64,000 nucleotides of DNA. It comes from Candidatus Competibacteraceae bacterium (GTDB lineage Bacteria > Pseudomonadota > Gammaproteobacteria > Competibacterales > Competibacteraceae). The position numbers were made by a program, and so were the translations under genes. Under the pieces are notes generated by a model, which was given only the letters and a program-made list of their open reading frames with translations, searched no databases and was not told the DNA's origin. The stretch covers positions 1 to 64,000 of the forward strand of contig RXIX01000003.1 of assembly GCA_003989075.1 (NCBI GenBank). Reading direction: 5' to 3'. Shown here one piece after another: positions 1 through 64,000 of this stretch. The stretch's first letter is position 1; every line of letters starts with the position of its first letter.

Positions 1-565
1 GATGCGCCGTTTTTAACCCAGCATGGCTTCTATCTTAAATGGCCCGGCCCCTGGCCTTGACTGAGGGGTCCACTTTACACCACACCAGTCAGCAAGCACC
101 ACACGGGCGTTCGAAGTCATTCTGCAAGGCCCTGCACACCGCACAAGAGCATAGCCCCAGCGCAGGGCTAAAACCCTGGATAATCCGGACGCCCTTGACT
201 GCCTTCGCGAAAACAGGCTCTCTAGTCCAAAGAGGATATCAAGGGGTAATCACGGCTTCATGGCAGCAGACGGCGTATATAAACCCATGAAGATTTTCAT
301 GGTTTTTAGTAGCGGCTATCAGCAAGCGAAGTGCATCACCAGTCCATGGAAACCCGTGCCAGGGAAAAAGGCGTGACGCTTCCTACCACGGCGGGCGGCT
401 ACGGCTGCGACAAGGTGCGGGCATAGGGTTTTTTGAAGTAACGGCCAGACTGCCATGTACTACACTCCGCACTTGCCTATCCTTGATTCAGGCGGTTGAA
501 TTTCCTATCCCTACCGCCAGTCCACCGCCTTCCAATCACCGTTTCCAATCAGGAGTGACACCATC
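1..565. other. Stretch without a convincing gene
   Basis: No frame here has a recognisable protein. An open frame over about 39-290 has no ribosome binding site and no family resemblance. A hairpin followed by T residues lies at 285-307. From 344 a frame of under 30 codons reads MetGluThrArgAlaArg and ends TAG near 426; it could be the remnant of a small gene but cannot be assigned. The last 50 bases are the leader of the lipoprotein gene, with AGGAG just upstream of its ATG. Confidence 0.5.
285..307 (+). terminator. Terminator-like hairpin
   Basis: CCATGAA at 285-291 pairs with TTCATGG at 296-302 around a 4-base GATT loop and is followed by TTTTT. It has the shape of a short intrinsic terminator on the plus strand. 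No confident upstream gene is visible, so it may end a transcript that enters from outside the window. Confidence 0.35.
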
Positions 566-1051
566 ATGACCAATGCCAGCTGCAATCATCTGCACGGGGT
601 GCACGTGCGGCTAGTGGGGCTGGGCCTTCTTCTGGGCCTTTCTGCCTGCAGCAGTACCCTGCAACCGCCCCCCACCGCGCAGAGCATTGCCGGCCTAACA
701 CCCTCAGGTACCGTGACCCTGACCGAGGTCGTTGCGGTGGGTATGACGGGGGGAACTGGTTCGTTGACTTTCAAGGGGCGCACCTATCCGTTCAAGGTCG
801 TCGGTACGGTGATCGGACCCGGTGGCGCTTCCAAGGTCCAGGCCAGAGGCGAGGTCTACCAACTGAACCGTCTATCCGACTTTGAAGGTACCTATTCGGA
901 GGGAACGGGGCAGGCTGGACTTGCCACGTCGGGTAAAACGGAGTTGTGGATGCAGAACCAGTCGGGCGTAATCATGCACCTGACCGGCCCGAGCGAGGGC
1001 GTCGTGCTCTCGCTCGGGCGCGATGAGGTCCTGGTCCAGTTGGAGAAATAA
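566..1051 (+). CDS. Small lipoprotein, DUF1134/EipA-like
   Basis: 161 aa. A hydrophobic N-terminal segment ends in a lipobox (Leu-Ser-Ala-Cys, Cys28), so a lipid-anchored envelope protein is expected. The mature part is a small beta-rich domain (GSLTFKGRTYPFKVVG, then GEVYQLNRLSDFEGTY) resembling DUF1134/EipA-type envelope proteins, where a YxFxV strand is followed by a ValTyrAsnLeu-like strand; this assignment is from memory of the family pattern. AGGAG at about 551 supports the ATG. It stands alone, and no function can be inferred from neighbours. Confidence 0.7.
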   Translation: MTNASCNHLHGVHVRLVGLGLLLGLSACSSTLQPPPTAQSIAGLTPSGTVTLTEVVAVGMTGGTGSLTFKGRTYPFKVVGTVIGPGGASKVQARGEVYQLNRLSDFEGTYSEGTGQAGLATSGKTELWMQNQSGVIMHLTGPSEGVVLSLGRDEVLVQLEK

Positions 1052-1500
1052 ATCCACGTCACTGAACCGCCTGAACCAAGGCAAAACGAGCCGGTCCGGT
1101 GAAAAAACGCAAGGATGCGCGACAGCCCCACCGGCTTGAGTGAATGCGTAGAGCCTGGTCGCGTGCCAGCCCTGCCGATGATGGACACGGCTCCCGAAAC
1201 CGGCGGCTTTTAATCGATTCCCCGCGCCGGTTTTGCGGATTCCAATTGTGATCTTAGCGACAAAGCGGTCGTTTTGTCGCGCACAGACCACGACAAACCG
1301 CACAAATTACCGCACAACTTACTCATAAACTCTATCTTTTACAGTATGTTGTGATTTGTTACCGCCCGGCACAGCGTTTGCTGATAACTGAGGGCGGCCG
1401 ACTGTCGGCGGCGACGGAACCGCATCCGTCCTTGTAGTCTTGCGGTTTACCCGAATTGCGCGAAAAGCCCCGGCCTTACTTCGGCTTCGCTCAGTACAGG
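1052..1500. other. Gene-free stretch with REP-like repeat at its right end
   Basis: I see no supportable gene. Around 1315-1360 the sequence becomes AT-rich, unlike its surroundings, which may mark a promoter or the left boundary of the inserted element. At 1479-1500 lies a TTCGGCTTCGCTCAGTACAGG-type sequence related to the CTTCGACTGCGCTCAG repeat at 52888. The left end of the TnpB element probably lies here or just after it, but no target sequence or end could be fixed. Confidence 0.4.
1479..1500. repeat. Short REP-like repeat (TTCGnCTkCGCTCAG type)
   Basis: The sequence shares the core TTCG-CT-CGCTCAG-ACA with 52888-52909. It abuts the stop codon of the small RHH gene (TCA on the plus strand at 1501-1503), as its relatives abut or contain the ends of glycosyltransferase genes further right. 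Such dispersed palindromic repeats are common in proteobacterial genomes. Confidence 0.45.
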
Positions 1501-1674
1501 TCAGGGCGGGGATGGAGAGCGCGGCGAACGAAGTTCGCCTTCTTTTTGTGCCGCATAGTCAGAAAGCACTTTTTGGATCAGATTGGACAAATTGCGCCCG
1601 TCCAGTATAGCGAGTTTCCTCAGCCGTTCTTTCAGTTCCTTGTTGATTTTCATGTGCAAAATTTCGCTAGTCAT
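1501..1674 (-). CDS. Ribbon-helix-helix small DNA-binding protein
   Basis: 57 aa from the ATG at 1674 (MTSEILHMKINKEL); a start at 1653 is also possible and neither has a clear ribosome binding site. The pattern is a short beta-strand (ILHMKI), an amphipathic helix (KELKERLRKLAIL), a turn (DGRNLS) and a second helix (NLIQKVLSDYAAQ). This is the CopG/Arc/MetJ fold, which binds palindromic operators as a dimer. The last dozen residues are encoded by a hairpin and repeat edge and look non-native. It is transcribed away from tnpB with 37 bases between the ATGs, and two palindromes fill that gap, suggesting autoregulation and control of tnpB. Whether the gene belongs to the element or the host is not known. 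Confidence 0.65.
   Translation of the reverse strand: MTSEILHMKINKELKERLRKLAILDGRNLSNLIQKVLSDYAAQKEGELRSPRSPSPP
1523..1547 (+). repeat. Perfect hairpin with T tract
   Basis: GGCGAAC (1523-1529) and GTTCGCC (1533-1539) form a 7-bp stem with a GAA loop, followed by TTCTTTTT. It lies inside the 3' end of the RHH gene and points toward tnpB. It could be a terminator for plus-strand transcription entering the element, or the left-end subterminal hairpin of an IS200/IS605 element. Confidence 0.45.
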
Positions 1675-1682
1675 GTTGAATG

Positions 1683-1710
1683 CAATAATCTTTATTGTTA
1701 GTGTTAACAA
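1683..1710. promoter_or_regulatory. Two overlapping palindromes between RHH gene and tnpB
   Basis: CAATAA-TCT-TTATTG (1683-1697) and TTGTTA-GTGT-TAACAA (1695-1710) are both perfect inverted repeats, overlapping by three bases. They occupy nearly all of the gap between the divergent start codons and end one base before the tnpB ATG. The position suits an operator for the RHH protein overlapping both promoters. No clean -35/-10 pair is visible. Confidence 0.55.
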
Positions 1711-1711
1711 C

Positions 1712-2740
1712 ATGATACGCAGCTACCGCTATCGGCTCAAGGACTCCAGTTCCGCTTTGCAGCTCAACAGGTTGGCGCGGGCGTGCAACGTCGTCTGGAA
1801 CTTCTGCAACGAGTCGCAGGAACATGCGCTGCGCTGGCATCAGCGCTGGCCGACCTATCAGGACTTGTGCACATTAACCACCGGCAGCGGCAAGGAACTG
1901 GGCCTGCATTCGCAGACGGTTCAAGCGGTATGTGATCAATACGCCACGCGCCGCCAGCAATTCAAGAAACGTAAATTGCGCTGGCGTGGCAAGCGGTCGC
2001 CCGGCTGGATTCCTTTTAAAGCCTCTGGCGTTAAAGTGGTTGAAGATACCGTGCGGTATGCCGGTCACGTCTTTCGCTTCTGGAACAGTCGGGAACTATC
2101 CAGCCCGATTAAATGCGGCAGTTTCAGTCAGGATTCGCGGCAACGCTGGTACGTCAATTTTGTGGTTGAAGTGCCGGAAGCGGAAGCCACAACCGGAACC
2201 AGGCACATCGGCATTGACTTGGGTCTGAAGACGCTGGCGACCTGTTCGGATGGCCGCAAGATTGAAGCGCCGCGCTGGTATCGGCATCAGCAACGACGGA
2301 TTGCGGAACATCAGCGCAAGAAGCGTTCCCGGCAAGCGCGCAATCTGCACGCCAAGATTGCCAATCGGCGCTTGGATTTCCTGCACAAGGCATCTGATCG
2401 GCTCACCAAGGAATGTGAATTGATTGTCGTGGGCGATGTCGGAAGCGCCCGGCTGGCAAAAACGAAGATGGCCAAATCGGTCAATGACGCCGGTTGGGCC
2501 ACGTTTAAAACCCTGCTTTCCTATAAAGCGATTGCGCGGAAAGTGGTGTACAGAGAAGTCTCTGAGAGACTCTCAACCCAAACCTGTTCCGGTTGCGGTG
2601 CCATCGGCGGCCCAAAAGGTCGAGAAGGTCTTGGGGTCAGAGAATGGGTGTGCAGTGAATGCGGTGTGGTCCATGACCGTGACGTGAACGCGGCACTGAA
2701 CATTCTCCGTATGGGGCATCATACGCTGGCTCTGAAGTGA
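1712..2740 (+). CDS. tnpB: TnpB RNA-guided nuclease of IS200/IS605 type
   Basis: 342 aa from the ATG at 1712 (MIRSYRYRLK). An in-frame extension to 1583 is possible but would run through the RHH gene on the other strand and adds no family sequence. Family features: an N-terminal OrfB domain, RuvC-I with Asp169 (GIDLGLKTLA), a zinc ribbon with Cys292, Cys295, Cys314 and Cys317, and RuvC-III HDRD-x-N with Asp324. The usual RuvC-II glutamate motif (IxEDL) reads VVGDVG at 239-244, so Gly241 replaces Glu. Glu285, just before the zinc ribbon (VSERLSTQTC), is the likely substitute. TnpB uses a guide RNA from the element's right end to cut DNA and help retain the element. It is probably active because both aspartates are present. 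A repressor-like (TldR) role is less likely. Confidence 0.88.
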   Translation: MIRSYRYRLKDSSSALQLNRLARACNVVWNFCNESQEHALRWHQRWPTYQDLCTLTTGSGKELGLHSQTVQAVCDQYATRRQQFKKRKLRWRGKRSPGWIPFKASGVKVVEDTVRYAGHVFRFWNSRELSSPIKCGSFSQDSRQRWYVNFVVEVPEAEATTGTRHIGIDLGLKTLATCSDGRKIEAPRWYRHQQRRIAEHQRKKRSRQARNLHAKIANRRLDFLHKASDRLTKECELIVVGDVGSARLAKTKMAKSVNDAGWATFKTLLSYKAIARKVVYREVSERLSTQTCSGCGAIGGPKGREGLGVREWVCSECGVVHDRDVNAALNILRMGHHTLALK

Positions 2741-2802
2741 GTCAGGAATCCCCTCCCTTCAGAGCCTGCCCCCGCGTAGGCGGGGGGCGGGGAGGATGTC
2801 AA
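2700..2802 (+). ncRNA. Candidate TnpB guide RNA (omegaRNA) and right end
   Basis: The 3' end of tnpB runs into a structured segment. An outer CCTCCC (2752-2757) / GGGAGG (2790-2795) stem encloses an inner GCCCCCGC / GCGGGGGGC hairpin (2768-2788), followed by GATGTCAA. Known TnpB scaffold RNAs overlap the 3' end of tnpB and finish at the element end, with the guide read from flanking DNA. The guide would start at about 2803 (AGGTTTCCGAACGGCCAGTC), inside the patatin gene. The 5' boundary is nominal. Confidence 0.55.
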
Positions 2803-4019
2803 GGTTTCCGAACGGCCAGTCCCGGTGGCATCCTGTGCCAGGAATAGCCTTTGCTCGCCAGTTGATAACCGTAATCGAACAGGGCGCGCATATAGGCGGT
2901 GTCGAAATCCTCCCTGTGCACGGCCTGGAAGTCAGCACCGATATAGGCGAGGTGATAATCCAGGCCATCCTGCTGCGCGGTCAGATAGATGCGGTATAGA
3001 TCGCCGATGCCCTGGGTCTGGATGAGCGAGGAAATGGCGCGCCCGGCGATGGAGAGGGTGCTGCGCTCGACGGTGGCCCACTGCGGATCGAGGCGCGCGT
3101 TGCGGATGATATAGACCTTGCGCTCGCGGGCGGCGATTTTCATGCCTTCGCTGCGGGCGGTTTCAAACAGGCGCGGCGGATAGAGAAACACCTGGGCCAT
3201 GGCGCCGCCATCGACGTGCATTTCCTGATAGGGCTTGCCGTCCACTTCGACGTCGAACATGACCGGTGGGAATGCTGCCGGAATCGCCGCCGAGGCCAGC
3301 ATGATGCGGCGGAACAGGTCCAGCGCCCGGGGATCGGAACTGCTGGCGATGGCGCCCATGTTCCAGATCACCGGGCGGCGGGCATCAAGGTTGGTGGTGC
3401 CGATCATCAGCAGGCGGCCCTTTTCGGTGTACTCGCGGCCGATGCGCGCGAGCAGATCAGCGTTGATATATCTGGAAATCAGCCGCCAGAGCGGCTGGTT
3501 ATCGGCCAGGCCGTCGCTGGTCAGCGCCGCCAGCGCGCCCCGTGGCTCCAGGACATCCGGCGGACCGATGGTGGTGTACACGGCCCGCAGCTCATCGTCG
3601 TAGTCGGCGCCGAGGAAGGCAAACGGAGCGATCAGCGCGCCGGTGCTGACGCCCGTCACGCCCTTGAACTCGGGACGGGTACCGTTTGCGCTCCAGCCGA
3701 CCAGCAGACCGGCGCCGAATGCGCCATCATCACCGCCGCCGGAGATGGCCAGGAAACTGACCGGTGGCAATGGACCCTGGTGACCGCTGCGCACCAGATA
3801 CTCCCGTTCGCGCTGGGCAGAGGCGATGGCATCGCGGATAAAGGCATCGATATCGGTATCTACCCAGTAACGGGCGTTGGGAATGCCGGGAATGACGGCG
3901 CGGGTGGTATCTGCGGCTGGCACTGCAGCTTGACGTGGCAGCGTGGAGCAGCCGTGCAGCACAAGCAGCAGAACCGCGAAGGCTATGAGAATCAGTTGTG
4001 GGCGGGGCGGGTGATGCAT
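2799..4019 (-). CDS. Patatin-like phospholipase lipoprotein, 3' end altered by IS
   Basis: 406 aa. A signal peptide ends at a lipobox (Leu-His-Gly-Cys24). The patatin fold is clear: oxyanion motif SGGGDDGAFG (93-102), nucleophile GVSTG (Ser125) and the catalytic DGG (Asp270). It should hydrolyse acyl esters of lipids at the membrane. The C terminus ends VRKP, and the TGA stop (2799-2801 on the plus strand) lies inside the GATGTCAA end of the TnpB element, so the native last codons were probably removed by insertion. The catalytic dyad is untouched, so activity may be retained. It is followed on the same strand by nothing but the element. Confidence 0.87.
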   Translation of the reverse strand: MHHPPRPQLILIAFAVLLLVLHGCSTLPRQAAVPAADTTRAVIPGIPNARYWVDTDIDAFIRDAIASAQREREYLVRSGHQGPLPPVSFLAISGGGDDGAFGAGLLVGWSANGTRPEFKGVTGVSTGALIAPFAFLGADYDDELRAVYTTIGPPDVLEPRGALAALTSDGLADNQPLWRLISRYINADLLARIGREYTEKGRLLMIGTTNLDARRPVIWNMGAIASSSDPRALDLFRRIMLASAAIPAAFPPVMFDVEVDGKPYQEMHVDGGAMAQVFLYPPRLFETARSEGMKIAARERKVYIIRNARLDPQWATVERSTLSIAGRAISSLIQTQGIGDLYRIYLTAQQDGLDYHLAYIGADFQAVHREDFDTAYMRALFDYGYQLASKGYSWHRMPPGLAVRKP

Positions 4020-4089
4020 GGGTGTGGATGCTCCAAAGCCAATGACTGGTTATGCAGCAGAGGCGGGTGTTTGCATGACCGCCTGCGCC

Positions 4090-4869
4090 CTAATTCATGC
4101 TGGCGCGCAGTTTTACCAGCGCCTGATCAAAAGCCCCGACCTGAATCAGGCCCAGGCGCGGATATTCGATGTCGATGATGACATACACCGCCAGTCCCAT
4201 GACTGCAGCAAACGTGATCATATGCAGCCAATTGCGGGTTCTGACGCCGGCCATGCCGTAGCCGGCCAGCAGCGCCCCAGCCAGCGCCAGCCCGAACAGC
4301 AGCCCATAGATGATCAAAGGGGGGTGAATCTGGCTGGCCATGGTGCGGGTGGTGGTGATATCGATCATCTCATTAAGTGCGGGCAATAGCAGCATGGTCG
4401 CGGCGGGTGGCGCACCTTCCTGGCGACCGGCGGCAATCGCCTGGGTCCAGATGGTGTTCTGCAACTGCGTGGAGCGGGCGAGTTCGGCCCGCGCCGCTTC
4501 AATGTCGGGCAGTTTGCGGTAGACCTCCAGGCGCGAATCGAGATAGCGCCGGAACAGCTCGCGCAGCGCCGGTTGTGTATCAGCCGGCAACAGATCAAGG
4601 CGTAGATAAGCGGTGCCGATGGCATTGGTTTCCTGAACAATCAGGGCACGCCGATCATCAAAGCGCGCTGCTGCCCCGGAAAACGTAAACGCGATGAGCA
4701 GGCCGAGCAGCGCGAACACTGCGCCATCAACCGTGCTCGTGCCGGTTCGCGCGCCTTTGGCGTCCCGGGCCAGCCGGTGGTTACCGATGCGTCGCCCGAT
4801 TTCCAGGAGCAGTAGTACTCCAGCAAACAGGGCCAGCGTGATCAGGAAGGCAGTGAGTGTGTAGTTCAT
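4090..4869 (-). CDS. DUF4239 (bestrophin-like) membrane protein
   Basis: 259 aa with an N-terminal membrane helix (about 5-24), a second (about 48-66), a soluble helical middle rich in Arg/Glu (about 70-175), and two C-terminal helices (about 184-204 and 214-234). This layout and the GAVFALLGLLIAFTFSGAAARFDDRR segment match DUF4239, a bestrophin-like family of unknown role. It lies 70 bases upstream of the patatin gene on the same strand and could be co-transcribed with it. Confidence 0.7.
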   Translation of the reverse strand: MNYTLTAFLITLALFAGVLLLLEIGRRIGNHRLARDAKGARTGTSTVDGAVFALLGLLIAFTFSGAAARFDDRRALIVQETNAIGTAYLRLDLLPADTQPALRELFRRYLDSRLEVYRKLPDIEAARAELARSTQLQNTIWTQAIAAGRQEGAPPAATMLLLPALNEMIDITTTRTMASQIHPPLIIYGLLFGLALAGALLAGYGMAGVRTRNWLHMITFAAVMGLAVYVIIDIEYPRLGLIQVGAFDQALVKLRASMN

Positions 4870-5052
4870 CGATGGCTTGAGCCTTGGTGTGCGACGATGA
4901 AATGACTCGCTTGGAGATGTCCCGTCTGGAGCGTGTTAGCGACAGGGCCGTACAGCGCTGCACCAGGTTCCAGGTGAGAAGCGGATGAGTGACTCTGAAT
5001 ATGGATTATGATGGTGCTCATTTATAAGGCAACCCATAGCGGGAGAATCTCC

Positions 5053-5295
5053 ATGGACCTGATTGGATTTCTGTTGATTGGCCTGATTGCGGGCTGGATC
5101 GCCACCCACTTCATGCGCGGCAGTGGCATGGGTCTGGGGGGTAACCTGGTGGTGGGCGTGGTCGGTTCACTGGTTGGTGGTTTCCTGTTTCGCCTGCTGG
5201 GTTTTGCTGCGGTCGGTCTGATCGGCAAGCTGATTACCGCGACCGTCGGGGCGATGGTGCTCTTGTATGTGGTACGTGTGCTCAAGCAGGCCTAG
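5053..5295 (+). CDS. GlsB/YeaQ/YmgE family stress-response membrane protein
   Basis: 80 aa from the ATG at 5053, chosen because GGGAGA lies about 10 bases upstream; an in-frame upstream ATG at 5008 has no such site. Three Gly-rich membrane helices with IGLIAGWIA-type start and the GGNLVVGVVGSLVGGFLF motif are typical of the transglycosylase-associated (YeaQ) family, which is induced by envelope and general stress. The exact function is unknown. Confidence 0.85.
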   Translation: MDLIGFLLIGLIAGWIATHFMRGSGMGLGGNLVVGVVGSLVGGFLFRLLGFAAVGLIGKLITATVGAMVLLYVVRVLKQA

Positions 5296-5337
5296 GTTGC
5301 TCCGGTGATCGTAATGCTACGTGCGTCGTTTTAACTC

Positions 5338-6933
5338 ATGGATGTGTTATGGCTTTCCCTGGCGTTTGTGCTGGGTCTGGTTTTTCGTCATCTGGGCCAG
5401 CCGCCGCTGGTCGGTTATCTGGCTGCTGGGTTCCTGCTCAATGCCTTTGGCCAGCATGGCAATGAACTGCTTGAACAGGTTGCCCATGCCGGTGTGCTGC
5501 TGCTGCTGTTCAGTGTTGGCCTGAAGCTGCGCATCAAGAGCCTGGCGCGGCCCGAGGTCTGGGGTGGTGGACTGCTGCATCTGCTGGTGGGCAGCGCGCT
5601 GCTGGGTCTGGTGGCGCTGGCGGTTCTGGATCTGCCGGTCTGGCAGAGGCTGCTGCTGGTGACCACGCTAGGTTTCTCAAGCACGGTGCTGGCGGCCAAG
5701 GTCCTGGAAGAAAAGGCCGAGTTGCGCGCCTTTCATGGCCGGCTGGCCGTCGGCATCCTGATCATTCAGGATCTGGTGGCGCTGGCCCTGATGGCGTTTG
5801 CGGGTGCGGCGAGTCCATCGCCGTGGGCGCTACTGGCGCTGGGCTTGCCGCTGCTGCGGCCGCTGCTGACCCGCCTGCTCGACTGGAGCGGCCATGATGA
5901 GCTGCTGGTGCTATGTGGGCTGACCCTGGCGCTGGTGGTCGGCGGAATGGGTTTCGAACATCTGGGTCTGAGTGCGGAACTGGGTGCGCTGCTGCTGGGT
6001 GTGCTGCTGGTCGGTCATCCGAAGGCCATGGAACTGTCACGGGCGGTGTGGTCGCTGAAGGAAGTGCTGCTGGTGGGCTTTTTCCTGCAGATTGGCCTGA
6101 TGGGCCTGCCGAGCTGGGGCATGCTGGGTGGGGCGCTGCTGCTGGCGCTGCTGTTGCCGCTCAAGGCGGCGCTGTTCTTCTTTATCCTGGTGGCGTTTCG
6201 CCTGCGTGCGCGCACCGCGTTCCTGACCGCGCTGGCCCTGACCAGCTATAGCGAATTCACCCTGATCGTGGTCAAGTTCATGGTCGGCAACGGCCAACTG
6301 GGCACGGACTGGCTGGTGCTGCTGGCGATTACCGTGGCGCTGTCCTTCGTGATTGCCGCGCCGCTCAATCGGTTCGCCCATACTCTTTACGAGCGCTTCG
6401 AGCAGCGCCTGGCGCGTTTCGAGCGGCATGATCACCATCCCGACGAACAGCCGGTTTCGCTGGGCAGCACGCAGATCCTGATTATCGGCATGGGTCATAC
6501 CGGCACCGCCGCCTACAACTTCCTCAAGAAACGCCAGAATGTGCCGGAATTGCACCGGGTGCGCGTGGTTTCGGGCATCGATTCCGACCTGAACAAGGTC
6601 GAGCGGCATGTGCAGGAAGGCCGGCGCGTGGTCTATGCCGATGCCGAGGATCCGGGCTTCTGGCATCGGCTGCGCCTGGACGGGATTCGGGCGGTGATTC
6701 TGGCCATGCCCGATGCCGAGGCCAAGCAGATCGCCGCGCGGCAATTGCGTCGCCACGGGTTTCACGGCCTGATCAGCGCCATCAGCACCCATCCCGAAGA
6801 AGCGGCGCTTCTGCAGGCGGCCGGTGCAGACCTGACCTTTCTGGCCTTTAACGAAGTGGGTGTGGGTCTGGCCGAGCATGTCTGGGAGGCGCTGGAGCAG
6901 CGTGCCGCGCTACAGGTGGGCATTCGCAGTTGA
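5338..6933 (+). CDS. CPA2 cation:proton antiporter with RCK domain (KefB/YbaL-like)
   Basis: 531 aa. The first ~360 residues form about 11-12 membrane segments of the Na+/H+ exchanger domain (LGQPPLVGYLAAGFLLN near the N terminus, then a LLFSVGLKL segment). A short linker leads to a TrkA-N/RCK Rossmann domain (~378-500; IIGMGHTGTAAYNFL as nucleotide-binding loop). The family exchanges K+ or Na+ for protons and is gated by ligands on the RCK domain. It begins 42 bases after the YeaQ-like gene. Specificity cannot be read from sequence; YbaL-type is as likely as KefB/C-type. Confidence 0.87.
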   Translation: MDVLWLSLAFVLGLVFRHLGQPPLVGYLAAGFLLNAFGQHGNELLEQVAHAGVLLLLFSVGLKLRIKSLARPEVWGGGLLHLLVGSALLGLVALAVLDLPVWQRLLLVTTLGFSSTVLAAKVLEEKAELRAFHGRLAVGILIIQDLVALALMAFAGAASPSPWALLALGLPLLRPLLTRLLDWSGHDELLVLCGLTLALVVGGMGFEHLGLSAELGALLLGVLLVGHPKAMELSRAVWSLKEVLLVGFFLQIGLMGLPSWGMLGGALLLALLLPLKAALFFFILVAFRLRARTAFLTALALTSYSEFTLIVVKFMVGNGQLGTDWLVLLAITVALSFVIAAPLNRFAHTLYERFEQRLARFERHDHHPDEQPVSLGSTQILIIGMGHTGTAAYNFLKKRQNVPELHRVRVVSGIDSDLNKVERHVQEGRRVVYADAEDPGFWHRLRLDGIRAVILAMPDAEAKQIAARQLRRHGFHGLISAISTHPEEAALLQAAGADLTFLAFNEVGVGLAEHVWEALEQRAALQVGIRS

Positions 6934-7003
6934 GTGCGGGCGACAAATGCGCGGCGGCGTGGTCTGAAGCGGCGGTTGGATTCCATACCGCAGAGGCGAC
7001 ATC

Positions 7004-7405
<402 letters not shown>

Positions 7406-7420
7406 CGACCGGCGCGGCTG

Positions 7421-8281
7421 CTAGCGCTCCCAGGCAGTCGGATTGTTCAGCACCGCGCTGCAGGCGACCGGCAGCCGGTCCGCCGAAGGCGGTTCGGGTT
7501 TGCGAACCGGCTTTGGCACGCGCGCCGACTGGACGATGTCCGCGACCCAGTTGCGCAGATCAGTATCGCAGCCGTCGCCGGGCGGAAAGGGCTTCTGTGG
7601 CTGGCACTGACCGGAATCGGGTGGGCAGACCAGCCGCACATGGAAATGGGCATCGTGACCCCACCACGGACGGACCTTCTCCAGCCAGCCGCGATCCATT
7701 TCGCTGTCGCACAGCGCCTGCTTGATGACCGCATTGACGAAAATGCGCTCTACACCGGGCGCCAGCGCTGCCCGCTTTAAGGCATCCCGATAGCGCGGTG
7801 ACCAGCGTGCACCGTTTAGCACCCCATCCTCGGCGCGGATCATCGACGGCATTTCGATGGTCTCAGTGTCTGCCTGTGACAAGATCCGGTCGCGTGGCTG
7901 CTGTAAAAACCACACATCCACATCCAGACCGCTCTGATGGCTGCGATGCCCATTTGGCATCGGCCCGCCGCGCGGCTGGCTCAGATCCCCAATCAGCAGG
8001 CGTCCGCCCTGTGCGGCAGTCTGCCGGCCCAGCCACTCCACGAATGCCAGCAGCGCCGGGTGACCGTAATAGCGGTTGCGGCCCGGGCGCATGACCTGAT
8101 AACCATCGCCTACCAGCGGCAGTGCCCCGGCGCCGGCGATGCAGCCGGCGGCATAGGAGCCGATCACCTGCGGTGGCCCGGCCAGCGGATAGGCGACCGT
8201 GCTCCAGCCATTGCCGGCCTGGGCCAGCGGTGCGCAAAACCCCAGCAGCAAAGTCAACAGACGTGTAAGGCGGATATTCAT
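7421..8281 (-). CDS. mepA: Penicillin-insensitive murein endopeptidase MepA
   Basis: 286 aa with a signal peptide cleaved after AlaGlnAla (about residue 22). The LAS-type metallopeptidase motif GHRSHQSGLDVDVWF (111-125; His115 and Asp122 as zinc ligands) and the later HDAHFHVRL segment are present. It cleaves D-alanyl-meso-DAP crosslinks in periplasmic peptidoglycan. Internal cysteines may form disulfides as in E. coli MepA. Confidence 0.95.
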   Translation of the reverse strand: MNIRLTRLLTLLLGFCAPLAQAGNGWSTVAYPLAGPPQVIGSYAAGCIAGAGALPLVGDGYQVMRPGRNRYYGHPALLAFVEWLGRQTAAQGGRLLIGDLSQPRGGPMPNGHRSHQSGLDVDVWFLQQPRDRILSQADTETIEMPSMIRAEDGVLNGARWSPRYRDALKRAALAPGVERIFVNAVIKQALCDSEMDRGWLEKVRPWWGHDAHFHVRLVCPPDSGQCQPQKPFPPGDGCDTDLRNWVADIVQSARVPKPVRKPEPPSADRLPVACSAVLNNPTAWER

Positions 8282-8438
8282 GACGGTATTGACCCGTGTG
8301 CAGACTTGGATGAGCCAAGCTTAGTGGAAGCTGCGCCGCAGGGCAGCATCAACAACCGACCCTTTCGGCCAAGCTGGACGTGTGGCGCGCGGGTATGCTG
8401 CGCGTATTGATCCAGAACCGCTTTTCAGGACCGCGCCC

Positions 8439-10199
8439 ATGTTGCCCGAATACTTTGAATTTTCCCTGCCGACCCGCGTCATCTACGGCATTGGCGTTAT
8501 CGACCATCTGGCCGATGCCCTGGCGCCCTACGGTTCACGGCGGGCGTTGCTGGTCACCGATGCCAATCTGGTCCAGGCGGGACTGGCGGCGCGGGTTCGG
8601 GCCGGATTGCAGCGCACCGCCATCGATATGGTTGCCGTCTACGATCAGGTGCCGCCCAATTCGACCATCCAGACCGTCGAGGATTGCGCGGCGCTGGGCC
8701 GGCAGCACGGCTGTGATCTGATCATCGGTCTGGGTGGCGGCAGCGTACTGGATACCGCCAAGGTCGCCAATATCCTGCTGGTCAAGGGTGGCCGGGTGCA
8801 GGATCACCAGGGCGCCTATCTGCTCGGTACGACGCGGCTGTTGCCGCTGCTGCTGATTCCGACCACCGCCGGCACCGGCTCGGAAGTGACCAAGGTGGCG
8901 GTGATCGCCGATCCCGAACACGACGTGAAACTGCCTTTTGCCGAAACCCAATTTTTGCCGGATCTGGCGATTCTCGACCCGGAGTTGACCCGTGGCCTGC
9001 CGCCCAGGCTGACCGCGATGACCGGTATGGATGCACTCACCCACGCTATTGAAGCCTACGTCGATAAGGAATGGTCGCCGGCGGCCGATGGCTTGGCCCT
9101 GCAGGCGATCCGCCTGATCCGCGATAATCTGCTGCTGGCCTGTGCCCAGCCGGACAATTTGCAGGCGCGCGGGGCGATGCTGGCAGCGAGCTGTCTGGCC
9201 GGTATCGCCTTTTCGCATTCGATGGTCGGCATGGTGCACGGTATTGCCCACGCTCTCGGTGGCGTCTATCACATCCCGCACGGGCTGGCCAATGCGCTGG
9301 TGCTGCCGGAGGTGATGGCCTACAACCTTGATGCGCGTCTGGATCGCTATGCTGATGTTGCTGAGGCGCTGGGTGTGGCCTTGCCGCAGCCGGGCGCGAC
9401 GCTGGGCAATCTGCTGCAGTACAGCGGCCTGGGTTTCGCGCGGCCACTGGTCAGGCCCCTGCGTGGCGTGGATAGCTGGTTGCGGCGGCGGATGGCGCTG
9501 GCGGGAATTGCCCGCGTGCGGCTGTTGAACCGGCAACTGGCGCATTTGACCGGGATGCCGCTGAATCTGCGCGATGCCGGGGTGCAGGATGGGCTGGCGA
9601 AGCTGGAGCAGGTGGTTGAAACGGCGATGAGCGATGGTTCGATGCTGTACAACCCGCGCGAGCCGGAGCGGGACGCGGTGGCGCGCATCGTACGCCAGTT
9701 GTATGCGGCTACGGTAAAGCCGCTGCCAGTGTCCATAGCCGATCTGCGTTCGGCCGCTGCGGCCGGGGCTGCCCAGGAACAGCGCGAGGTATTCGCTGAC
9801 GCCGAAACCCTGTATCGGGTGCTGGGTGGCTTTTTCGAGCGACTCAAGCACGATGCGCAGATTGGCGGACCGCTGCGTGATTCCGGGCTGTGCGTGCAGT
9901 TTGCGTTCGAACAGCCGACGGCGGTGATGACCATTGACGCGCGTGGTGACGAGGTGCTGATTTATCGGGGTGCGCAATTCACCGGGGCACCGGAAGTGAC
10001 CATGCGCATGAGTGCCGATTTCGCCCATGCCTTCTGGCACGGGCGGGTCAATCTGGTCTCGGCGCTGACCCGTCGCCAGGTGATCGCCAAGGGCAATGTG
10101 CCCAAGACGCTCAAGCTGCTGCCGATTCTCAAGCCGGCCTATGCCCTGTATCCGCGCTATCTGGCCGAACTGGGCCTGGCAGACAAGGTATTGGGGTAG
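8439..10199 (+). CDS. Iron-containing alcohol dehydrogenase fused to SCP2 domain
   Basis: 586 aa from the ATG at 8439 (MLPEYFEFSLPTRV). Residues 1 to about 425 are a group III Fe-alcohol dehydrogenase: NAD-binding GLGGGSVLDTAK, and metal ligands Asp198, His202, His267 and His281. From about 450 to the end is an SCP2 sterol-carrier-type domain (FFERLKHDAQ, GLCVQFAF, ARGDEVLIYRG, NLVSALTRRQVIAKG). The family usually has about 380-400 residues and ends before this domain. SCP2 domains bind lipids, so a long-chain or lipid-derived alcohol or aldehyde substrate is plausible but inferred. A further in-frame start at 8382 lacks family sequence. Confidence 0.85.
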   Translation: MLPEYFEFSLPTRVIYGIGVIDHLADALAPYGSRRALLVTDANLVQAGLAARVRAGLQRTAIDMVAVYDQVPPNSTIQTVEDCAALGRQHGCDLIIGLGGGSVLDTAKVANILLVKGGRVQDHQGAYLLGTTRLLPLLLIPTTAGTGSEVTKVAVIADPEHDVKLPFAETQFLPDLAILDPELTRGLPPRLTAMTGMDALTHAIEAYVDKEWSPAADGLALQAIRLIRDNLLLACAQPDNLQARGAMLAASCLAGIAFSHSMVGMVHGIAHALGGVYHIPHGLANALVLPEVMAYNLDARLDRYADVAEALGVALPQPGATLGNLLQYSGLGFARPLVRPLRGVDSWLRRRMALAGIARVRLLNRQLAHLTGMPLNLRDAGVQDGLAKLEQVVETAMSDGSMLYNPREPERDAVARIVRQLYAATVKPLPVSIADLRSAAAAGAAQEQREVFADAETLYRVLGGFFERLKHDAQIGGPLRDSGLCVQFAFEQPTAVMTIDARGDEVLIYRGAQFTGAPEVTMRMSADFAHAFWHGRVNLVSALTRRQVIAKGNVPKTLKLLPILKPAYALYPRYLAELGLADKVLG

Positions 10200-10220
10200 A
10201 GGCGGCGGCGGTCATGGTCG

Positions 10221-10250
10221 ATAAAAAGCCCGGCTTTGAACCGGGCTGTT
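10221..10250 (-). terminator. Intrinsic terminator of prkA-yeaH-spoVR (bidirectional form)
   Basis: AGCCCGG (10227-10233) pairs with CCGGGCT (10241-10247) around a 7-base loop. Read on the minus strand it is followed by TTTTT, placing a good intrinsic terminator 35 bases beyond the spoVR stop. The dehydrogenase gene on the plus strand ends just before it and may use it more weakly. Confidence 0.8.
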
Positions 10251-10284
10251 GCAGTATGGCAGGGACGGGCTGCAGCCCGCGCGG

Positions 10285-11799
10285 TTAATGCCGGCCGGAC
10301 GGGCACTCGCCGACCAGTTCCACCTTGCCGTTCTCGTCAACCGCTTCCAGACGCACGGCAAAGCCCCATAGCCGGTGCAGATGCTTAAGCATTTCCTGAG
10401 TGCTTTCAGCATGCAGCGGGCGACGGTTATAGCGGGTATGGCGCAGGGTCAGGGAGCGATCCTTGCGGTAGGCGACGTTCCAGACCTGGATATTCGGTTC
10501 ACGGCTGCCGAGGTTGTACTGGTCAGCCAGGGCCAGCCGCAGGCGCCGATAACCGGGATCATCATGAATGGCGGTGATTTCCAGTTCGTCCTGCGCATCA
10601 TCGTCCAGCACCGCAAACAGCTTGAAATCGCGCATCACCTTCGGCGACAGGTACTGGGCGATGAAACTCTCGTCCTTGAAGTTGCGCATGGCAAAATCCA
10701 GGGTCTTGATCCAGTCCTGACCGGCGATATCCGGGAACCAGTGCCGATCTTCCGCCGTTGGCGCTTCGCAGATGCGCTTGATGTCGCACATCATCGCGAA
10801 ACCGAGCGCATAGGGATTGATGCCGGAGTAATACGGGTGATCGAAGGGCAATTGCTGAATGACGCTGGTGTGCGATTGCAGGAATTCGATCATGAAACCG
10901 TCGTTGACATAGCCCTCCTCGTACAGACGGTTGAGCAGGGTGTAATGCCAGAAGGTAGCCCAGCCTTCATTCATCACCTGGGTCTGGCGCTGCGGGTAGA
11001 AGTACTGGGCGATCTTGCGCACGATGCGCACCAGTTCGCGCTGCCACGGTTCAAGCAGCGGCGCATTTTTCTCGATGAAATACAGCAGGTTTTCCTGGGG
11101 TTCAGCCGGGAAGCGACGCGATTCGACGGCGGCGGCTTCCACGTTGCGCATCGGCACGGTGCGCCACAGGTCATTGATCTGCGATTGCAGATACTCCTCG
11201 CGTTCGTGCTGGCGCTGCTTTTCCTCGCTGAGCGACAGGGGCGCCGGATGCTTGTAGCGATCCACACCGTAATTCATCAGCGCGTGGCAGGAATCCAGGA
11301 ACAGTTCCACGGTTTCCTCGCCATGGCGCTCTTCGCACTCGGCGACATAGTTGCGCGCGAACAGCAGGTAATCAATGATGGCGTCGGCACTGGTCCAGGT
11401 GCGGAACAGATAGTTGCCCTTGAAGAAGGAGTTGTGGCCATAGGCGGCGTGGGCGATCACCAGGGCCTGCATCATCGCCGTGTTCTCTTCCATCAGATAG
11501 GCGATGCACGGATCGGAATTGATCACGATCTCGTAGGCCAGACCCATCTGCCCGCGCCGGTAATTCTTCTCGGTCATCACGAACTGCTTGCCGTAGGACC
11601 AGTGCTTGTAGCCTAGCGGCATGCCGACCGAGGAGTAGGCGTCCATCATCTGCTCGGCGGTGATGATCTCGATCTGATTGGGGTAGGTATCGAGCTGGAA
11701 CTCCTCAGCAGCGATTTGGCCGATGACCGTGTTGTAGCGCTCCAGCATCGGGAAGGTCCATTCGGACGACTCGGTAATCAAGCGCGAGGACTGGCTCAT
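10285..11799 (-). CDS. spoVR: SpoVR family protein (YcgB-like)
   Basis: 504 aa, close to E. coli YcgB (about 510). SpoVR signatures are visible: [48 protein letters not shown], and [14 protein letters not shown]. Biochemical function is unknown; Bacillus SpoVR acts in spore cortex formation, but this is a non-sporulating context. It overlaps yeaH by four bases (11796-11799), making it the third gene of a tightly coupled operon. Conserved His/Glu clusters hint at metal binding but are not proven. Confidence 0.95.
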
Positions 11800-13064
11800 G
11801 CGGTGCGCCTCTTGAACAGGTCCCGAAAGACCGGGTAGATATCAGCCGGACCATCGATCTGCCGCATGGCGAAATGCGGGTAACTGGCCTTCAGCTCCTC
11901 ATAGACTTCCCACAGACTCTGGTGGCGGTCCGGGGTGATCTCGATGTACGAGTAGTAGCGGACATGGGGCAGGACGCGCTGCACCAGGATTTCCTTACAG
12001 GCCGGCGAATCGTGGTGCCAGTTGTCGCCATCGGAGGCTTGCGCGGCGTAGATATTCCAACTGGAGGTCGGATAGCGCTCGGCGATGATGTCGGCCATCA
12101 TCACCAGGGCGCTGGATACCACGGTGCCGCCGGTTTCCCGCGAGTAGAAGAACTCCTGTTCGTCCACTTCCTTGGCCACGGTGTGGTGGCGGATGAACAC
12201 CACCTCGATTTTCTCGTAGTTGCGCTTGAGGAACAGGTACAGCAGGGTAAAGAAGCGCTTGGCCAGATCCTTGCGCGCCCGATCCATTGAGCCGGATACG
12301 TCCATGACGCAGAACATCACCGCCTGGGTGGTGGGCTGCGGCTGCTTGACCCGGTTGCTGTAGCGCAGGTCAAAGGTGTCGATGAACGGCACCGCCCGCG
12401 CCCGCGCCCGCAGGTGCTCGATTTCCGCCAGCAGTTCCTGGGCACGCTTTTCATCGACCGGCGGTGCGGCCAATAGCTGTTCCAGTTCCGCCTCGGCCTC
12501 GCGCAAGCGCCGAGTGTAGGGCGCGGCCAGTGCCATGCGCCGCGCCATCGCGCCCTTGAGCGAGCGCACCACGTCGATATTGGCCGGGTTGCCGGCGCTG
12601 CTGAAGCCGGCGCGCACCGATTTGAATTCGGTGGCCTTGGCCAACTGGGTGCGCACCAGGTTCGGCAGTTCCAGATCCTCGAAGAACATTTCGAGGAATT
12701 CCTCGCGCGACAGTTCGAAGACGAATTCATCCTCGCCTTCGCCGCTGTTGCTGGCCTGACCGCCACCGCTGCCACCCCCGCCGCCGCCCTGCGGCCGCGC
12801 TACTCGATCCCCGGCCGTGAATTCCTTGTTGCCCGGGTGAATGGCTTCGCGGCGCCCGCCCGCGCCGTGGCCGAACACCGGCTCGGACAGGTCGCGGGCG
12901 GGGATGTTGACCTTCTCGCCATTGTCGATGTCGGTGATGCTGCGGCCGTTCATGGCCTCGGCCACGGCTTTCTTGATCTGGCCCTTGAAGCGCCGGATAA
13001 AACGCTGGCGGTTGACGGTGCTCTTGTTCTTGCCGTCGAGCCGCCGGTCGATGAACGTGGCCAT
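11796..13064 (-). CDS. yeaH: YeaH/YhbH family protein (DUF444, VWA-like)
   Basis: 422 aa from the ATG at 13064 ([15 protein letters not shown]), supported by GGAGAGG upstream; a longer frame to 13205 adds no family sequence. The N-terminal part is basic ([14 protein letters not shown]), then a Gly-rich linker (about 95-115), and a C-terminal von Willebrand-like domain with a MIDAS motif ([14 protein letters not shown]). It is always found with PrkA and SpoVR in this module and is thought to be a partner or substrate in the starvation response. Confidence 0.95.
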
Positions 13065-13086
13065 AGCGCCTCTCCACTCGGTTTGG

Positions 13087-15009
13087 TCAGGATGCCTTGC
13101 GTACCCGCAGATACCACTCGGATAGCAGTCGCACCTGCTTGGGTGTGTAGCCTTTGGCAACCATGCGGTCGACAAACTCGGCATGCTTCTTGTGCTCTTC
13201 GGCACTGGCCTTGGCGTTGAAGCTGATCACCGGCAACAGGTCCTCGGTGTTGGAGAACATCTTCTTCTCGATCACCGCACGCAGCTTTTCATAGCTGGTC
13301 CAGGTTGGATTGCGCCCGGCGTTGTTGGCCCGCGCCCGCAGCACGAAGTTGACGATCTCGTTACGGAAGTCCTTGGGATTGCTGATCCCGGCGGGCTTCT
13401 CGATCTTTTCCAGTTCGGTGTTCAAAGCCGCCCGGTCGAAGGATTCGCCGGTGTCGGGATCGCGGAATTCCTGATCCTGAATCCAGAAATCGGCGTAGGT
13501 CACATAACGATCGAAGATGTTCTGCCCGTACTCGGAATAGGACTCCAGGTAGGCCTGCTGCAATTCCTTGCCGATGAACTCGGCGTAGCGCGGCGCCAGG
13601 AAACCCTTGAGATAGGACACATATTTCTCTTCGACTTCGGCCGGGAACTGCTCACGCTCGATCTGCCGCTCCAGCACGTAGAGCAGATGCACCGGGTTGG
13701 CGGCCACTTCGGTATGGTCGAAGTTGAAGACCTGCGACAGGATCTTGAAGGCGAAGCGGGTGGAAATACCGGTCATGCCTTCGTCGACCCCGGCGTAGTC
13801 GCGATACTCCTGCATCGACTTGGCCTTGGGATCGGTGTCCTTGAGATTTTCGCCGTCGTAAACCCGCATCTTGGAGAAGATGCTGGAATTTTCCGGTTCC
13901 TTGATCCGGGTCAGCACCGAGAACTGCGCGAGCATTTCCAGCGTGCCGGGCGCGCAGGGCGAGGCCGACAACGAACTGTGGGTGAGCAGTTTCTGGTAGA
14001 TCTTGACCTCGTCCGACACCCGCAGGCAGTAGGGTACCTTGACGATATAGACGCGATCGAGGAAGGCCTCGTTGTTCTTGTTGTTGCGGAACGACTGCCA
14101 TTCCGATTCATTGGAGTGGGCCAGAATGATGCCCTCAAAGGGAATCGCTGACAGACCCTCGGTACTGTTGTAGTTGCCTTCCTGGGTGGCGGTCAACAGC
14201 GGATGCAGCACCTTGATCGGCGCCTTGAACATCTCGACGAATTCCATCAGGCCGCGATTGGCGCGGCACAGCGCCCCGGAGAAGCTGTAGGCGTCGGGAT
14301 CGTTCTGGGCGAAATGCTCCAGCTTGCGGATATCGACCTTGCCGACCAGCGAGGAAATATCCTGATTATTCTCATCGCCCGGCTCGGTCTTGGCTACGGC
14401 AATCTGGTGCAGCACCGAGGGGCGCAGCTTGACCACCCGGAACTGAGTGATGTCGCCGTTGAACTCCTGCAGGCGCTTGGCCGCCCACGGTGACATGATG
14501 TGGCGCAGATAGCGGCGCGGAATGCCGTAATCCTCTTCCAGAATTGGGCCGTCCTCGTCGGGATTGAACAGCCCCAGCGGCGATTCAAACACCGGTGAAC
14601 CTTCAATGGCGTAGAACGGCACCCGTTCCATCAACTGCTTCAGGCGTTCGGCCAGTGACGATTTGCCGCCGCCGACCGGGCCGAGCAGGTAGAGAATCTG
14701 CTTCTTCTCTTCCAGGCCCTGCGCGGCGTGGCGCAGATAGGACACGATCTGCTCGATGGCGTCTTCCATGCCATAGAACTCTTCGAACGCCGGATAGATC
14801 TTGAGCACCTTGTTCTGGAAGATGCGCGACAGCCGCGGGTCATTGCGGGTGTCGACCAGTTCCGGCTCGCCGATGGCCTTGAGCAGCCGCTCGGCGCCGC
14901 TGGCGTAGGCGAGGGGATCCTTCTTGCACAGATCCAGGTATTCCTGGAGCGACAGATTCTCTTCGCGGCTCTCTTCGTAGCGCGACAGGTAACGCTTGAA
15001 AATGGTCAT
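13087..15009 (-). CDS. prkA: PrkA/YeaG serine protein kinase
   Basis: 640 aa from the ATG at 15009 ([13 protein letters not shown]); another ATG lies two codons upstream, but the GAGAGAGG site spaces better with 15009. The AAA+-like PrkA domain has a Walker [10 protein letters not shown] (about 111-119) and a conserved [14 protein letters not shown] segment. The C-terminal PrkA-specific domain follows. E. coli YeaG is a kinase induced by nitrogen starvation. The gene leads the prkA-yeaH-spoVR operon and is preceded by a sigma-54-like promoter and NtrC-like sites. Confidence 0.96.
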
Positions 15010-15228
15010 CGTCATACCTCTCTCAGGGTGTCGCGGAAGCCGGGATGCTTCCGGAGCAGGTGTTTTGGGTCGGTACGGCCTGCATGCTCCATTGATTCCG
15101 TGCGTCGGGTATCTGCCGGGTTAACCCGCCGGCGCGCCACCGTTTCCAGGCCGGATCCTGTCGGCGTGGTCCATCGTGATGGCGGTTGATTGCGGTTCGA
15201 TCCCCCGCAGACGCTGCCAACCGGAGTG

Positions 15229-15245
15229 CAGCAATTACTGGACCA
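15229..15245 (-). promoter_or_regulatory. Sigma-54-type promoter for prkA-yeaH-spoVR
   Basis: On the minus strand the sequence reads TTGGTCCAGTAATTGCT. The -24 GG and -12 GC are exactly ten bases apart, and both TTGG and TTGCT match the consensus TTGGCACG-N4-TTGCW; the CACG part is poorly matched. Transcription would start near 15218, giving a leader of about 210 bases. In E. coli yeaGH is an NtrC/sigma-54-dependent operon. Confidence 0.6.
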
Positions 15246-15445
15246 ACCCGGGATGGGCGGGGTGAATCCGGCTCAGGGCGCAGGGGTGCGGCACCGGTTG
15301 GCGTTCCGAGCATGGCTTGGGATTAAAGAGCTTTAAATCAATAGCTTGTTTATAATCGAGACACCTGAATATTCTCTGAATGAAACAGGGCCCGCGAATT
15401 CCCTGACGGATATGCATGGCGCGACGACGGGCCAGGGTCTGCTAT

Positions 15446-15480
15446 TGCATTACTTTAGTGCAATGCACCAGTATGGTTCC
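15446..15480. promoter_or_regulatory. Tandem NtrC-like binding sites
   Basis: TGCATTACTTTAGTGCA (15446-15462) differs by one base from the symmetric TGCACTA-N3-TAGTGCA form of the NtrC site. TGCACCAGTATGGTTCC (15464-15480) has a perfect left half and a degenerate right half. They lie about 230-260 bases upstream of the predicted prkA start, a normal enhancer distance. They could also act on the plus-strand transporter, but no sigma-54 promoter is visible in that direction. Confidence 0.6.
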
Positions 15481-15604
15481 AGCTGAGTTCATAGACCATA
15501 GGCAGAGGGCGCGGTTCGCTGGACTCTGGCGTGGCTTGCACGCGGCGCGGGGTTTGTTGTTAACATCAATCACCATCGATCCAGAACCGTTCCAACACAT
15601 ATTC

Positions 15605-16669
15605 ATGAAGATCATCAGCGAGTGGTTTCAGCGTTTTTTCAGTGATCCGCAGGCCGTTATCCTGACCGTGGTGCTGGCCTTGGGGACAAGCATTGTCCTG
15701 TTCATGGGTCAGGATCTGGCGCCGGTCCTGGCGAGCATGGTCATTGCCTATTTGCTGGAAGGGGTGGTCCTGCAGTTGCAACACCGGGTGCATCTGCCGC
15801 GTACACTGGCGGTACTGGTCGTGTTCGTGCTGTTCCTGGCCTTTGTGCTTTTTCTGCTGCTGGGACTGCTGCCATTGACCTCGCGGCAGTTGACCCAGCT
15901 TGTGCAGCAGTTGCCCAGCATGATCGTCCGCGGTCAGCAGCTGCTCCTCAGCCTGCCGGCGATGTATCCGGAATTCATTACCGAGGCACAGGTCCTGGAA
16001 GTCATTAACGCCATCCGGGCGGAGATCGCGACCTGGGGTCAGGGTGTGCTGTCCTGGTCGCTGGCCGCCGGGATGGGGATTATCACCATCACCATCTATC
16101 TGGTGCTGGTGCCGCTGCTGGTGTTTTTTTTCCTCAAGGACAAGCGCTTGATTCTGGATTGGGTGCACGGGTTTCTGCCGCATGATCACACGCTGGCGCA
16201 GCAGGTCTGGCGCGAGGTCGATCAGCAAATGGGCAACTATGTGCGCGGCAAATTTCTGGAAGTGGTGGTGGTCTGGGTGGCAACCTATCTGGCATTTATT
16301 TTCATGGACCTGCAATTTTCCATGTTGCTGGCCTTGATGGTGGGGCTATCGGTGATCGTGCCCTATATTGGTGCGGTGGTGGTAACGGTGCCAGTGGCGC
16401 TGGTGGCCTTTTTTCAATGGGGCTGGGGGCCGGAATTTCTGTGGCTGCTGGGCGTGTACCTGATCGTCCAGGGTCTGGACGGCAATATCCTGGTGCCGCT
16501 GCTGTTTTCCGAGGTGGTCGATCTGCATCCGATCGCGATTATCGTCGCGGTGCTGGTGTTTGGCGGCCTGTGGGGGTTCTGGGGGGTATTCTTCGCCATT
16601 CCGCTGGCGACCGTGGTGCAGTCGATCCTAAAAGCCTGGCCGCGACCGGTGCCAGTTATGACCGTCTGA
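15605..16669 (+). CDS. AI-2E family transporter (PerM/YdiK-like)
   Basis: 354 aa from the ATG at 15605 (MKIISEWFQRFF). About eight membrane segments surround a soluble helical region (about 90-155). The family's signature FFFLKDKRLILDWVHGFLP (about 175-193) and the later VPYIGAVVVTVPVALVAF and GLWGFWGVFFAIPLATV segments are present. Members are putative exporters or permeases; only some move autoinducer-2, so substrate is open. The diguanylate cyclase gene starts within ten bases of the stop, suggesting co-transcription. Confidence 0.9.
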   Translation: MKIISEWFQRFFSDPQAVILTVVLALGTSIVLFMGQDLAPVLASMVIAYLLEGVVLQLQHRVHLPRTLAVLVVFVLFLAFVLFLLLGLLPLTSRQLTQLVQQLPSMIVRGQQLLLSLPAMYPEFITEAQVLEVINAIRAEIATWGQGVLSWSLAAGMGIITITIYLVLVPLLVFFFLKDKRLILDWVHGFLPHDHTLAQQVWREVDQQMGNYVRGKFLEVVVVWVATYLAFIFMDLQFSMLLALMVGLSVIVPYIGAVVVTVPVALVAFFQWGWGPEFLWLLGVYLIVQGLDGNILVPLLFSEVVDLHPIAIIVAVLVFGGLWGFWGVFFAIPLATVVQSILKAWPRPVPVMTV

Positions 16670-16678
16670 GTGGCGCTG

Positions 16679-18418
16679 ATGAGTGATCAGGAACAGGCTC
16701 TGCAACGCCTGCTGGCGCGACTGACCGAGCACCAGCAACTGGAACACCTGCTACGTGAACAGCAACGTCTGTTGCTGACGCTGTTAAGCAATCTGCCGGG
16801 CATGGCCTATCGCTGCCGCAACAGTACCGACTGGCGCATGGAGTTCGTCAGCGAGGGCTGTCTGGCTCTGACGGGCTATGCAGTCACCGATCTGCTCGAC
16901 AGCCAGCACATGGCCTATGCCGAACTGATTCATCCGGCGGATCGGGACAGGGTTCGGGAGCAGATCCAGCAGGCGCTATATCGCCGCGAGCCGTTTCGCC
17001 TGAGTTATCGCATTATCACCGCAGCCGGTGAGGAGCGCTGGGTGCTGGAGCAGGGGCGCGGGGTGTTCGACGCACGCGGCGCGGTGCAGGCGCTGGAAGG
17101 GTTTATTACCGATATCACCGACCGCAAGCAAACTGAGGAACTGCTGCAGCTCAGCGAAGCGCGCTATCAGGCTATTATCGAAAGTCAGACTGACCTGCTG
17201 TGCCGTTTCCTGTTCAATGGGATGCTGACCTTCGTCAACGATGCCTATTGCCGTTATTTTGACTGCCCGCGTGACGCTATCCTGGCCACGGATTTTCTGT
17301 CGATCGTGCCAGAGCTGGACCGGGATACCGTGCGGGCGTGTATCGCGCAGTGTGATGCTGGACATCCGCTCAGCACCTATGTGCATCAGGTGATGCGGAG
17401 CGATGAACAATGGCGCTGGATGCAGTGGACCGTTCAGGCGATTCTCGGCGAGAACGACAGCCTGCTGGAATTGCAGGCGGTAGGGCGCGATATCACCGAG
17501 CAGCGGTATGCCGAAGCGACCTTGCGTGAGAGTGAGGAGCGCTACCGGCGGATCGTCGAAACCGCGCAGGAAGGCATCTGGCAGATCGATGCCGAAGGAC
17601 GGACTACATTCGCCAATGCGCGCATGGCCGAGATGCTCGGATGCTCGTTGGATGCGCTGCAGGGCAGGCTCCTGTTCGACTTCATGGATGAGGAAGGCCG
17701 CCGGATCGCTGAAGCCAATCTGGAGCGCCGCCGTCAGGGTATTACTGAACAACACGATTTCAAGTTTCGCCGGCTGGATGGCGGTGAGATCTGGACCCTG
17801 CTATCGACCAATCCGATTCTGGATGCCGAGGGCCGTTATGCCGGCGCACTGGCGATGATCATCGACATCAGTGACCGCAAGCGCATGGAGGAAACCCTGC
17901 GCCAACTCGCGACCCATGATGCGTTGACCGGCCTGTTCAACCGCCGCTACTTTTTCACCCTGGCTGAGCGGGAACTGGAGCGCAGCCAGCGCTATGGGCA
18001 TCCGCTGGCGCTGTTGATGCTGGATCTGGATCATTTCAAGGCCATCAATGACAGTCGCGGGCATCAGGCTGGTGATCAGGTCTTGCGTGCCGTGGCCAGC
18101 ATCATCCAGACCAACCTGCGACAGATTGACGTGGTGGGGCGTTATGGTGGTGAGGAGTTCGTGGTGCTGCTCCCGGAAACTGCGCGCATGACTGCTCTGG
18201 CGGTTGCCAAACGGTTGTGTGCGGCGGTCGCAGTCCAGTCAGTCGAGCTGTCCGGGGAGTCGCTGCCGATTACGATCAGTGTCGGCATGGCGGTCGGTTT
18301 TGGCGATGCCGCGCTCAATCTGGAAGAAATGCTGGAGCGGGCCGATCGCGCGCTGTACGCAGCCAAGGCAACGGGGCGCAACCGGGTAGCAGTATGGCCG
18401 CTGGTGGATGCGGGTTGA
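16679..18418 (+). CDS. Diguanylate cyclase with three PAS domains
   Basis: 579 aa from ATG 16679; a GTG at 16670 is an alternative start. It has an N-terminal coiled coil (LARLTEHQQLEHLLREQQ), then three PAS/PAC units (about 35-150, 155-275, 285-400), then a GGDEF domain. The active-site motif is GGEEF (about 490-494), and an RxxD inhibitory site (RQID) lies five residues before it, so feedback by c-di-GMP is expected. There is no membrane segment, implying cytoplasmic sensing. It makes c-di-GMP, which commonly promotes exopolysaccharide production, but no direct link to the locus at 43.7 kb can be shown. Confidence 0.94.
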   Translation: MSDQEQALQRLLARLTEHQQLEHLLREQQRLLLTLLSNLPGMAYRCRNSTDWRMEFVSEGCLALTGYAVTDLLDSQHMAYAELIHPADRDRVREQIQQALYRREPFRLSYRIITAAGEERWVLEQGRGVFDARGAVQALEGFITDITDRKQTEELLQLSEARYQAIIESQTDLLCRFLFNGMLTFVNDAYCRYFDCPRDAILATDFLSIVPELDRDTVRACIAQCDAGHPLSTYVHQVMRSDEQWRWMQWTVQAILGENDSLLELQAVGRDITEQRYAEATLRESEERYRRIVETAQEGIWQIDAEGRTTFANARMAEMLGCSLDALQGRLLFDFMDEEGRRIAEANLERRRQGITEQHDFKFRRLDGGEIWTLLSTNPILDAEGRYAGALAMIIDISDRKRMEETLRQLATHDALTGLFNRRYFFTLAERELERSQRYGHPLALLMLDLDHFKAINDSRGHQAGDQVLRAVASIIQTNLRQIDVVGRYGGEEFVVLLPETARMTALAVAKRLCAAVAVQSVELSGESLPITISVGMAVGFGDAALNLEEMLERADRALYAAKATGRNRVAVWPLVDAG

Positions 18419-18445
18419 TGGCGTGCGGGACGCGCCGTGCTGGAT

Positions 18446-19885
18446 CTACAGCAGCGGCGACAGCAGCCGGGCGCTGGCTTCGCTCAGACGCTGGCCCAGG
18501 GTGGCGCGCCGGCCTGGTTTGACGTAACGGCTGGCGTGGCTCAGATCGCTGGCAAAGTCGGCGGCGAGCTGGCCGGCGAGCCCGGCGTCATGGATCACAG
18601 CCATCGCCTCGAAGTTCAGGGTCAGGCTGCGGTTGTCGAAATTGGCGCTGCCGACGACTGCGATATGTTCATCAACCACCAGCAGCTTGGCGTGCAGCAT
18701 CGCCGGGCCATATTCGTACAGGGTTACGCCGGCGCTGACCAGTTCGTCGTAATAGCTGCGCGCGGCAGCAGTGACCAGGCGCGAATCGCTATGCCGGGGG
18801 GCGAGAATGCGCACCTCCACGCCGCGCAGCGCTGCAGTGAGCAGGGCGGCGGTCAGCGCCTCGGTCGGGACAAAATAGGGTGTGGCCAGCAGGATCTGCC
18901 GCTGGGCGCCGGCGATTGCGGCGAAATACAGCTTGGCGATGGCATGGCGATTGTTGTCGGGGCCGGATTCGACGATTTGCAACCAGGGACCGGCGCTGTC
19001 GGCATGGCGGGGAAAAAAGGCCGCTTCAAAGGGCGCCTGGTCGGTGGCGAAATACCAGTCCTCCAGAAAAATGAACTGCAGGCGCTGCACCGGTGCGCCG
19101 TCGATGCGCAGATGGGTATCGCGCCAGGCCTCCGGGCCGCTGTGCGTGGCGCTGTGCTGATCGCTGATATTGATACCGCCGATAAAGCCGATCCGGCCGT
19201 CGCAGACCACGATCTTGCGATGACTGCGAAAATTGACATGCCGCCAGCGGAAGCGGCGCAGGCTGATTGGATTGAACCAGGCGATCTGGCCACCGGCGTC
19301 GCAGAGCGCTTGCAAAAAGCGCGTGGTGGCCCGACTGGAGCCAATCGCATCCAGTAGCAGCCGTACCTGTACCCCGGCGCGGGCCTTGTCCACCAGCAGG
19401 TCGCGCAGTTGCGTTCCCACCCGGTCGGGTTGCCACATGTAGTATTCGAGGTGGATATGGTGGCGGGCCTCGGCGATGGCCTTGATGAGCGCCGCAAAGC
19501 AGGCGTCGCCACTGTTGAGTACGGTCACGGCTGTTGCGGCCAGGGGCGCGCCCTGACCGAGCTGCGCCAGCAGCGTCGCCAGTTGCCGTTCCAGATCGCC
19601 ACTGACAAAGCCCGGCTGTGGGATGCGCGGCGCATGCAGCCGCTGCTGGGTGGACTGAATCAGGCGCTCGCGGGCCCGGCTGTAGCGCAGGCGGCGCCGG
19701 CGCAATCGTCGCGGCCCAAACAGCAGATAAACCAGGAAACCGAAGTAGGGCATGAACAGCAGCGCCAGCAGCCAGGCCAGGGTGGCGGCTGGTGAACGCC
19801 GTTCCAGGATCAGCCCGGCCGCGACCAGTGCAATCCACAGCAGCCAGGCCAGCGATAGCAGTGCGGTCAGGTGTTCGGTCAGCAC
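18446..19885 (-). CDS. cls: Cardiolipin synthase
   Basis: 479 aa. Two N-terminal membrane helices (about 5-27 and 34-56) precede two phospholipase D domains with HKD motifs His222-x-Lys224-x4-Asp229 and His398-x-Lys400-x4-Asp405. This is the ClsA layout, condensing two phosphatidylglycerols to cardiolipin in the inner membrane. The gene starts three bases beyond the phoH-like stop on the same strand, so the two are probably co-transcribed. Confidence 0.94.
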   Translation of the reverse strand: MLTEHLTALLSLAWLLWIALVAAGLILERRSPAATLAWLLALLFMPYFGFLVYLLFGPRRLRRRRLRYSRARERLIQSTQQRLHAPRIPQPGFVSGDLERQLATLLAQLGQGAPLAATAVTVLNSGDACFAALIKAIAEARHHIHLEYYMWQPDRVGTQLRDLLVDKARAGVQVRLLLDAIGSSRATTRFLQALCDAGGQIAWFNPISLRRFRWRHVNFRSHRKIVVCDGRIGFIGGINISDQHSATHSGPEAWRDTHLRIDGAPVQRLQFIFLEDWYFATDQAPFEAAFFPRHADSAGPWLQIVESGPDNNRHAIAKLYFAAIAGAQRQILLATPYFVPTEALTAALLTAALRGVEVRILAPRHSDSRLVTAAARSYYDELVSAGVTLYEYGPAMLHAKLLVVDEHIAVVGSANFDNRSLTLNFEAMAVIHDAGLAGQLAADFASDLSHASRYVKPGRRATLGQRLSEASARLLSPLL

Positions 19886-19888
19886 GCG

Positions 19889-21316
19889 CTACAGTCGCTC
19901 CGAGGCAAACTCCGCCAGTCGTGAGCGCTCGCCGCGGCGCAGGGTAACGTGGCCCCCGTGCGGCCAGTTCTTGAAACGGTCGACCACATAGGTCAGGCCC
20001 GAGGTGGTCTCGGACAGGTAGGGCGTGTCGATCTGGGCGATATTGCCCAGGCAGATCACCTTGGTGCCGGGACCGGCGCGGGTGATCAGGGTCTTCATCT
20101 GCTTGGGCGTCAGGTTCTGCGCCTCATCGAGAATCAGGTATTTGCTCTGAAAGGTGCGCCCACGCATGAAGTTGAGCGAGCGGATCTTGATGCGGCTGCT
20201 GAGCAGGTCGGCGGTAGCGGCGCGGCCCCATTCGCCGCCTTCCTGCGGGGCGAGTACTTCGAGATTGTCCATCAGTGCGCCCATCCACGGTGTCATTTTC
20301 TCTTCCTCGCTGCCGGGCAGGAAGCCGATATCCTCGCCGACGGGCACAGTGATCCGGGTCATGATGATTTCCCGGTAGCGCTTGCTGTCCAGTACCTGTG
20401 CCAGCCCGGCGGCCAGCGCCAGCAGGGTCTTGCCAGTGCCCGCCGCGCCGAGCAGCGATACGAAATCCACGTCCGGATCCAGCAGCAGGTTAAGGGCAAA
20501 ATTCTGTTCGCGATTGCGCGCGGCAATACCCCAGACCGCGTGGTGGGGCAGGGTGTGATCGCGGAGAATTTCGATCACCGCTTCGCTGCCGTGCAACTGG
20601 CGGACGATGAACGCAGCGGTGTCGGCATCGCTCTGGAACAGGCCCTGATTGGGATGCCAGTGGCTGACTTCCGGACCGCGCACCCGGTAAAAGGTGCGGC
20701 CGCTGTCCTGCCAGGATTCCAGGTTCTGGCCATGCCGGTCCCAGAAATCCGCCGGCAGTTCCCGGGTGCCGCTGTAGAGCAGGTTGACATCGTCCAGCGC
20801 CTGATCGTTGTAATAATCCTCGGCGTGGATGCCGAGGATTGCGGCCTTGATGCGCAGGTTGATGTCCTTGGACACCAGCGTGACCTGGCAGCGCGGATGA
20901 TCCTGACGCAGGGTCAGGGCCATGCCGAGGATGTCATTATCGGGAACGTTGCCCGGCAGTGAGGCTGGCGGATTCACCCGGATCGGTCGGGTCTGGAAGT
21001 AAAGGCGGCCGCTGGCGCGCGCGCCTTCCGGTCCGGGCAGCTCGGGTAGGGGCAGGCCCCGGTCGATGCTTTCCTTGCTGGCTCCGGTGATCAGTTCGTC
21101 CAGAAAGCGGCTGACCTGACGGACGTTGCGGGCGACTTCGGAAACGCCCTTCTTGGCCCGGTCCAATTCCTCCAGCACCATCATCGGCAGGTGGATATCA
21201 TGTTCCTTGAAGCGGAACAGAGCGGTCGGATCGTGCATCAGCACGTTGGTGTCAAGCACGAACAGCCGGCGTTCGCTACGGGAAGACGGGGATGTGACAG
21301 CGGCGGTTTCAGGCAT
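19889..21316 (-). CDS. PIN-PhoH family ATPase/RNase (PhoH2/YlaK-like)
   Basis: 475 aa. An N-terminal PIN nuclease domain (LFVLDTNVLMHDP from about 18, then EELDRAKKG and later acidic residues) is joined to a PhoH P-loop domain (LLGAAGTGKTLLALAAGL near 280-297; Walker B LILDEAQN). In mycobacteria the same architecture is a sequence-specific RNA helicase and RNase. It differs from the shorter E. coli PhoH, which has no PIN domain. Confidence 0.93.
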   Translation of the reverse strand: MPETAAVTSPSSRSERRLFVLDTNVLMHDPTALFRFKEHDIHLPMMVLEELDRAKKGVSEVARNVRQVSRFLDELITGASKESIDRGLPLPELPGPEGARASGRLYFQTRPIRVNPPASLPGNVPDNDILGMALTLRQDHPRCQVTLVSKDINLRIKAAILGIHAEDYYNDQALDDVNLLYSGTRELPADFWDRHGQNLESWQDSGRTFYRVRGPEVSHWHPNQGLFQSDADTAAFIVRQLHGSEAVIEILRDHTLPHHAVWGIAARNREQNFALNLLLDPDVDFVSLLGAAGTGKTLLALAAGLAQVLDSKRYREIIMTRITVPVGEDIGFLPGSEEEKMTPWMGALMDNLEVLAPQEGGEWGRAATADLLSSRIKIRSLNFMRGRTFQSKYLILDEAQNLTPKQMKTLITRAGPGTKVICLGNIAQIDTPYLSETTSGLTYVVDRFKNWPHGGHVTLRRGERSRLAEFASERL

Positions 21317-21401
21317 GGCAGATCGATCAGGCCTCGTGGCGCGCAGCGGTGGATGGGAAATCAGCGCTCAGGACACAGCTTAGAAGGCCGCTGGGCGGCT
21401 G

Positions 21402-21884
21402 TCACGGCGCCCCGGTCTGCGTCAGGGTCATGACTGCATCCAGTACGCTTGCGGCGTGGCCATCGACCTTGACCTTGCGCCATTCCCGGCGCAGCACGCC
21501 CCCGGCATCGATGAGAAAGGTGCTGCGCTCTACGCTCAGAGATTCCTTGCCGTACTGCTTTTTCAGCTTGATGACGTCAAACAGCCGGCACAGGATTTCA
21601 TCCGTATCGGCGATCAGATGGAAAGGAAAGCCGTGCCGGGCGCGAAAGCGGTCATGGCTGCGCAGGCTGTCGCGCGATACTCCGAACACCTGTGTGCCGA
21701 GCGCCGCGAAGCGCTCGTGCAGGTCGCGGAACTGCTCGCCTTCACGGGTGCAACCGGGCGTGTTGTCCCGTGGATAGAAGTACAACACCACCGGCCGGCC
21801 GCGCAGTGTGGCCAGGGTGATGATCTGACCGGCGCTGGTGGCGGCGCTAAATTCGGGTACGACCTCGCCGATCGCGATGGCCAT
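21402..21884 (-). CDS. bcp: Peroxiredoxin PrxQ/Bcp
   Basis: 160 aa, normal length. The peroxidatic motif FYPRDNTPGCTREGEQFRDL has its Cys near residue 46. The usual resolving Cys five residues later is absent (Gln/Glu there). A second Cys in the IADTDEILCRLFD helix is the likely partner, as in the alpha3-type PrxQ subgroup. It reduces H2O2 and organic hydroperoxides with thioredoxin. It lies six bases after gcvR, as in E. coli. Confidence 0.94.
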   Translation of the reverse strand: MAIAIGEVVPEFSAATSAGQIITLATLRGRPVVLYFYPRDNTPGCTREGEQFRDLHERFAALGTQVFGVSRDSLRSHDRFRARHGFPFHLIADTDEILCRLFDVIKLKKQYGKESLSVERSTFLIDAGGVLRREWRKVKVDGHAASVLDAVMTLTQTGAP

Positions 21885-21890
21885 GGCTGT

Positions 21891-22421
21891 CTAGCCCTTG
21901 ATGGGTTCCATGACGGCGTCCAGATTCAGCTCGTCGCAGAAATCGAGGAACTCTTCGCGCAGCATGGCAATGTGGGTGGTGGCCGGAATGCCGACGGCCA
22001 GATTGACCGAGAACATCGGCGTGCCGGTGTGCGGCGCGCTGTAGCTGCGCGTGACCATGTCTTCGATGTTGATCGAGCGGTTGGCGAAGAAGCTGGCCAG
22101 ATGGTGGACGATGCCCGGCTGATTGACCGCTACCACTTCCACCGCGTAGGGCAGCACGTCGCCGGCCAGGGTGCGGCCTTCGGTGCGCTTGGTGACGATG
22201 GTCATGCCGAGCGTCTGTTCCAGCCGCTTAAGCTGCATCTCCAGTTTGGTCAGGGTGTTCCAGTTGCCCTGGACCATCAGCAGAATGGCAAATTCGCCGC
22301 CCAGCACTGTCATGCGACTGTCGACGATGCCGCAGTCACAATCCAGGATCACGCGAGACAGTTCATTCACCAGACCGGGACGGTCTTCACCCAGGGCGGA
22401 GACGACCAGATAGTTTTTCAC
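21891..22421 (-). CDS. gcvR: Glycine cleavage system regulator GcvR (two ACT domains)
   Basis: 176 aa with two ACT domains (about 3-75 and 93-170; KNYLVVSALGEDRPGLVNELS and VEVVAVNQPGIVHHLA). In E. coli GcvR senses glycine and antagonises GcvA. The neighbourhood gcvR-bcp divergent from dapA-bamC is the same as in E. coli. No gcvA or gcvTHP is in the window, so the target is inferred by family only. Confidence 0.9.
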   Translation of the reverse strand: MKNYLVVSALGEDRPGLVNELSRVILDCDCGIVDSRMTVLGGEFAILLMVQGNWNTLTKLEMQLKRLEQTLGMTIVTKRTEGRTLAGDVLPYAVEVVAVNQPGIVHHLASFFANRSINIEDMVTRSYSAPHTGTPMFSVNLAVGIPATTHIAMLREEFLDFCDELNLDAVMEPIKG

Positions 22422-22647
22422 GAACGGAGCTTCCTACGGCGGGGTGGACGGATGGAGCGACGACGGATGGGGCCGGGCACGTTGAATGTAGTTCCAGGCG
22501 CCGCGATCGATCAGCAATGACCTGCAGTGTACAGGCATCCCGCAGGGGTGAAAACCACCGGTCGGCAGCGGGCTGGACCGGTGCTTGTCAATCCCGCCCT
22601 TGATCCGTACCATGCAATGATGACCCGTAAACGGAGATCCTAACATT

Positions 22648-23523
22648 ATGTTTCGTGGCAGCATGGTGGCGATCGTCACGCCGATGGCAGCGGATGGCAC
22701 GCTGGATTTCGCGGCACTGACGCGCTTGGTGGAGTTTCATATCGAGAACGGCACCGATGCCATCATCGCCGTCGGCACCACCGGCGAGTCGGCAACCCTG
22801 GATTGGGAAGAGCACATCGCGGTCGTTCGGCATGTGGTTGAAACCGTGCGCAGCCGCGTGCCGGTGATCGCCGGTACCGGCGCCAATTCCACCAGCGAGG
22901 CGCTGTTTCTGACCCAGAAGGCGATGGAGGTGGGCGCCGATGCCTGCCTGCTGGTGACGCCCTATTACAACAAGCCGACCCAGGAAGGCCTGTACCGGCA
23001 TTACAAGCAGATTGCCGATCGCGTGGCCATTCCACAGATTCTGTATAACGTGCCCGGGCGCACCGCCTGCGACCTGAAGCCCGAGACCGTTGAGCGCCTC
23101 GCCGACATTCCCAATATTGTCGGTATTAAGGAAGCCAGTGGCAGCATCGAGCGCATTCAGGAACTGGTGCAGCGGCTGGGCGAGCGCATGGACGTGTATA
23201 GCGGCGACGATGCCCTGGCGGCGGCGGCGATGCTGAATGGTGCGCGCGGTGTCATCTCGGTCACGGCCAATGTTGCGCCGCAACTGATGCATGAGATGTG
23301 CGTCGCGGCGCTGGCCGGTGATCGTGCCCAGGCTGAAACCCTTGATGCGCGGCTGGCTGGCCTGCACCGGGCCTTGTTTCTCGAATCCAATCCGATCCCG
23401 GTCAAGTGGGCGGTGGCGCAGCTGGGTCTGATTCCAGCGGGCATTCGCCTGCCGCTGACGCCGTTGTCGGAAGCGCTGTATCCCGATGTACGCGCGGCGA
23501 TGCGGCAGGCGGGCGTGCTGTGA
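22648..23523 (+). CDS. dapA: 4-hydroxy-tetrahydrodipicolinate synthase DapA
   Basis: 291 aa. GTTGES (43-48), Tyr133 in YNVPGRT and the Schiff-base Lys161 (VGIKEASGS) mark the enzyme. It condenses pyruvate and aspartate semialdehyde in the first committed step to lysine and meso-diaminopimelate. It is followed by bamC 26 bases later, the usual gammaproteobacterial pair. Confidence 0.98.
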   Translation: MFRGSMVAIVTPMAADGTLDFAALTRLVEFHIENGTDAIIAVGTTGESATLDWEEHIAVVRHVVETVRSRVPVIAGTGANSTSEALFLTQKAMEVGADACLLVTPYYNKPTQEGLYRHYKQIADRVAIPQILYNVPGRTACDLKPETVERLADIPNIVGIKEASGSIERIQELVQRLGERMDVYSGDDALAAAAMLNGARGVISVTANVAPQLMHEMCVAALAGDRAQAETLDARLAGLHRALFLESNPIPVKWAVAQLGLIPAGIRLPLTPLSEALYPDVRAAMRQAGVL

Positions 23524-23549
23524 TCAGGGCCAAGATCAAGATCGAGACC

Positions 23550-24731
23550 ATGAGCATTCGCTTATCGTTTTTCCCCGGTCGCGCTGTCGCGCTGTCGGTT
23601 GCTGTGGCTGCAGCTCTGTCGGGCTGCTCGAAAAGCTTCGATACTCTGCTGCCGGACCGGCGGCCGGATTACAAGCAGAGCACCCTCGCGCAGCCGCTGG
23701 AGATCCCGCCGGACCTGACCGGCTCGACCATCGACGATACTCTGGCGGTGCCGGAACTGAACCCGGCCGGCTCGGCCAGCCTGTCCACCTATGCCAGCGA
23801 GCGCAAGGGGCCGCAGGCACAGGCGCGCCAGACCGGCGCGGTATTACCGCCACAGCCGGGCATCACCCTGGAACAGGATGGCAATCAGCGCTGGCTGGTG
23901 ATTGCCGCGCCGCCCGATCAGGTTTGGCCCAAGGTGCGCGAGTTCTGGACCAGCAATGGCTTTGCCCTGAAGCGTGACGACCCGACCATCGGCATCATGG
24001 AAACCGACTGGATGGAAAATCGCGCCGATATCCCCCAGGATGGTTTGCGCGGCCTGCTTAAGAACTATCTTGATGTGCTCTATTCAGCGCCGACCCGCGA
24101 CAAGTTCCGCGTGCGTCTGGAGCGGGCTGCCAATGGCACCGCTACCGATGTTTACCTGAGTCATATCGGTGTTGAGGAAGTGGCGGCCGGCGGTACCAGC
24201 GCGAGCGCTACCAACACCTACATCTGGCAGCGGCGGCCCTCGGATCCGGAACTGGAAGCCGAAATGCTCAATCGCCTGACTGTCTACCTGGGCGCGGCGG
24301 AAAAGCGCGCCGAAGCCCGTCAGGCAGCCAATGCCCAGGCTGGGCCACGGGTGCGGCGGGTCGAGGAAGGGGGGCAGAGCCGGCTGCTGATCGGCGAGGA
24401 TTATTCCCGGGCCTGGCGCCTGATCGGACTGGCGCTGGATAGCAGCAACTACGCGGTCGAAGAGCAGAACCGCAGCCAGGGTCTGTACGTGGTTGAATAC
24501 CGCGACCCCGAGCTGGAAAATCAGGCCAAGGGTGATGACGGCTGGCTGTCCAAGATGGCGTTCTGGCGCAGCAAGAAAGCGGATGCGCCGCCGCCGGGCA
24601 CCCGCTACCGGGTACGTCTCGCCGGCCAGGGTAATGAAACCGTGGTCGTGGTGCATGACAGTGCCGACCGGCCCGACGACTCGCCGGGCGCCCGCCAGTT
24701 GCTCGACTCCCTGCAGAACGTCATCAAGTGA
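23550..24731 (+). CDS. bamC: Outer membrane assembly lipoprotein BamC
   Basis: 393 aa from the ATG at 23550 (MSIRLSFFPGRA); the frame is open further into dapA, but the signal peptide begins here. Lipobox Leu-Ser-Gly-Cys26. The unstructured N-terminal region (PDYKQSTLAQPLEIPPDLT) that contacts BamD, and two helix-grip domains (about 115-220 and 265-390), are recognisable. It is part of the Bam complex inserting beta-barrels in the outer membrane. Confidence 0.92.
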   Translation: MSIRLSFFPGRAVALSVAVAAALSGCSKSFDTLLPDRRPDYKQSTLAQPLEIPPDLTGSTIDDTLAVPELNPAGSASLSTYASERKGPQAQARQTGAVLPPQPGITLEQDGNQRWLVIAAPPDQVWPKVREFWTSNGFALKRDDPTIGIMETDWMENRADIPQDGLRGLLKNYLDVLYSAPTRDKFRVRLERAANGTATDVYLSHIGVEEVAAGGTSASATNTYIWQRRPSDPELEAEMLNRLTVYLGAAEKRAEARQAANAQAGPRVRRVEEGGQSRLLIGEDYSRAWRLIGLALDSSNYAVEEQNRSQGLYVVEYRDPELENQAKGDDGWLSKMAFWRSKKADAPPPGTRYRVRLAGQGNETVVVVHDSADRPDDSPGARQLLDSLQNVIK

Positions 24732-24821
24732 TCCTGTCATGAGAGCCGCCCCGGTCGCGGTGCGCCGTGATTCGCCGGGGCAGTCCCTCCTGATGCTGTT
24801 CTGGTGGTGGAGGCCCGGACG

Positions 24822-26672
24822 ATGAGCACACGCATTCAGCGTCTGCCGCCGCAGCTGGTCAGCCAGATCGCTGCCGGTGAAGTGGTGGAACGTCCCGCCG
24901 CTGTCGTCAAGGAACTGCTGGAAAACAGCCTGGACGCCGGCGCGCGCCATGTCGTGGTCGAAATCGAGCAGGGTGGCCTGCGCCTGATCCGGATACGCGA
25001 TGATGGCAGCGGTATTCACCCCGATGATCTCGCTCTGGCCCTGTCGCGCCACGCTACCAGCAAGATCAGCAGCTTTGCCGACCTGCAACAGGTCGCCAGC
25101 CTGGGCTTTCGCGGCGAGGCGCTGCCCAGCATCGCTTCGGTGGCGCGGCTGACGCTGAGCACACGGACCGCGGGTCAGACCAGCGGCTGGCGGATCAGCG
25201 GTGATGGCGGTGATCACATCGGCGAGCCGTGTCCAGCGCCGCATCCGCCTGGCACCACGCTGGAAGTCCGCGATCTGTTTTTCAATGTCCCGGCGCGGCG
25301 CAAGTTTCTGCGCGGCGAGCGTACCGAGTTTGGTCATATCGAGGATGCGGTGCGCCGGCTGGCACTGAGCCGCTTCGCAGTGGGCTTCAGCCTGGCGCAC
25401 AACCAGCGCGTGCTGCTGAATCTGCCGCCGGCTGGCGATCCGGAAAACCGCCAGCAGCGGCTGGCGACGCTGTGCGGCGCGGCCTTCGCTGCGGCCAGCG
25501 TGCCCCTGGAGGGTGCAGCAGCCGGTTTGCGCCTGTCGGGCTGGCTGGGCCTGCCGGTGGTGGCGCGCGCCCAGCCTGACGGGCAATACCTGTTCGTCAA
25601 TGGTCGGCCGGTGCGTGACCGGGTAGTTGCCCACGCCGTGCGTCAGGCCTATCAGGATATTCTGACTGCGGACCGCTATCCGGCGTTTGTGCTGTATCTG
25701 GAACTGGACCCGGAGCGGGTTGATGTCAATGCCCACCCCAGCAAGCAGGAGGTGCGCTTTCGCGAGTCGGCGCTGGTGCACGATGGGGTCCGGCATATCG
25801 TCCAGGCAGCGCTGGCTGCAGTGCAGCCGGGCAATAGTGCGCCACCGCTGAACGATCTGGGTGCGCGTCTGCACGTGGAAGGCGGTGCGGTCCGTAGCTC
25901 CGCTGTATCCATGAGCAGCGGCTGGGGGCGGGGCGCGGACATATCATCGCCTTTTCAGGTGCGCGAGCAACTGGCACTCTACGGTCGCTTGCATCAGGAC
26001 GCCGCTACCGCTATCGCTACCGGTGCAGCGGTCGAGTCTGGATCAACCGCGGAAGCGATCGCGGCGGAACCGGCGATCGAGGCGGAAATGCCGCCGCTGG
26101 GTTATGCGCTGGGTCAGTTGCAAGGCTGCTATGTGCTGGCCGAGAACGGTGCCGGCCTGGTGGTGGTGGATATGCATGCGGCCCACGAGCGCATTCTCTA
26201 CGAGCGCTTTAAGGCAGCGCTGGCGGACGGCAGACTGGAAGTACAGGCGCTGCTGGTGCCGGTAACCGTGCCGCTCAGCCCGCATGAGCGGCACCTGCTT
26301 GATGAGCACGCGGCGCTGTTTGCCCGCGTTGGTCTGGAGATTGCTGTCCTCGGACCTGAGTGTGTGGTGGTGCGACAGGCCCCGGCGCTGCTGGCGGCCG
26401 GCGATATCGCCGCACTGGTGCGCGACATGTTCGCCGATCTGGCTCAGCACGAGCACAGCGCCCGCGCTGAGGAAGCGCTGCATGCGGTGCTGGCCAGCCT
26501 GGCTTGCCACGCTGCATTGCGCGCCCACCGGCCGCTCAATCTGCTGGAAATGAACGCCCTGCTGCGCGAACTGGAACGGACCGGGCATGGCAGCCAGTGC
26601 AATCATGGCCGGCCTACCTGGGCGCAGCTGACGCTGGCTGAACTGGATCACCTGTTTGGTCGCGGGCGCTAA
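24822..26672 (+). CDS. mutL: DNA mismatch repair protein MutL, endonuclease-type
   Basis: 616 aa from the ATG at 24822 (MSTRIQRLPPQL). GHKL ATPase motifs: ELLENSLDAG, DDGSGI, SRHATSKI and GFRGEAL. The C-terminal part has DMHAAHERILYE (from Asp450), which fits DQHA-x2-E-x4-E with Gln replaced by Met, plus LACHAALRAH and CNHGRP near the end. Together these are the metal-site motifs of MutL with nicking activity, absent from E. coli MutL. No mutH is seen here, consistent with a MutH-independent system. Confidence 0.95.
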   Translation: MSTRIQRLPPQLVSQIAAGEVVERPAAVVKELLENSLDAGARHVVVEIEQGGLRLIRIRDDGSGIHPDDLALALSRHATSKISSFADLQQVASLGFRGEALPSIASVARLTLSTRTAGQTSGWRISGDGGDHIGEPCPAPHPPGTTLEVRDLFFNVPARRKFLRGERTEFGHIEDAVRRLALSRFAVGFSLAHNQRVLLNLPPAGDPENRQQRLATLCGAAFAAASVPLEGAAAGLRLSGWLGLPVVARAQPDGQYLFVNGRPVRDRVVAHAVRQAYQDILTADRYPAFVLYLELDPERVDVNAHPSKQEVRFRESALVHDGVRHIVQAALAAVQPGNSAPPLNDLGARLHVEGGAVRSSAVSMSSGWGRGADISSPFQVREQLALYGRLHQDAATAIATGAAVESGSTAEAIAAEPAIEAEMPPLGYALGQLQGCYVLAENGAGLVVVDMHAAHERILYERFKAALADGRLEVQALLVPVTVPLSPHERHLLDEHAALFARVGLEIAVLGPECVVVRQAPALLAAGDIAALVRDMFADLAQHEHSARAEEALHAVLASLACHAALRAHRPLNLLEMNALLRELERTGHGSQCNHGRPTWAQLTLAELDHLFGRGR

Positions 26673-26992
26673 GGGCAAGGATCGTCGTCCACTTATCCGC
26701 CTGCCCTTCTCCGGGATTGCCAATGCCGAACAGGCCTGCGCAGTCATCACAGGCGAACCATGCGGCGTTACGGCGACCTTCATCAATGGGAACAAATGGC
26801 AACGCTGCCTGGTCGCTTACCATGCTTACCACCCGCATGGCGGGAATAGCATAGCTTGGTCGTGGAATAAGCGGTCCTGTTCGCGATGAGTCATCCTAAC
26901 CTTCACCTTTTCCATTAAACCCACCATCGCTTCCAGCCTGCCCGGTCGACTGTTGCAACCGGATGGGCGGTCGATGTTTAACGGCCCGACGG
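26673..26992. other. Intergenic region between mutL and fpr
   Basis: About 320 bases with no supportable gene on either strand. I found no clean promoter, terminator or repeat. The lower GC stretch near 26890-26930 may carry the fpr promoter, but no consensus elements are convincing. Confidence 0.4.
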
Positions 26993-27769
26993 ATGAAAGC
27001 CTTTAATACCGAATATGTATTGAGTGTCCATCACTGGAACGAGACGCTGTTCAGCTTCAAGACCACCCGTGATCCGGGGCTGCGCTTCCGTAACGGTCAT
27101 TTTGTGATGATCGGCCTTGACGTGGAGGGCCGTCCGCTGATGCGCGCTTACAGCATCGCCAGTGCCAACCACAACGAGTATCTCGAATTCCTGAGCATCA
27201 AGGTGCAGGATGGCCCTCTGACCTCGCGCTTGCAGCATCTAAAGGAAGGCGACCCGGTTCTGGTCAGCCGCAAGCCTGTCGGTACCCTGGTGATTGATGA
27301 TCTATTGCCCGGTCGGCGGCTCTATCTGCTCGGCTCGGGCACCGGATTGGCGCCCTTTATGAGCATCATTCAGGACCCGGAGACCTATGAGCGTTTTGAA
27401 CAGGTCGTGCTGGTGCATGGTGTTCGCTATGTCAGCGAGCTGGCCTATGCCAATTACATCACCCACGAGTTGCCGGAGGACGAGTTTCTTGGTGAGATTG
27501 TCCGTGAAAAGCTGATCTATTATCCCACCGTGACCCGTGAACCGTTCCGCAATCAAGGACGTTTGACTCACCTCATCGAGAGCGGCAAGCTGTTCAGTGA
27601 TCTTGGACTGCCTCCACTTGACCCTATGCAGGATCGGGTGATGATCTGCGGCAGTCCGGCGCTGCTGAAGGATACCTGTGCCCTCCTGGATGCCCGGGGA
27701 TTCACTCTCTCGCCGCACATTGGTGAGCCTGGCGATTATGTGATTGAACGGGCATTCGTCGAGCGCTGA
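26993..27769 (+). CDS. fpr: Ferredoxin--NADP+ reductase
   Basis: 258 aa from the ATG at 26993 ([20 protein letters not shown]), the family's normal N terminus; a frame open from 26963 adds ten unrelated residues. FAD-binding motif RAYSIAS (about 53-59), NADP-binding [13 protein letters not shown] (about 114-126), and the C-terminal [17 protein letters not shown] typical of bacterial-type Fpr. It moves electrons between NADPH and ferredoxin or flavodoxin, often in oxidative-stress defence. It is placed between mutL and miaA, not its usual site in E. coli. Confidence 0.93.
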
Positions 27770-27782
27770 AGGGGGGGATCGC

Positions 27783-28754
27783 GTGACGGCTGTCGATGCC
27801 CAGCTGCCGGTTCTGTGCCTGATGGGGCCGACTGCGTCCGGCAAGACTGCACTGGCGGTGGAACTGGTGCAGCGTCTGCCCTGTTCCATCATCAGCGTCG
27901 ATTCGGCGCTGGTCTACCGGGGCATGGATATTGGCACGGCCAAACCCGATGCTGAAACCCTGCGTCGGGCGCCCCATCGACTGATCGATATTCTCGACCC
28001 CGCCGAACCCTATTCCGCCGGCCGTTTTTGCCAGGACGCCCGGCGCGAAATTGCCACGATCCAGGCGGCCGGGCGCATTCCGCTGCTGGTGGGCGGTACC
28101 ATGCTCTATTTCCGGGCACTGCGGCAGGGCCTGGCCGAACTACCCGCCGCTGACCCGGCATTGCGCGCCCGACTGGCAGCGGACCTGGCCGAACGTGGCA
28201 GCGCCGCGCTGCACGCTGAGCTAGCGCGGCAGGATCCAGTGGCGGCGGCACGCATCCATCCCCATGATGCGCAACGCATTCAGCGTGCCCTGGAAGTGTG
28301 CCTGCTCAGTGGGCGCCCGCTGACGGAACTTTGCCGTGTGGCGCGGGACGAATTCATGCCGCTGCGTAGCATCAACCTGATCATTGCCCCCGCCGTGCGC
28401 GCCCTGTTGCACCAGCGCATCGCTGCACGCTTTCAGACCATGCTGGAACAGGGCTTCATCGCCGAAGTAGAGCGCCTGCGGGCGCGCGGCGATCTAAATC
28501 CGGACACGCCGGCGATGCGTGCGGTGGGCTACCGGCAGGTCTGGGATTATCTGGACGGAGTGGGTGATCATGCCCTGCTGGTTGAGCGCGGCACTGCCGC
28601 GACCCGCCAGCTTGCCAAGCGGCAGCTGACCTGGCTGCGAGCCGAGACGGATGCGACTTGGCTGGACAGTGATGCCGGCAATCTCCTGGATGCAGCGCTC
28701 GGGCGGCTACGCGCGGCGGGCTTTTTTCAGAACATGCCGGGTCGCTTGTGCTAA
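27783..28754 (+). CDS. miaA: tRNA dimethylallyltransferase MiaA
   Basis: 323 aa from the GTG at 27783, preceded by a strong GGGGGGGA site; an upstream TTG overlaps fpr. P-loop [14 protein letters not shown] (about 15-28), the [16 protein letters not shown] segment and the [12 protein letters not shown] region are present. It transfers dimethylallyl to A37 of tRNAs reading UNN codons. It is followed by hfq as in E. coli. Confidence 0.95.
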
Positions 28755-28876
28755 AATGCCGCCGTTTTGGCTAGGCCGGCGCCGGTCGTCGTATCCCTGG
28801 CCGGGCAACTCTCCTGCAGTCAACAACATCCTGGGAATGCGATGAAACGCTCGCGCTATTTGCGGAGCACTGCGGG

Positions 28877-28916
28877 AAAGCGGCATATGTCTTGCACGGA
28901 ATCATGCCGCTTTTTT
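28877..28916 (+). terminator. Intrinsic terminator after miaA
   Basis: AAAGCGGCAT (28877-28886) pairs perfectly with ATGCCGCTTT (28904-28913) and runs into TTTTTT. A second small hairpin AGGATT/AATCCT (28917-28932) with its own T tract follows at once. Hfq therefore probably has its own promoter between here and 29009, or expression depends on readthrough. Confidence 0.8.
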
Positions 28917-29008
28917 AGGATTTTTTAATCCTTTTTGGAAAAAATCCGAACTTTTTTACTCTATATCGTTAATCTTCGAGTCCATAACAACACAAGGGAG
29001 AGCTTGTA

Positions 29009-29260
29009 ATGGCAAAAGGTCATTCCCTCCAGGAGCCGTTCCTGAATGCGCTGCGCAAGGAGCGGATTCCGGTCTCGGTCTATCTTGTCAACGGCATCAA
29101 GTTGCAGGGGCAGATCGAATCCTTCGACCAGTTTGTGGTGCTGCTTAAGAACAGCGTCAGCCAGATGATTTATAAGCACGCAATTTCCACAGTGGTGCCG
29201 GTACGCAACGTTCGCCTCAATCTGGCGACGGATGACGGTATCGGCGGTGATCAGCCCTGA
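29009..29260 (+). CDS. hfq: RNA chaperone Hfq
   Basis: 83 aa with GGGAGAG upstream. Sm1 motif ([34 protein letters not shown]) and Sm2 motif ([10 protein letters not shown]) are intact. The C-terminal tail is short (about 15 residues) compared with E. coli. It is a hexameric matchmaker between small RNAs and mRNAs. Confidence 0.98.
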
Positions 29261-29289
29261 CAGGACCGGCTGCGAACGCAGGAGGCGGC

Positions 29290-30594
29290 TTGTTCGAGCG
29301 GCCGTGCGGCGGCGAAGGTGCCGTCCTGGTGCATCTGATGCTTGGCGAGGCAACCGCCGATGTGCGCAACCTGGCCGAGTTTCAGGATCTGGCGCTTTCG
29401 GCGGGTGCTGAGTGCCGGGCGCTGATTAGCGGTCGGCGCCAGGCTCCGGACCCGCGCTTGTTTGTCGGTACTGGCAAGGCCGAGGAAATCCGCGATGCGG
29501 TACGGGCGCAGGGTGCCGAACTGGTGATCTTCGATCACAGCCTGTCGCCGAGTCAGGAGCGCAATCTGGAAGCGTTCCTGCAATGCCGGGTTGTGGATCG
29601 TACCGGACTGATCCTGGATATTTTCGCCCAGCGCGCGCGCAGCTTTGAAGGCAAGCTGCAGGTAGAGCTGGCGCAACTGCGTCACCTGTCCACCCGGCTG
29701 GTGCGGGGCTGGACGCACCTGGAGCGGCAGCGCGGCGGCATTGGCCTGCGGGGTCCCGGTGAAACCCAGCTGGAAACTGACCGGCGCCTGCTCGCCGATC
29801 GCATTCGGCAGATTCGTCTGCGCCTGGACCGGGTCGACCGGCAGCGCGAACAGGGTCGCCGGGCGCGACGCAAGGCTGATCTGCCTACGGTGTCGCTGGT
29901 GGGCTATACCAATGCCGGCAAATCCACCCTGTTTAATGCCTTGACGGATGCGGGCGTCTATGCCGCCGATCAGTTGTTTGCGACGCTGGACCCGACCTTG
30001 CGGCGCCTGGATCTGCCCGGTGCCGCAGCGGTGGTGCTGGCGGATACGGTCGGTTTCATCAATCGCCTGCCCCACGAGCTGGTGGCGGCCTTTCGCGCTA
30101 CGCTGCGCGAAACCTGCGAAGCGAGCCTGCTGCTGCATGTGATCGATGCCAGTCATGCGGATCGCGACGCAGTCATCAATGAAGTAGACACGGTATTGCG
30201 GGAAATCGGCGCGGCGGAGGTGCCGCAGTTGCGGGTGTTCAACAAGATCGACCGCAGTGGTGATGCACCACGCCTGGAGCGCGATGCCGAAGGCCAGGTG
30301 CAGGCTGTGTGGCTGTCGGCGGCCAGCGGTGCCGGTTTGGAGCTGTTGCGGCTGGCGTTGCGCGAGCGCCTGCGTGGCGCAAGTGTGCATGGCTGGCTGT
30401 GCCTGCCGCCAGCAGCAGCGCGATTGCGGGCGCGGCTGTTCAGTCTCGGCGCGGTGGTGGCCGAGGAAGCCGGGCCGGCGGGCGAGTGGCTGATCGAAGT
30501 GCGCACGTCGCGCGATAATGTCGATCTTCTCTATCGCCGCGAAGGTCTGCAGGCGGAATGGGTGCGTTCGGGGTTTGATATCCCGACGCTATGA
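29290..30594 (+). CDS. hflX: Ribosome-associated GTPase HflX
   Basis: 434 aa from a TTG at 29290 preceded by GGAGG at 29281. The N-terminal HflX domain holds GRRQAPDPRLFVGTGKAEEI and the GPGETQLETDRR segment. The G domain has G1 GYTNAGKST, G3 DTVGFI and G4 NKID. It splits stalled ribosomes during stress. The TTG start suggests limited translation relative to hfq. Confidence 0.95.
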   Translation: MFERPCGGEGAVLVHLMLGEATADVRNLAEFQDLALSAGAECRALISGRRQAPDPRLFVGTGKAEEIRDAVRAQGAELVIFDHSLSPSQERNLEAFLQCRVVDRTGLILDIFAQRARSFEGKLQVELAQLRHLSTRLVRGWTHLERQRGGIGLRGPGETQLETDRRLLADRIRQIRLRLDRVDRQREQGRRARRKADLPTVSLVGYTNAGKSTLFNALTDAGVYAADQLFATLDPTLRRLDLPGAAAVVLADTVGFINRLPHELVAAFRATLRETCEASLLLHVIDASHADRDAVINEVDTVLREIGAAEVPQLRVFNKIDRSGDAPRLERDAEGQVQAVWLSAASGAGLELLRLALRERLRGASVHGWLCLPPAAARLRARLFSLGAVVAEEAGPAGEWLIEVRTSRDNVDLLYRREGLQAEWVRSGFDIPTL

Positions 30595-30624
30595 ACATGG
30601 TTGAAATGAGCGCTGGGGTACGAC

Positions 30625-31914
30625 ATGGCATGGAATGAACCGGGAGGCGGCAACCGCGATCCCTGGAGTGGCGGTGGTCGTGATCAGGGACCGCCGGATC
30701 TGGATGATGTCATCCGCAAGCTATCGAACCGGCTTGGTGCCCTGCTGGGCGGACGGCGCGATGGTGGTGGCAGTCGTGGCGGCGGCGATGGCGGTGGGTC
30801 GGGCGATTCCGGTTCCAGCATGATGGGGCTTGGCCTGGTGATCGGGGTAGTGGCCCTGGTTGGCTGGCTGATCGCCAGTATCTATATCGTCGATGAAGGC
30901 AAGCGCGGCGTGGTGCTGCGCTTTGGCCGCTATCTGGAAACCACTCAGCCGGGGCCGCATCTGCGCCTGTTCCCGATTGACCGGGTGGAAATCGTCGATG
31001 TCGAGCAGCGCCGCTTCCGTGAAGTCGGCTACCGTTCCGGCAATGGCGGCGCCCGTCAGCCAGCAGTGCGTTCAGTGCCCAAGGAAGCCCTGATGCTGAC
31101 CCAGGACGAGAATATCGTCGACGTGCGTCTGGCGGTGCAATATCAGATCAAGGATCCGCGCGCCTACCTGTTCAATGTCTACGACCCGGAAGCGGTGCTG
31201 GTGCAGGCCGTGGAAAGCGCCTCGCGTGAGACCATCGGCAAGAGCACCATGGATTTTGTGCTCACTGAGGGGCGCAGCGACATCGTTGCCGACATCAAGG
31301 ACCTCAGCCAGCGCATCCTGGATAGTTATGGTCCACCCGGCGAGCAGGCCCGTCCCGGCCAGCCGGTGCAGGGCGCTGGCCTGCAGATCATTACCGTGGT
31401 GCTGCAGGACGCCCAGCCACCTGAGGAAGTGCAGGACGCCTTCGCCGACGCCATCAAGGCCCGCGAGGACGAACAGCGCCTGAAGAACGAAGCCGAAGCC
31501 TACGCCAACGAAATCATCCCCAAGGCGCGCGGCAACGCCGCCCGGCGCCTGCAGGAAGCCGCCGCCTATCGTGAGCAGGTGGTTGCCGAGGCTCAGGGTG
31601 AGGCCAGCCGCTTCGAACAACTGCTGGTTGCTTACCAGAAGGCACCGGCGCTCACCCGGGAACGTCTGTATCTGGAGACCCTGGAATCGGTGCTGTCGCG
31701 GGCCAGCAAGGTGCTGGTTGATGCCAAGGACAGCAGCAACCTGCTCTATCTGCCGCTGGACCGGCTGCTGCAATCGGCGCGGCCCGGCGAGGGCGCGCGT
31801 GCCGCTACGACCCTGCCCGAAACCGCCCTGCCGGCTTCACCGCCGGTGCCGCTGGATGACGGCGCGGCGAACAGTCGCCTGCGCGATCTGAACCGCAGCC
31901 GGGAGATTCGCTGA
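30625..31914 (+). CDS. hflK: FtsH modulator HflK (SPFH/prohibitin family)
   Basis: 429 aa. A Gly/Arg/Asp-rich cytoplasmic N terminus (about 1-65) leads to a single membrane helix (about 67-88) and a periplasmic SPFH domain, then a coiled coil rich in Glu/Ala/Arg (about 275-345). Its stop overlaps the hflC ATG by one base (31914). HflK-HflC cages regulate FtsH in the inner membrane. Confidence 0.96.
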   Translation: MAWNEPGGGNRDPWSGGGRDQGPPDLDDVIRKLSNRLGALLGGRRDGGGSRGGGDGGGSGDSGSSMMGLGLVIGVVALVGWLIASIYIVDEGKRGVVLRFGRYLETTQPGPHLRLFPIDRVEIVDVEQRRFREVGYRSGNGGARQPAVRSVPKEALMLTQDENIVDVRLAVQYQIKDPRAYLFNVYDPEAVLVQAVESASRETIGKSTMDFVLTEGRSDIVADIKDLSQRILDSYGPPGEQARPGQPVQGAGLQIITVVLQDAQPPEEVQDAFADAIKAREDEQRLKNEAEAYANEIIPKARGNAARRLQEAAAYREQVVAEAQGEASRFEQLLVAYQKAPALTRERLYLETLESVLSRASKVLVDAKDSSNLLYLPLDRLLQSARPGEGARAATTLPETALPASPPVPLDDGAANSRLRDLNRSREIR

Positions 31915-32804
31915 TGGCCCTGTCGCAACTGCCGCTTTCCCGCAATACCCTGATCGGCGCCGCCGTCGCCGTGGTGGCTCTGCTGTCGATGTCGCTGTTT
32001 ACCGTCGATGAGACGCAGACCGCGATCCGCTTCCAGCTTGGTGAAATCGTCCAGGACAACTACGCGCCCGGCCTACACTGGAAATGGCCGCTGATCAACA
32101 ACGTGCGCAAGTTCGACCGCCGGCTGCAGACCCTGGACACCGAACCCGAGCGCTTTCTGACCGCCGAGAAGAAGAACGTGATCGTCGATTCCTTCGCCAT
32201 GTGGCGGATCGATGACGTGCGCCGCTTCTACACGGCAGTCGGCGGCGACCCGACGCAAGCTAATGTGCGCCTTGATCAGATCGTCAAGGACGGTCTACGC
32301 AGCGAGTTCAGCAAGCGCACCATTCAGGAAGTGGTCTCCGGTGATCGCGACCAGATCATGGAAACCCTCAGCCGCCTGCTGCGTGAACAGGCCATTCAAC
32401 TCGGTATTGCCGCCGTCGATGTGCGCATCAAGCGTATTGACTTGCCAGCGGATGTCAGTAATTCGGTGTTCAGCCGCATGAAGGCCGAGCGCCTGCGCGT
32501 GGCCAAGGACTTCCGGTCGCGGGGTGCCGAAGCTGCCGAACGCATCCGCGCCGATGCCGACCGGCAAAGCGCGGTGCTGCTGGCCGAGGCCTATCGCGAC
32601 GCCGAGCGCCAGCGCGGCGAGGGCGACGCCCAGTCTGCCGATATCTATGCCCAGGCCTATAGCAAGGATGCCGATTTCTACACCTTCTACCGCAGCCTGG
32701 CCGCTTACCGGAAGACCTTCACCGGCAAGGACGACATCCTGGTGGTGCAGCCGGAAAACCTGCAGTTCTTCCGCTACTTCAATCAGATGGCGCCGTCGCC
32801 ATGA
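31914..32804 (+). CDS. hflC: FtsH modulator HflC (SPFH/prohibitin family)
   Basis: 296 aa with one N-terminal membrane helix (about 12-30), SPFH domain (DETQTAIRFQLGEIVQDNYAPGLHWKWPL), and a terminal coiled coil (RGAEAAERIRADADRQSAVLLAEAYRDAERQRGEGDAQ). Partner of HflK in the complex that restrains FtsH. Confidence 0.96.
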   Translation: MALSQLPLSRNTLIGAAVAVVALLSMSLFTVDETQTAIRFQLGEIVQDNYAPGLHWKWPLINNVRKFDRRLQTLDTEPERFLTAEKKNVIVDSFAMWRIDDVRRFYTAVGGDPTQANVRLDQIVKDGLRSEFSKRTIQEVVSGDRDQIMETLSRLLREQAIQLGIAAVDVRIKRIDLPADVSNSVFSRMKAERLRVAKDFRSRGAEAAERIRADADRQSAVLLAEAYRDAERQRGEGDAQSADIYAQAYSKDADFYTFYRSLAAYRKTFTGKDDILVVQPENLQFFRYFNQMAPSP

Positions 32805-32855
32805 GGGTTGGGCCTTGCCCGCCGCGCCGCGTAACAACCGCCCAGGGGCGCAGCC

Positions 32856-33041
32856 GTGTGGGATGATCTGCTGGCCGCCTGTGGGCTGATGCTGGTGATG
32901 GAGGGGCTGCTGCCGTTCATCAACCCCGCTGCCCTGCGCGGGGTCCTGTTGCAGATGGCCCGTCTGCCCGACAGGATCCTGCGTGGCGCGGGCCTGGCCA
33001 GCATGCTGCTTGGCCTGCTGGTGCTTTATCTGCTGCGCTGA
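32856..33041 (+). CDS. DUF2065 small membrane protein (YjeT-like)
   Basis: 61 aa from a GTG. Two membrane helices (about 5-20 and 42-60; LMLVMEGLLPFINP motif) identify DUF2065, found after hflC in E. coli (yjeT) and relatives. Function is unknown. It is easily missed because of its size and GTG start. Confidence 0.88.
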   Translation: MWDDLLAACGLMLVMEGLLPFINPAALRGVLLQMARLPDRILRGAGLASMLLGLLVLYLLR

Positions 33042-33093
33042 CCGGACGGCCACGCGCCGTCCTTTCCGATCCGCCTGTTCCGCACGATCCACC

Positions 33094-35612
<2,519 letters not shown>

Positions 35613-35693
35613 CCGTTGTGCGGTGCCTGCTGGCCAGGGCGGGGCAGGCACTGCAGGACTGGATGCGGTGGGATCGATTATCGAGCGGCAACG

Positions 35694-35723
35694 AAAAAAG
35701 CCCGATCTTTCGACCGGGCTTTT
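35694..35723. terminator. Bidirectional terminator between purA and tRNA-Leu
   Basis: AAAAGCCCG (35696-35704) pairs with CGGGCTTTT (35715-35723). T tracts are present on both strands (AAAAAA at 35694-35699; TTTT at 35720-35723). It ends purA from the left and the tRNA-Leu transcript from the right. Confidence 0.85.
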
Positions 35724-35731
35724 CGCGAATC

Positions 35732-35818
35732 TGGTGCCGAAGAGAGGACTTGAACCTCCACTGGGTTTCCCCAACTAAGACCTGAACCTAGCGCGTCTAC
35801 CAATTCCGCCACTTCGGC
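35732..35818 (-). tRNA. tRNA-Leu (anticodon CAG)
   Basis: 87 bases including an encoded CCA. The acceptor stem starts GCCGAAG and ends CTTCGGCACCA. The D-loop region has GGAATTGGTAGACGCGC, and the anticodon stem CTAGG/CTTAG holds the loop TTCAGGT with anticodon CAG (35782-35784). A long variable arm is followed by the GGTTCAAGTCC T-arm. It reads CUG, the commonest Leu codon in this GC-rich window. Confidence 0.97.
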
Positions 35819-35859
35819 TTGTCTTTCCGTCGCCCGGGTTACCGTGGCGACGGGTGCGG

Positions 35860-35888
35860 ACTATACGGATTGGCCCGAAGCCTGTCAA
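35860..35888 (-). promoter_or_regulatory. Sigma-70 promoter of tRNA-Leu
   Basis: On the minus strand TTGACA (35883-35888) and TATAGT (35860-35865) are separated by exactly 17 bases. Transcription would start near 35853, about 35 bases before the tRNA. The GC-rich segment after -10 (CCGCACCCG) resembles the stringently controlled discriminators of stable-RNA promoters. Confidence 0.88.
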
Positions 35889-35916
35889 TATCTCCATTTT
35901 ACTTTTTTGCAAACGG

Positions 35917-38187
35917 ATGACTGCAATACCCATGAGTTCAAAAAAACGCGCTTCCTGGCGTCAGATGGATCCCTTCCTGACTCGGGAACAGGAAAAATAC
36001 GGTGGCCGGGCCGCACCCAGCCGTGAATTTATTCTCCAGCACCTCGAAGAGCGCGGCATGCCGCTGACCCTGGAGGAACTCTGCGCCGAATGGCAGATGG
36101 ACGACGCCTGGGAGGTGGATGCTCTGGCGCGGCGCCTGCGGGCGATGGTGCGCGACGGGCAGTTGATGCGCAACCGCCGCGAGGGCTATGGCCCGGTCAC
36201 CAAGATGAATCTGGTCACCGGTCGCGTGGTGGGTCATGCCGAAGGCCACGGCTTCCTGATCCCGGACGAGGGTGGCGACAGCCTGTTCCTGTCACCGCGG
36301 CAAATGCGTCAACTGTTGCACGGTGATCGGGCGGTGGTGCGGGTGATCGGTGTCGACTATCGCGGCCGCCGCGAAGGCGCACTGGTCGAGGTGCTGGAAC
36401 GCAACACCGAAACCGTGGTGGGGCGGCTGTGCGAGGAACGGGGCGTCTGCTTCGTCATCCCCGATAACAAGCGCATCAATCAGGACATCATCGTCCCTGC
36501 CGACAGCCGGGGCGAGGCCCGCGCCGGGCAGATCGTCATTGCCGAACTGATCGAGCAGCCGAGCGCACACAGCCGGCCGCTTGGCCGGGTCAAGGAGGTG
36601 CTCGGCGAGCACATGGCCCCGGGCATGGAAATCCGCATTGCCATCGCCAGCCATGGCATTCCCGTCGATTGGCCTGCCGCCGCCCTTGCCGAAGCTGAGC
36701 GCTTTGGCGATCAGGTGCCGGAGGCGGCGCTGGTCGGGCGCTGGGATTTGCGCAGTACGCCACTGCTGACGATCGATGGGATTACCGCGCGCGATTTCGA
36801 CGATGCGGTTTACTGTGAGCGGCGCGGCGCCAACTGGCGGCTGCTGGTGGCGATCGCCGACGTGTCCTGGTATGTGCGTCCCGGTACGGCGCTGGATCAG
36901 GAGGGCCGTAAGCGCGGCAACTCGGTGTATTTCCCGGACCGGGCCATTCCGATGCTCCCCGAGGCGCTGTCCAATGGCCTGTGCTCGCTCAATCCCCAGG
37001 TTGACCGGCTGTGCATGGTCTGTGAGATGACCATCAGCGCCGAGGGCCGCATCATCCGCTCGCGCTTTGCTGAGGCGGTGATGCGCTCCCACGCGCGCCT
37101 GACCTATGACACGGTAGCGGCCATTGTTGCCGGGCGTGATCCGGCGATGCGCGCCGAATATGCCGCACTGGTGCCGCATCTGGATCGCCTGCACGAGCTT
37201 TACCAGGTGCTGCGCAGCGGTCGCGAGCAGCGCGGGGCGATGGACTTTGATACCCAGGAAACCCTGATTGAGTACGGTGCTGATCGCAAGATCGAGCGCA
37301 TTCTGCCGACCGAGCGCAATGATGCCCATCGCCTGATTGAGGAGTGCATGATTGCAGCCAACGTCGCTGCGGCGCGCTTCCTGCAGCGGCATAAGATGCC
37401 CGGCCTGTACCGGATTCACGATGGGCCAAGCGAAGACCGTCTGAACAAGCTGCGCGCCTTCCTCGGCGAGCTCGGTCTGGGGCTGGGCGGCGGTGATAAG
37501 CCTACGCCACTGGATTACACCCGCCTGCTGGAACGGGTTCAGGAACGGCCGGATGCGCATCTGATCCAGACGGTGATGCTGCGCTCGCTGGCGCAGGCGG
37601 TCTACAGTCCCGGCAACAGCGGCCATTTTGGCCTGGCGCTGGAAGCCTACGCGCATTTCACTTCGCCGATCCGCCGCTATCCTGATCTGCAGGTGCATCG
37701 GGCCATCCGCCATATCCTGCAGGGCGGCAAGGCTGGCGATTTCAGCTATGGCCACGCCGATCTGGTCGGGCTGGGCGAGCATTGTTCGATGACCGAGCGC
37801 CGCGCCGATGAAGCAGTGCGCGATGCCGTGGAATGGCTCAAGTGCGAGTTCATGCTCGACAAGGTTGGGCAGGTCTTCGATGGCATTATTACCACGGTCA
37901 CGGCCTTTGGTCTGTTCATTGAGCTGCGTGGTCTGTTTGTCGAGGGCCTGGTGCACGTCACCTCCTTGCGCAATGACTATTACCAGTTCGATCCGGTCGG
38001 GCATCGCCTGCACGGCGAACGCTCCGGGCAGGTCTACCGGCTCGGCGATGGTCTGCAGGTACGGGTGACGCGGGTGGATCTGGACGAGCGCAAGATTGAT
38101 TTCGAACCGGTCGAGGGTGAGCGCCGCGAGGGCGGGCGGCGCAATCGCTGGAATCGCAGCCGGCGCAAAAAGGAGAACGGCGCGTGA
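35917..38187 (+). CDS. rnr: Ribonuclease R
   Basis: 756 aa from ATG 35917; ATG 35932 (MSSKKRASWRQ) is an equally possible start and neither has a strong ribosome binding site. Order: N-terminal helix-turn-helix (about 30-95), cold-shock domains, RNB catalytic domain (DGITARDFDDAVYCE with the metal-binding Asp cluster), S1 domain (VGQVFDGIITTVTAFGLFIELRG) and a basic tail (GRRNRWNRSRRKKE). It degrades structured RNA 3' to 5'. It overlaps rlmB by four bases, as in the E. coli rnr-rlmB pair. The tRNA-Leu promoter lies in its leader on the other strand. Confidence 0.95.
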   Translation: MTAIPMSSKKRASWRQMDPFLTREQEKYGGRAAPSREFILQHLEERGMPLTLEELCAEWQMDDAWEVDALARRLRAMVRDGQLMRNRREGYGPVTKMNLVTGRVVGHAEGHGFLIPDEGGDSLFLSPRQMRQLLHGDRAVVRVIGVDYRGRREGALVEVLERNTETVVGRLCEERGVCFVIPDNKRINQDIIVPADSRGEARAGQIVIAELIEQPSAHSRPLGRVKEVLGEHMAPGMEIRIAIASHGIPVDWPAAALAEAERFGDQVPEAALVGRWDLRSTPLLTIDGITARDFDDAVYCERRGANWRLLVAIADVSWYVRPGTALDQEGRKRGNSVYFPDRAIPMLPEALSNGLCSLNPQVDRLCMVCEMTISAEGRIIRSRFAEAVMRSHARLTYDTVAAIVAGRDPAMRAEYAALVPHLDRLHELYQVLRSGREQRGAMDFDTQETLIEYGADRKIERILPTERNDAHRLIEECMIAANVAAARFLQRHKMPGLYRIHDGPSEDRLNKLRAFLGELGLGLGGGDKPTPLDYTRLLERVQERPDAHLIQTVMLRSLAQAVYSPGNSGHFGLALEAYAHFTSPIRRYPDLQVHRAIRHILQGGKAGDFSYGHADLVGLGEHCSMTERRADEAVRDAVEWLKCEFMLDKVGQVFDGIITTVTAFGLFIELRGLFVEGLVHVTSLRNDYYQFDPVGHRLHGERSGQVYRLGDGLQVRVTRVDLDERKIDFEPVEGERREGGRRNRWNRSRRKKENGA

Positions 38188-38933
38188 GCGAGGAGCTGAT
38201 CTACGGGGTGCATGCAGTAGCGGCGGCCCTGAAATATGAGCCGGAGCAGTTGCGCGGGTTATGGGTGGAACGGCGGCGCCACGATGCGCGTATGCAGGCA
38301 CTGCTGGATGAGGCGACGGGCCATGGTATTCCGTTGCATCTGGTCGAACGGGCGGAACTGGATCGCATGAGCGGTGGTGCGCGCCATCAGTGCATCGTAG
38401 CCCGCCTGGCGCTGCGTGCGTCCAGCCATGACGAGGCCGATGTGCCGGGACTGCTGGCGGCGGTTTCCGGACCGGCGCTGCTGCTGGTTTTGGACGGCGT
38501 GCAGGATCCGCATAACCTTGGCGCCTGCCTGCGCAGCGCGGCGGCGGCCGGGGTACATGCGGTGATCGCCCCCGCTGATCGGGCTGCCGGGCTGAATGCG
38601 ACGGTGCGCAAGGTGGCCTGTGGCGGCGCCGAGATCGTGCCCTTCATCGCGGTGACCAATCTAGCGCGGACGCTGCGCGAGTTGCAGGCGCTGGGCGTGT
38701 GGCTGGTGGGCGCGGCTGGCGAGGCGCAACAGGATCTGTACGCGGTCGATTTCACTGTGCCAACCGCGATTGTGCTTGGTGCGGAGGAGAAGGGTCTGCG
38801 CCGACTGACCCGCGAGTGCTGCGATCATCTGGCGCGGATTCCGCTGGCCGCCGACAGCGTGGAAAGCCTGAACGTATCGGTGGCAGCGGGCATCTTTCTG
38901 TTTGAGGCGCGCCGTCAGCGCGGTTCGGCGTAG
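38184..38933 (+). CDS. rlmB: 23S rRNA (Gm2251) 2'-O-methyltransferase RlmB
   Basis: 249 aa SpoU/TrmH knot methyltransferase: N-terminal substrate domain (YGVHAVAAALKYEPEQL), then motif 1 DGVQDPHNLGACLRSA, motif 2 VLGAEEKGLRRL, and motif 3 SLNVSVAAGIFLFEA. It methylates G2251 in the peptidyl transferase P-loop. Its last 19 bases overlap the end of the convergent lipocalin gene. Confidence 0.95.
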   Translation: MSEELIYGVHAVAAALKYEPEQLRGLWVERRRHDARMQALLDEATGHGIPLHLVERAELDRMSGGARHQCIVARLALRASSHDEADVPGLLAAVSGPALLLVLDGVQDPHNLGACLRSAAAAGVHAVIAPADRAAGLNATVRKVACGGAEIVPFIAVTNLARTLRELQALGVWLVGAAGEAQQDLYAVDFTVPTAIVLGAEEKGLRRLTRECCDHLARIPLAADSVESLNVSVAAGIFLFEARRQRGSA

Positions 38934-40072
38934 CGGGTCATTTCCAGATAACCCTGGCCGCTGACCGGTGTCGCGCCGGCATGGCCCTGGACGCTGACCG
39001 CGCCTTCCCAGTAACGCACAGTCAGGCGCATTTCCTGACCTGCTACCTTGGGGGTCACGGTCAGATCGAGGGCCTCGGCCGGCACGCGCAAGCGCCAGCC
39101 AGCAGGGTAGGTATCGCCGGTATGAGGACTGGTCCAGGTCTCCAGCGCCTGCAGGCTGACCGTATCGCCGGGCAGATGGCGCGTCTGGCCATCGGCGGCC
39201 ACCAGCACGCCACTGCTGAACGGATCGCTGCCGCCATCCTGGCGCCGCAGCCGGTAAAACATCAGCTCACGGCCATCGTCCAGTTGCAGCGCGAACCAGT
39301 CCCAGCCACTTTGGTTGGGGCCAAGGGCACTGGTGCTCCACTCGCGATCCAGCCAACTGCTGCCACTGACCGTGAAGCTCTGTGCACCGATCTGCACCGT
39401 GCCGGCGGTGGGCATCCGGGTGTAGGAGTAGTAGTAGGAGGCATTGCCCGGCTCGGCGCTTTTCTGACTCAGGCCCTGATCGCCCTGCAGGACCATCGGC
39501 TTGCCTGCATCCAGGCGCAGATCCAGGGCCAGATCGCCTTGCCGGGCGCGCAGCCGCAGCGGCAGGAAATCCACGCTCACGCTGGCCAGTTCCCAGTCTT
39601 CCAGCCAGACCCGAAACGGCTCGGCCTGCGCCCCGGCCAAACCCAGCGCATCGCGACTGAAGCGCTCGAAGCCCTCATGGCGCTGGCCGGCAACATCAGT
39701 CAGTGCGAAATGACCCATGTAGACCTGCCGGGTGCGCCAGGCGGAATCAGGCGCCGCTGGCGTCGGACTCAGGGCGATGCGGAACAGGGTCAACTGGTAG
39801 CCGAACGCGCGGCCACGCTCATCGCTCAGGTTGCCGGTCACATACCACCATTCGTTGCGAAAATCCGGATGGGGACCGTGATCGGCGGGGAAGTGGAACG
39901 GCCGCGGGGTGTGCGCACGGCTGTAGCCGGCACTGTCAGCATTGCCGAGCGCGCTTGCCACACTCAGACCCGTATTTGGCGTCGAGCCAGCTGGCTTGCG
40001 CAGATAGGCGGCAGTCATCAGCGCCATGCCGAGCGCGATGAGGATCAGACTCAAAAGTCGATAGTTCTTCAT
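38915..40072 (-). CDS. AttH/CrtC-like lipocalin-domain protein
   Basis: 385 aa with one N-terminal membrane or signal segment (about 7-24). The carotenoid 1,2-hydratase/AttH fold is seen in FPADHGPHPDFRNEWWYVTGNL, GYQLTLFRIAL, and GWDWFALQLDDGRELMFYRLR. The family is coupled with LolD/FtsX-type ABC systems (att genes). It is the last gene of a three-gene operon and may carry or process a lipid at the envelope; that is inference. Confidence 0.87.
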   Translation of the reverse strand: MKNYRLLSLILIALGMALMTAAYLRKPAGSTPNTGLSVASALGNADSAGYSRAHTPRPFHFPADHGPHPDFRNEWWYVTGNLSDERGRAFGYQLTLFRIALSPTPAAPDSAWRTRQVYMGHFALTDVAGQRHEGFERFSRDALGLAGAQAEPFRVWLEDWELASVSVDFLPLRLRARQGDLALDLRLDAGKPMVLQGDQGLSQKSAEPGNASYYYSYTRMPTAGTVQIGAQSFTVSGSSWLDREWSTSALGPNQSGWDWFALQLDDGRELMFYRLRRQDGGSDPFSSGVLVAADGQTRHLPGDTVSLQALETWTSPHTGDTYPAGWRLRVPAEALDLTVTPKVAGQEMRLTVRYWEGAVSVQGHAGATPVSGQGYLEMTRYAEPR

Positions 40073-40125
40073 ATACCATCATCTTCCGGTAAGGACAGCC
40101 GTACACCGTGGAACGCTACAACGTT

Positions 40126-42639
40126 TTACTCAGCACGCAGCGCCTCGGCCGGCCGGGTGCGGGTCATGCGCCAGATCGGATACAGCCCGGCAAGCAGCGC
40201 GGCCAGGATCGCCAGAACCAGAGTTTCCAGTAGCAGCAGCGGATCGACCTCGAACGGCAGGCTCCAGCCAAACGCGCGCCGATTGATACTAAAGATCAGC
40301 ACCGCCGCCAGCAGCAGGCCCACCGGCAGGGCCAGCAGACCGGCGATGGCGCCGATAAAGCCGGTTTGCAGTGACACCAGACCACCGATTTCAGCAGCAC
40401 TCATCCCGGTCGCACGCAGCACGGCGAATTCCCGCGCCCGCTCCAGTTGCAGTGCCAGCAACGCGCTCAGCACGCCCACCACCGCGACCAGAATCGCCAG
40501 CAGGCGCAGTACCTGCGTGATGGTGAACGTGCGATCGAAAATATCCAGAGTGAAGGCCTGAATATCGCGATTGGAGCGGATCACCAGGGCCTGCACCGTG
40601 CCCAGCCGCTCCAGCAGCCGTTGCCGCAGTACGCGCGGCTCGACGCCGGGCGCGGCAAAAACCGCCGCTGAACCGATGCTGGCATCCTGCCAGGCGCGGG
40701 CATAAGCCGCATGGTGCAGCAGGATCCGCCCATGCTCGGAGCCGTAGTCGAGAAAAATTCCGGCGATCGGGAAGGAGCGCAGCCCGGTCGCCGTGGTTAA
40801 TTGCAGATGATCACCGACCCGCAACTGGCGTCGATAGGCGAGCGGCTCCGAAATCAGCACCGCCGCGCCGGACTGGAAAGCGGCCCAGGCCTGGGCCGGG
40901 TCACCGGCGATCAGGTGATAACCGGCCTGCGCCGCCGGCGCCAGTTCCGCCGCGACCAGTGTCACGGGCCGGCCATCCAGATCAAGCGGCACGGCGTGGT
41001 AGCTGGAGACCGCTGCCACACCCGGCGTACTGCGCAGGATGGCCAGCACCGCTGGATCCAGATGTGCCTTGTTCGCGCTGCCATCTTCGATGCCCGGAGG
41101 CGCCAGATACAGGTCAGCGTTCAACAGATCGTTGACCCAGATCGCCACCCCACCGCGAAAACTGTCCACCATCACCCCGACGCCCACCGTGGTGGCGAAG
41201 GCGACCATCAGCGCCGCTACTGCTACGCCGGTGCGGCTGAGATGACGGGCGGCATCACGATTGGCCATCCGCGCCAACAGCCCCAGTCGCGCGACCAGGG
41301 GCTGATTGAGCGTAGTCAGGGCGATCACCAGCGGCGGGGCCAGCAGCGCGCTGCCCAGAATCAGCAGGAACAGCCCGGCGAAACCGGCCAGCAGGCTGCT
41401 GGACAGATACAGTACCAGGCCACCCAGCGCCAGCAGCATCACCGCTGCTACCAGCAGGCGTGGCAACAGGGTCCGCCAGCGACTTTCCAGATGGGTGCGA
41501 CTCAGCGCCGCTCCCGGCAGCGCGTCGGCCGCTTCCCGCGCTGGTAGCCAGGCCGCTGCCAGCGTCGCCAGCAGGCCGAGCGCTGCACCCTTGCCCAGCG
41601 ACAGCGGGTCAATGAAAAATTCGCGGACGCTGAGCACGTAATACAGGTCATTAATGGTCTGCGTCACCAGCTGCACCAGCCCCAGGCCCAGCCACAGCCC
41701 GAGCAGCGTGCCCAGGACGGTGCCAGCGATGCCCAGCAGCAGTGCCTCGCCAAGAATGCCAATGAACAGCTCGCGACGGCTGACACCCAGGGCGCGCAGC
41801 AGACCGAGCAGGCCACGACGCTGGACCACTGCAAAGCTGATGGCGTTATAGATCAGGAACATGCCGACCACCAGCGCCAAAAGACTCATCGCGGTCAGGT
41901 TAAGCGAAAAGGCCGCACTCAGGTTGGCGGTAGCCTGATTACGCATTGCCGGCTGTTCCAGACGCAGTTCCGCAGGCAGCAGCGCGCGCAATTCAGCGGC
42001 CCGCTGCTCGCCGGCGGTACCTTCGGGCAGAATCAGATCGATATGGCTCAGCCGCCCCGGCTGACCGAGCAGCACTTGTGCGCTGGCCAGATCGGTGATG
42101 ATCAGGCCGTCCAGTTCGGCACCGTGCAGGATGCCCGCCCTGCGCAGGGTGAAAGATTGCCCGCCCCGGCGCAGGGTCACGGTTTCGCCCAGTGTCTCTG
42201 GCAAGAGCGCCGCATCCGGTTCGAGCAGTAGCGCGCGCAGGTCGAATGCCCCGCTGGCTTTGTCGTTGTCCAGCGCGCTCAGGGCGCGAAAGGGTGCCTC
42301 GGCGAACGGATCGACACCGAGAATCTGCAACAGTGCACCGGGTTGATCAGCGCGCGGCAGATAGCCGCTGAGCACCGGGGCCAGGGTCCAGCCACCTGCG
42401 ACCCGCAGTTGCGCGTACAGCGTCTCTGGTACGCCCAGGCTGCCGCCGACAATACGGTGAGTCGCCTGACCGCTGATGCGCTCCATGGCCAGGGTGAAAC
42501 CGCGCCGGGCGCTGGTGTTGGCCAGATCCACGGCAATGACGACGGCAACGCCCAGCGCGATGCCCAGCACCGCCAGCCCCAGTTGCCAGGGATGGCGCAG
42601 CGGATGGCGCAACAGTGCCCGCCACAGCAGCGGCGTCAT
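40126..42639 (-). CDS. ABC transporter permease, two FtsX domains
   Basis: 837 aa. About ten membrane segments are arranged as one N-terminal helix with a MacB-type periplasmic domain, an FtsX block (about 250-390), a second set of helices and periplasmic domain, and a C-terminal FtsX block (about 710-830). This long form equals AttF plus AttG or resembles LolC/E-like exporters. It overlaps the ATPase gene by four bases. Lipid or lipoprotein export from the inner membrane is the family expectation; substrate unknown. Confidence 0.9.
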   Translation of the reverse strand: MTPLLWRALLRHPLRHPWQLGLAVLGIALGVAVVIAVDLANTSARRGFTLAMERISGQATHRIVGGSLGVPETLYAQLRVAGGWTLAPVLSGYLPRADQPGALLQILGVDPFAEAPFRALSALDNDKASGAFDLRALLLEPDAALLPETLGETVTLRRGGQSFTLRRAGILHGAELDGLIITDLASAQVLLGQPGRLSHIDLILPEGTAGEQRAAELRALLPAELRLEQPAMRNQATANLSAAFSLNLTAMSLLALVVGMFLIYNAISFAVVQRRGLLGLLRALGVSRRELFIGILGEALLLGIAGTVLGTLLGLWLGLGLVQLVTQTINDLYYVLSVREFFIDPLSLGKGAALGLLATLAAAWLPAREAADALPGAALSRTHLESRWRTLLPRLLVAAVMLLALGGLVLYLSSSLLAGFAGLFLLILGSALLAPPLVIALTTLNQPLVARLGLLARMANRDAARHLSRTGVAVAALMVAFATTVGVGVMVDSFRGGVAIWVNDLLNADLYLAPPGIEDGSANKAHLDPAVLAILRSTPGVAAVSSYHAVPLDLDGRPVTLVAAELAPAAQAGYHLIAGDPAQAWAAFQSGAAVLISEPLAYRRQLRVGDHLQLTTATGLRSFPIAGIFLDYGSEHGRILLHHAAYARAWQDASIGSAAVFAAPGVEPRVLRQRLLERLGTVQALVIRSNRDIQAFTLDIFDRTFTITQVLRLLAILVAVVGVLSALLALQLERAREFAVLRATGMSAAEIGGLVSLQTGFIGAIAGLLALPVGLLLAAVLIFSINRRAFGWSLPFEVDPLLLLETLVLAILAALLAGLYPIWRMTRTRPAEALRAE

Positions 42640-43328
42640 CGGTGCAGCTCCTGAATCCGTCCATCATCGAGGCGTAACAGCCGGTCAGCGCGACGGGCCA
42701 CCTCCTGGCTGTGGGTCACCATGACAATGGTGGTGCCGGCCTGCCGGTGCAGGGTCAGCAACAGATCCAGAATACGCGCCCCGGTGGCTGCATCCAGATT
42801 CCCGGTCGGTTCATCGGCCAGCAGCAGTAGCGGTTCATGGACCAGTGCCCGGGCGATGGCCAGACGCTGCTGCTCGCCACCGGACAGGCGCTCGGGGAAG
42901 CTGTTGCGGCGCGGGCCGAGCCCGACATGGTCGAGCAGCGCCAAAGCCTGATCGCGGCGCGCAGGCGTGGCCAGGCCGTTCAGTTCCAGCGGCAGCAGCA
43001 GGTTTTCCTGCACGGTCAGGGTCGGAATCAGGTTAAAGAACTGAAAGACGAAACCAACCTGGCGGCGGCGAAACGCGGTGCGCGCGCGTTCGGACAGGGT
43101 GTTCAAGGTCTGGCCGTTGATGCAGATGTGCCCGGCATCGGGCAAATCGATGCCGCCGAGCAGGTTGAGCAGGGTGGATTTGCCCGATCCGGACGGGCCG
43201 AGCAGGGCGACAAAGGCACCGCGCGCGATGTCGAGGTCGAGATCGGCAAACAGGGTGCGCTGGCGCTCGCCTTCGGCGTAGCGGCGACTCAGGCCGCGTA
43301 TCTGGATGAAAGAGGTTGAATCGTACAT
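42636..43328 (-). CDS. ABC transporter ATPase, LolD/MacB type
   Basis: 230 aa from the ATG at 43328 (MYDSTSFIQIRGL); a TTG at 43352 is possible. Walker A GPSGSGKSTLL, signature LSGGEQQRLAIARAL, Walker B LLLLADEPTGNLD and the His switch VTHSQ are intact. It is the energy unit of the operon ATPase, FtsX permease, lipocalin, transcribed leftward from the leader shared with the exopolysaccharide locus. Confidence 0.95.
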   Translation of the reverse strand: MYDSTSFIQIRGLSRRYAEGERQRTLFADLDLDIARGAFVALLGPSGSGKSTLLNLLGGIDLPDAGHICINGQTLNTLSERARTAFRRRQVGFVFQFFNLIPTLTVQENLLLPLELNGLATPARRDQALALLDHVGLGPRRNSFPERLSGGEQQRLAIARALVHEPLLLLADEPTGNLDAATGARILDLLLTLHRQAGTTIVMVTHSQEVARRADRLLRLDDGRIQELHR

Positions 43329-43750
43329 TCTTGTTCTATACTCGCTTATCAATCTGTTGACCCGGTGTACGGCAAGTGCCGTCCTTCAGGTCTGGACAGG
43401 ATGGCGCAGATGGTGTGGCCGTCCTTGGGGTTCAGTGTGGTATTTGCCATACTGACGAAGTTAAGGGCGAGGCACGCCCGGCTTGCCTGTGCAGTGCGCG
43501 GTGCAGTCATTCATGCCGCCACAGCAGGAACCCGCCGAAGCGACTCAGCAGCTCACGCAATGCTGCGTGTGAGCGCCGTTGGAATTTCCGGCCTTCAAGC
43601 CGGGGAAGATGTCAATATGCTGTAACGCGACAGGCGCGTAGCCGGTGTATTTAGGCCCGGCCTGCCCGATGCAGTCCCGAGCGCCACAAGGTACGACTGC
43701 GCTCGGTTTTCCACGATCTCCTGCTTTTCGCATTAAGGATGCGGCACGCT
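43329..43750. other. Intergenic leader between ABC operon and exopolysaccharide locus
   Basis: About 420 bases with no supportable protein. It contains a TnpB-type right-end and guide-RNA-like relic (43460-43615). AAGGA lies just upstream of the first exopolysaccharide gene. I could not identify a convincing promoter in either direction; a GG-N10-GC pair at 43664-43677 is too degenerate to call sigma-54. Confidence 0.5.
43460..43615 (+). mobile_element. Relic of a TnpB guide RNA/right end (solo)
   Basis: The tail GGAATTTCCGGCCTTCAAGC through GATGTCAA (43581-43615) matches the pattern of the intact element's end at 2744-2802: GGAATyyCC, a CCTTCA loop, CGGGGArGATGTCAA. CCGGC (43588-43592) and GCCGG (43599-43603) form the terminal hairpin. 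A longer hairpin lies just upstream (GCTCACGCA with TGCGTGTGAGC, 43550-43574). No tnpB coding sequence remains. The left limit is nominal. Confidence 0.6.
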
Positions 43751-44389
43751 ATGAAACCAAGGCAAATGTCGTCGATGGGGTTAGCGCTGGCTACGGCCAT
43801 GCTGCTGAGTGCTTGCGCCGGATCCAAGGGGCCGACACTGCCGCCATCGACAAGCTACGGTTCCCAAACCGCTTCGCCGGAGCAATACAACTATTTGATT
43901 GGTCCCGGCGACGAAGTGCAGATTTTTGTCTGGCGCAATCCGGAAGTATCACAATCGGTCACCGTGCGCCCCGATGGCAAGATCAGCACGCCGCTGGTCG
44001 AGGATCTGCAGGCGAGTGGCAAGACGCCTACGCAACTGGCGCGCGATATCGAGAAAGCGCTGGAAACCTATATCCGCCAGCCGATCGTCACAGTGATCGT
44101 CGGTGGTGGTCTTGGCCCGTACAGCGAGCAGATTCGCGTGGTCGGTCAGGCGACCAAGCCGCAGGCCATCGCCTACAAGCGCAGGATGACCCTGCTGGAT
44201 GTGATGATCGCGGTCGGTGGCTTGACCGAGTTCGCCGATGGCAATAATACCAAGATCGTGCGCGTGGTTGATGGGCAGCAGAAGGAATATCTGGCGCGAG
44301 TCGACGATCTGGTCAATGAGGGCGATATCAACGCCAATGTCGACATGCTGCCGGGCGATGTGCTGATCATCCCGGAATCCTGGTTCTAG
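43751..44389 (+). CDS. XrtA-system polysaccharide export lipoprotein
   Basis: 212 aa from the ATG at 43751. Lipobox Leu-Ser-Ala-Cys22. Poly-export domain (LIGPGDEVQIFVWRNPEVSQSVTVRPDGKI) and a SLBB-like segment (IRVVGQATKPQAIAY). It is a Wza-type outer-membrane component of the PEP-CTERM exopolysaccharide export family, shorter than Wza. It opens the locus; an ATG 12 bases upstream is in frame but sits on the ribosome binding site. Confidence 0.92.
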   Translation: MKPRQMSSMGLALATAMLLSACAGSKGPTLPPSTSYGSQTASPEQYNYLIGPGDEVQIFVWRNPEVSQSVTVRPDGKISTPLVEDLQASGKTPTQLARDIEKALETYIRQPIVTVIVGGGLGPYSEQIRVVGQATKPQAIAYKRRMTLLDVMIAVGGLTEFADGNNTKIVRVVDGQQKEYLARVDDLVNEGDINANVDMLPGDVLIIPESWF

Positions 44390-44426
44390 GCGGTGCGCGC
44401 ATGACAGGTACCCCGGAGTTCCGGCC

Positions 44427-46013
44427 ATGAATGAGATCATTGAGCAACTGCTGGATTATCTGCGCGGTATCTGGCGCAATCGCTGGCAGGCGCTGGCGTG
44501 CGCCTGGCTGCTGTGCCTGGTAGGCTGGTTGGTGGTCTACAGGCTGCCCGACCAGTACGAGGCCAAGGCGCAGGTCTATGTCGATACCCAATCGGTCCTG
44601 CGCCCGCTGTTGCAGGGGCTGACAGTAAACGTGAATCCGGACGCCCAGATTGGGCTGGTCGCGCGCACGCTGCTCAGTCGGCCGAATCTGGAGAAAATCG
44701 CCCGGATGACTGATCTGGATCTGCAGGCGCGCGATCCCGAGGCGCTGGATGCGCTCATGACCACGCTGCAGAAAAAGATCAAGCTGACCGGGGCTGGGCG
44801 GGAAAACCTCTATGGGGTCAGCTACGAGGACCGCGATCCGCAACTGGCCAAGAAGGTTGTCCAGGCGCTGGTGACCGTGTTCGCGGAGAATCTGCTCGGC
44901 GATACCCGCCAGGATACCGACGTAGCGCAGCGCTTTCTCGACCGGCAGATCAGCGAGTACGAGACGCGCCTGGGTGAAGCGGAGAACCGGGTTAAGGAAT
45001 TCAAGCGCAAGAATGTCGGTCTGATGCCCGCCGAGGGCCAGAACTACTACACGCGCATGCAGCAGTCTCTGACCGAGCTGGGCGTGGCCAAGCTGGAGCT
45101 GGCCCAGGCCGAGAATCGCCGCAACTCGCTGCTGCAGCAGATTGGTGGCGAGCAGCCGACCTTTGGGATCGGCCCGCAACCCGGTGCCACCGGGGGCGGC
45201 AGCGTTGCCCTGCCGATCGACGCCCGCATCCAGAGCATGGAGCAGAAGCTCGACGAACTGTTGCTCAAGTACACCGAGCGCCATCCCGATGTCAGCATCA
45301 TGCGTCAGACAATCGCTGACCTGAAAAGGCAGCGCGAGCAGGATCTGACGCAATATCAGGCGAGCATGGCGCGTGTGGCGAGCGAGAGCGGTGGCTTTGG
45401 TCCACAGGGTGTGGATGCCAACCCGGTTTACCAGCAATTGAAGATCGCGCTGGCTCAGGAAGAGGCTAATGTTGCCGCGCTGCAGACCAAGGTCGAAACG
45501 CTCGACAGGCAGTTCAAGGAACTGCAGGACCAGGTCAACACCATTCCCCAGGTCGAGGCCGAGCTGGCGGCGCTCAACCGTGATTATGAGATCAATCGCA
45601 AGAAGTACGAGGAACTGATCGCCCGTCGCGAATCGGCGCGCCTGTCGCAGCAGGCCGATCAGACCAACCAGGATGTGCGCTTCAAGATCACCGACCCGCC
45701 GCGGGTGCCCTCAGAGCCGAGCGGTCCCAATCGACCGCTGCTGACTTCGCTGGTGCTGGTGGCCGGGCTGGGCGCCGGTTTGGCGGTAGCATTTCTGATC
45801 GCGCAGTTGTGGCCGACCTTCGACAGTCGCCGCAGCCTGATGCGGGTCACCCAGATTCCGGTGTTTGGCAGTGTCAGCGCGATTTTGTCGCCCGCTGCCC
45901 GCCGCCGCGAGCGCTGGCATCTGATCGGCTATTTTGCTCTGGGCAGCTGCCTGCTGCTGGCGTATGTCGGGCTGCTGGCGATCGAGATCATCGGCTTCAC
46001 CTTGCCGTTCTAA
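44427..46013 (+). CDS. XrtA-system polysaccharide chain length determinant
   Basis: 528 aa. Wzz domain with a first membrane helix (about 20-38), a long periplasmic coiled coil (about 175-400), a second helix near 435-458, and an additional C-terminal helix (about 495-520). It controls polymer length and partners the tyrosine kinase encoded next. The ending FTLPF after the last helix is short. Confidence 0.92.
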   Translation: MNEIIEQLLDYLRGIWRNRWQALACAWLLCLVGWLVVYRLPDQYEAKAQVYVDTQSVLRPLLQGLTVNVNPDAQIGLVARTLLSRPNLEKIARMTDLDLQARDPEALDALMTTLQKKIKLTGAGRENLYGVSYEDRDPQLAKKVVQALVTVFAENLLGDTRQDTDVAQRFLDRQISEYETRLGEAENRVKEFKRKNVGLMPAEGQNYYTRMQQSLTELGVAKLELAQAENRRNSLLQQIGGEQPTFGIGPQPGATGGGSVALPIDARIQSMEQKLDELLLKYTERHPDVSIMRQTIADLKRQREQDLTQYQASMARVASESGGFGPQGVDANPVYQQLKIALAQEEANVAALQTKVETLDRQFKELQDQVNTIPQVEAELAALNRDYEINRKKYEELIARRESARLSQQADQTNQDVRFKITDPPRVPSEPSGPNRPLLTSLVLVAGLGAGLAVAFLIAQLWPTFDSRRSLMRVTQIPVFGSVSAILSPAARRRERWHLIGYFALGSCLLLAYVGLLAIEIIGFTLPF

Positions 46014-46031
46014 GGGGACTGAACAGCGACC

Positions 46032-46958
46032 ATGGATATTATCGAACGTGCGATGCGCGGCGCCCAGGAACCACGGCCGAATCCGCCTGCCGCCCCACCA
46101 CCGCCACCGCCCAGTACCCTGGAGCGATATGCGGCAATGGCCACGCCGCCGGAACCCGTGGTTCGCGCTACGCCCAAGCGCACCCGGCGCGCGATTGAAC
46201 TGGACCTGGAGCATATTCGCGCGCTGGGCCTGCTGGTGCCCGATACCCGGCGCAGCCGAATCAAGGAGGAATACCGGCATATCAAGCGGCCGCTGCTGAT
46301 GAACGCCGCCGGCAAGGGTGCGTCGCAGGTTGAACATGCCAATCTGATCATGGTCACCAGCGCCCGTCCCGGTGAGGGCAAGACTTTTACGGCCTGCAAT
46401 CTGGCGCTGAGCATTGCCGCCGAGCGCGATCGCACCGTACTGCTGGTCGATGCCGATGTGATCCGGCCCTCGGTGGCGCGCACGCTGGGTTTCGAGGCGG
46501 GCCCCGGGCTGGTGGATTTCCTGATCAACGGGCAGATGGATCTGGCCGAGGTGCTGGTGGATACCAATATTCCCTCCTTCACCCTGCTGCCCGCCGGCAG
46601 CGCCCACCACCTGTCCACCGAACTGCTGGCCAGCGAGAACATGCGCAAGCTGGCTGCTGAGCTGAGCAGCCGCTATCCCGACCGCATCGTGATCATCGAT
46701 TCGCCGCCGCTGTTGGCCACCACCGAGGCCAGTGTGCTGGCCAGCCTGGCCGGGCAGGTGGTGATGGTGGTCGAAGCCGGCCATACCCATCAAGCCCAGG
46801 TGCAGGAAGCGCTGGCCCTGCTGAATCCTGATCAGATCATCGGCTTTGTCCTCAACAAGGTGCGCGGTGTCCTGGGCTCGGATTACTACGGTTACAACTA
46901 CGGATCGCGCTATGGCTACGGCTACCGGCGCGATGATGCCGATACCGATGCCGAGTAG
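46032..46958 (+). CDS. XrtA-system tyrosine autokinase
   Basis: 308 aa. A Pro-rich N terminus (about 14-30) is followed by the BY-kinase domain: Walker A TSARPGEGKTFTACN (about 115-129), Walker A' LLVDADV, Walker B VIIDSPPLL. A Tyr cluster at the C terminus (YYGYNYGSRYGYGY, about 285-298) is the expected autophosphorylation site. It acts with the chain-length protein to regulate polymerisation. Confidence 0.93.
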   Translation: MDIIERAMRGAQEPRPNPPAAPPPPPPSTLERYAAMATPPEPVVRATPKRTRRAIELDLEHIRALGLLVPDTRRSRIKEEYRHIKRPLLMNAAGKGASQVEHANLIMVTSARPGEGKTFTACNLALSIAAERDRTVLLVDADVIRPSVARTLGFEAGPGLVDFLINGQMDLAEVLVDTNIPSFTLLPAGSAHHLSTELLASENMRKLAAELSSRYPDRIVIIDSPPLLATTEASVLASLAGQVVMVVEAGHTHQAQVQEALALLNPDQIIGFVLNKVRGVLGSDYYGYNYGSRYGYGYRRDDADTDAE

Positions 46959-46970
46959 GTTTGCGCCGCT

Positions 46971-48635
46971 GTGAAATCCGTATCTTGCCGTTGGCTGTTG
47001 CGTGCGCGGCTGCTTCTGGCAGCGCCGCTGCTTGCACTGAATCCACTGGCCAGTGCTCAGGAGACTGATGGCCGACCCGCCGGCGAATGGCTGATCACGC
47101 CGCGCCTGAGCACCGGCATCACCTACAGCGACAACATCCGTCTGGCGCCGGCGGACCAGGCCGAGGGTGACTGGGTGCTGCAGGTGGATCCTGGGGTTTC
47201 GGTGCGCAAGCAGGGGGGCGGTCTGAATCTGCGCCTCGACTACACCGCGCAGATGCTGCTCTACACGCAAAGCGGCGAGAGCCAGGTCAACAATGACCTG
47301 ATTGCGTTTGCCAATGCCGAGCTTTACCCAGAGCACCTGTTCGTCGATGTCTATGGCTCGATTGCCCAGGTGCCGACCAACTCGACCGGCCGGGTTGACG
47401 CTGGCAATCTGGGGCTGAGTGGCGGCTCTTCCTTTCTGAGCCTGTTCAATAACATCGACCTGGGCCTGCCCGGCAGTCGCGAGATATTCAATCCGATTGG
47501 CATATTCAGCAATCTGGCCCTGACCGATGACCAGACCACCGCGGCCAATTTCGGCATTAGCCCGTATTGGCAGCAGAATTTTGGCGGCTGGGCGGAGGGT
47601 ACCCTGCGCTATCGTTATGACGATACCGCCTTCGATCAGGGCGATGCCTCGGATGGTCGCAACCAGACCGTGACGCTGGACCTGAACAGTGGCCGCCGTT
47701 TCAGCCAGTTGAGCTGGAGTTTGAGCGCCTTTTACCAGGCTCAGGATCTGAATGGCAACGATGCCGGGGATGCGGGCAACAGCACTGAGCGCAGCATTGA
47801 CGCGCAGGCCCGCTACCGCCTGAATCCACGCTGGAGCCTGCTGGCCGAGGCTGGCTATGTCAACAATGACCTGGCCACCTTTGCCGATAATCGCAACGGC
47901 AGTTACTGGGCGGCGGGCTTTGGCTGGACACCGAGCCGTTTTATCGGACTCGACGCCCTGTATGGTGTGAACCTGAATCAGGTCGCCCTGCGCTGGACGC
48001 CTTCGGCGCGCACCCGTTTTGAAGTACAGCGCCGTGATCAGGATGTCGGCGCCAGTCCCGGCGTGCACTGGGAAGGGTCAGCTGATTACCGCAGCCGTTT
48101 CTCCATCTGGACGCTGCGCTATACCGAGGAAGTGACCAGCGTGCAGCAATTGCTGGCCAATGGTCTGACCGGTGTTGGTCCCGATGGTCAGCCGATCGCC
48201 CTGGACGATACCCAGCAGATTGCCGCTGGCGGCGGGCCATTCGGGCTGAACAATGACCAGTTCCTGCGCAAGCGCCTGGATGCCAGTGTGGCCTATCAAC
48301 GTGGGCGCAATGGCCTGTTGTTCAATGCCTTCAACGAGGATCGCAGCTACACCACGCCGGACAGCAGCGATGAGAACGCCTGGGGCATCGGCGGCTTGTG
48401 GACCTGGCGTTTCGCGCCGCGCACCGCGTCCTTCCTCGGCACTGGCTGGGAGCATGACAACCCGGGTGACGAACAGCAGAACGACTACTGGGTCTCGGTG
48501 ATCGGTCTGGCGCGGGTGTTCACGCCCGATGCCGGCGCCTTGATCAGCTATCGCTATTACCAGAATGACGCCGATCCCAGCGATCAGAGCTTTCGGGAAA
48601 ACCGGCTCAACCTCCGCTTCAGCATGAAGTTCTAG
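46971..48635 (+). CDS. PEP-CTERM system-associated outer-membrane beta-barrel
   Basis: 554 aa from a GTG. Signal peptide ends near AlaSerAlaGln (about 30). The rest is alternating beta-strands, ending ENRLNLRFSMKF, with Phe as last residue as in outer-membrane barrels. It fits the TIGR03016-type barrel always found in XrtA loci, presumably the export channel or a structural partner. Confidence 0.9.
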   Translation: MKSVSCRWLLRARLLLAAPLLALNPLASAQETDGRPAGEWLITPRLSTGITYSDNIRLAPADQAEGDWVLQVDPGVSVRKQGGGLNLRLDYTAQMLLYTQSGESQVNNDLIAFANAELYPEHLFVDVYGSIAQVPTNSTGRVDAGNLGLSGGSSFLSLFNNIDLGLPGSREIFNPIGIFSNLALTDDQTTAANFGISPYWQQNFGGWAEGTLRYRYDDTAFDQGDASDGRNQTVTLDLNSGRRFSQLSWSLSAFYQAQDLNGNDAGDAGNSTERSIDAQARYRLNPRWSLLAEAGYVNNDLATFADNRNGSYWAAGFGWTPSRFIGLDALYGVNLNQVALRWTPSARTRFEVQRRDQDVGASPGVHWEGSADYRSRFSIWTLRYTEEVTSVQQLLANGLTGVGPDGQPIALDDTQQIAAGGGPFGLNNDQFLRKRLDASVAYQRGRNGLLFNAFNEDRSYTTPDSSDENAWGIGGLWTWRFAPRTASFLGTGWEHDNPGDEQQNDYWVSVIGLARVFTPDAGALISYRYYQNDADPSDQSFRENRLNLRFSMKF

Positions 48636-48640
48636 ACACC

Positions 48641-49720
48641 ATGTATATCGGCTACTACGGCTTCAGCGGCAAACCGTTCCAATTAAGCCCGGACCCGCGT
48701 TTCTTCTTCGGCAGCAGCGGGCACAGCCGGGCGCTGGCCTATCTGCGCTATGGCCTGAGCCAGGGCGAGGGTTTCATCGTCATCACCGGCGGCATCGGTA
48801 CCGGCAAGACCACCCTGGTCAAGAGCCTGTTTGGCGAACTGGATGCGCGTCAAGTGGTCGCCGCGCAACTGGTGACCACGCAGCTTGAGGCTGATGACCT
48901 GCTGCGCAGTGTAGTGGCGGCATTTGGCCTGCCCTATGAAGACGCCGGAAAGGCAGCGCTGCTGAATCACTTTGAGACCTTTCTGCGCGAACAGGCCCGA
49001 CACGGACGGCGGGTGTTGCTGGTGGTGGACGAGGCGCAAAACCTGCCGCTGCGCTCACTGGAAGAGTTGCGCATGCTATCGAACTTCCAGATCGCTGAGA
49101 CGCCGCTGTTGCAGAGTTTTCTGCTCGGTCAGGAGGAGTTCCGCCACGCCCTGCAGGACCCGGGTATGGAGCAATTGCGCCAGCGGGTGATCGCCTCCTG
49201 CCATCTGGGCCCGCTGAACGAAACCGAGACCCGCAACTATATCGAGCATCGCCTGCGGGTGGTGGGCTGGAATGGCAGCCTGCCGGGTTTCGACGAGATC
49301 GCCTATGCCGCGATTCACCGCTACACCGGTGGTGTGCCGCGCCGGGTGAATGTGTTCTGCGACCGTCTGCTGCTGTATGGCTTTCTCGAAGAACGACAGA
49401 TGTTTGCCGAGGCTGATATTGAAGCGGTCGGTACGGAGCTGCTGCGTGAGCAGGAACAGCCCGCGACCAGCAAAAAACCGCTGGGCAGCGGTGATCGGCT
49501 GCTGCGCATCGGCCATGCCCTGGAACAGCGCCTGCTGGAGCTGGAGCAGGCCATGGAGACCCTGCTGCAGCATCCGCAATGGCAGGACGCGCAGATGGAA
49601 CGCCTGGAGCGGCGCATCCAGCAGTTGGAGCCGGTGGTGCGGGTGATGCGCCGGCAACTGAGCGAGCTGAGTGCGGCAACTGCGCCGGATGCAGTGGCTG
49701 CTCACCGACCCGACACCTAG
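48641..49720 (+). CDS. XrtA-associated ATPase
   Basis: 359 aa. N-terminal YGFSGKPFQLSPDPRFFF is typical of ExeA/GspA-like ATPases. Walker A GGIGTGKTTLVKS (about 46-58), Walker B LLVVDEAQN (about 126-134). The C-terminal part is a long amphipathic helix (about 285-345). A role in assembling or energising the polysaccharide machinery is inferred from position. Confidence 0.92.
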   Translation: MYIGYYGFSGKPFQLSPDPRFFFGSSGHSRALAYLRYGLSQGEGFIVITGGIGTGKTTLVKSLFGELDARQVVAAQLVTTQLEADDLLRSVVAAFGLPYEDAGKAALLNHFETFLREQARHGRRVLLVVDEAQNLPLRSLEELRMLSNFQIAETPLLQSFLLGQEEFRHALQDPGMEQLRQRVIASCHLGPLNETETRNYIEHRLRVVGWNGSLPGFDEIAYAAIHRYTGGVPRRVNVFCDRLLLYGFLEERQMFAEADIEAVGTELLREQEQPATSKKPLGSGDRLLRIGHALEQRLLELEQAMETLLQHPQWQDAQMERLERRIQQLEPVVRVMRRQLSELSAATAPDAVAAHRPDT

Positions 49721-49733
49721 CAGGAGCTGCACA

Positions 49734-50609
49734 ATGTCCAGGCCAGCCCACCACGGTTTGCAACCGCTGCTGAACGCCATGACCGTGGACGTGGAGGATT
49801 ATTTCCAGGTTTCGGCATTCGAGCCGTATATCAGCCGCGAGCAGTGGGAGCAGTGGCCGTGCCGGGTCGAGCGCAATACCCAGCGCATTCTCGATCTGTT
49901 CGCCGCGCGCGGTGTCAAGGCGACTTTTTTTACCCTTGGCTGGGTAGCAGAGCGGCATCCGGCGCTGATTAAGCGCATTGTCAGCGAGGGGCATGAGCTG
50001 GCCAGCCACGGTTATGAGCATGTGCGCGTCACCCGGCAGAGTGCGGCGGAATTTCGCGCCGATATCACCCGCACCAAGGCGCTGCTGGAGGATCTCGGCG
50101 GGGTCGCGGTGCAGGGGTATCGGGCGGCAAGCTACTCGATTGGTGCGGGGAATCTGTGGGCGCTGGCCGAGCTGGAGCAGGCCGGTTATCGCTACAGCTC
50201 CAGCATCTATCCGATCCGCCACGATCTGTACGGCATGCCGGAGGCGCCGCGCTTTGCCTTCCATCCCGAGAACGCACCGACGCTGCTGGAAGTGCCGGTG
50301 ACCACCGTAGCCGTGCTGGGCAAGACCCTGCCCTGTGGAGGTGGCGGCTGGTTCCGGCTATGGCCGTATGCCTTATCGCGCTGGGCGCTGCGCCGGGTCA
50401 ATCAGCAGGATCGGCAGCCGGGCCTGTTCTACTTCCATCCCTGGGAAATCGATCCTGAACAGCCGCGCCCGCCCGGTCTCAACGCCAAAACAAGAGTGCG
50501 CCATTATCTGAACCTGGGGCGCATGGAACGACGCCTGGCGGCGCTGCTGCGCGATTTCCACTGGGAGCGGATGGATCGGGTATTCCTGCCGCAGGCGGAG
50601 GTACCATGA
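49734..50609 (+). CDS. XrtA-system polysaccharide deacetylase
   Basis: 291 aa from the ATG at 49734, with AGGAG at 49721; the open frame starts further left inside the ATPase gene. NodB-type motifs: TVDVEDYFQVSAF, ATFFTLGWVAERHPALI, HELASHGYEH, and a late LFYFHPWEIDPEQPR. It should remove acetyl groups from the polymer in the periplasm or cytoplasm; no signal peptide is seen. It overlaps the next gene by four bases. Confidence 0.93.
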   Translation: MSRPAHHGLQPLLNAMTVDVEDYFQVSAFEPYISREQWEQWPCRVERNTQRILDLFAARGVKATFFTLGWVAERHPALIKRIVSEGHELASHGYEHVRVTRQSAAEFRADITRTKALLEDLGGVAVQGYRAASYSIGAGNLWALAELEQAGYRYSSSIYPIRHDLYGMPEAPRFAFHPENAPTLLEVPVTTVAVLGKTLPCGGGGWFRLWPYALSRWALRRVNQQDRQPGLFYFHPWEIDPEQPRPPGLNAKTRVRHYLNLGRMERRLAALLRDFHWERMDRVFLPQAEVP

Positions 50610-51646
50610 ACGACGCCGCTGGCTTGCGGATTGGTGAACTGGATGCCGGCAGCGTGGCGCGCTGGGAAGCGTTTGTCGATACCTGTCCGGAAGCGACCTT
50701 TTTTCACCGCGCCGGCTGGGCCGAGGTGTTGCAGCGCGCATTCGGCCACGATAGCTGTTTTCTCTACGCTGAGCAGAATGGCGCGATACGTGGCCTGTTG
50801 CCGCTGGGTCATATCCGCAGCCGGCTGTTTGGCAATGCGCTGATCTCCAGTCCATTTTGCGTGCTGGGCGGGGCCATTGGCGATCCGCAGGCCTGCGCGG
50901 CGCTGGAGCAGGCAGCGATTGCGCGCGCGCAAACCCTGGGCGTCGATTATCTGGAACTGCGCCATGCCCAGGCCCGCCATGGCGACTGGCCGGCCAAGAG
51001 GGAGCTGTACGTCAATTTTCGCAAGGCGCTTGATCCCGATCCCGAAGTGAATCTGAAGGCGATTCCGCGCAAGCAGCGGGCGATGGTGCGCAAAGGCATC
51101 GAAGCCGGTCTGCAGGGTGAAATCGACAGCGGTGTGGACCGGCTGTACGCGGCCTATTCGGAAAGCGTGCGCAATCTGGGCACGCCGGTGTTTGCGCGCC
51201 GCTATTTCGAGACGCTGCGCGCGGTGTTTGGGCCGGCCTGCGAGGTGCTGACCGTGACCCGGCAGCATCAGACCGTGGCTAGCGTGATGAGCTTTTATTT
51301 TCGCGATCAGGTATTGCCCTACTACGGTGGCGGCACGGCGCTGGCCCGTGACTGCAAGGGTAATGATTTTCTCTACTGGGAACTGATGCGGCGGGCCTGT
51401 CTGCGCGGCGTGCGTCTGTTTGATTATGGGCGCAGCAAGGTTGGCACCGGTTCCTACAGTTTCAAGAAGAACTGGGGTTTTGAACCTGAGCCGCTGCATT
51501 ACGAGTTTCATCTGGTCAAGGCGCGGCAACTGCCCGATGTTAACCCGCTCAACCCCAAGTACCGGTTCTTTATCGAAGCCTGGAAGCGTTTGCCCTTGCC
51601 GGTGAGCCGCTGGCTGGGGCCGTTTCTGTCACGCGACCTCGGATAG
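50606..51646 (+). CDS. FemAB family XrtA-associated protein
   Basis: 346 aa. Two GNAT-like halves with ATFFHRAGWAEVLQRAFGHDSCFLYA, RELYVNFRKALD, and the late FDYGRSKVGTGSYSFKKNWGFEPEPLHYEF, matching TIGR03019-type proteins. FemAB enzymes add amino acids from tRNA to peptidoglycan; here an aminoacyl decoration of the polysaccharide is possible but inferred. Confidence 0.9.
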   Translation: MNDAAGLRIGELDAGSVARWEAFVDTCPEATFFHRAGWAEVLQRAFGHDSCFLYAEQNGAIRGLLPLGHIRSRLFGNALISSPFCVLGGAIGDPQACAALEQAAIARAQTLGVDYLELRHAQARHGDWPAKRELYVNFRKALDPDPEVNLKAIPRKQRAMVRKGIEAGLQGEIDSGVDRLYAAYSESVRNLGTPVFARRYFETLRAVFGPACEVLTVTRQHQTVASVMSFYFRDQVLPYYGGGTALARDCKGNDFLYWELMRRACLRGVRLFDYGRSKVGTGSYSFKKNWGFEPEPLHYEFHLVKARQLPDVNPLNPKYRFFIEAWKRLPLPVSRWLGPFLSRDLG

Positions 51647-51652
51647 CGGCGC

Positions 51653-52912
51653 ATGCGGGATCTGCTGTTTCTGACCCACCGCATCCCGTTTCCACCCAAC
51701 AAGGGCGACAAGGTCCGGTCTTTTCATATGCTGCGCTGTCTGGCCCGGCACTACCGGGTCTGGCTGGGCACCTTTATCGATGATCGTGACGACTGGCGCC
51801 ATGTTGACGAAGTGCGCCGCTATTGCGCCGACCTGTATTGCGTGCCGCTGGATCCGCGCCGGGCCAAACTGCTCAGCCTGCGTGGACTGCTCAGCGGCGA
51901 ACCGCTGACCCTGCCCTATTACCGCGATGCCGGGTTGCGGGCCTGGGTGGAGCGGGTGATTGCCGAACAGAGGATTGAACGGGCGCTGCTGTTCTCCTCG
52001 GCGATGGCGCAATACCTGCTCGGGCCGGAGCATGCCGGGCTGCGCCGGGTCATGGATTTCGTCGATGTCGATTCGGCCAAGTGGACCCAGTACGCGGCGA
52101 GCAAGCCGTGGCCGCTGAGCTGGATCTATCGCCGCGAGGGCATGCGCCTGCTGGCCTTTGAGCGGACGGTGGCGGCGGAGCTGGACGCGAGCGTGTTTGT
52201 CACTGCCGAGGAAGCGGCGCTGTTTCGCAGCCTCGCGCCGGAAATCGGCGCTGAACGGGTGGTCGCGGTCGCCAATGGTGTCGATACTGCTTATTTCGAT
52301 CCCGCCCGCGCCTATCCTAATCCCTATCCGGCCGGCGAGCGGGTGCTGGTGTTCACCGGAGCCATGGATTACTGGGCGAATATCGATGCCGTGGAGAGCT
52401 TTGCCCGGGAGGTGTTTCCGACGATCCGGCATGCCTGTCCCGAGAGCCATTTCTACATCGTGGGCGCGCGGCCTGCGGCCGCGGTGCAGCGTCTGGCCGA
52501 GTTGCCCGGGGTGCGGGTGACCGGAACGGTGCCCGATGTGCGTCCCTATCTTGCCCATGCCCGGCTATCGGTGGCGCCATTGCGCATCGCCCGGGGTGTG
52601 CAGAACAAGGTTCTGGAAGCACTGGCGATGGCCAGGCCGGTGGTGGCGACGCCGGCGGCGCTGGAAGGGCTGGTGCCCGCCGCTGAGCTGCAGGGCTGGG
52701 CGGCACGGGAGCCGGCAGAACTGGCGTGCCGGGTTCTGGCACTGCTCACCGATGATGCTGAAGGGGAGCGGCTGGGCCGGCTGGGCCGCGCATGGGTGCT
52801 GCGCCACTATGATTGGGAGGGCAATCTGGGGCAGATGCTGCCGTTGCTGGAAGGGGAACGGGTGCAGCAGGTCCCGGGAGGCCCTTGCTTCGACTGCGCT
52901 CAGCACAAGTGA
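51653..52912 (+). CDS. XrtA-system glycosyltransferase (TIGR03087-like)
   Basis: 419 aa. It starts MRDLLFLTHRIPFPPNKGDKVRS, typical of this family, with a GT4-like C-terminal half (about 210-400; VFTGAMDYWANIDAVESFAREVFP). The last residues (PCFDCAQHK) are encoded by a REP-like repeat at 52888-52909 directly before the stop, so the native C terminus has been extended or replaced by the repeat. Confidence 0.9.
   Translation: MRDLLFLTHRIPFPPNKGDKVRSFHMLRCLARHYRVWLGTFIDDRDDWRHVDEVRRYCADLYCVPLDPRRAKLLSLRGLLSGEPLTLPYYRDAGLRAWVERVIAEQRIERALLFSSAMAQYLLGPEHAGLRRVMDFVDVDSAKWTQYAASKPWPLSWIYRREGMRLLAFERTVAAELDASVFVTAEEAALFRSLAPEIGAERVVAVANGVDTAYFDPARAYPNPYPAGERVLVFTGAMDYWANIDAVESFAREVFPTIRHACPESHFYIVGARPAAAVQRLAELPGVRVTGTVPDVRPYLAHARLSVAPLRIARGVQNKVLEALAMARPVVATPAALEGLVPAAELQGWAAREPAELACRVLALLTDDAEGERLGRLGRAWVLRHYDWEGNLGQMLPLLEGERVQQVPGGPCFDCAQHK
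52888..52909. repeat. Short REP-like repeat at glycosyltransferase 3' end
   Basis: CTTCGACTGCGCTCAGCACA is the same family as the unit at 1479-1500 and a relative of the CCTTCGACAGGCTCAGG repeats at 55612-55800. It encodes the last residues of the upstream glycosyltransferase and abuts its TGA. Confidence 0.6.
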
Positions 52913-52941
52913 GTCCACGTAAGACTGGCGGAGGATCACGG

Positions 52942-54489
52942 ATGAAGCTGCATCCTGCCTGGCGTACAGCGTTGCCGGCCTTGGTGCTGGCGCTGACGGC
53001 GGTCCTGCTGCTGCAAGGATCGACGATTGCGGCGATGGCGTCGATCTGGTGGCATTTCGAGACCTATACACACGGTCTGCTGGTGGGGCCGATCGCGTTA
53101 TACATGGTCTGGGTGCGCTGGCCGGAACTGGCGCACCTGCAGCCGCGGGTGGCGCCGTGGGGAGTGGCGGTACTGGCCGTGTTGAGCCTGGCGTGGCTGG
53201 TGGCGGATGCGGCCGAGGTGGCGGTGGTGCGGCATTTTGCGGTGGTGCTGAGCATTCCGGCCGTGGTGTATACGCTGCTGGGGCCGCAGGTGACGTGGGC
53301 GATGGCGTTTCCGTTGGGTTTTCTGCTGTTTGCGGTGCCGGTGGGTGAGGCGCTGATTCCGCCGCTGCAACAGGTGACAGCATGGTTCACGGTTGAGGGT
53401 TTACGCCTGACGGGCATTCCGGTGTGGTGGGAAGGGTTGTATCTGTCGATTCCGGCAGGGCATTTCGAGGTGGCGGAGGCCTGCAGCGGGCTGCGCTACC
53501 TGATGGCGTCGGTGGCACTGGGCGTTCTGTATGCCTATCTGACGTATCGCAGTCCGTGGCGGCGCCTGGCCTTCGTGGTCCTGTCGATGGTCATGCCGAT
53601 TGTCGCCAACGGCATCCGCGCCTATGGGATCGTGATGATCGCCCATCTGAGTGAGATGAAATACGCCACCGGGGTCGATCATCTGATTTATGGCTGGCTG
53701 TTTTTCGGGCTGGTGGTGCTGCTGATGTTCTGGATCGGTTCGTTCTGGCGCGAACCGGAGGCGAATCTGGCAGCGGCTGCCGGTTCTGGCGAGCAGGCGG
53801 GCGGGGATGATCCTTCTCATGCGGTCAGCCCCGTGCCGGCGGACATCCAGACTCTCAGCTACGGGCTGTGGGTGCTGGCGGTGATACTTGCCACAGCGGT
53901 GGGTCCGTTGCTGGCCTGGCCGATGCAGCGCGATATCGATGTCCGGTTGCCAATGCCAGCGCTCACGGCACCGATGGCGATGGCACCCTGGCAGGGACCG
54001 GAAGTCGATACCGATGACTGGGAACCTCGCTTCAGCGGCGCCGATGTGGTACTGCGCAGCCGCTACCGCCTGGAGGGCCGGAACGTGCATCTCTATATTG
54101 CCTATTACCGTGAGCAACGCCCGGAGGCCAAGCTGGTGAGCAGCCAAAACAGCCTTTATGACCGCAGGATCTGGCGTCCGACCGGCGAGCATGCCTCATC
54201 CGCCTGGCTGCCGCAGGCGACACACTTGACGGATGGCCAGCGCCGGCGGCTGGTATGGAGTGGCTACTGGGAAGGCGGGCGCGTGGTGCGTTCGCCCTAC
54301 GCGGCTAAACTCTGGGAAGCCTGGGATCGACTGAGTGGCGCGCGGCGTGGTTCAGCGCTGGTGGCGGTGGCGGCGGATTATGACCAGCACCCGGATGAAG
54401 CACAGGCGGTGCTGCAGCGCTTCATGGCCGCCATGCAGGCGGGCATCGCGGCAACGCTGATGCGGGCGGGCGGGGAGCAGCAGCCTTGA
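52942..54489 (+). CDS. xrtA: Exosortase A with EpsI domain
   Basis: 515 aa from the ATG at 52942, with GGAGG about ten bases upstream. About eight membrane segments lead to the exosortase core EACSGLRYL (Cys181), ANGIRAYG (Arg226) and VDHLIYGWLFF (His247). The soluble C-terminal EpsI/DUF3485 domain (about 310-510) completes the type A form. The enzyme is thought to recognise PEP-CTERM sorting tails and anchor proteins while they are transported. No PEP-CTERM protein is encoded in this window. Confidence 0.95.
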   Translation: MKLHPAWRTALPALVLALTAVLLLQGSTIAAMASIWWHFETYTHGLLVGPIALYMVWVRWPELAHLQPRVAPWGVAVLAVLSLAWLVADAAEVAVVRHFAVVLSIPAVVYTLLGPQVTWAMAFPLGFLLFAVPVGEALIPPLQQVTAWFTVEGLRLTGIPVWWEGLYLSIPAGHFEVAEACSGLRYLMASVALGVLYAYLTYRSPWRRLAFVVLSMVMPIVANGIRAYGIVMIAHLSEMKYATGVDHLIYGWLFFGLVVLLMFWIGSFWREPEANLAAAAGSGEQAGGDDPSHAVSPVPADIQTLSYGLWVLAVILATAVGPLLAWPMQRDIDVRLPMPALTAPMAMAPWQGPEVDTDDWEPRFSGADVVLRSRYRLEGRNVHLYIAYYREQRPEAKLVSSQNSLYDRRIWRPTGEHASSAWLPQATHLTDGQRRRLVWSGYWEGGRVVRSPYAAKLWEAWDRLSGARRGSALVAVAADYDQHPDEAQAVLQRFMAAMQAGIAATLMRAGGEQQP

Positions 54490-55622
54490 GCGAAACCGCG
54501 CCGCTGATCGCGCATATCATTCACCGCCTCGACTATGGCGGTCTGGAAAATGGGCTGGTGAACCTGATCAACCACCTGCCGCCTGAGCGCTATCGTCATG
54601 CCATCATCTGCCTGACCGATTACAACCCGGAGTTTCGCCGTCGTATCCAGCGAGCGGATGTCGAGGTGTTCGCTCTGAACAAGCGGGATGGGCATGACCT
54701 GGGGTTGTACGGCCGCTGCTGGGCGCTGCTGCGCCGATTACGCCCAGCGATCGTGCATACGCGCGGCCTGGCAACGCTGGAAATGCAGGTGCCGGCACTG
54801 CTGGCCGGGGTGCAGGCGCGGGTGCACGGTGAGCATGGCTGGGATCGTGATCTGGCGGCGATTCCAGCGCGGCATCATCGCCTGCGGCGCGTCCTGCGTC
54901 CGCTGGTTGGGCATTTCATCGCCCTGTCCGGCGAGATCGAACGCTATCTGCGCGCACAGGTGAAGGTGGAGCCGGCGCGGATCAGCCGGATTCTCAATGG
55001 TGTGGATAGCGAGCGCTTTCATCCCGGCCACGACCGTTCGCCATTGCCATCGGGTTTCGCGCCGCCGGATGCCTGGGTGATCGGCACGGTGGGGCGTCTG
55101 GAACCGGTCAAGGATCAGGTGAGTCTGGTGCGGGCATTCATCGCTCTGCTGGAGAGGCGGCCCGAGGTGCGCGCGCGCGTGCGGTTGGTGATTGTTGGTG
55201 AGGGTTCGCTGCGCGCCGCAATGGAAGCGATGCTGGATGCGGCTGGCCTGCGGGATCTGGCCTGGCTGGCGGGTGCGCGTGACGATGTGCCGCAACTGCT
55301 GCGGACGCTGGATCTGTTCGTGCTGCCTTCGCGGGCCGAGGGCATTTCCAACACCATTCTGGAGGCGATGGCCTGCGGTTTGCCGGTGGTGGCGACGGCG
55401 GTGGGTGGCAATGGCGAACTGGTGCGCGATGCGCTGACCGGCAGTTTGGTAGCGGCGGGTGATGCCGAAGCCCTGGCGGCGACACTGGCCGGCTATTTGG
55501 ATGATCCGCAACGGCTGCACGCGCAGGGCGTGGCGGCGCGGCAGCGCATTGAAGCGCAGTTCAGCATGGCGGCGATGGCGGAAGCCTATCTGCGCGTCTA
55601 TAAAGGCTCCCGTTTATCCTGA
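54486..55622 (+). CDS. XrtA-system glycosyltransferase (TIGR03088-like)
   Basis: 378 aa from a TTG overlapping the xrtA stop (TTGA). GT4 fold: IAHIIHRLDYGGLENGLVNLINHLP at the N terminus, GTVGRLEPVKDQ near 198, and the nucleotide-sugar site PSRAEGISNTILEAMACGLPVVA near 280-302. The last residues (GSRLS) and the stop codon lie in a CCTGAGCCTGTCGAAGG repeat unit. Confidence 0.9.
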   Translation: MSETAPLIAHIIHRLDYGGLENGLVNLINHLPPERYRHAIICLTDYNPEFRRRIQRADVEVFALNKRDGHDLGLYGRCWALLRRLRPAIVHTRGLATLEMQVPALLAGVQARVHGEHGWDRDLAAIPARHHRLRRVLRPLVGHFIALSGEIERYLRAQVKVEPARISRILNGVDSERFHPGHDRSPLPSGFAPPDAWVIGTVGRLEPVKDQVSLVRAFIALLERRPEVRARVRLVIVGEGSLRAAMEAMLDAAGLRDLAWLAGARDDVPQLLRTLDLFVLPSRAEGISNTILEAMACGLPVVATAVGGNGELVRDALTGSLVAAGDAEALAATLAGYLDDPQRLHAQGVAARQRIEAQFSMAAMAEAYLRVYKGSRLS

Positions 55623-55800
55623 GCCTGTCGAAGGGAGGCTGCTTTGACCGTTCATCCTTCGACAGGCTCAGGATGAACGGAAAACACCGTACTGCCGTTC
55701 GCCCTGAGCTTGTCGAAGGGAGTCTGCTTTGACCGTTCATCCTTCGACAGGCTCAGGATGAACGGAAAACACCGTACTGCCGTTCGCCCTGAGCTTGTCG
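55612..55800. repeat. REP-like palindromes with an 85-bp tandem duplication
   Basis: Units at 55631-55715 and 55716-55800 are 85 bases each and differ at one position. Each contains a 9-bp perfect stem (CGTTCATCC/GGATGAACG) around TTCGACAGGCTCA and a second CCCTGAGCTTGTCGAAGGG palindrome. A partial unit before them (55615-55634) holds the stop of the glycosyltransferase. The near identity points to recent duplication. It may act as a terminator or RNA-stability element inside the operon. Confidence 0.9.
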
Positions 55801-55805
55801 AAGGG

Positions 55806-55846
55806 AGCTTGTCGAAGGAAACTTGTCGGAGGAAACTTGTCGGAGG
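55806..55846 (+). repeat. Short tandem repeat forming the amidotransferase ribosome binding site
   Basis: AGCTTGTCGAAGG (55806-55818) is followed by two identical 14-base units AAACTTGTCGGAGG (55819-55832 and 55833-55846). The last GGAGG sits eleven bases before the ATG at 55858 and is the best ribosome binding site. Each unit has a GGAGG-like core, so changes in unit number would alter the leader. Confidence 0.7.
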
Positions 55847-55857
55847 TAGCAGCGACG

Positions 55858-57753
55858 ATGTGCGGGATCACCGGTATTTTTGACACACGCGATCGGCGCG
55901 GGATCAACCGCGACCTGTTGGCGCGCATGAATGATGCCCAACACCATCGCGGTCCCGATGAGACCGGTCTGCACCTGGAGCCGGGCGTGGGCCTGGGCCA
56001 CAAGCGTCTGTCGATCATCGACCTGTCTACCGGTCAGCAGCCGCTGTGCAACGAGGACGGTTCGGTAGTCGTGGTGTTCAATGGCGAGATCTACAACTTC
56101 CAGACGCTGGTGCCGGAACTGGAAGCGCTCGGCCACGTCTTCCACACCCGCAGCGATACCGAGGTGATCGTGCATGCCTGGGAGGCCTGGGGTGAGGCCT
56201 GCGTGAATCGGTTTCGCGGCATGTTTGCCTTTGCGTTGTGGGATCGCAACCAGGATACCCTGTTCCTGGCCCGCGACCGTCTGGGGGTCAAGCCGCTGTT
56301 CTATGCCCTGCTGCCCGACGGTCAGTTGCTGTTCGGGTCCGAGCTGAAAGCCCTGATGGCGCATCCTGGGCTGGAGCGCAGCATCGATCCCTGCGCGGTC
56401 GAGGATTACTTCGCCCTCGGCTATGTCGCCGAGCCGCGCACGATTTTCACCAGCGCCCGCAAACTGCCGCCGGCACATACGCTATGTGTGCGGCGTGGCC
56501 AGCCGTTTCCGGAGCCGCGCGAATACTGGGATGTACGCTTCACGCTGAACAACCGCATGAGCGAGGTGGAAGCGCGCGAGGAGTTGATGACGCGGCTGCG
56601 TGAGTCGGTGCGGCTGCGCATGATCGCCGAGGTGCCGCTGGGCGCATTTTTATCCGGTGGCGTCGATTCCAGCGCGGTGGTGGCGCTGATGGCCGGCCTG
56701 TCTGCCGGGCCGGTCAATACCTGCTCGATCGCCTTCAGCGACCCGGCCTTTAACGAAGCGCATTTCGCGCAACAGGTCGCCGATCGCTACCAGACCCGGC
56801 ATTTTGTCGATACCGTCGATAGCGATGATTTCGACCTGATCGATACCCTGGCCTGGCTGTACGATGAACCCTATGCCGACAGCTCGGCCATTCCCACCTA
56901 TCGGGTCTGCCAGCTCGCCCGCCGCCATGTCACTGTGGCGCTGTCCGGTGATGGTGGCGATGAAAGTTTTGGCGGCTATCGGCGCTACCGGCTGCATCTG
57001 ATGGAAGAGCGTCTGCGGGCGCGCCTGCCGCTGGGTCTGCGCCGGCCGCTGTTTGGGCTGCTTGGGCGGCTGTATCCGAAGGCGGATTGGGCGCCACGGC
57101 TGTTGCGGGCCAAGACCACCTTTCAGGCGCTGGCCCGGGATGCGACGCAGGCCTATTTCCATTCCGTGTCGATCCTGCGCGATACGATGCGCCAGCAGCT
57201 GTTCTCGGCGGATTTCCGGGCGCAACTGGGTGGCTATGATGCCCTGGAGGTGTTTCGCCGTCACGCCGCCCGGGTCGACAGTGATGAACCGCTGGCGCTG
57301 ATTCAGTATCTCGATCTAAAAACCTATCTGGTCGGCGATATCAACACCAAGGTGGATCGGGCGAGCATGGCCCATGCGCTGGAGGTGCGCGAGCCGCTGA
57401 TGGATCACGAACTGGTCGAGTGGCTGGCGACGCTGCCGTCGGACATGAAGGTGCGCGGTCAGGAAGGCAAGTTCATCTTCAAGAAGGCCATGGAGCCCAG
57501 CCTGCCCAACGATGTGCTGTACCGGCCGAAGATGGGTTTTGCGGTGCCGCTGGCGCGCTGGTTCCGGGGTCCATTACGGCAACGGGTGCGCGAGGCGCTG
57601 ACCGGCGAGCGGCTGGCGGATACCGGCTGGTTCGATGCGGCCTATTTGCGCCATCTGGTTGACGCGCATGAATCCGGACGGCGCGATTACAGTGCGCCGA
57701 TCTGGACCGTGCTGATGTTCGAGGCCTTCCTGCGGCGGCAACAGGCGACCTGA
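55858..57753 (+). CDS. XrtA-system amidotransferase (asparagine synthase-like)
   Basis: 631 aa from the ATG at 55858, which places the nucleophile Cys at residue 2 (MCGITGIF). The glutaminase domain covers about 1-190, and the synthase ATP-PPi domain follows with SGGVDSSAVVALMAGL (about 263-278) and SGDGGDESFGGYRRY. It matches the TIGR03108-type amidotransferase of exosortase A loci and should amidate a sugar acid or similar acceptor; the substrate is unknown. Confidence 0.94.
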   Translation: MCGITGIFDTRDRRGINRDLLARMNDAQHHRGPDETGLHLEPGVGLGHKRLSIIDLSTGQQPLCNEDGSVVVVFNGEIYNFQTLVPELEALGHVFHTRSDTEVIVHAWEAWGEACVNRFRGMFAFALWDRNQDTLFLARDRLGVKPLFYALLPDGQLLFGSELKALMAHPGLERSIDPCAVEDYFALGYVAEPRTIFTSARKLPPAHTLCVRRGQPFPEPREYWDVRFTLNNRMSEVEAREELMTRLRESVRLRMIAEVPLGAFLSGGVDSSAVVALMAGLSAGPVNTCSIAFSDPAFNEAHFAQQVADRYQTRHFVDTVDSDDFDLIDTLAWLYDEPYADSSAIPTYRVCQLARRHVTVALSGDGGDESFGGYRRYRLHLMEERLRARLPLGLRRPLFGLLGRLYPKADWAPRLLRAKTTFQALARDATQAYFHSVSILRDTMRQQLFSADFRAQLGGYDALEVFRRHAARVDSDEPLALIQYLDLKTYLVGDINTKVDRASMAHALEVREPLMDHELVEWLATLPSDMKVRGQEGKFIFKKAMEPSLPNDVLYRPKMGFAVPLARWFRGPLRQRVREALTGERLADTGWFDAAYLRHLVDAHESGRRDYSAPIWTVLMFEAFLRRQQAT

Positions 57754-57765
57754 AGAGGAGCGCGC

Positions 57766-58716
57766 ATGACCACGGATGCGGCAGCATTCAAATTGAATTT
57801 CACTCTCGCCGGGATCGGCCGGGTGCTGCGGGCCATCGCGACCAATCAGGTGGCAGGCTGGTTTCCCGGCTGGTATGTGCGGATCACCGGGCAGACTGGA
57901 CGTGGTTCGGAACCGGAGACGCCCGCGCAGGTTGCGGCCTATTTTCGCACCTGCTTCGACGATTACCGGGCGCGCCTGGCGGCAGATGGCGATATCGTCA
58001 CCTGTCTGGCCGGCAAGACCGTGCTGGAATACGGTCCGGGCGATATGCCGGGTGTAGCGCTGTTGCTGCTGGCGCATGGCGCCGCACAGGTGATTTGCGT
58101 TGACCGCTTTCCGATGCTGCACCTGTCGGCGCGCAATGCCGCCGTGCTGGCGGAACTGCTGGCCGGGCTGGATGATGCGGCGCGCGCGCGGGTCCGCGCC
58201 TGCCTGCGCGATCCTGACGATCCGGCGCAGGGGTTTCGCCCGGAGCGGCTGCGCTATCAGGTTCAGGCCAGCGGCCTGTCGGAATTGAGCGACGCGGTGG
58301 ACCTGATCATCTCCCGGGCGGTGTTGGAGCATGTCAATGATCTACCGGCGTCCTTCGCCGACATGTACCGGGCGTTGCGACCGGGCGGGAGGATGCTGCA
58401 TCAGGTGGATTTGCGCAGCCACGGCCTGCATCGCCAGCACCCGCTGGATTTCCTGGTCTGGCCCGTGTGGCTATGGAACCTGATGTTCTCCAACAAGGGT
58501 ACGCCGAATCGCTGGCGGGTTGACCGCTACCGGGCACTGGTGGCGCAAAGCGGGTTTGTCGACATCCAGGTCGAGGCGACGCATCGCCTGGAATCAGCGC
58601 GGGTCGAAGCGATTCGCGCGCATCTGGCCGCACCGTTTCGCACCCTGCCCGCCGAGGATCTGGCCTGGTTGGGCTGCTGGCTGGCCGGGCGCAAGCCGTC
58701 CGGCGCTACGGTATGA
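57766..58716 (+). CDS. SAM-dependent methyltransferase
   Basis: 316 aa. Rossmann motif I VLEYGPGDMPGVALLLLAHG (about 86-105), acidic end of strand 2 ICVDRF, and the SRAVLEHVNDLPASF segment typical of class I methyltransferases. It lies 12 bases after the amidotransferase. Its place in the locus suggests methylation of the polysaccharide or lipid carrier. It is not one of the core XrtA genes I recognise. Confidence 0.82.
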   Translation: MTTDAAAFKLNFTLAGIGRVLRAIATNQVAGWFPGWYVRITGQTGRGSEPETPAQVAAYFRTCFDDYRARLAADGDIVTCLAGKTVLEYGPGDMPGVALLLLAHGAAQVICVDRFPMLHLSARNAAVLAELLAGLDDAARARVRACLRDPDDPAQGFRPERLRYQVQASGLSELSDAVDLIISRAVLEHVNDLPASFADMYRALRPGGRMLHQVDLRSHGLHRQHPLDFLVWPVWLWNLMFSNKGTPNRWRVDRYRALVAQSGFVDIQVEATHRLESARVEAIRAHLAAPFRTLPAEDLAWLGCWLAGRKPSGATV

Positions 58717-58756
58717 AAATCGACCCTGACCTTCACCGATCCCAACCCTGAATTCC

Positions 58757-59965
58757 ATGCGCATTCTTCATATTCTTGATCATTCGCTGCCGCTGCACAG
58801 TGGCTATACCTTCCGCACCGCAGCCATTCTGCGCGAGCAGCGGCGGCTGGGTTGGGAGACCTTCCATATCACCAGCGCCAAGCAGGGTGCGGTGGCAGCA
58901 CTGGAGGAAAGCGCCGCTGGTCTGCATTTTTTGCGCACGCCGCCGGAAACGGCGATCTGGGCACGCTGGCCGGTGCTGAATCAGGTGGCGGTGGTGAGCG
59001 GTCTGGAGCGCCGGTTGGCGGACGTGGTCGAGCAGGTGCGGCCCGATCTGCTGCACGCTCATTCGCCGGCCCTGAATGGTCTGGCGGCGCTGCGGATCGC
59101 CCGGCGTTTCAAGCTGCCGCTGGTGTATGAAGTACGCGCCTTCTGGGAAGACGCAGCGGTGGATCACGGCACAACGCGTGAGGGCAGTCTGCGTTATCGC
59201 CTGACCCGGGCGCTGGAAACCCATGTGCTGCAGCGGGCCAGTGCGGTGACCTGCATTTGCGAGGGTCTGCGCAACGATATCGTGGCGCGCGGCATCCCGG
59301 CCGGAAAGGTCACGGTGATTGCCAATGCCGTGGATGTCGAACAGTTCAGCCTGGGCGGTGCACCTGATCCGGAGTTGCGGGCGCAGCTCGGTCTGGATGG
59401 GACGCGGGTGCTGGGTTTCATCGGCAGTTTTTACGCCTACGAAGGGCTGGCGTTGCTGCTGGAGGGCCTGCCAGGTTTGCTCAAACAGCGGCCTGAGGTG
59501 CGGCTGCTGCTGGTGGGCGGTGGACCGCAGGAGCAGGCGCTGCGCGAGCAGGCGCGGGCGCTGGGCGTGGCCGATCGGGTGGTGTTTACGGGCCGGGTGC
59601 CGCATGCCGAGGTCAATCGCTACTACGATCTGATCGATGTGCTGGTGTATCCGCGCCTGTCGATGCGCCTGACCGAACTGGTCACGCCGCTGAAGCCGCT
59701 GGAGGCGATGGCACAGGGGCGGCTGTTCATCGCCTCCGACGTCGGCGGTCACCGGGAATTGATCCGCGATGGCGAGACCGGGGTGCTGTTCCGCGCTAGC
59801 GATGCCGCTGATCTGACCGCGAAAGCACTGGACCTGTTGAGCCAGCCCGAACGCTGGCCGGCGTTGAAGGCCCGTGGCCGGCGCTTCGTCGAGGAGGAGC
59901 GGACCTGGCGCAATAGCGTTGCGCGCTATGCGGATGTGTACACGACGCTGCGGGTGGTGCGATGA
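58757..59965 (+). CDS. XrtA-system glycosyltransferase (TIGR04063-like)
   Basis: 402 aa. MRILHILDHSLPLHSGYTFRT at the N terminus is typical of this exosortase A-associated GT4 family. GFIGSFYAYEGLALLLEGL (about 217-235) opens the C-terminal domain. It overlaps the next gene by four bases. Confidence 0.9.
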   Translation: MRILHILDHSLPLHSGYTFRTAAILREQRRLGWETFHITSAKQGAVAALEESAAGLHFLRTPPETAIWARWPVLNQVAVVSGLERRLADVVEQVRPDLLHAHSPALNGLAALRIARRFKLPLVYEVRAFWEDAAVDHGTTREGSLRYRLTRALETHVLQRASAVTCICEGLRNDIVARGIPAGKVTVIANAVDVEQFSLGGAPDPELRAQLGLDGTRVLGFIGSFYAYEGLALLLEGLPGLLKQRPEVRLLLVGGGPQEQALREQARALGVADRVVFTGRVPHAEVNRYYDLIDVLVYPRLSMRLTELVTPLKPLEAMAQGRLFIASDVGGHRELIRDGETGVLFRASDAADLTAKALDLLSQPERWPALKARGRRFVEEERTWRNSVARYADVYTTLRVVR

Positions 59966-61098
59966 CGGCGAACCCAGCCGAATGGCCTGGCATCCTGATG
60001 AGCGGGCCGTTGCCGCCACCGCCTGGGGGCATGGCCAGTGTACTGGCGATGCTGGCCGAATCCTCTCTGGCCAGGCGGGTCCGGCTGGAGCTGTTCGATA
60101 CCGCCAAGCGCACCCCGGAAGGCCGGTCGGCCTGGCAGGGCTGGGTGGCGCGCGCAAGCCTGATGCGGCGCTGGTGGCGCCAACTCGGTGAACTGCCGGC
60201 GGCGATCGCCCATATCCATACCTGCAGCGGTTTAACGTTCTTTCTGGATGGCCTGCTGGCGACGCTGGCGCGGGCGCGTGGTGTCCGGGTCATTCTGCAT
60301 GTGCATGGCGCCCGCTTCGATACCTTTCTTGACACGCTGGATCCGTTGCGCCGGCGTTGGGCACAGCAGATCGCGCGCCGCGCCGATCGGGTGGTGGTGT
60401 TGTCCGAGGAATGGCGCCAACGCCTGCAGACGCGTCTGCCCGGTGCGCGGCTGGACATCATCGAAAATGGCGTGCCGGTGCCGCTGCCGGTGTCGCGTCA
60501 GTACGAATCCGGTCCCGTGCGGGGCATTTTTCTCGGCTCCATCGGCCGGCGCAAAGGTGTGCCGCAATTGATTGAGGCGTTGGTCCAGGCCGCTGACGGC
60601 ATCAGTCTGCGCCTGGCGGGCGATGAGGAATATCCGGGTGACAGGTCCGCCATGCAGGCGCTGGCGCAGCAGCACGGGGTCGCGACGCGTCTGGAATTTG
60701 TTGGCGCAGTGAGCGGCACCGCCAAGGAAGCATTCCTGCGCGAGGCCGATTTCTTCGTGCTGCCGTCGTTGGCCGAGGGCCTGCCGATCAGTCTGCTGGA
60801 GGCCATGGCCAGTGGGCTGCCGGTGATTGCCACCACGGTGGGCGCTGTGCCGGCGGTGATCGAGCCCATGCGCAATGGCCTGCTGGTGGCGCCCGGCGCA
60901 GTAGTCGAGCTGCGTCAGGCGATGGAACGGCTGGCTGCCGATCCCGTATTGCGCAGCCGTCTTGGCGCGGCTGGGCGGGAAACCTGTATCGCGCGCTATG
61001 GTGTGGACCGTATGGCCGATGCCTGCGCGGCGCTTTATGCTGAACTGTGTCCGGCATTTGACTGGACGGTTTCTGGATTCCCGCCTTCGCGGGAATGA
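59962..61098 (+). CDS. GT4 glycosyltransferase
   Basis: 378 aa. MSGPLPPPPGGMASVLAML near the N terminus, HVHGARFDTF near 113, FLGSIGRRKGVPQLIEAL near 190, and LPSLAEGLPISLLEAMASGLPVIAT near 267-291 are GT4 features. The last residues (VSGFPPSRE) and the TGA come from a REP repeat at 61071-61100, so the natural C terminus was probably different. Confidence 0.88.
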   Translation: MTANPAEWPGILMSGPLPPPPGGMASVLAMLAESSLARRVRLELFDTAKRTPEGRSAWQGWVARASLMRRWWRQLGELPAAIAHIHTCSGLTFFLDGLLATLARARGVRVILHVHGARFDTFLDTLDPLRRRWAQQIARRADRVVVLSEEWRQRLQTRLPGARLDIIENGVPVPLPVSRQYESGPVRGIFLGSIGRRKGVPQLIEALVQAADGISLRLAGDEEYPGDRSAMQALAQQHGVATRLEFVGAVSGTAKEAFLREADFFVLPSLAEGLPISLLEAMASGLPVIATTVGAVPAVIEPMRNGLLVAPGAVVELRQAMERLAADPVLRSRLGAAGRETCIARYGVDRMADACAALYAELCPAFDWTVSGFPPSRE

Positions 61099-61162
61099 CG
61101 CGGGCGGGGGAAAGTTTCAATGTCAAGACACCTTCTGGATTCCCGCCTTCGCGGGAATGACG
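61071..61162. repeat. Two REP copies (TTCTGGATTCCCGCCTTCGC type)
   Basis: Identical 30-base units at 61071-61100 and 61133-61162 each contain ATTCCCGC-CTTC-GCGGGAAT, a nearly perfect 8-bp hairpin. This is the widespread ATTCCCGCnnnnGCGGGAAT REP. The first copy contains the stop codon of the upstream glycosyltransferase, and the second ends 31 bases before the next start. Confidence 0.92.
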
Positions 61163-61192
61163 GTCATCCAGAGGGGACTGGAGGATAGCGCC

Positions 61193-62557
61193 TTGATCCA
61201 GGCCGACGGGTATACCCGGTTCGTAGCGAATCTGCTGTTTCCGCTGCACGAGCGCCTTAAGGGGCATGATTCAGTACGACTGCGGCGCGAGCTGGAGGAG
61301 ACGCAATGGTGGCCGGTCGAGCGTCTGCGCCACTTGCAACTGACTCGGCTGCAAGCCATGCTGACCGAGGCAGGTCGCCATGTGCCCTATTACCAGCGGC
61401 TGTTTGCCGAGTGCGGTTTTGATCCCGCCGCCGTGCACAGTCTGGCGGATTTGTCGCGTCTGCCGTTTCTGACCAAGGCCGTGATCCGCGCGAACACCGA
61501 GGCGCTCAAGCACGAGCAGGCGCGTGGTCTGGCGCGCTTCAACACCGGTGGCAGTTCCGGCGAACCCCTGATCTTCTTCATCGGCACTGAGCGGGTCAGC
61601 CATGACGTTGCGGCAAAGTGGCGCGCAACCCGCTGGTGGGGCGTGGATATTGGCGATCCGGAAATCGTGGTTTGGGGTTCGCCCATCGAACTGGGTGGAC
61701 AGGATCGCATCAAGGCACTGCGCGATCGCCTGTTGCGGACGCGCCTGTTGCCGGCTTTTGAAATGAGCGAAGCCAGGCTGGATAGCTTCGTGGAGGCAAT
61801 CCGCGCCATGCGGCCGCGCATGCTGTTTGGCTATCCGAGTGCGCTGAGCCACATCGCCCGCCATGCCGAGAAGCGCGGCCAGCGTCTCGATGATCTGGGC
61901 ATCGCGGTGGCCTTCGTCACCAGTGAACGCCTGTATGACGAGCAGCGCGCTACGATCACGCGTGTGTTTGCCTGTCCAGTAGCTAATGGCTATGGGGGTC
62001 GCGATGCCGGGTTTATCGCCCATCAGTGTCCGCAGGGCGGCATGCACCTGACCGCCGAGGATGTGATTGTCGAAATCGTCGATGCCGAAGGTCAGGGAGT
62101 GCCGGTCGGCGTAGCCGGCGAAATTGTGGTGACCCATTTGGCGACTCGCGATTTTCCGTTCATTCGTTATCGGACCGGTGATATTGCGGTGCTGGATGAC
62201 CAGCCCTGTGCCTGTGGGCGTGGCTTGCCGCTGCTGCGCGAAATTCAGGGACGCACGACAGATTTCGTGGTGGCCGCTGATGGTACGGTGCTGCACGGGC
62301 TGGCGCTGATTTACACCCTGCGTGACATCGCGGGCATCGAATCCTTCAAGATCATCCAGGAATCGCGCGAGTGGCTGCGGGTGCAGGTGGTGCCGGGGGA
62401 AGGTCTGGATCTGGCTGCGGCGACCGCACGTATCGAACGTGAATTCCGCGCCCGCTTGGGTGCCGGGGTGCGGGTTGAGGTAAGCGCGGTCGCGGTGATC
62501 GCTGCCGAGGCCTCGGGCAAGTACCGCTATGTGGTCAGCAAGGTTGCTCCGGGCTGA
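61193..62557 (+). CDS. PaaK/CapK-like adenylate-forming ligase
   Basis: 454 aa from a TTG at 61193 with GGAGG about eight bases upstream. The open frame extends left through the REP copies, giving typical repeat peptides, so those are excluded. The ATP-binding NTGGSSGEPL (about 116-125) and later YGGRDAGFIAHQC and FIRYRTGD segments mark the phenylacetate-CoA ligase-like family. In polysaccharide loci such proteins (CapK) may activate an acyl substituent; the substrate is unknown. Confidence 0.88.
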   Translation: MIQADGYTRFVANLLFPLHERLKGHDSVRLRRELEETQWWPVERLRHLQLTRLQAMLTEAGRHVPYYQRLFAECGFDPAAVHSLADLSRLPFLTKAVIRANTEALKHEQARGLARFNTGGSSGEPLIFFIGTERVSHDVAAKWRATRWWGVDIGDPEIVVWGSPIELGGQDRIKALRDRLLRTRLLPAFEMSEARLDSFVEAIRAMRPRMLFGYPSALSHIARHAEKRGQRLDDLGIAVAFVTSERLYDEQRATITRVFACPVANGYGGRDAGFIAHQCPQGGMHLTAEDVIVEIVDAEGQGVPVGVAGEIVVTHLATRDFPFIRYRTGDIAVLDDQPCACGRGLPLLREIQGRTTDFVVAADGTVLHGLALIYTLRDIAGIESFKIIQESREWLRVQVVPGEGLDLAAATARIEREFRARLGAGVRVEVSAVAVIAAEASGKYRYVVSKVAPG

Positions 62558-62560
62558 ACC

Positions 62561-63889
62561 ATGCGCGACCTGATCCTGCTGCCCCTGGTCCTGATTGCTG
62601 CTGCCGTCGGCCTGGCGCATCCCTGGCAGGGCATTCTGGGCTGGGTGTGGGTGAGCGTGATGAATCCGCACCGGCTGACCTGGGGCTTCATGAGCAGTGC
62701 CCCCGTGGCGGCGCTGATCGGTGGCTGCGTACTGGTGGGTCTGTTCATCTCGCGTGATCGCAAGTCGCTGCCGCTGGTCGCGCCGGTTGGCTGGCTGATC
62801 CTGTTCATGATCTGGGTCAGCGTGACTTCGGTGTTTGCCCTGTTCCCGGACGAGGTCTACCCGATGTGGGACAAGGTCATGAAAATCATGTTCATGACCC
62901 TGGTGGCGACGGCGGTGCTGGAAACCCGCCAGCATGTGCATGCCCTGATCTGGATGCTGGTCATTTCACTGGGCTTTTTTGGCGTCAAGGGTGGCCTGTT
63001 CACTCTGGCGCATGGCGGCCATTATCAGGTGCGGGGCCCCGATAGCAGTTTCATCGGTCCCAATAATGAACTGGCGCTGGCGCTGGTGATGAGTATTCCA
63101 CTGATGCGCTATTGCCAGTTGCAGTTGCAGGCACAGGTGCAGGCGCAACAGGTCTGGCTGCGGCGGGGCCTGATCGTGGCCATGCTGCTGACCGGGCTGG
63201 CGGTGCTGGGCAGCCAGTCGCGCGGTGCCTTGGTGGCGGTCTCGGCCATGGCGCTGGCGCTGTGGTGGAACAGTTCGCGCAAGCTGGCGCTGGGCGTGGC
63301 GCTGGTGTTTCTGTCGCCGCTGATGCTGCTGTTCATGCCCGACAAATGGTGGGATCGGATGGCCACCATTCAGACCTACCATGAGGATGAGTCGGCGCTG
63401 GGTCGGATCAATGCCTGGAAAATGGCCTGGAACCTGGCGCGCGATCGTTTCTTCGGCGGTGGCTTCGAGATCTACAACGATTACGTCTTCCGTTTGTACG
63501 CGCCGACTCCCGAGGATGTGCATGCCGCGCACAGCATCTATTTCCAGGTGCTTGGCGAGCATGGCTTTGTTGGCCTGTTGATCTATCTGGCCTTTTGGAT
63601 CTCGGTCTGGCGGACGACCCGCTGGGTACAGCGCAACGCGGTTGGTGAGGAGTGGCGCTGGGCGGCCGATCTGTCCGGCATGGTGCGAGTCAGCCTGATT
63701 GGCTATGCGGTCGGCGGAGCCTTTCTCAGCCTGTCCTACTTTGATCTGCCGTATTACCTGATGGTGGCAATGGTGGTGGTGCGCTATAAGCTGATGCTTG
63801 ATCAAGCAGCGGTGCCGTATGGGTTGGTTCCGGGCGCAGGATGGCTGCGCAAGGCCGGTTCATCCAAAGGCAACGGAGCGCAGCGATGA
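62561..63889 (+). CDS. Wzy-like polymerase/O-glycosylation ligase of XrtA system
   Basis: 442 aa with about 11 membrane helices and the large loop near 230-340 typical of O-antigen ligases or polymerases (LGSQSRGALVAVSAMAL, then HSIYFQVLGEHGFVGLLIYL). It matches the TIGR03097-type exosortase A ligase. It would polymerise or transfer the polysaccharide at the periplasmic face. Its stop overlaps the next ATG (ATGA). Confidence 0.9.
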   Translation: MRDLILLPLVLIAAAVGLAHPWQGILGWVWVSVMNPHRLTWGFMSSAPVAALIGGCVLVGLFISRDRKSLPLVAPVGWLILFMIWVSVTSVFALFPDEVYPMWDKVMKIMFMTLVATAVLETRQHVHALIWMLVISLGFFGVKGGLFTLAHGGHYQVRGPDSSFIGPNNELALALVMSIPLMRYCQLQLQAQVQAQQVWLRRGLIVAMLLTGLAVLGSQSRGALVAVSAMALALWWNSSRKLALGVALVFLSPLMLLFMPDKWWDRMATIQTYHEDESALGRINAWKMAWNLARDRFFGGGFEIYNDYVFRLYAPTPEDVHAAHSIYFQVLGEHGFVGLLIYLAFWISVWRTTRWVQRNAVGEEWRWAADLSGMVRVSLIGYAVGGAFLSLSYFDLPYYLMVAMVVVRYKLMLDQAAVPYGLVPGAGWLRKAGSSKGNGAQR

Positions 63890-64000
63890 GTGCTACGGGT
63901 CTGCTTTATCGCCTGCTGGCACCCGCCGGTGTCCGTGGTCAGCTGGTAGTGCTGATTTTTCACCGGGTGCTGCCCGAGCCCGACGCGCTGCGTCCGGGTG
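63886..64000 (+). CDS. Polysaccharide deacetylase-like protein (partial)
   Basis: Only the first 38 codons are present. After MSATGLLYRLLAPAGVRGQL comes VVLIFHRVLPEPDAL, which matches the start of NodB-type deacetylases (HRV-type). Translation coupling with the Wzy-like gene is likely from the ATGA overlap. The family assignment rests on one motif. Confidence 0.6.
   Translation, partial: MSATGLLYRLLAPAGVRGQLVVLIFHRVLPEPDALRPG

What the first reader, a model, noticed from the sequence alone, without database searches (positions are those of the whole stretch)
1501..1710. RHH gene, twin palindromes and tnpB: a possible self-regulated TnpB module
A 57-aa ribbon-helix-helix protein is divergent from tnpB. 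The 37-base gap is almost filled by two perfect, overlapping palindromes (CAATAAtctTTATTG, TTGTTAgtgtTAACAA), the second ending one base before the tnpB ATG. This suggests a dedicated repressor for a TnpB-only element, which normally has no partner gene.
Basis: partly seen in the sequence, partly recalled or inferred. Interest (0 to 1): 0.65.

Follow-up and report, generated by a model that had tools for sequence, protein, structure and literature searches.

The report
Gene-cutting transposon carrying its own repressor
A small jumping element that makes the RNA-guided DNA cutter TnpB also carries, where its transposase gene would normally sit, a tiny ribbon-helix-helix protein that most likely switches the cutter off; the same pairing was assembled several times in unrelated bacteria and phages.

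Summary
Observation confirmed: a 57-aa ribbon-helix-helix (RHH) gene (1674-1501, -) is divergent from tnpB (1712-2740, +). Two perfect palindromes fill the 37-base gap. Both genes lie inside one IS200/IS605-type element (1451-2802) with at least five copies in this genome. The nearest TnpB relatives (82-87% identical) carry a divergent tnpA in the slot that RHH occupies here, so RHH replaced tnpA. The pairing recurs. True homologues of the RHH (52-59% identical) lie divergent from tnpB in three further lineages on viral contigs. Other RHH genes are divergent from tnpB (three to four lineages) or directly upstream with overlapping stop/start codons (three lineages). A TnpB tree needs at least 8 changes of the RHH label. 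It is a promoter-like core (TTGNNN-17-TANNNT) in all four lineages, flanked in three of them by ATGTTG...CAACAT half-sites at fixed spacing. Best reading: the RHH dimer represses the tnpB promoter, and probably its own, in trans on all copies. Because guide RNA is cut from tnpB mRNA, this would silence nuclease and guide together. Binding and repression are inferred, not shown. The association is recurrent but a minority: about 5% of 157 tnpB loci.

The parts
1446..1450 (+). target / TAM-like TTTAC at the left junction
   Evidence: same TTTAC(CCGAATTGCG) at the left junction of copies on C70, C148, C144, C58, with unrelated flanks
1451..1548 (+). left end (LE): imperfect hairpin about 1467-1511 plus terminator-like stem GGCGAAC GAA GTTCGCC + T-run (1523-1545)
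   Evidence: shared by about 20 places in own genome with different cargo; terminator scan
1501..1674 (-). rhh, 57 aa ribbon-helix-helix protein; the last 12 residues (GELRSPRSPSPP) are encoded inside LE
1673..1678 (+). conserved half-site 1 ATGTTG (overlaps rhh start codon and the -35)
   Evidence: same place in L262, L268, L298
1676..1704 (+). putative tnpB promoter TTGAAT (1676-1681) - 17 - TAGTGT (1699-1704); would give a leaderless or nearly leaderless tnpB mRNA
   Evidence: the same TTGNNN-17-TANNNT register in all four lineages, 9/12 consensus in L262 and L298; in the window only 7/12 and not called by the scanner
1708..1713 (-). conserved inverted half-site CAACAT, 35 bp start-to-start from half-site 1
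   Evidence: identical spacing in window, L262, L268
1712..2740 (+). tnpB, 342 aa, RNA-guided endonuclease family; RuvC-II glutamate position reads GDV, with invariant E282/E285 downstream
   Evidence: NF040570 guided_TnpB E=6.7e-70, Pfam TNB/OrfB_IS605, alignment
2745..2802 (+). right end: GGAATCCCC..GGGGAGGATGTCAA hairpin, ending TCAA at 2799-2802; guide sequence starts at 2803
   Evidence: shared by C44 and C65 with flanks diverging right after TCAA; same end in L262, L268, L298, L078 and others

Best explanation
This is a tnpA-less IS200/IS605-type element in which an Arc/CopG-like RHH gene occupies the tnpA slot between the left end and tnpB. The RHH protein, as a dimer or tandem dimers, most likely binds short half-sites (ATGTTG/CAACAT) on and around the tnpB promoter in the shared intergenic region. 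There it represses tnpB, and probably its own gene, on every copy in the cell. Because TnpB cuts its guide RNA out of its own mRNA, silencing that one promoter would lower nuclease and guide together. This would limit self-damage as copies accumulate, with release when the element enters a cell lacking the repressor. Mobility would depend on a transposase acting in trans on the shared left and right ends. Shown: element anatomy, multicopy state, replacement of tnpA, recurrence of the pairing, cross-lineage conservation of intergenic DNA. Inferred: DNA binding, repression, trans action, induction on entry, trans mobilisation.
For: (1) RHH and tnpB are contiguous in three copies, and RHH plus LE appear in more, with sharp shared junctions. 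(2) The nearest TnpBs (G014, L073-L075; 82-87%) have tnpA at the same place. The tree nests the window in that tnpA clade (100%), and L262, a homologous RHH with tnpB, sits beside tnpA-bearing L083/L088. (3) The close RHH family is beside tnpB in L262, L298 and L268/L270/L301. (4) Other RHHs occur divergent (L137, L287; weaker L276, L110; G001 with a distant TnpB) or as an overlapping RHH>tnpB operon (L153, L078, L263; decayed L076). (5) Intergenic identity, ungapped, 22/40 with L268 and 21/40 with L262 (shuffle p about 0.001 each); L268-L262 27/40 (0 of 20000); a common TTGNNN-17-TANNNT register and fixed half-site spacing. (6) Third codon positions differ most between window and C64 RHH cores (15/13/25 of 38). 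(7) TnpB makes its guide from its own mRNA (PMC10278001).
Against: No binding or expression data. The window's promoter match is weak (7/12) and its second half-site is not conserved. Most tnpB loci of this clade have no RHH. The upstream versus downstream contrast is modest: strict HMM hits in 4 lineages versus 0 gives p=0.12, and Pfam-supported 8 versus 1 gives p=0.036. Copy C70 has a stop in the RHH tail, C59 a broken RHH, and C64 carries RHH without tnpB.
Confidence: 0.62

Rival explanations
1. Passenger: the LE-tnpB interval tolerates cargo. Short RHH genes from host or phage neighbours were captured by chance after tnpA loss and regulate only themselves or nothing.
For: Most tnpB loci lack RHH. 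C64 holds LE plus RHH without tnpB beside coaBC. The C-termini of several cargo ORFs simply read into LE. RHH tails are disrupted in C70 and C59.
Against: The same RHH family sits with distantly related tnpBs in the same orientation, with conserved promoter-like DNA. Recruits are repeatedly RHH regulators, not random genes, and three lineages show an overlapping stop/start with tnpB.
Confidence: 0.2
2. The RHH acts on transposition: it binds element ends or regulates a trans-acting tnpA, as a replacement for lost self-control of the transposase.
For: The left end is shared by about 20 places, including MITE-like elements and a tnpA fragment, and RHH sits in the tnpA slot.
Against: The conserved half-sites lie at the tnpB promoter. 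No ATGTTG/CAACAT pair was seen in LE or RE. The genome holds no full-length tnpA of this kind, only a partial Y1 hit on C66 and a more distant one on C147.
Confidence: 0.08
3. The RHH is a host-directed regulator or orphan antitoxin that the element exports to control host genes, in the manner of TnpB-derived regulators.
For: RHH proteins are commonly antitoxins or regulators; weak CcdA/RelB-like profile matches.
Against: No toxin gene beside it. Close homologues are found beside tnpB and not in host operons, C64 excepted.
Confidence: 0.1

Closest known systems
IS200/IS605 family, TnpB-only (IS1341-like) elements
   Same: LE and RE hairpins, TCAA right terminus, tnpB with guide starting just past RE, no tnpA
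   Different: an RHH gene lies between LE and tnpB in the tnpA slot
IS605-type elements with divergent tnpA and tnpB (nearest relatives G014, L073-L075)
   Same: 82-87% identical TnpB, same gene order and orientation, related right end
   Different: tnpA replaced by rhh
Arc / CopG / plasmid ORF56-like RHH repressors
   Same: beta-helix-helix size and sequence pattern; short half-sites on a promoter; usually autoregulated
   Different: carried by a TnpB element and paired with an RNA-guided nuclease; binding untested
TldR, TnpB-derived RNA-guided regulators (PMC13418256)
   Same: TnpB family and transcription control
   Different: there TnpB itself became the regulator; here a separate protein appears to regulate tnpB
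RptR repressor of restriction-modification islands (PMC12255303)
   Same: logic: a tiny linked repressor with short repeats over the promoter of a DNA-cutting system
   Different: RptR is an all-helical, non-RHH protein; unrelated

Membership tests
IS200/IS605 TnpB-only element | tnpB of the guided-endonuclease family | tested here: met
   NF040570 E=6.7e-70
IS200/IS605 TnpB-only element | defined LE/RE with subterminal hairpins, insertion after a short TTAC-like target, right end TCAA | tested here: met
   multicopy junctions
IS200/IS605 TnpB-only element | no tnpA within the element | tested here: met
   no Y1 ORF between LE and RE
IS200/IS605 TnpB-only element | mobilised by TnpA in trans | not testable with these tools
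   only one partial and one more distant Y1 hit in a draft genome
RHH (Arc/MetJ/CopG) DNA-binding protein | N-terminal strand followed by two helices of RHH spacing and sequence pattern | tested here: inconclusive
   two helices predicted, strand not resolved with 4 sequences; fold hits weak but mostly RHH; homologue L262 passes Pfam RHH_1
RHH (Arc/MetJ/CopG) DNA-binding protein | binds operator DNA as dimer or tetramer | not testable with these tools
   only conserved candidate half-sites
Type II toxin-antitoxin antitoxin | adjacent cognate toxin gene | tested here: not met
   the partner gene is tnpB; no toxin ORF between LE and RE
TldR (nuclease-dead TnpB regulators) | inactivated RuvC site | tested here: inconclusive
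   RuvC-II E is absent at the usual place (GDV) but D169, D322/D324 and E282/E285 are invariant across the clade, like the rearranged RuvC-II clades described in PMC10278001

The most novel reading that the evidence does not exclude
RHH-TnpB is a recurrent, convergently assembled regulated version of the guided-nuclease element. Loss of tnpA is repeatedly followed by gain of a small repressor in the same slot, divergent or as a translationally coupled operon, which sets nuclease and guide dosage in trans and allows a burst on entry into naive cells or phage genomes.
Probability: 0.4. Interest if true: 0.75.

Novelty: new variant of a known kind. Interest (0 to 1): 0.6.

Why it matters
How TnpB elements keep a self-made, self-targeted nuclease from harming their host as copies build up is open, and searches of the held literature found no dedicated repressor for tnpB. 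A small linked repressor with a defined candidate operator makes transcriptional control of an OMEGA nuclease testable with a gel shift and a reporter. It would also show that TnpB can persist without its own transposase under a different partner gene.

Tried and rejected
Single-sequence searches with the 57-aa RHH found nothing in 84,980 genome contig sets, plasmids, viral contigs, 59 relatives or a 399-genome phylum sample; the query was too short and divergent. The homologues surfaced only by collecting tnpB loci first and scanning their 5' sides. Profile searches of 369 and 399 genomes returned generic RHH genes with no tnpB beside the fetched loci. The 63-aa Polaromonas protein (L110) has relatives on Burkholderia plasmids away from tnpB, so it is a weak case. 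L276/L293 is uncertain, because in the near-identical L293 the RHH lies on the other side of tnpB. The RHH rows found in other members of the host family (L061-L066, L069, L071) are phage-like or generic regulators with no tnpB. Toxin-antitoxin reading rejected: no toxin ORF. Reading the palindromes as IS-end hairpins rejected: they are internal, and the ends are elsewhere.

Full report
Observation. Two perfect palindromes in a 37-mer of this composition occur in 0.3-1% of shuffles, and neither degenerate palindrome recurs in the 64 kb.

Element. tnpB is a bona fide guided-TnpB family member (NF040570, E=6.7e-70). Copies of the same DNA in the source genome end abruptly at the same two points. 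The left junction follows TTTAC (1446-1450); the right is ...GGGGAGGATGTCAA (2802), and flanks are unrelated beyond these points. The element is therefore 1451-2802 and holds rhh and tnpB. RHH and tnpB are contiguous in three copies (window, C70, C148). RHH plus LE are seen on C144 and C58 up to contig ends. C59 carries an 85% diverged copy whose RHH is frameshifted. C44 and C65 hold right halves; they may be the other halves of cut copies, so the safe count is five left junctions plus C59. C64 has LE plus a 56% identical RHH and no tnpB, its start overlapping the coaBC stop.

RHH replaced tnpA. The closest TnpBs elsewhere (87% in G014, 82-85% in L073-L075) have a Y1 tnpA divergent from tnpB at the RHH position. 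In a TnpB tree of 171 rows the window sits within that tnpA group (6 rows: 5 with tnpA, 1 RHH, support 100). L262, which carries a homologous RHH, sits next to tnpA-bearing L083/L088. The source genome shows only one partial and one more distant Y1 hit, but it is a 278-contig draft.

Is it really RHH? By itself the protein falls below Pfam's gathering score. PHROGs gives 'Arc-like repressor' at 2.5e-4. A four-sequence profile finds ORF56 (E=0.027) and, more weakly, other RHH chains in PDB. The AlphaFold2 model (pLDDT 78, strand not resolved) matches CopG, Arc and PutA RHH domains best, though with E-values above 1. L262's homologue (53% identical) passes RHH_1 and RHH_5 cut-offs.

Recurrence. 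I collected 80 tnpB loci from genome contigs and 80 from viral contigs and scanned 157 upstream and 155 downstream regions with an RHH profile. Upstream, tnpA is found in 31. RHH genes that are true homologues of the window's occur divergent from tnpB in L262 and L268/L270; a later scan added L298 (78% to L262) and L301, also divergent from tnpB. Other RHH genes: L137 (Allochromatium warmingii) and L287/L288 divergent, with L276 and L110 weaker; L153, L078 and L263 immediately upstream in the same direction, stop overlapping the tnpB start (L076 decayed). In the source organism's family, G001 has an RHH divergent from a distant (29% identical) TnpB, while related own-genome elements L165/L177 lack it. 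Downstream, only one weak case (L293) appears. Counting lineages, 4 vs 0 (strict) gives p=0.12 and 8 vs 1 (Pfam-supported) p=0.036, so enrichment is suggestive rather than proved. The RHH label needs at least 8 changes on the tree, so pairings arose or were lost repeatedly.

The operator question. Both are altered in C59, and palindrome 1 has no counterpart in other lineages. What is conserved between window, L268 and L262 is the intergenic DNA itself: 22/40 and 21/40 ungapped identities to the window (22 and 26 of 20000 shuffles reach this), 27/40 between L268 and L262 (0 of 20000). ATGTTG at the RHH start and CAACAT 35 bp on lie at the same spacing in all three. TGTTG 12 bp after the start of the first half-site is shared by L262, L268 and L298, not by the window. 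All four lineages carry TTGNNN-17-TANNNT in the same register (9/12 consensus in L262 and L298, 7/12 in the window, 6/12 in L268). In L298 a 10-bp-arm palindrome lies at the end of this promoter; in the L263 operon an 8-bp-arm palindrome spans the promoter of RHH-tnpB. This is the layout expected of a repressor that occludes the tnpB promoter, but the window's own promoter match is weak.

Selection. Between window and C64 RHH cores, differences fall 15/13/25 over codon positions 1/2/3, consistent with protein-level constraint. Recent copies are too similar to tell.

Mechanism. [quoted passage not shown] One repressed promoter would thus lower nuclease and guide at once, and a diffusible RHH would do so for all copies. 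This is inference; no binding, expression or transposition was tested.

Relation to known systems. It is a TnpB-only IS200/IS605 element by anatomy, with a partner gene that I did not find described: text searches for TnpB with ribbon-helix-helix, CopG or repressor returned nothing relevant. The library is open-access only, so absence is not proof. I therefore rate it a new variant of a known kind.

Noticed in passing
window 1451-1548; L041-L060: The left end is shared by about 20 places in the genome with different cargo: other tnpBs, a partial tnpA (C66), an IscB-like ORF (C7, L059, short 42-bp match), and 350-400 bp MITE-like elements with both ends and no gene (C13, C36, C38).
   Followed up: partly
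window 1501-1540; L059; L110; L137: Cargo genes of several elements end inside the left end, so their C-terminal peptide is encoded by the transposon end (GELRSPRSPSPP, AELRSARSASPA, TLRVPRS).
   Followed up: partly
window 2420-2560: TnpB lacks the usual RuvC-II glutamate (VVGDV); E282 and E285 are invariant in the whole clade, fitting the rearranged RuvC-II clades of TnpB.
   Followed up: partly
L153 1355-1490, L078 1279-1410, L263 1348-1495: RHH gene directly upstream of tnpB with stop/start overlap (ATGA or TAATG): an RHH>tnpB operon-like version of the same pairing.
   Followed up: partly
L025 1030-1236 (C64): Left end plus a 56% identical RHH, no tnpB, between coaBC and dut; RHH ATG overlaps the coaBC stop codon.
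   Followed up: partly
window 1523-1545: The left end holds a terminator-like stem and T-run facing transcription that enters from the left flank.
   Followed up: no
window 2762-2790: The window copy's right-end hairpin loop carries about 23 extra bases relative to C44 and C65.
   Followed up: no
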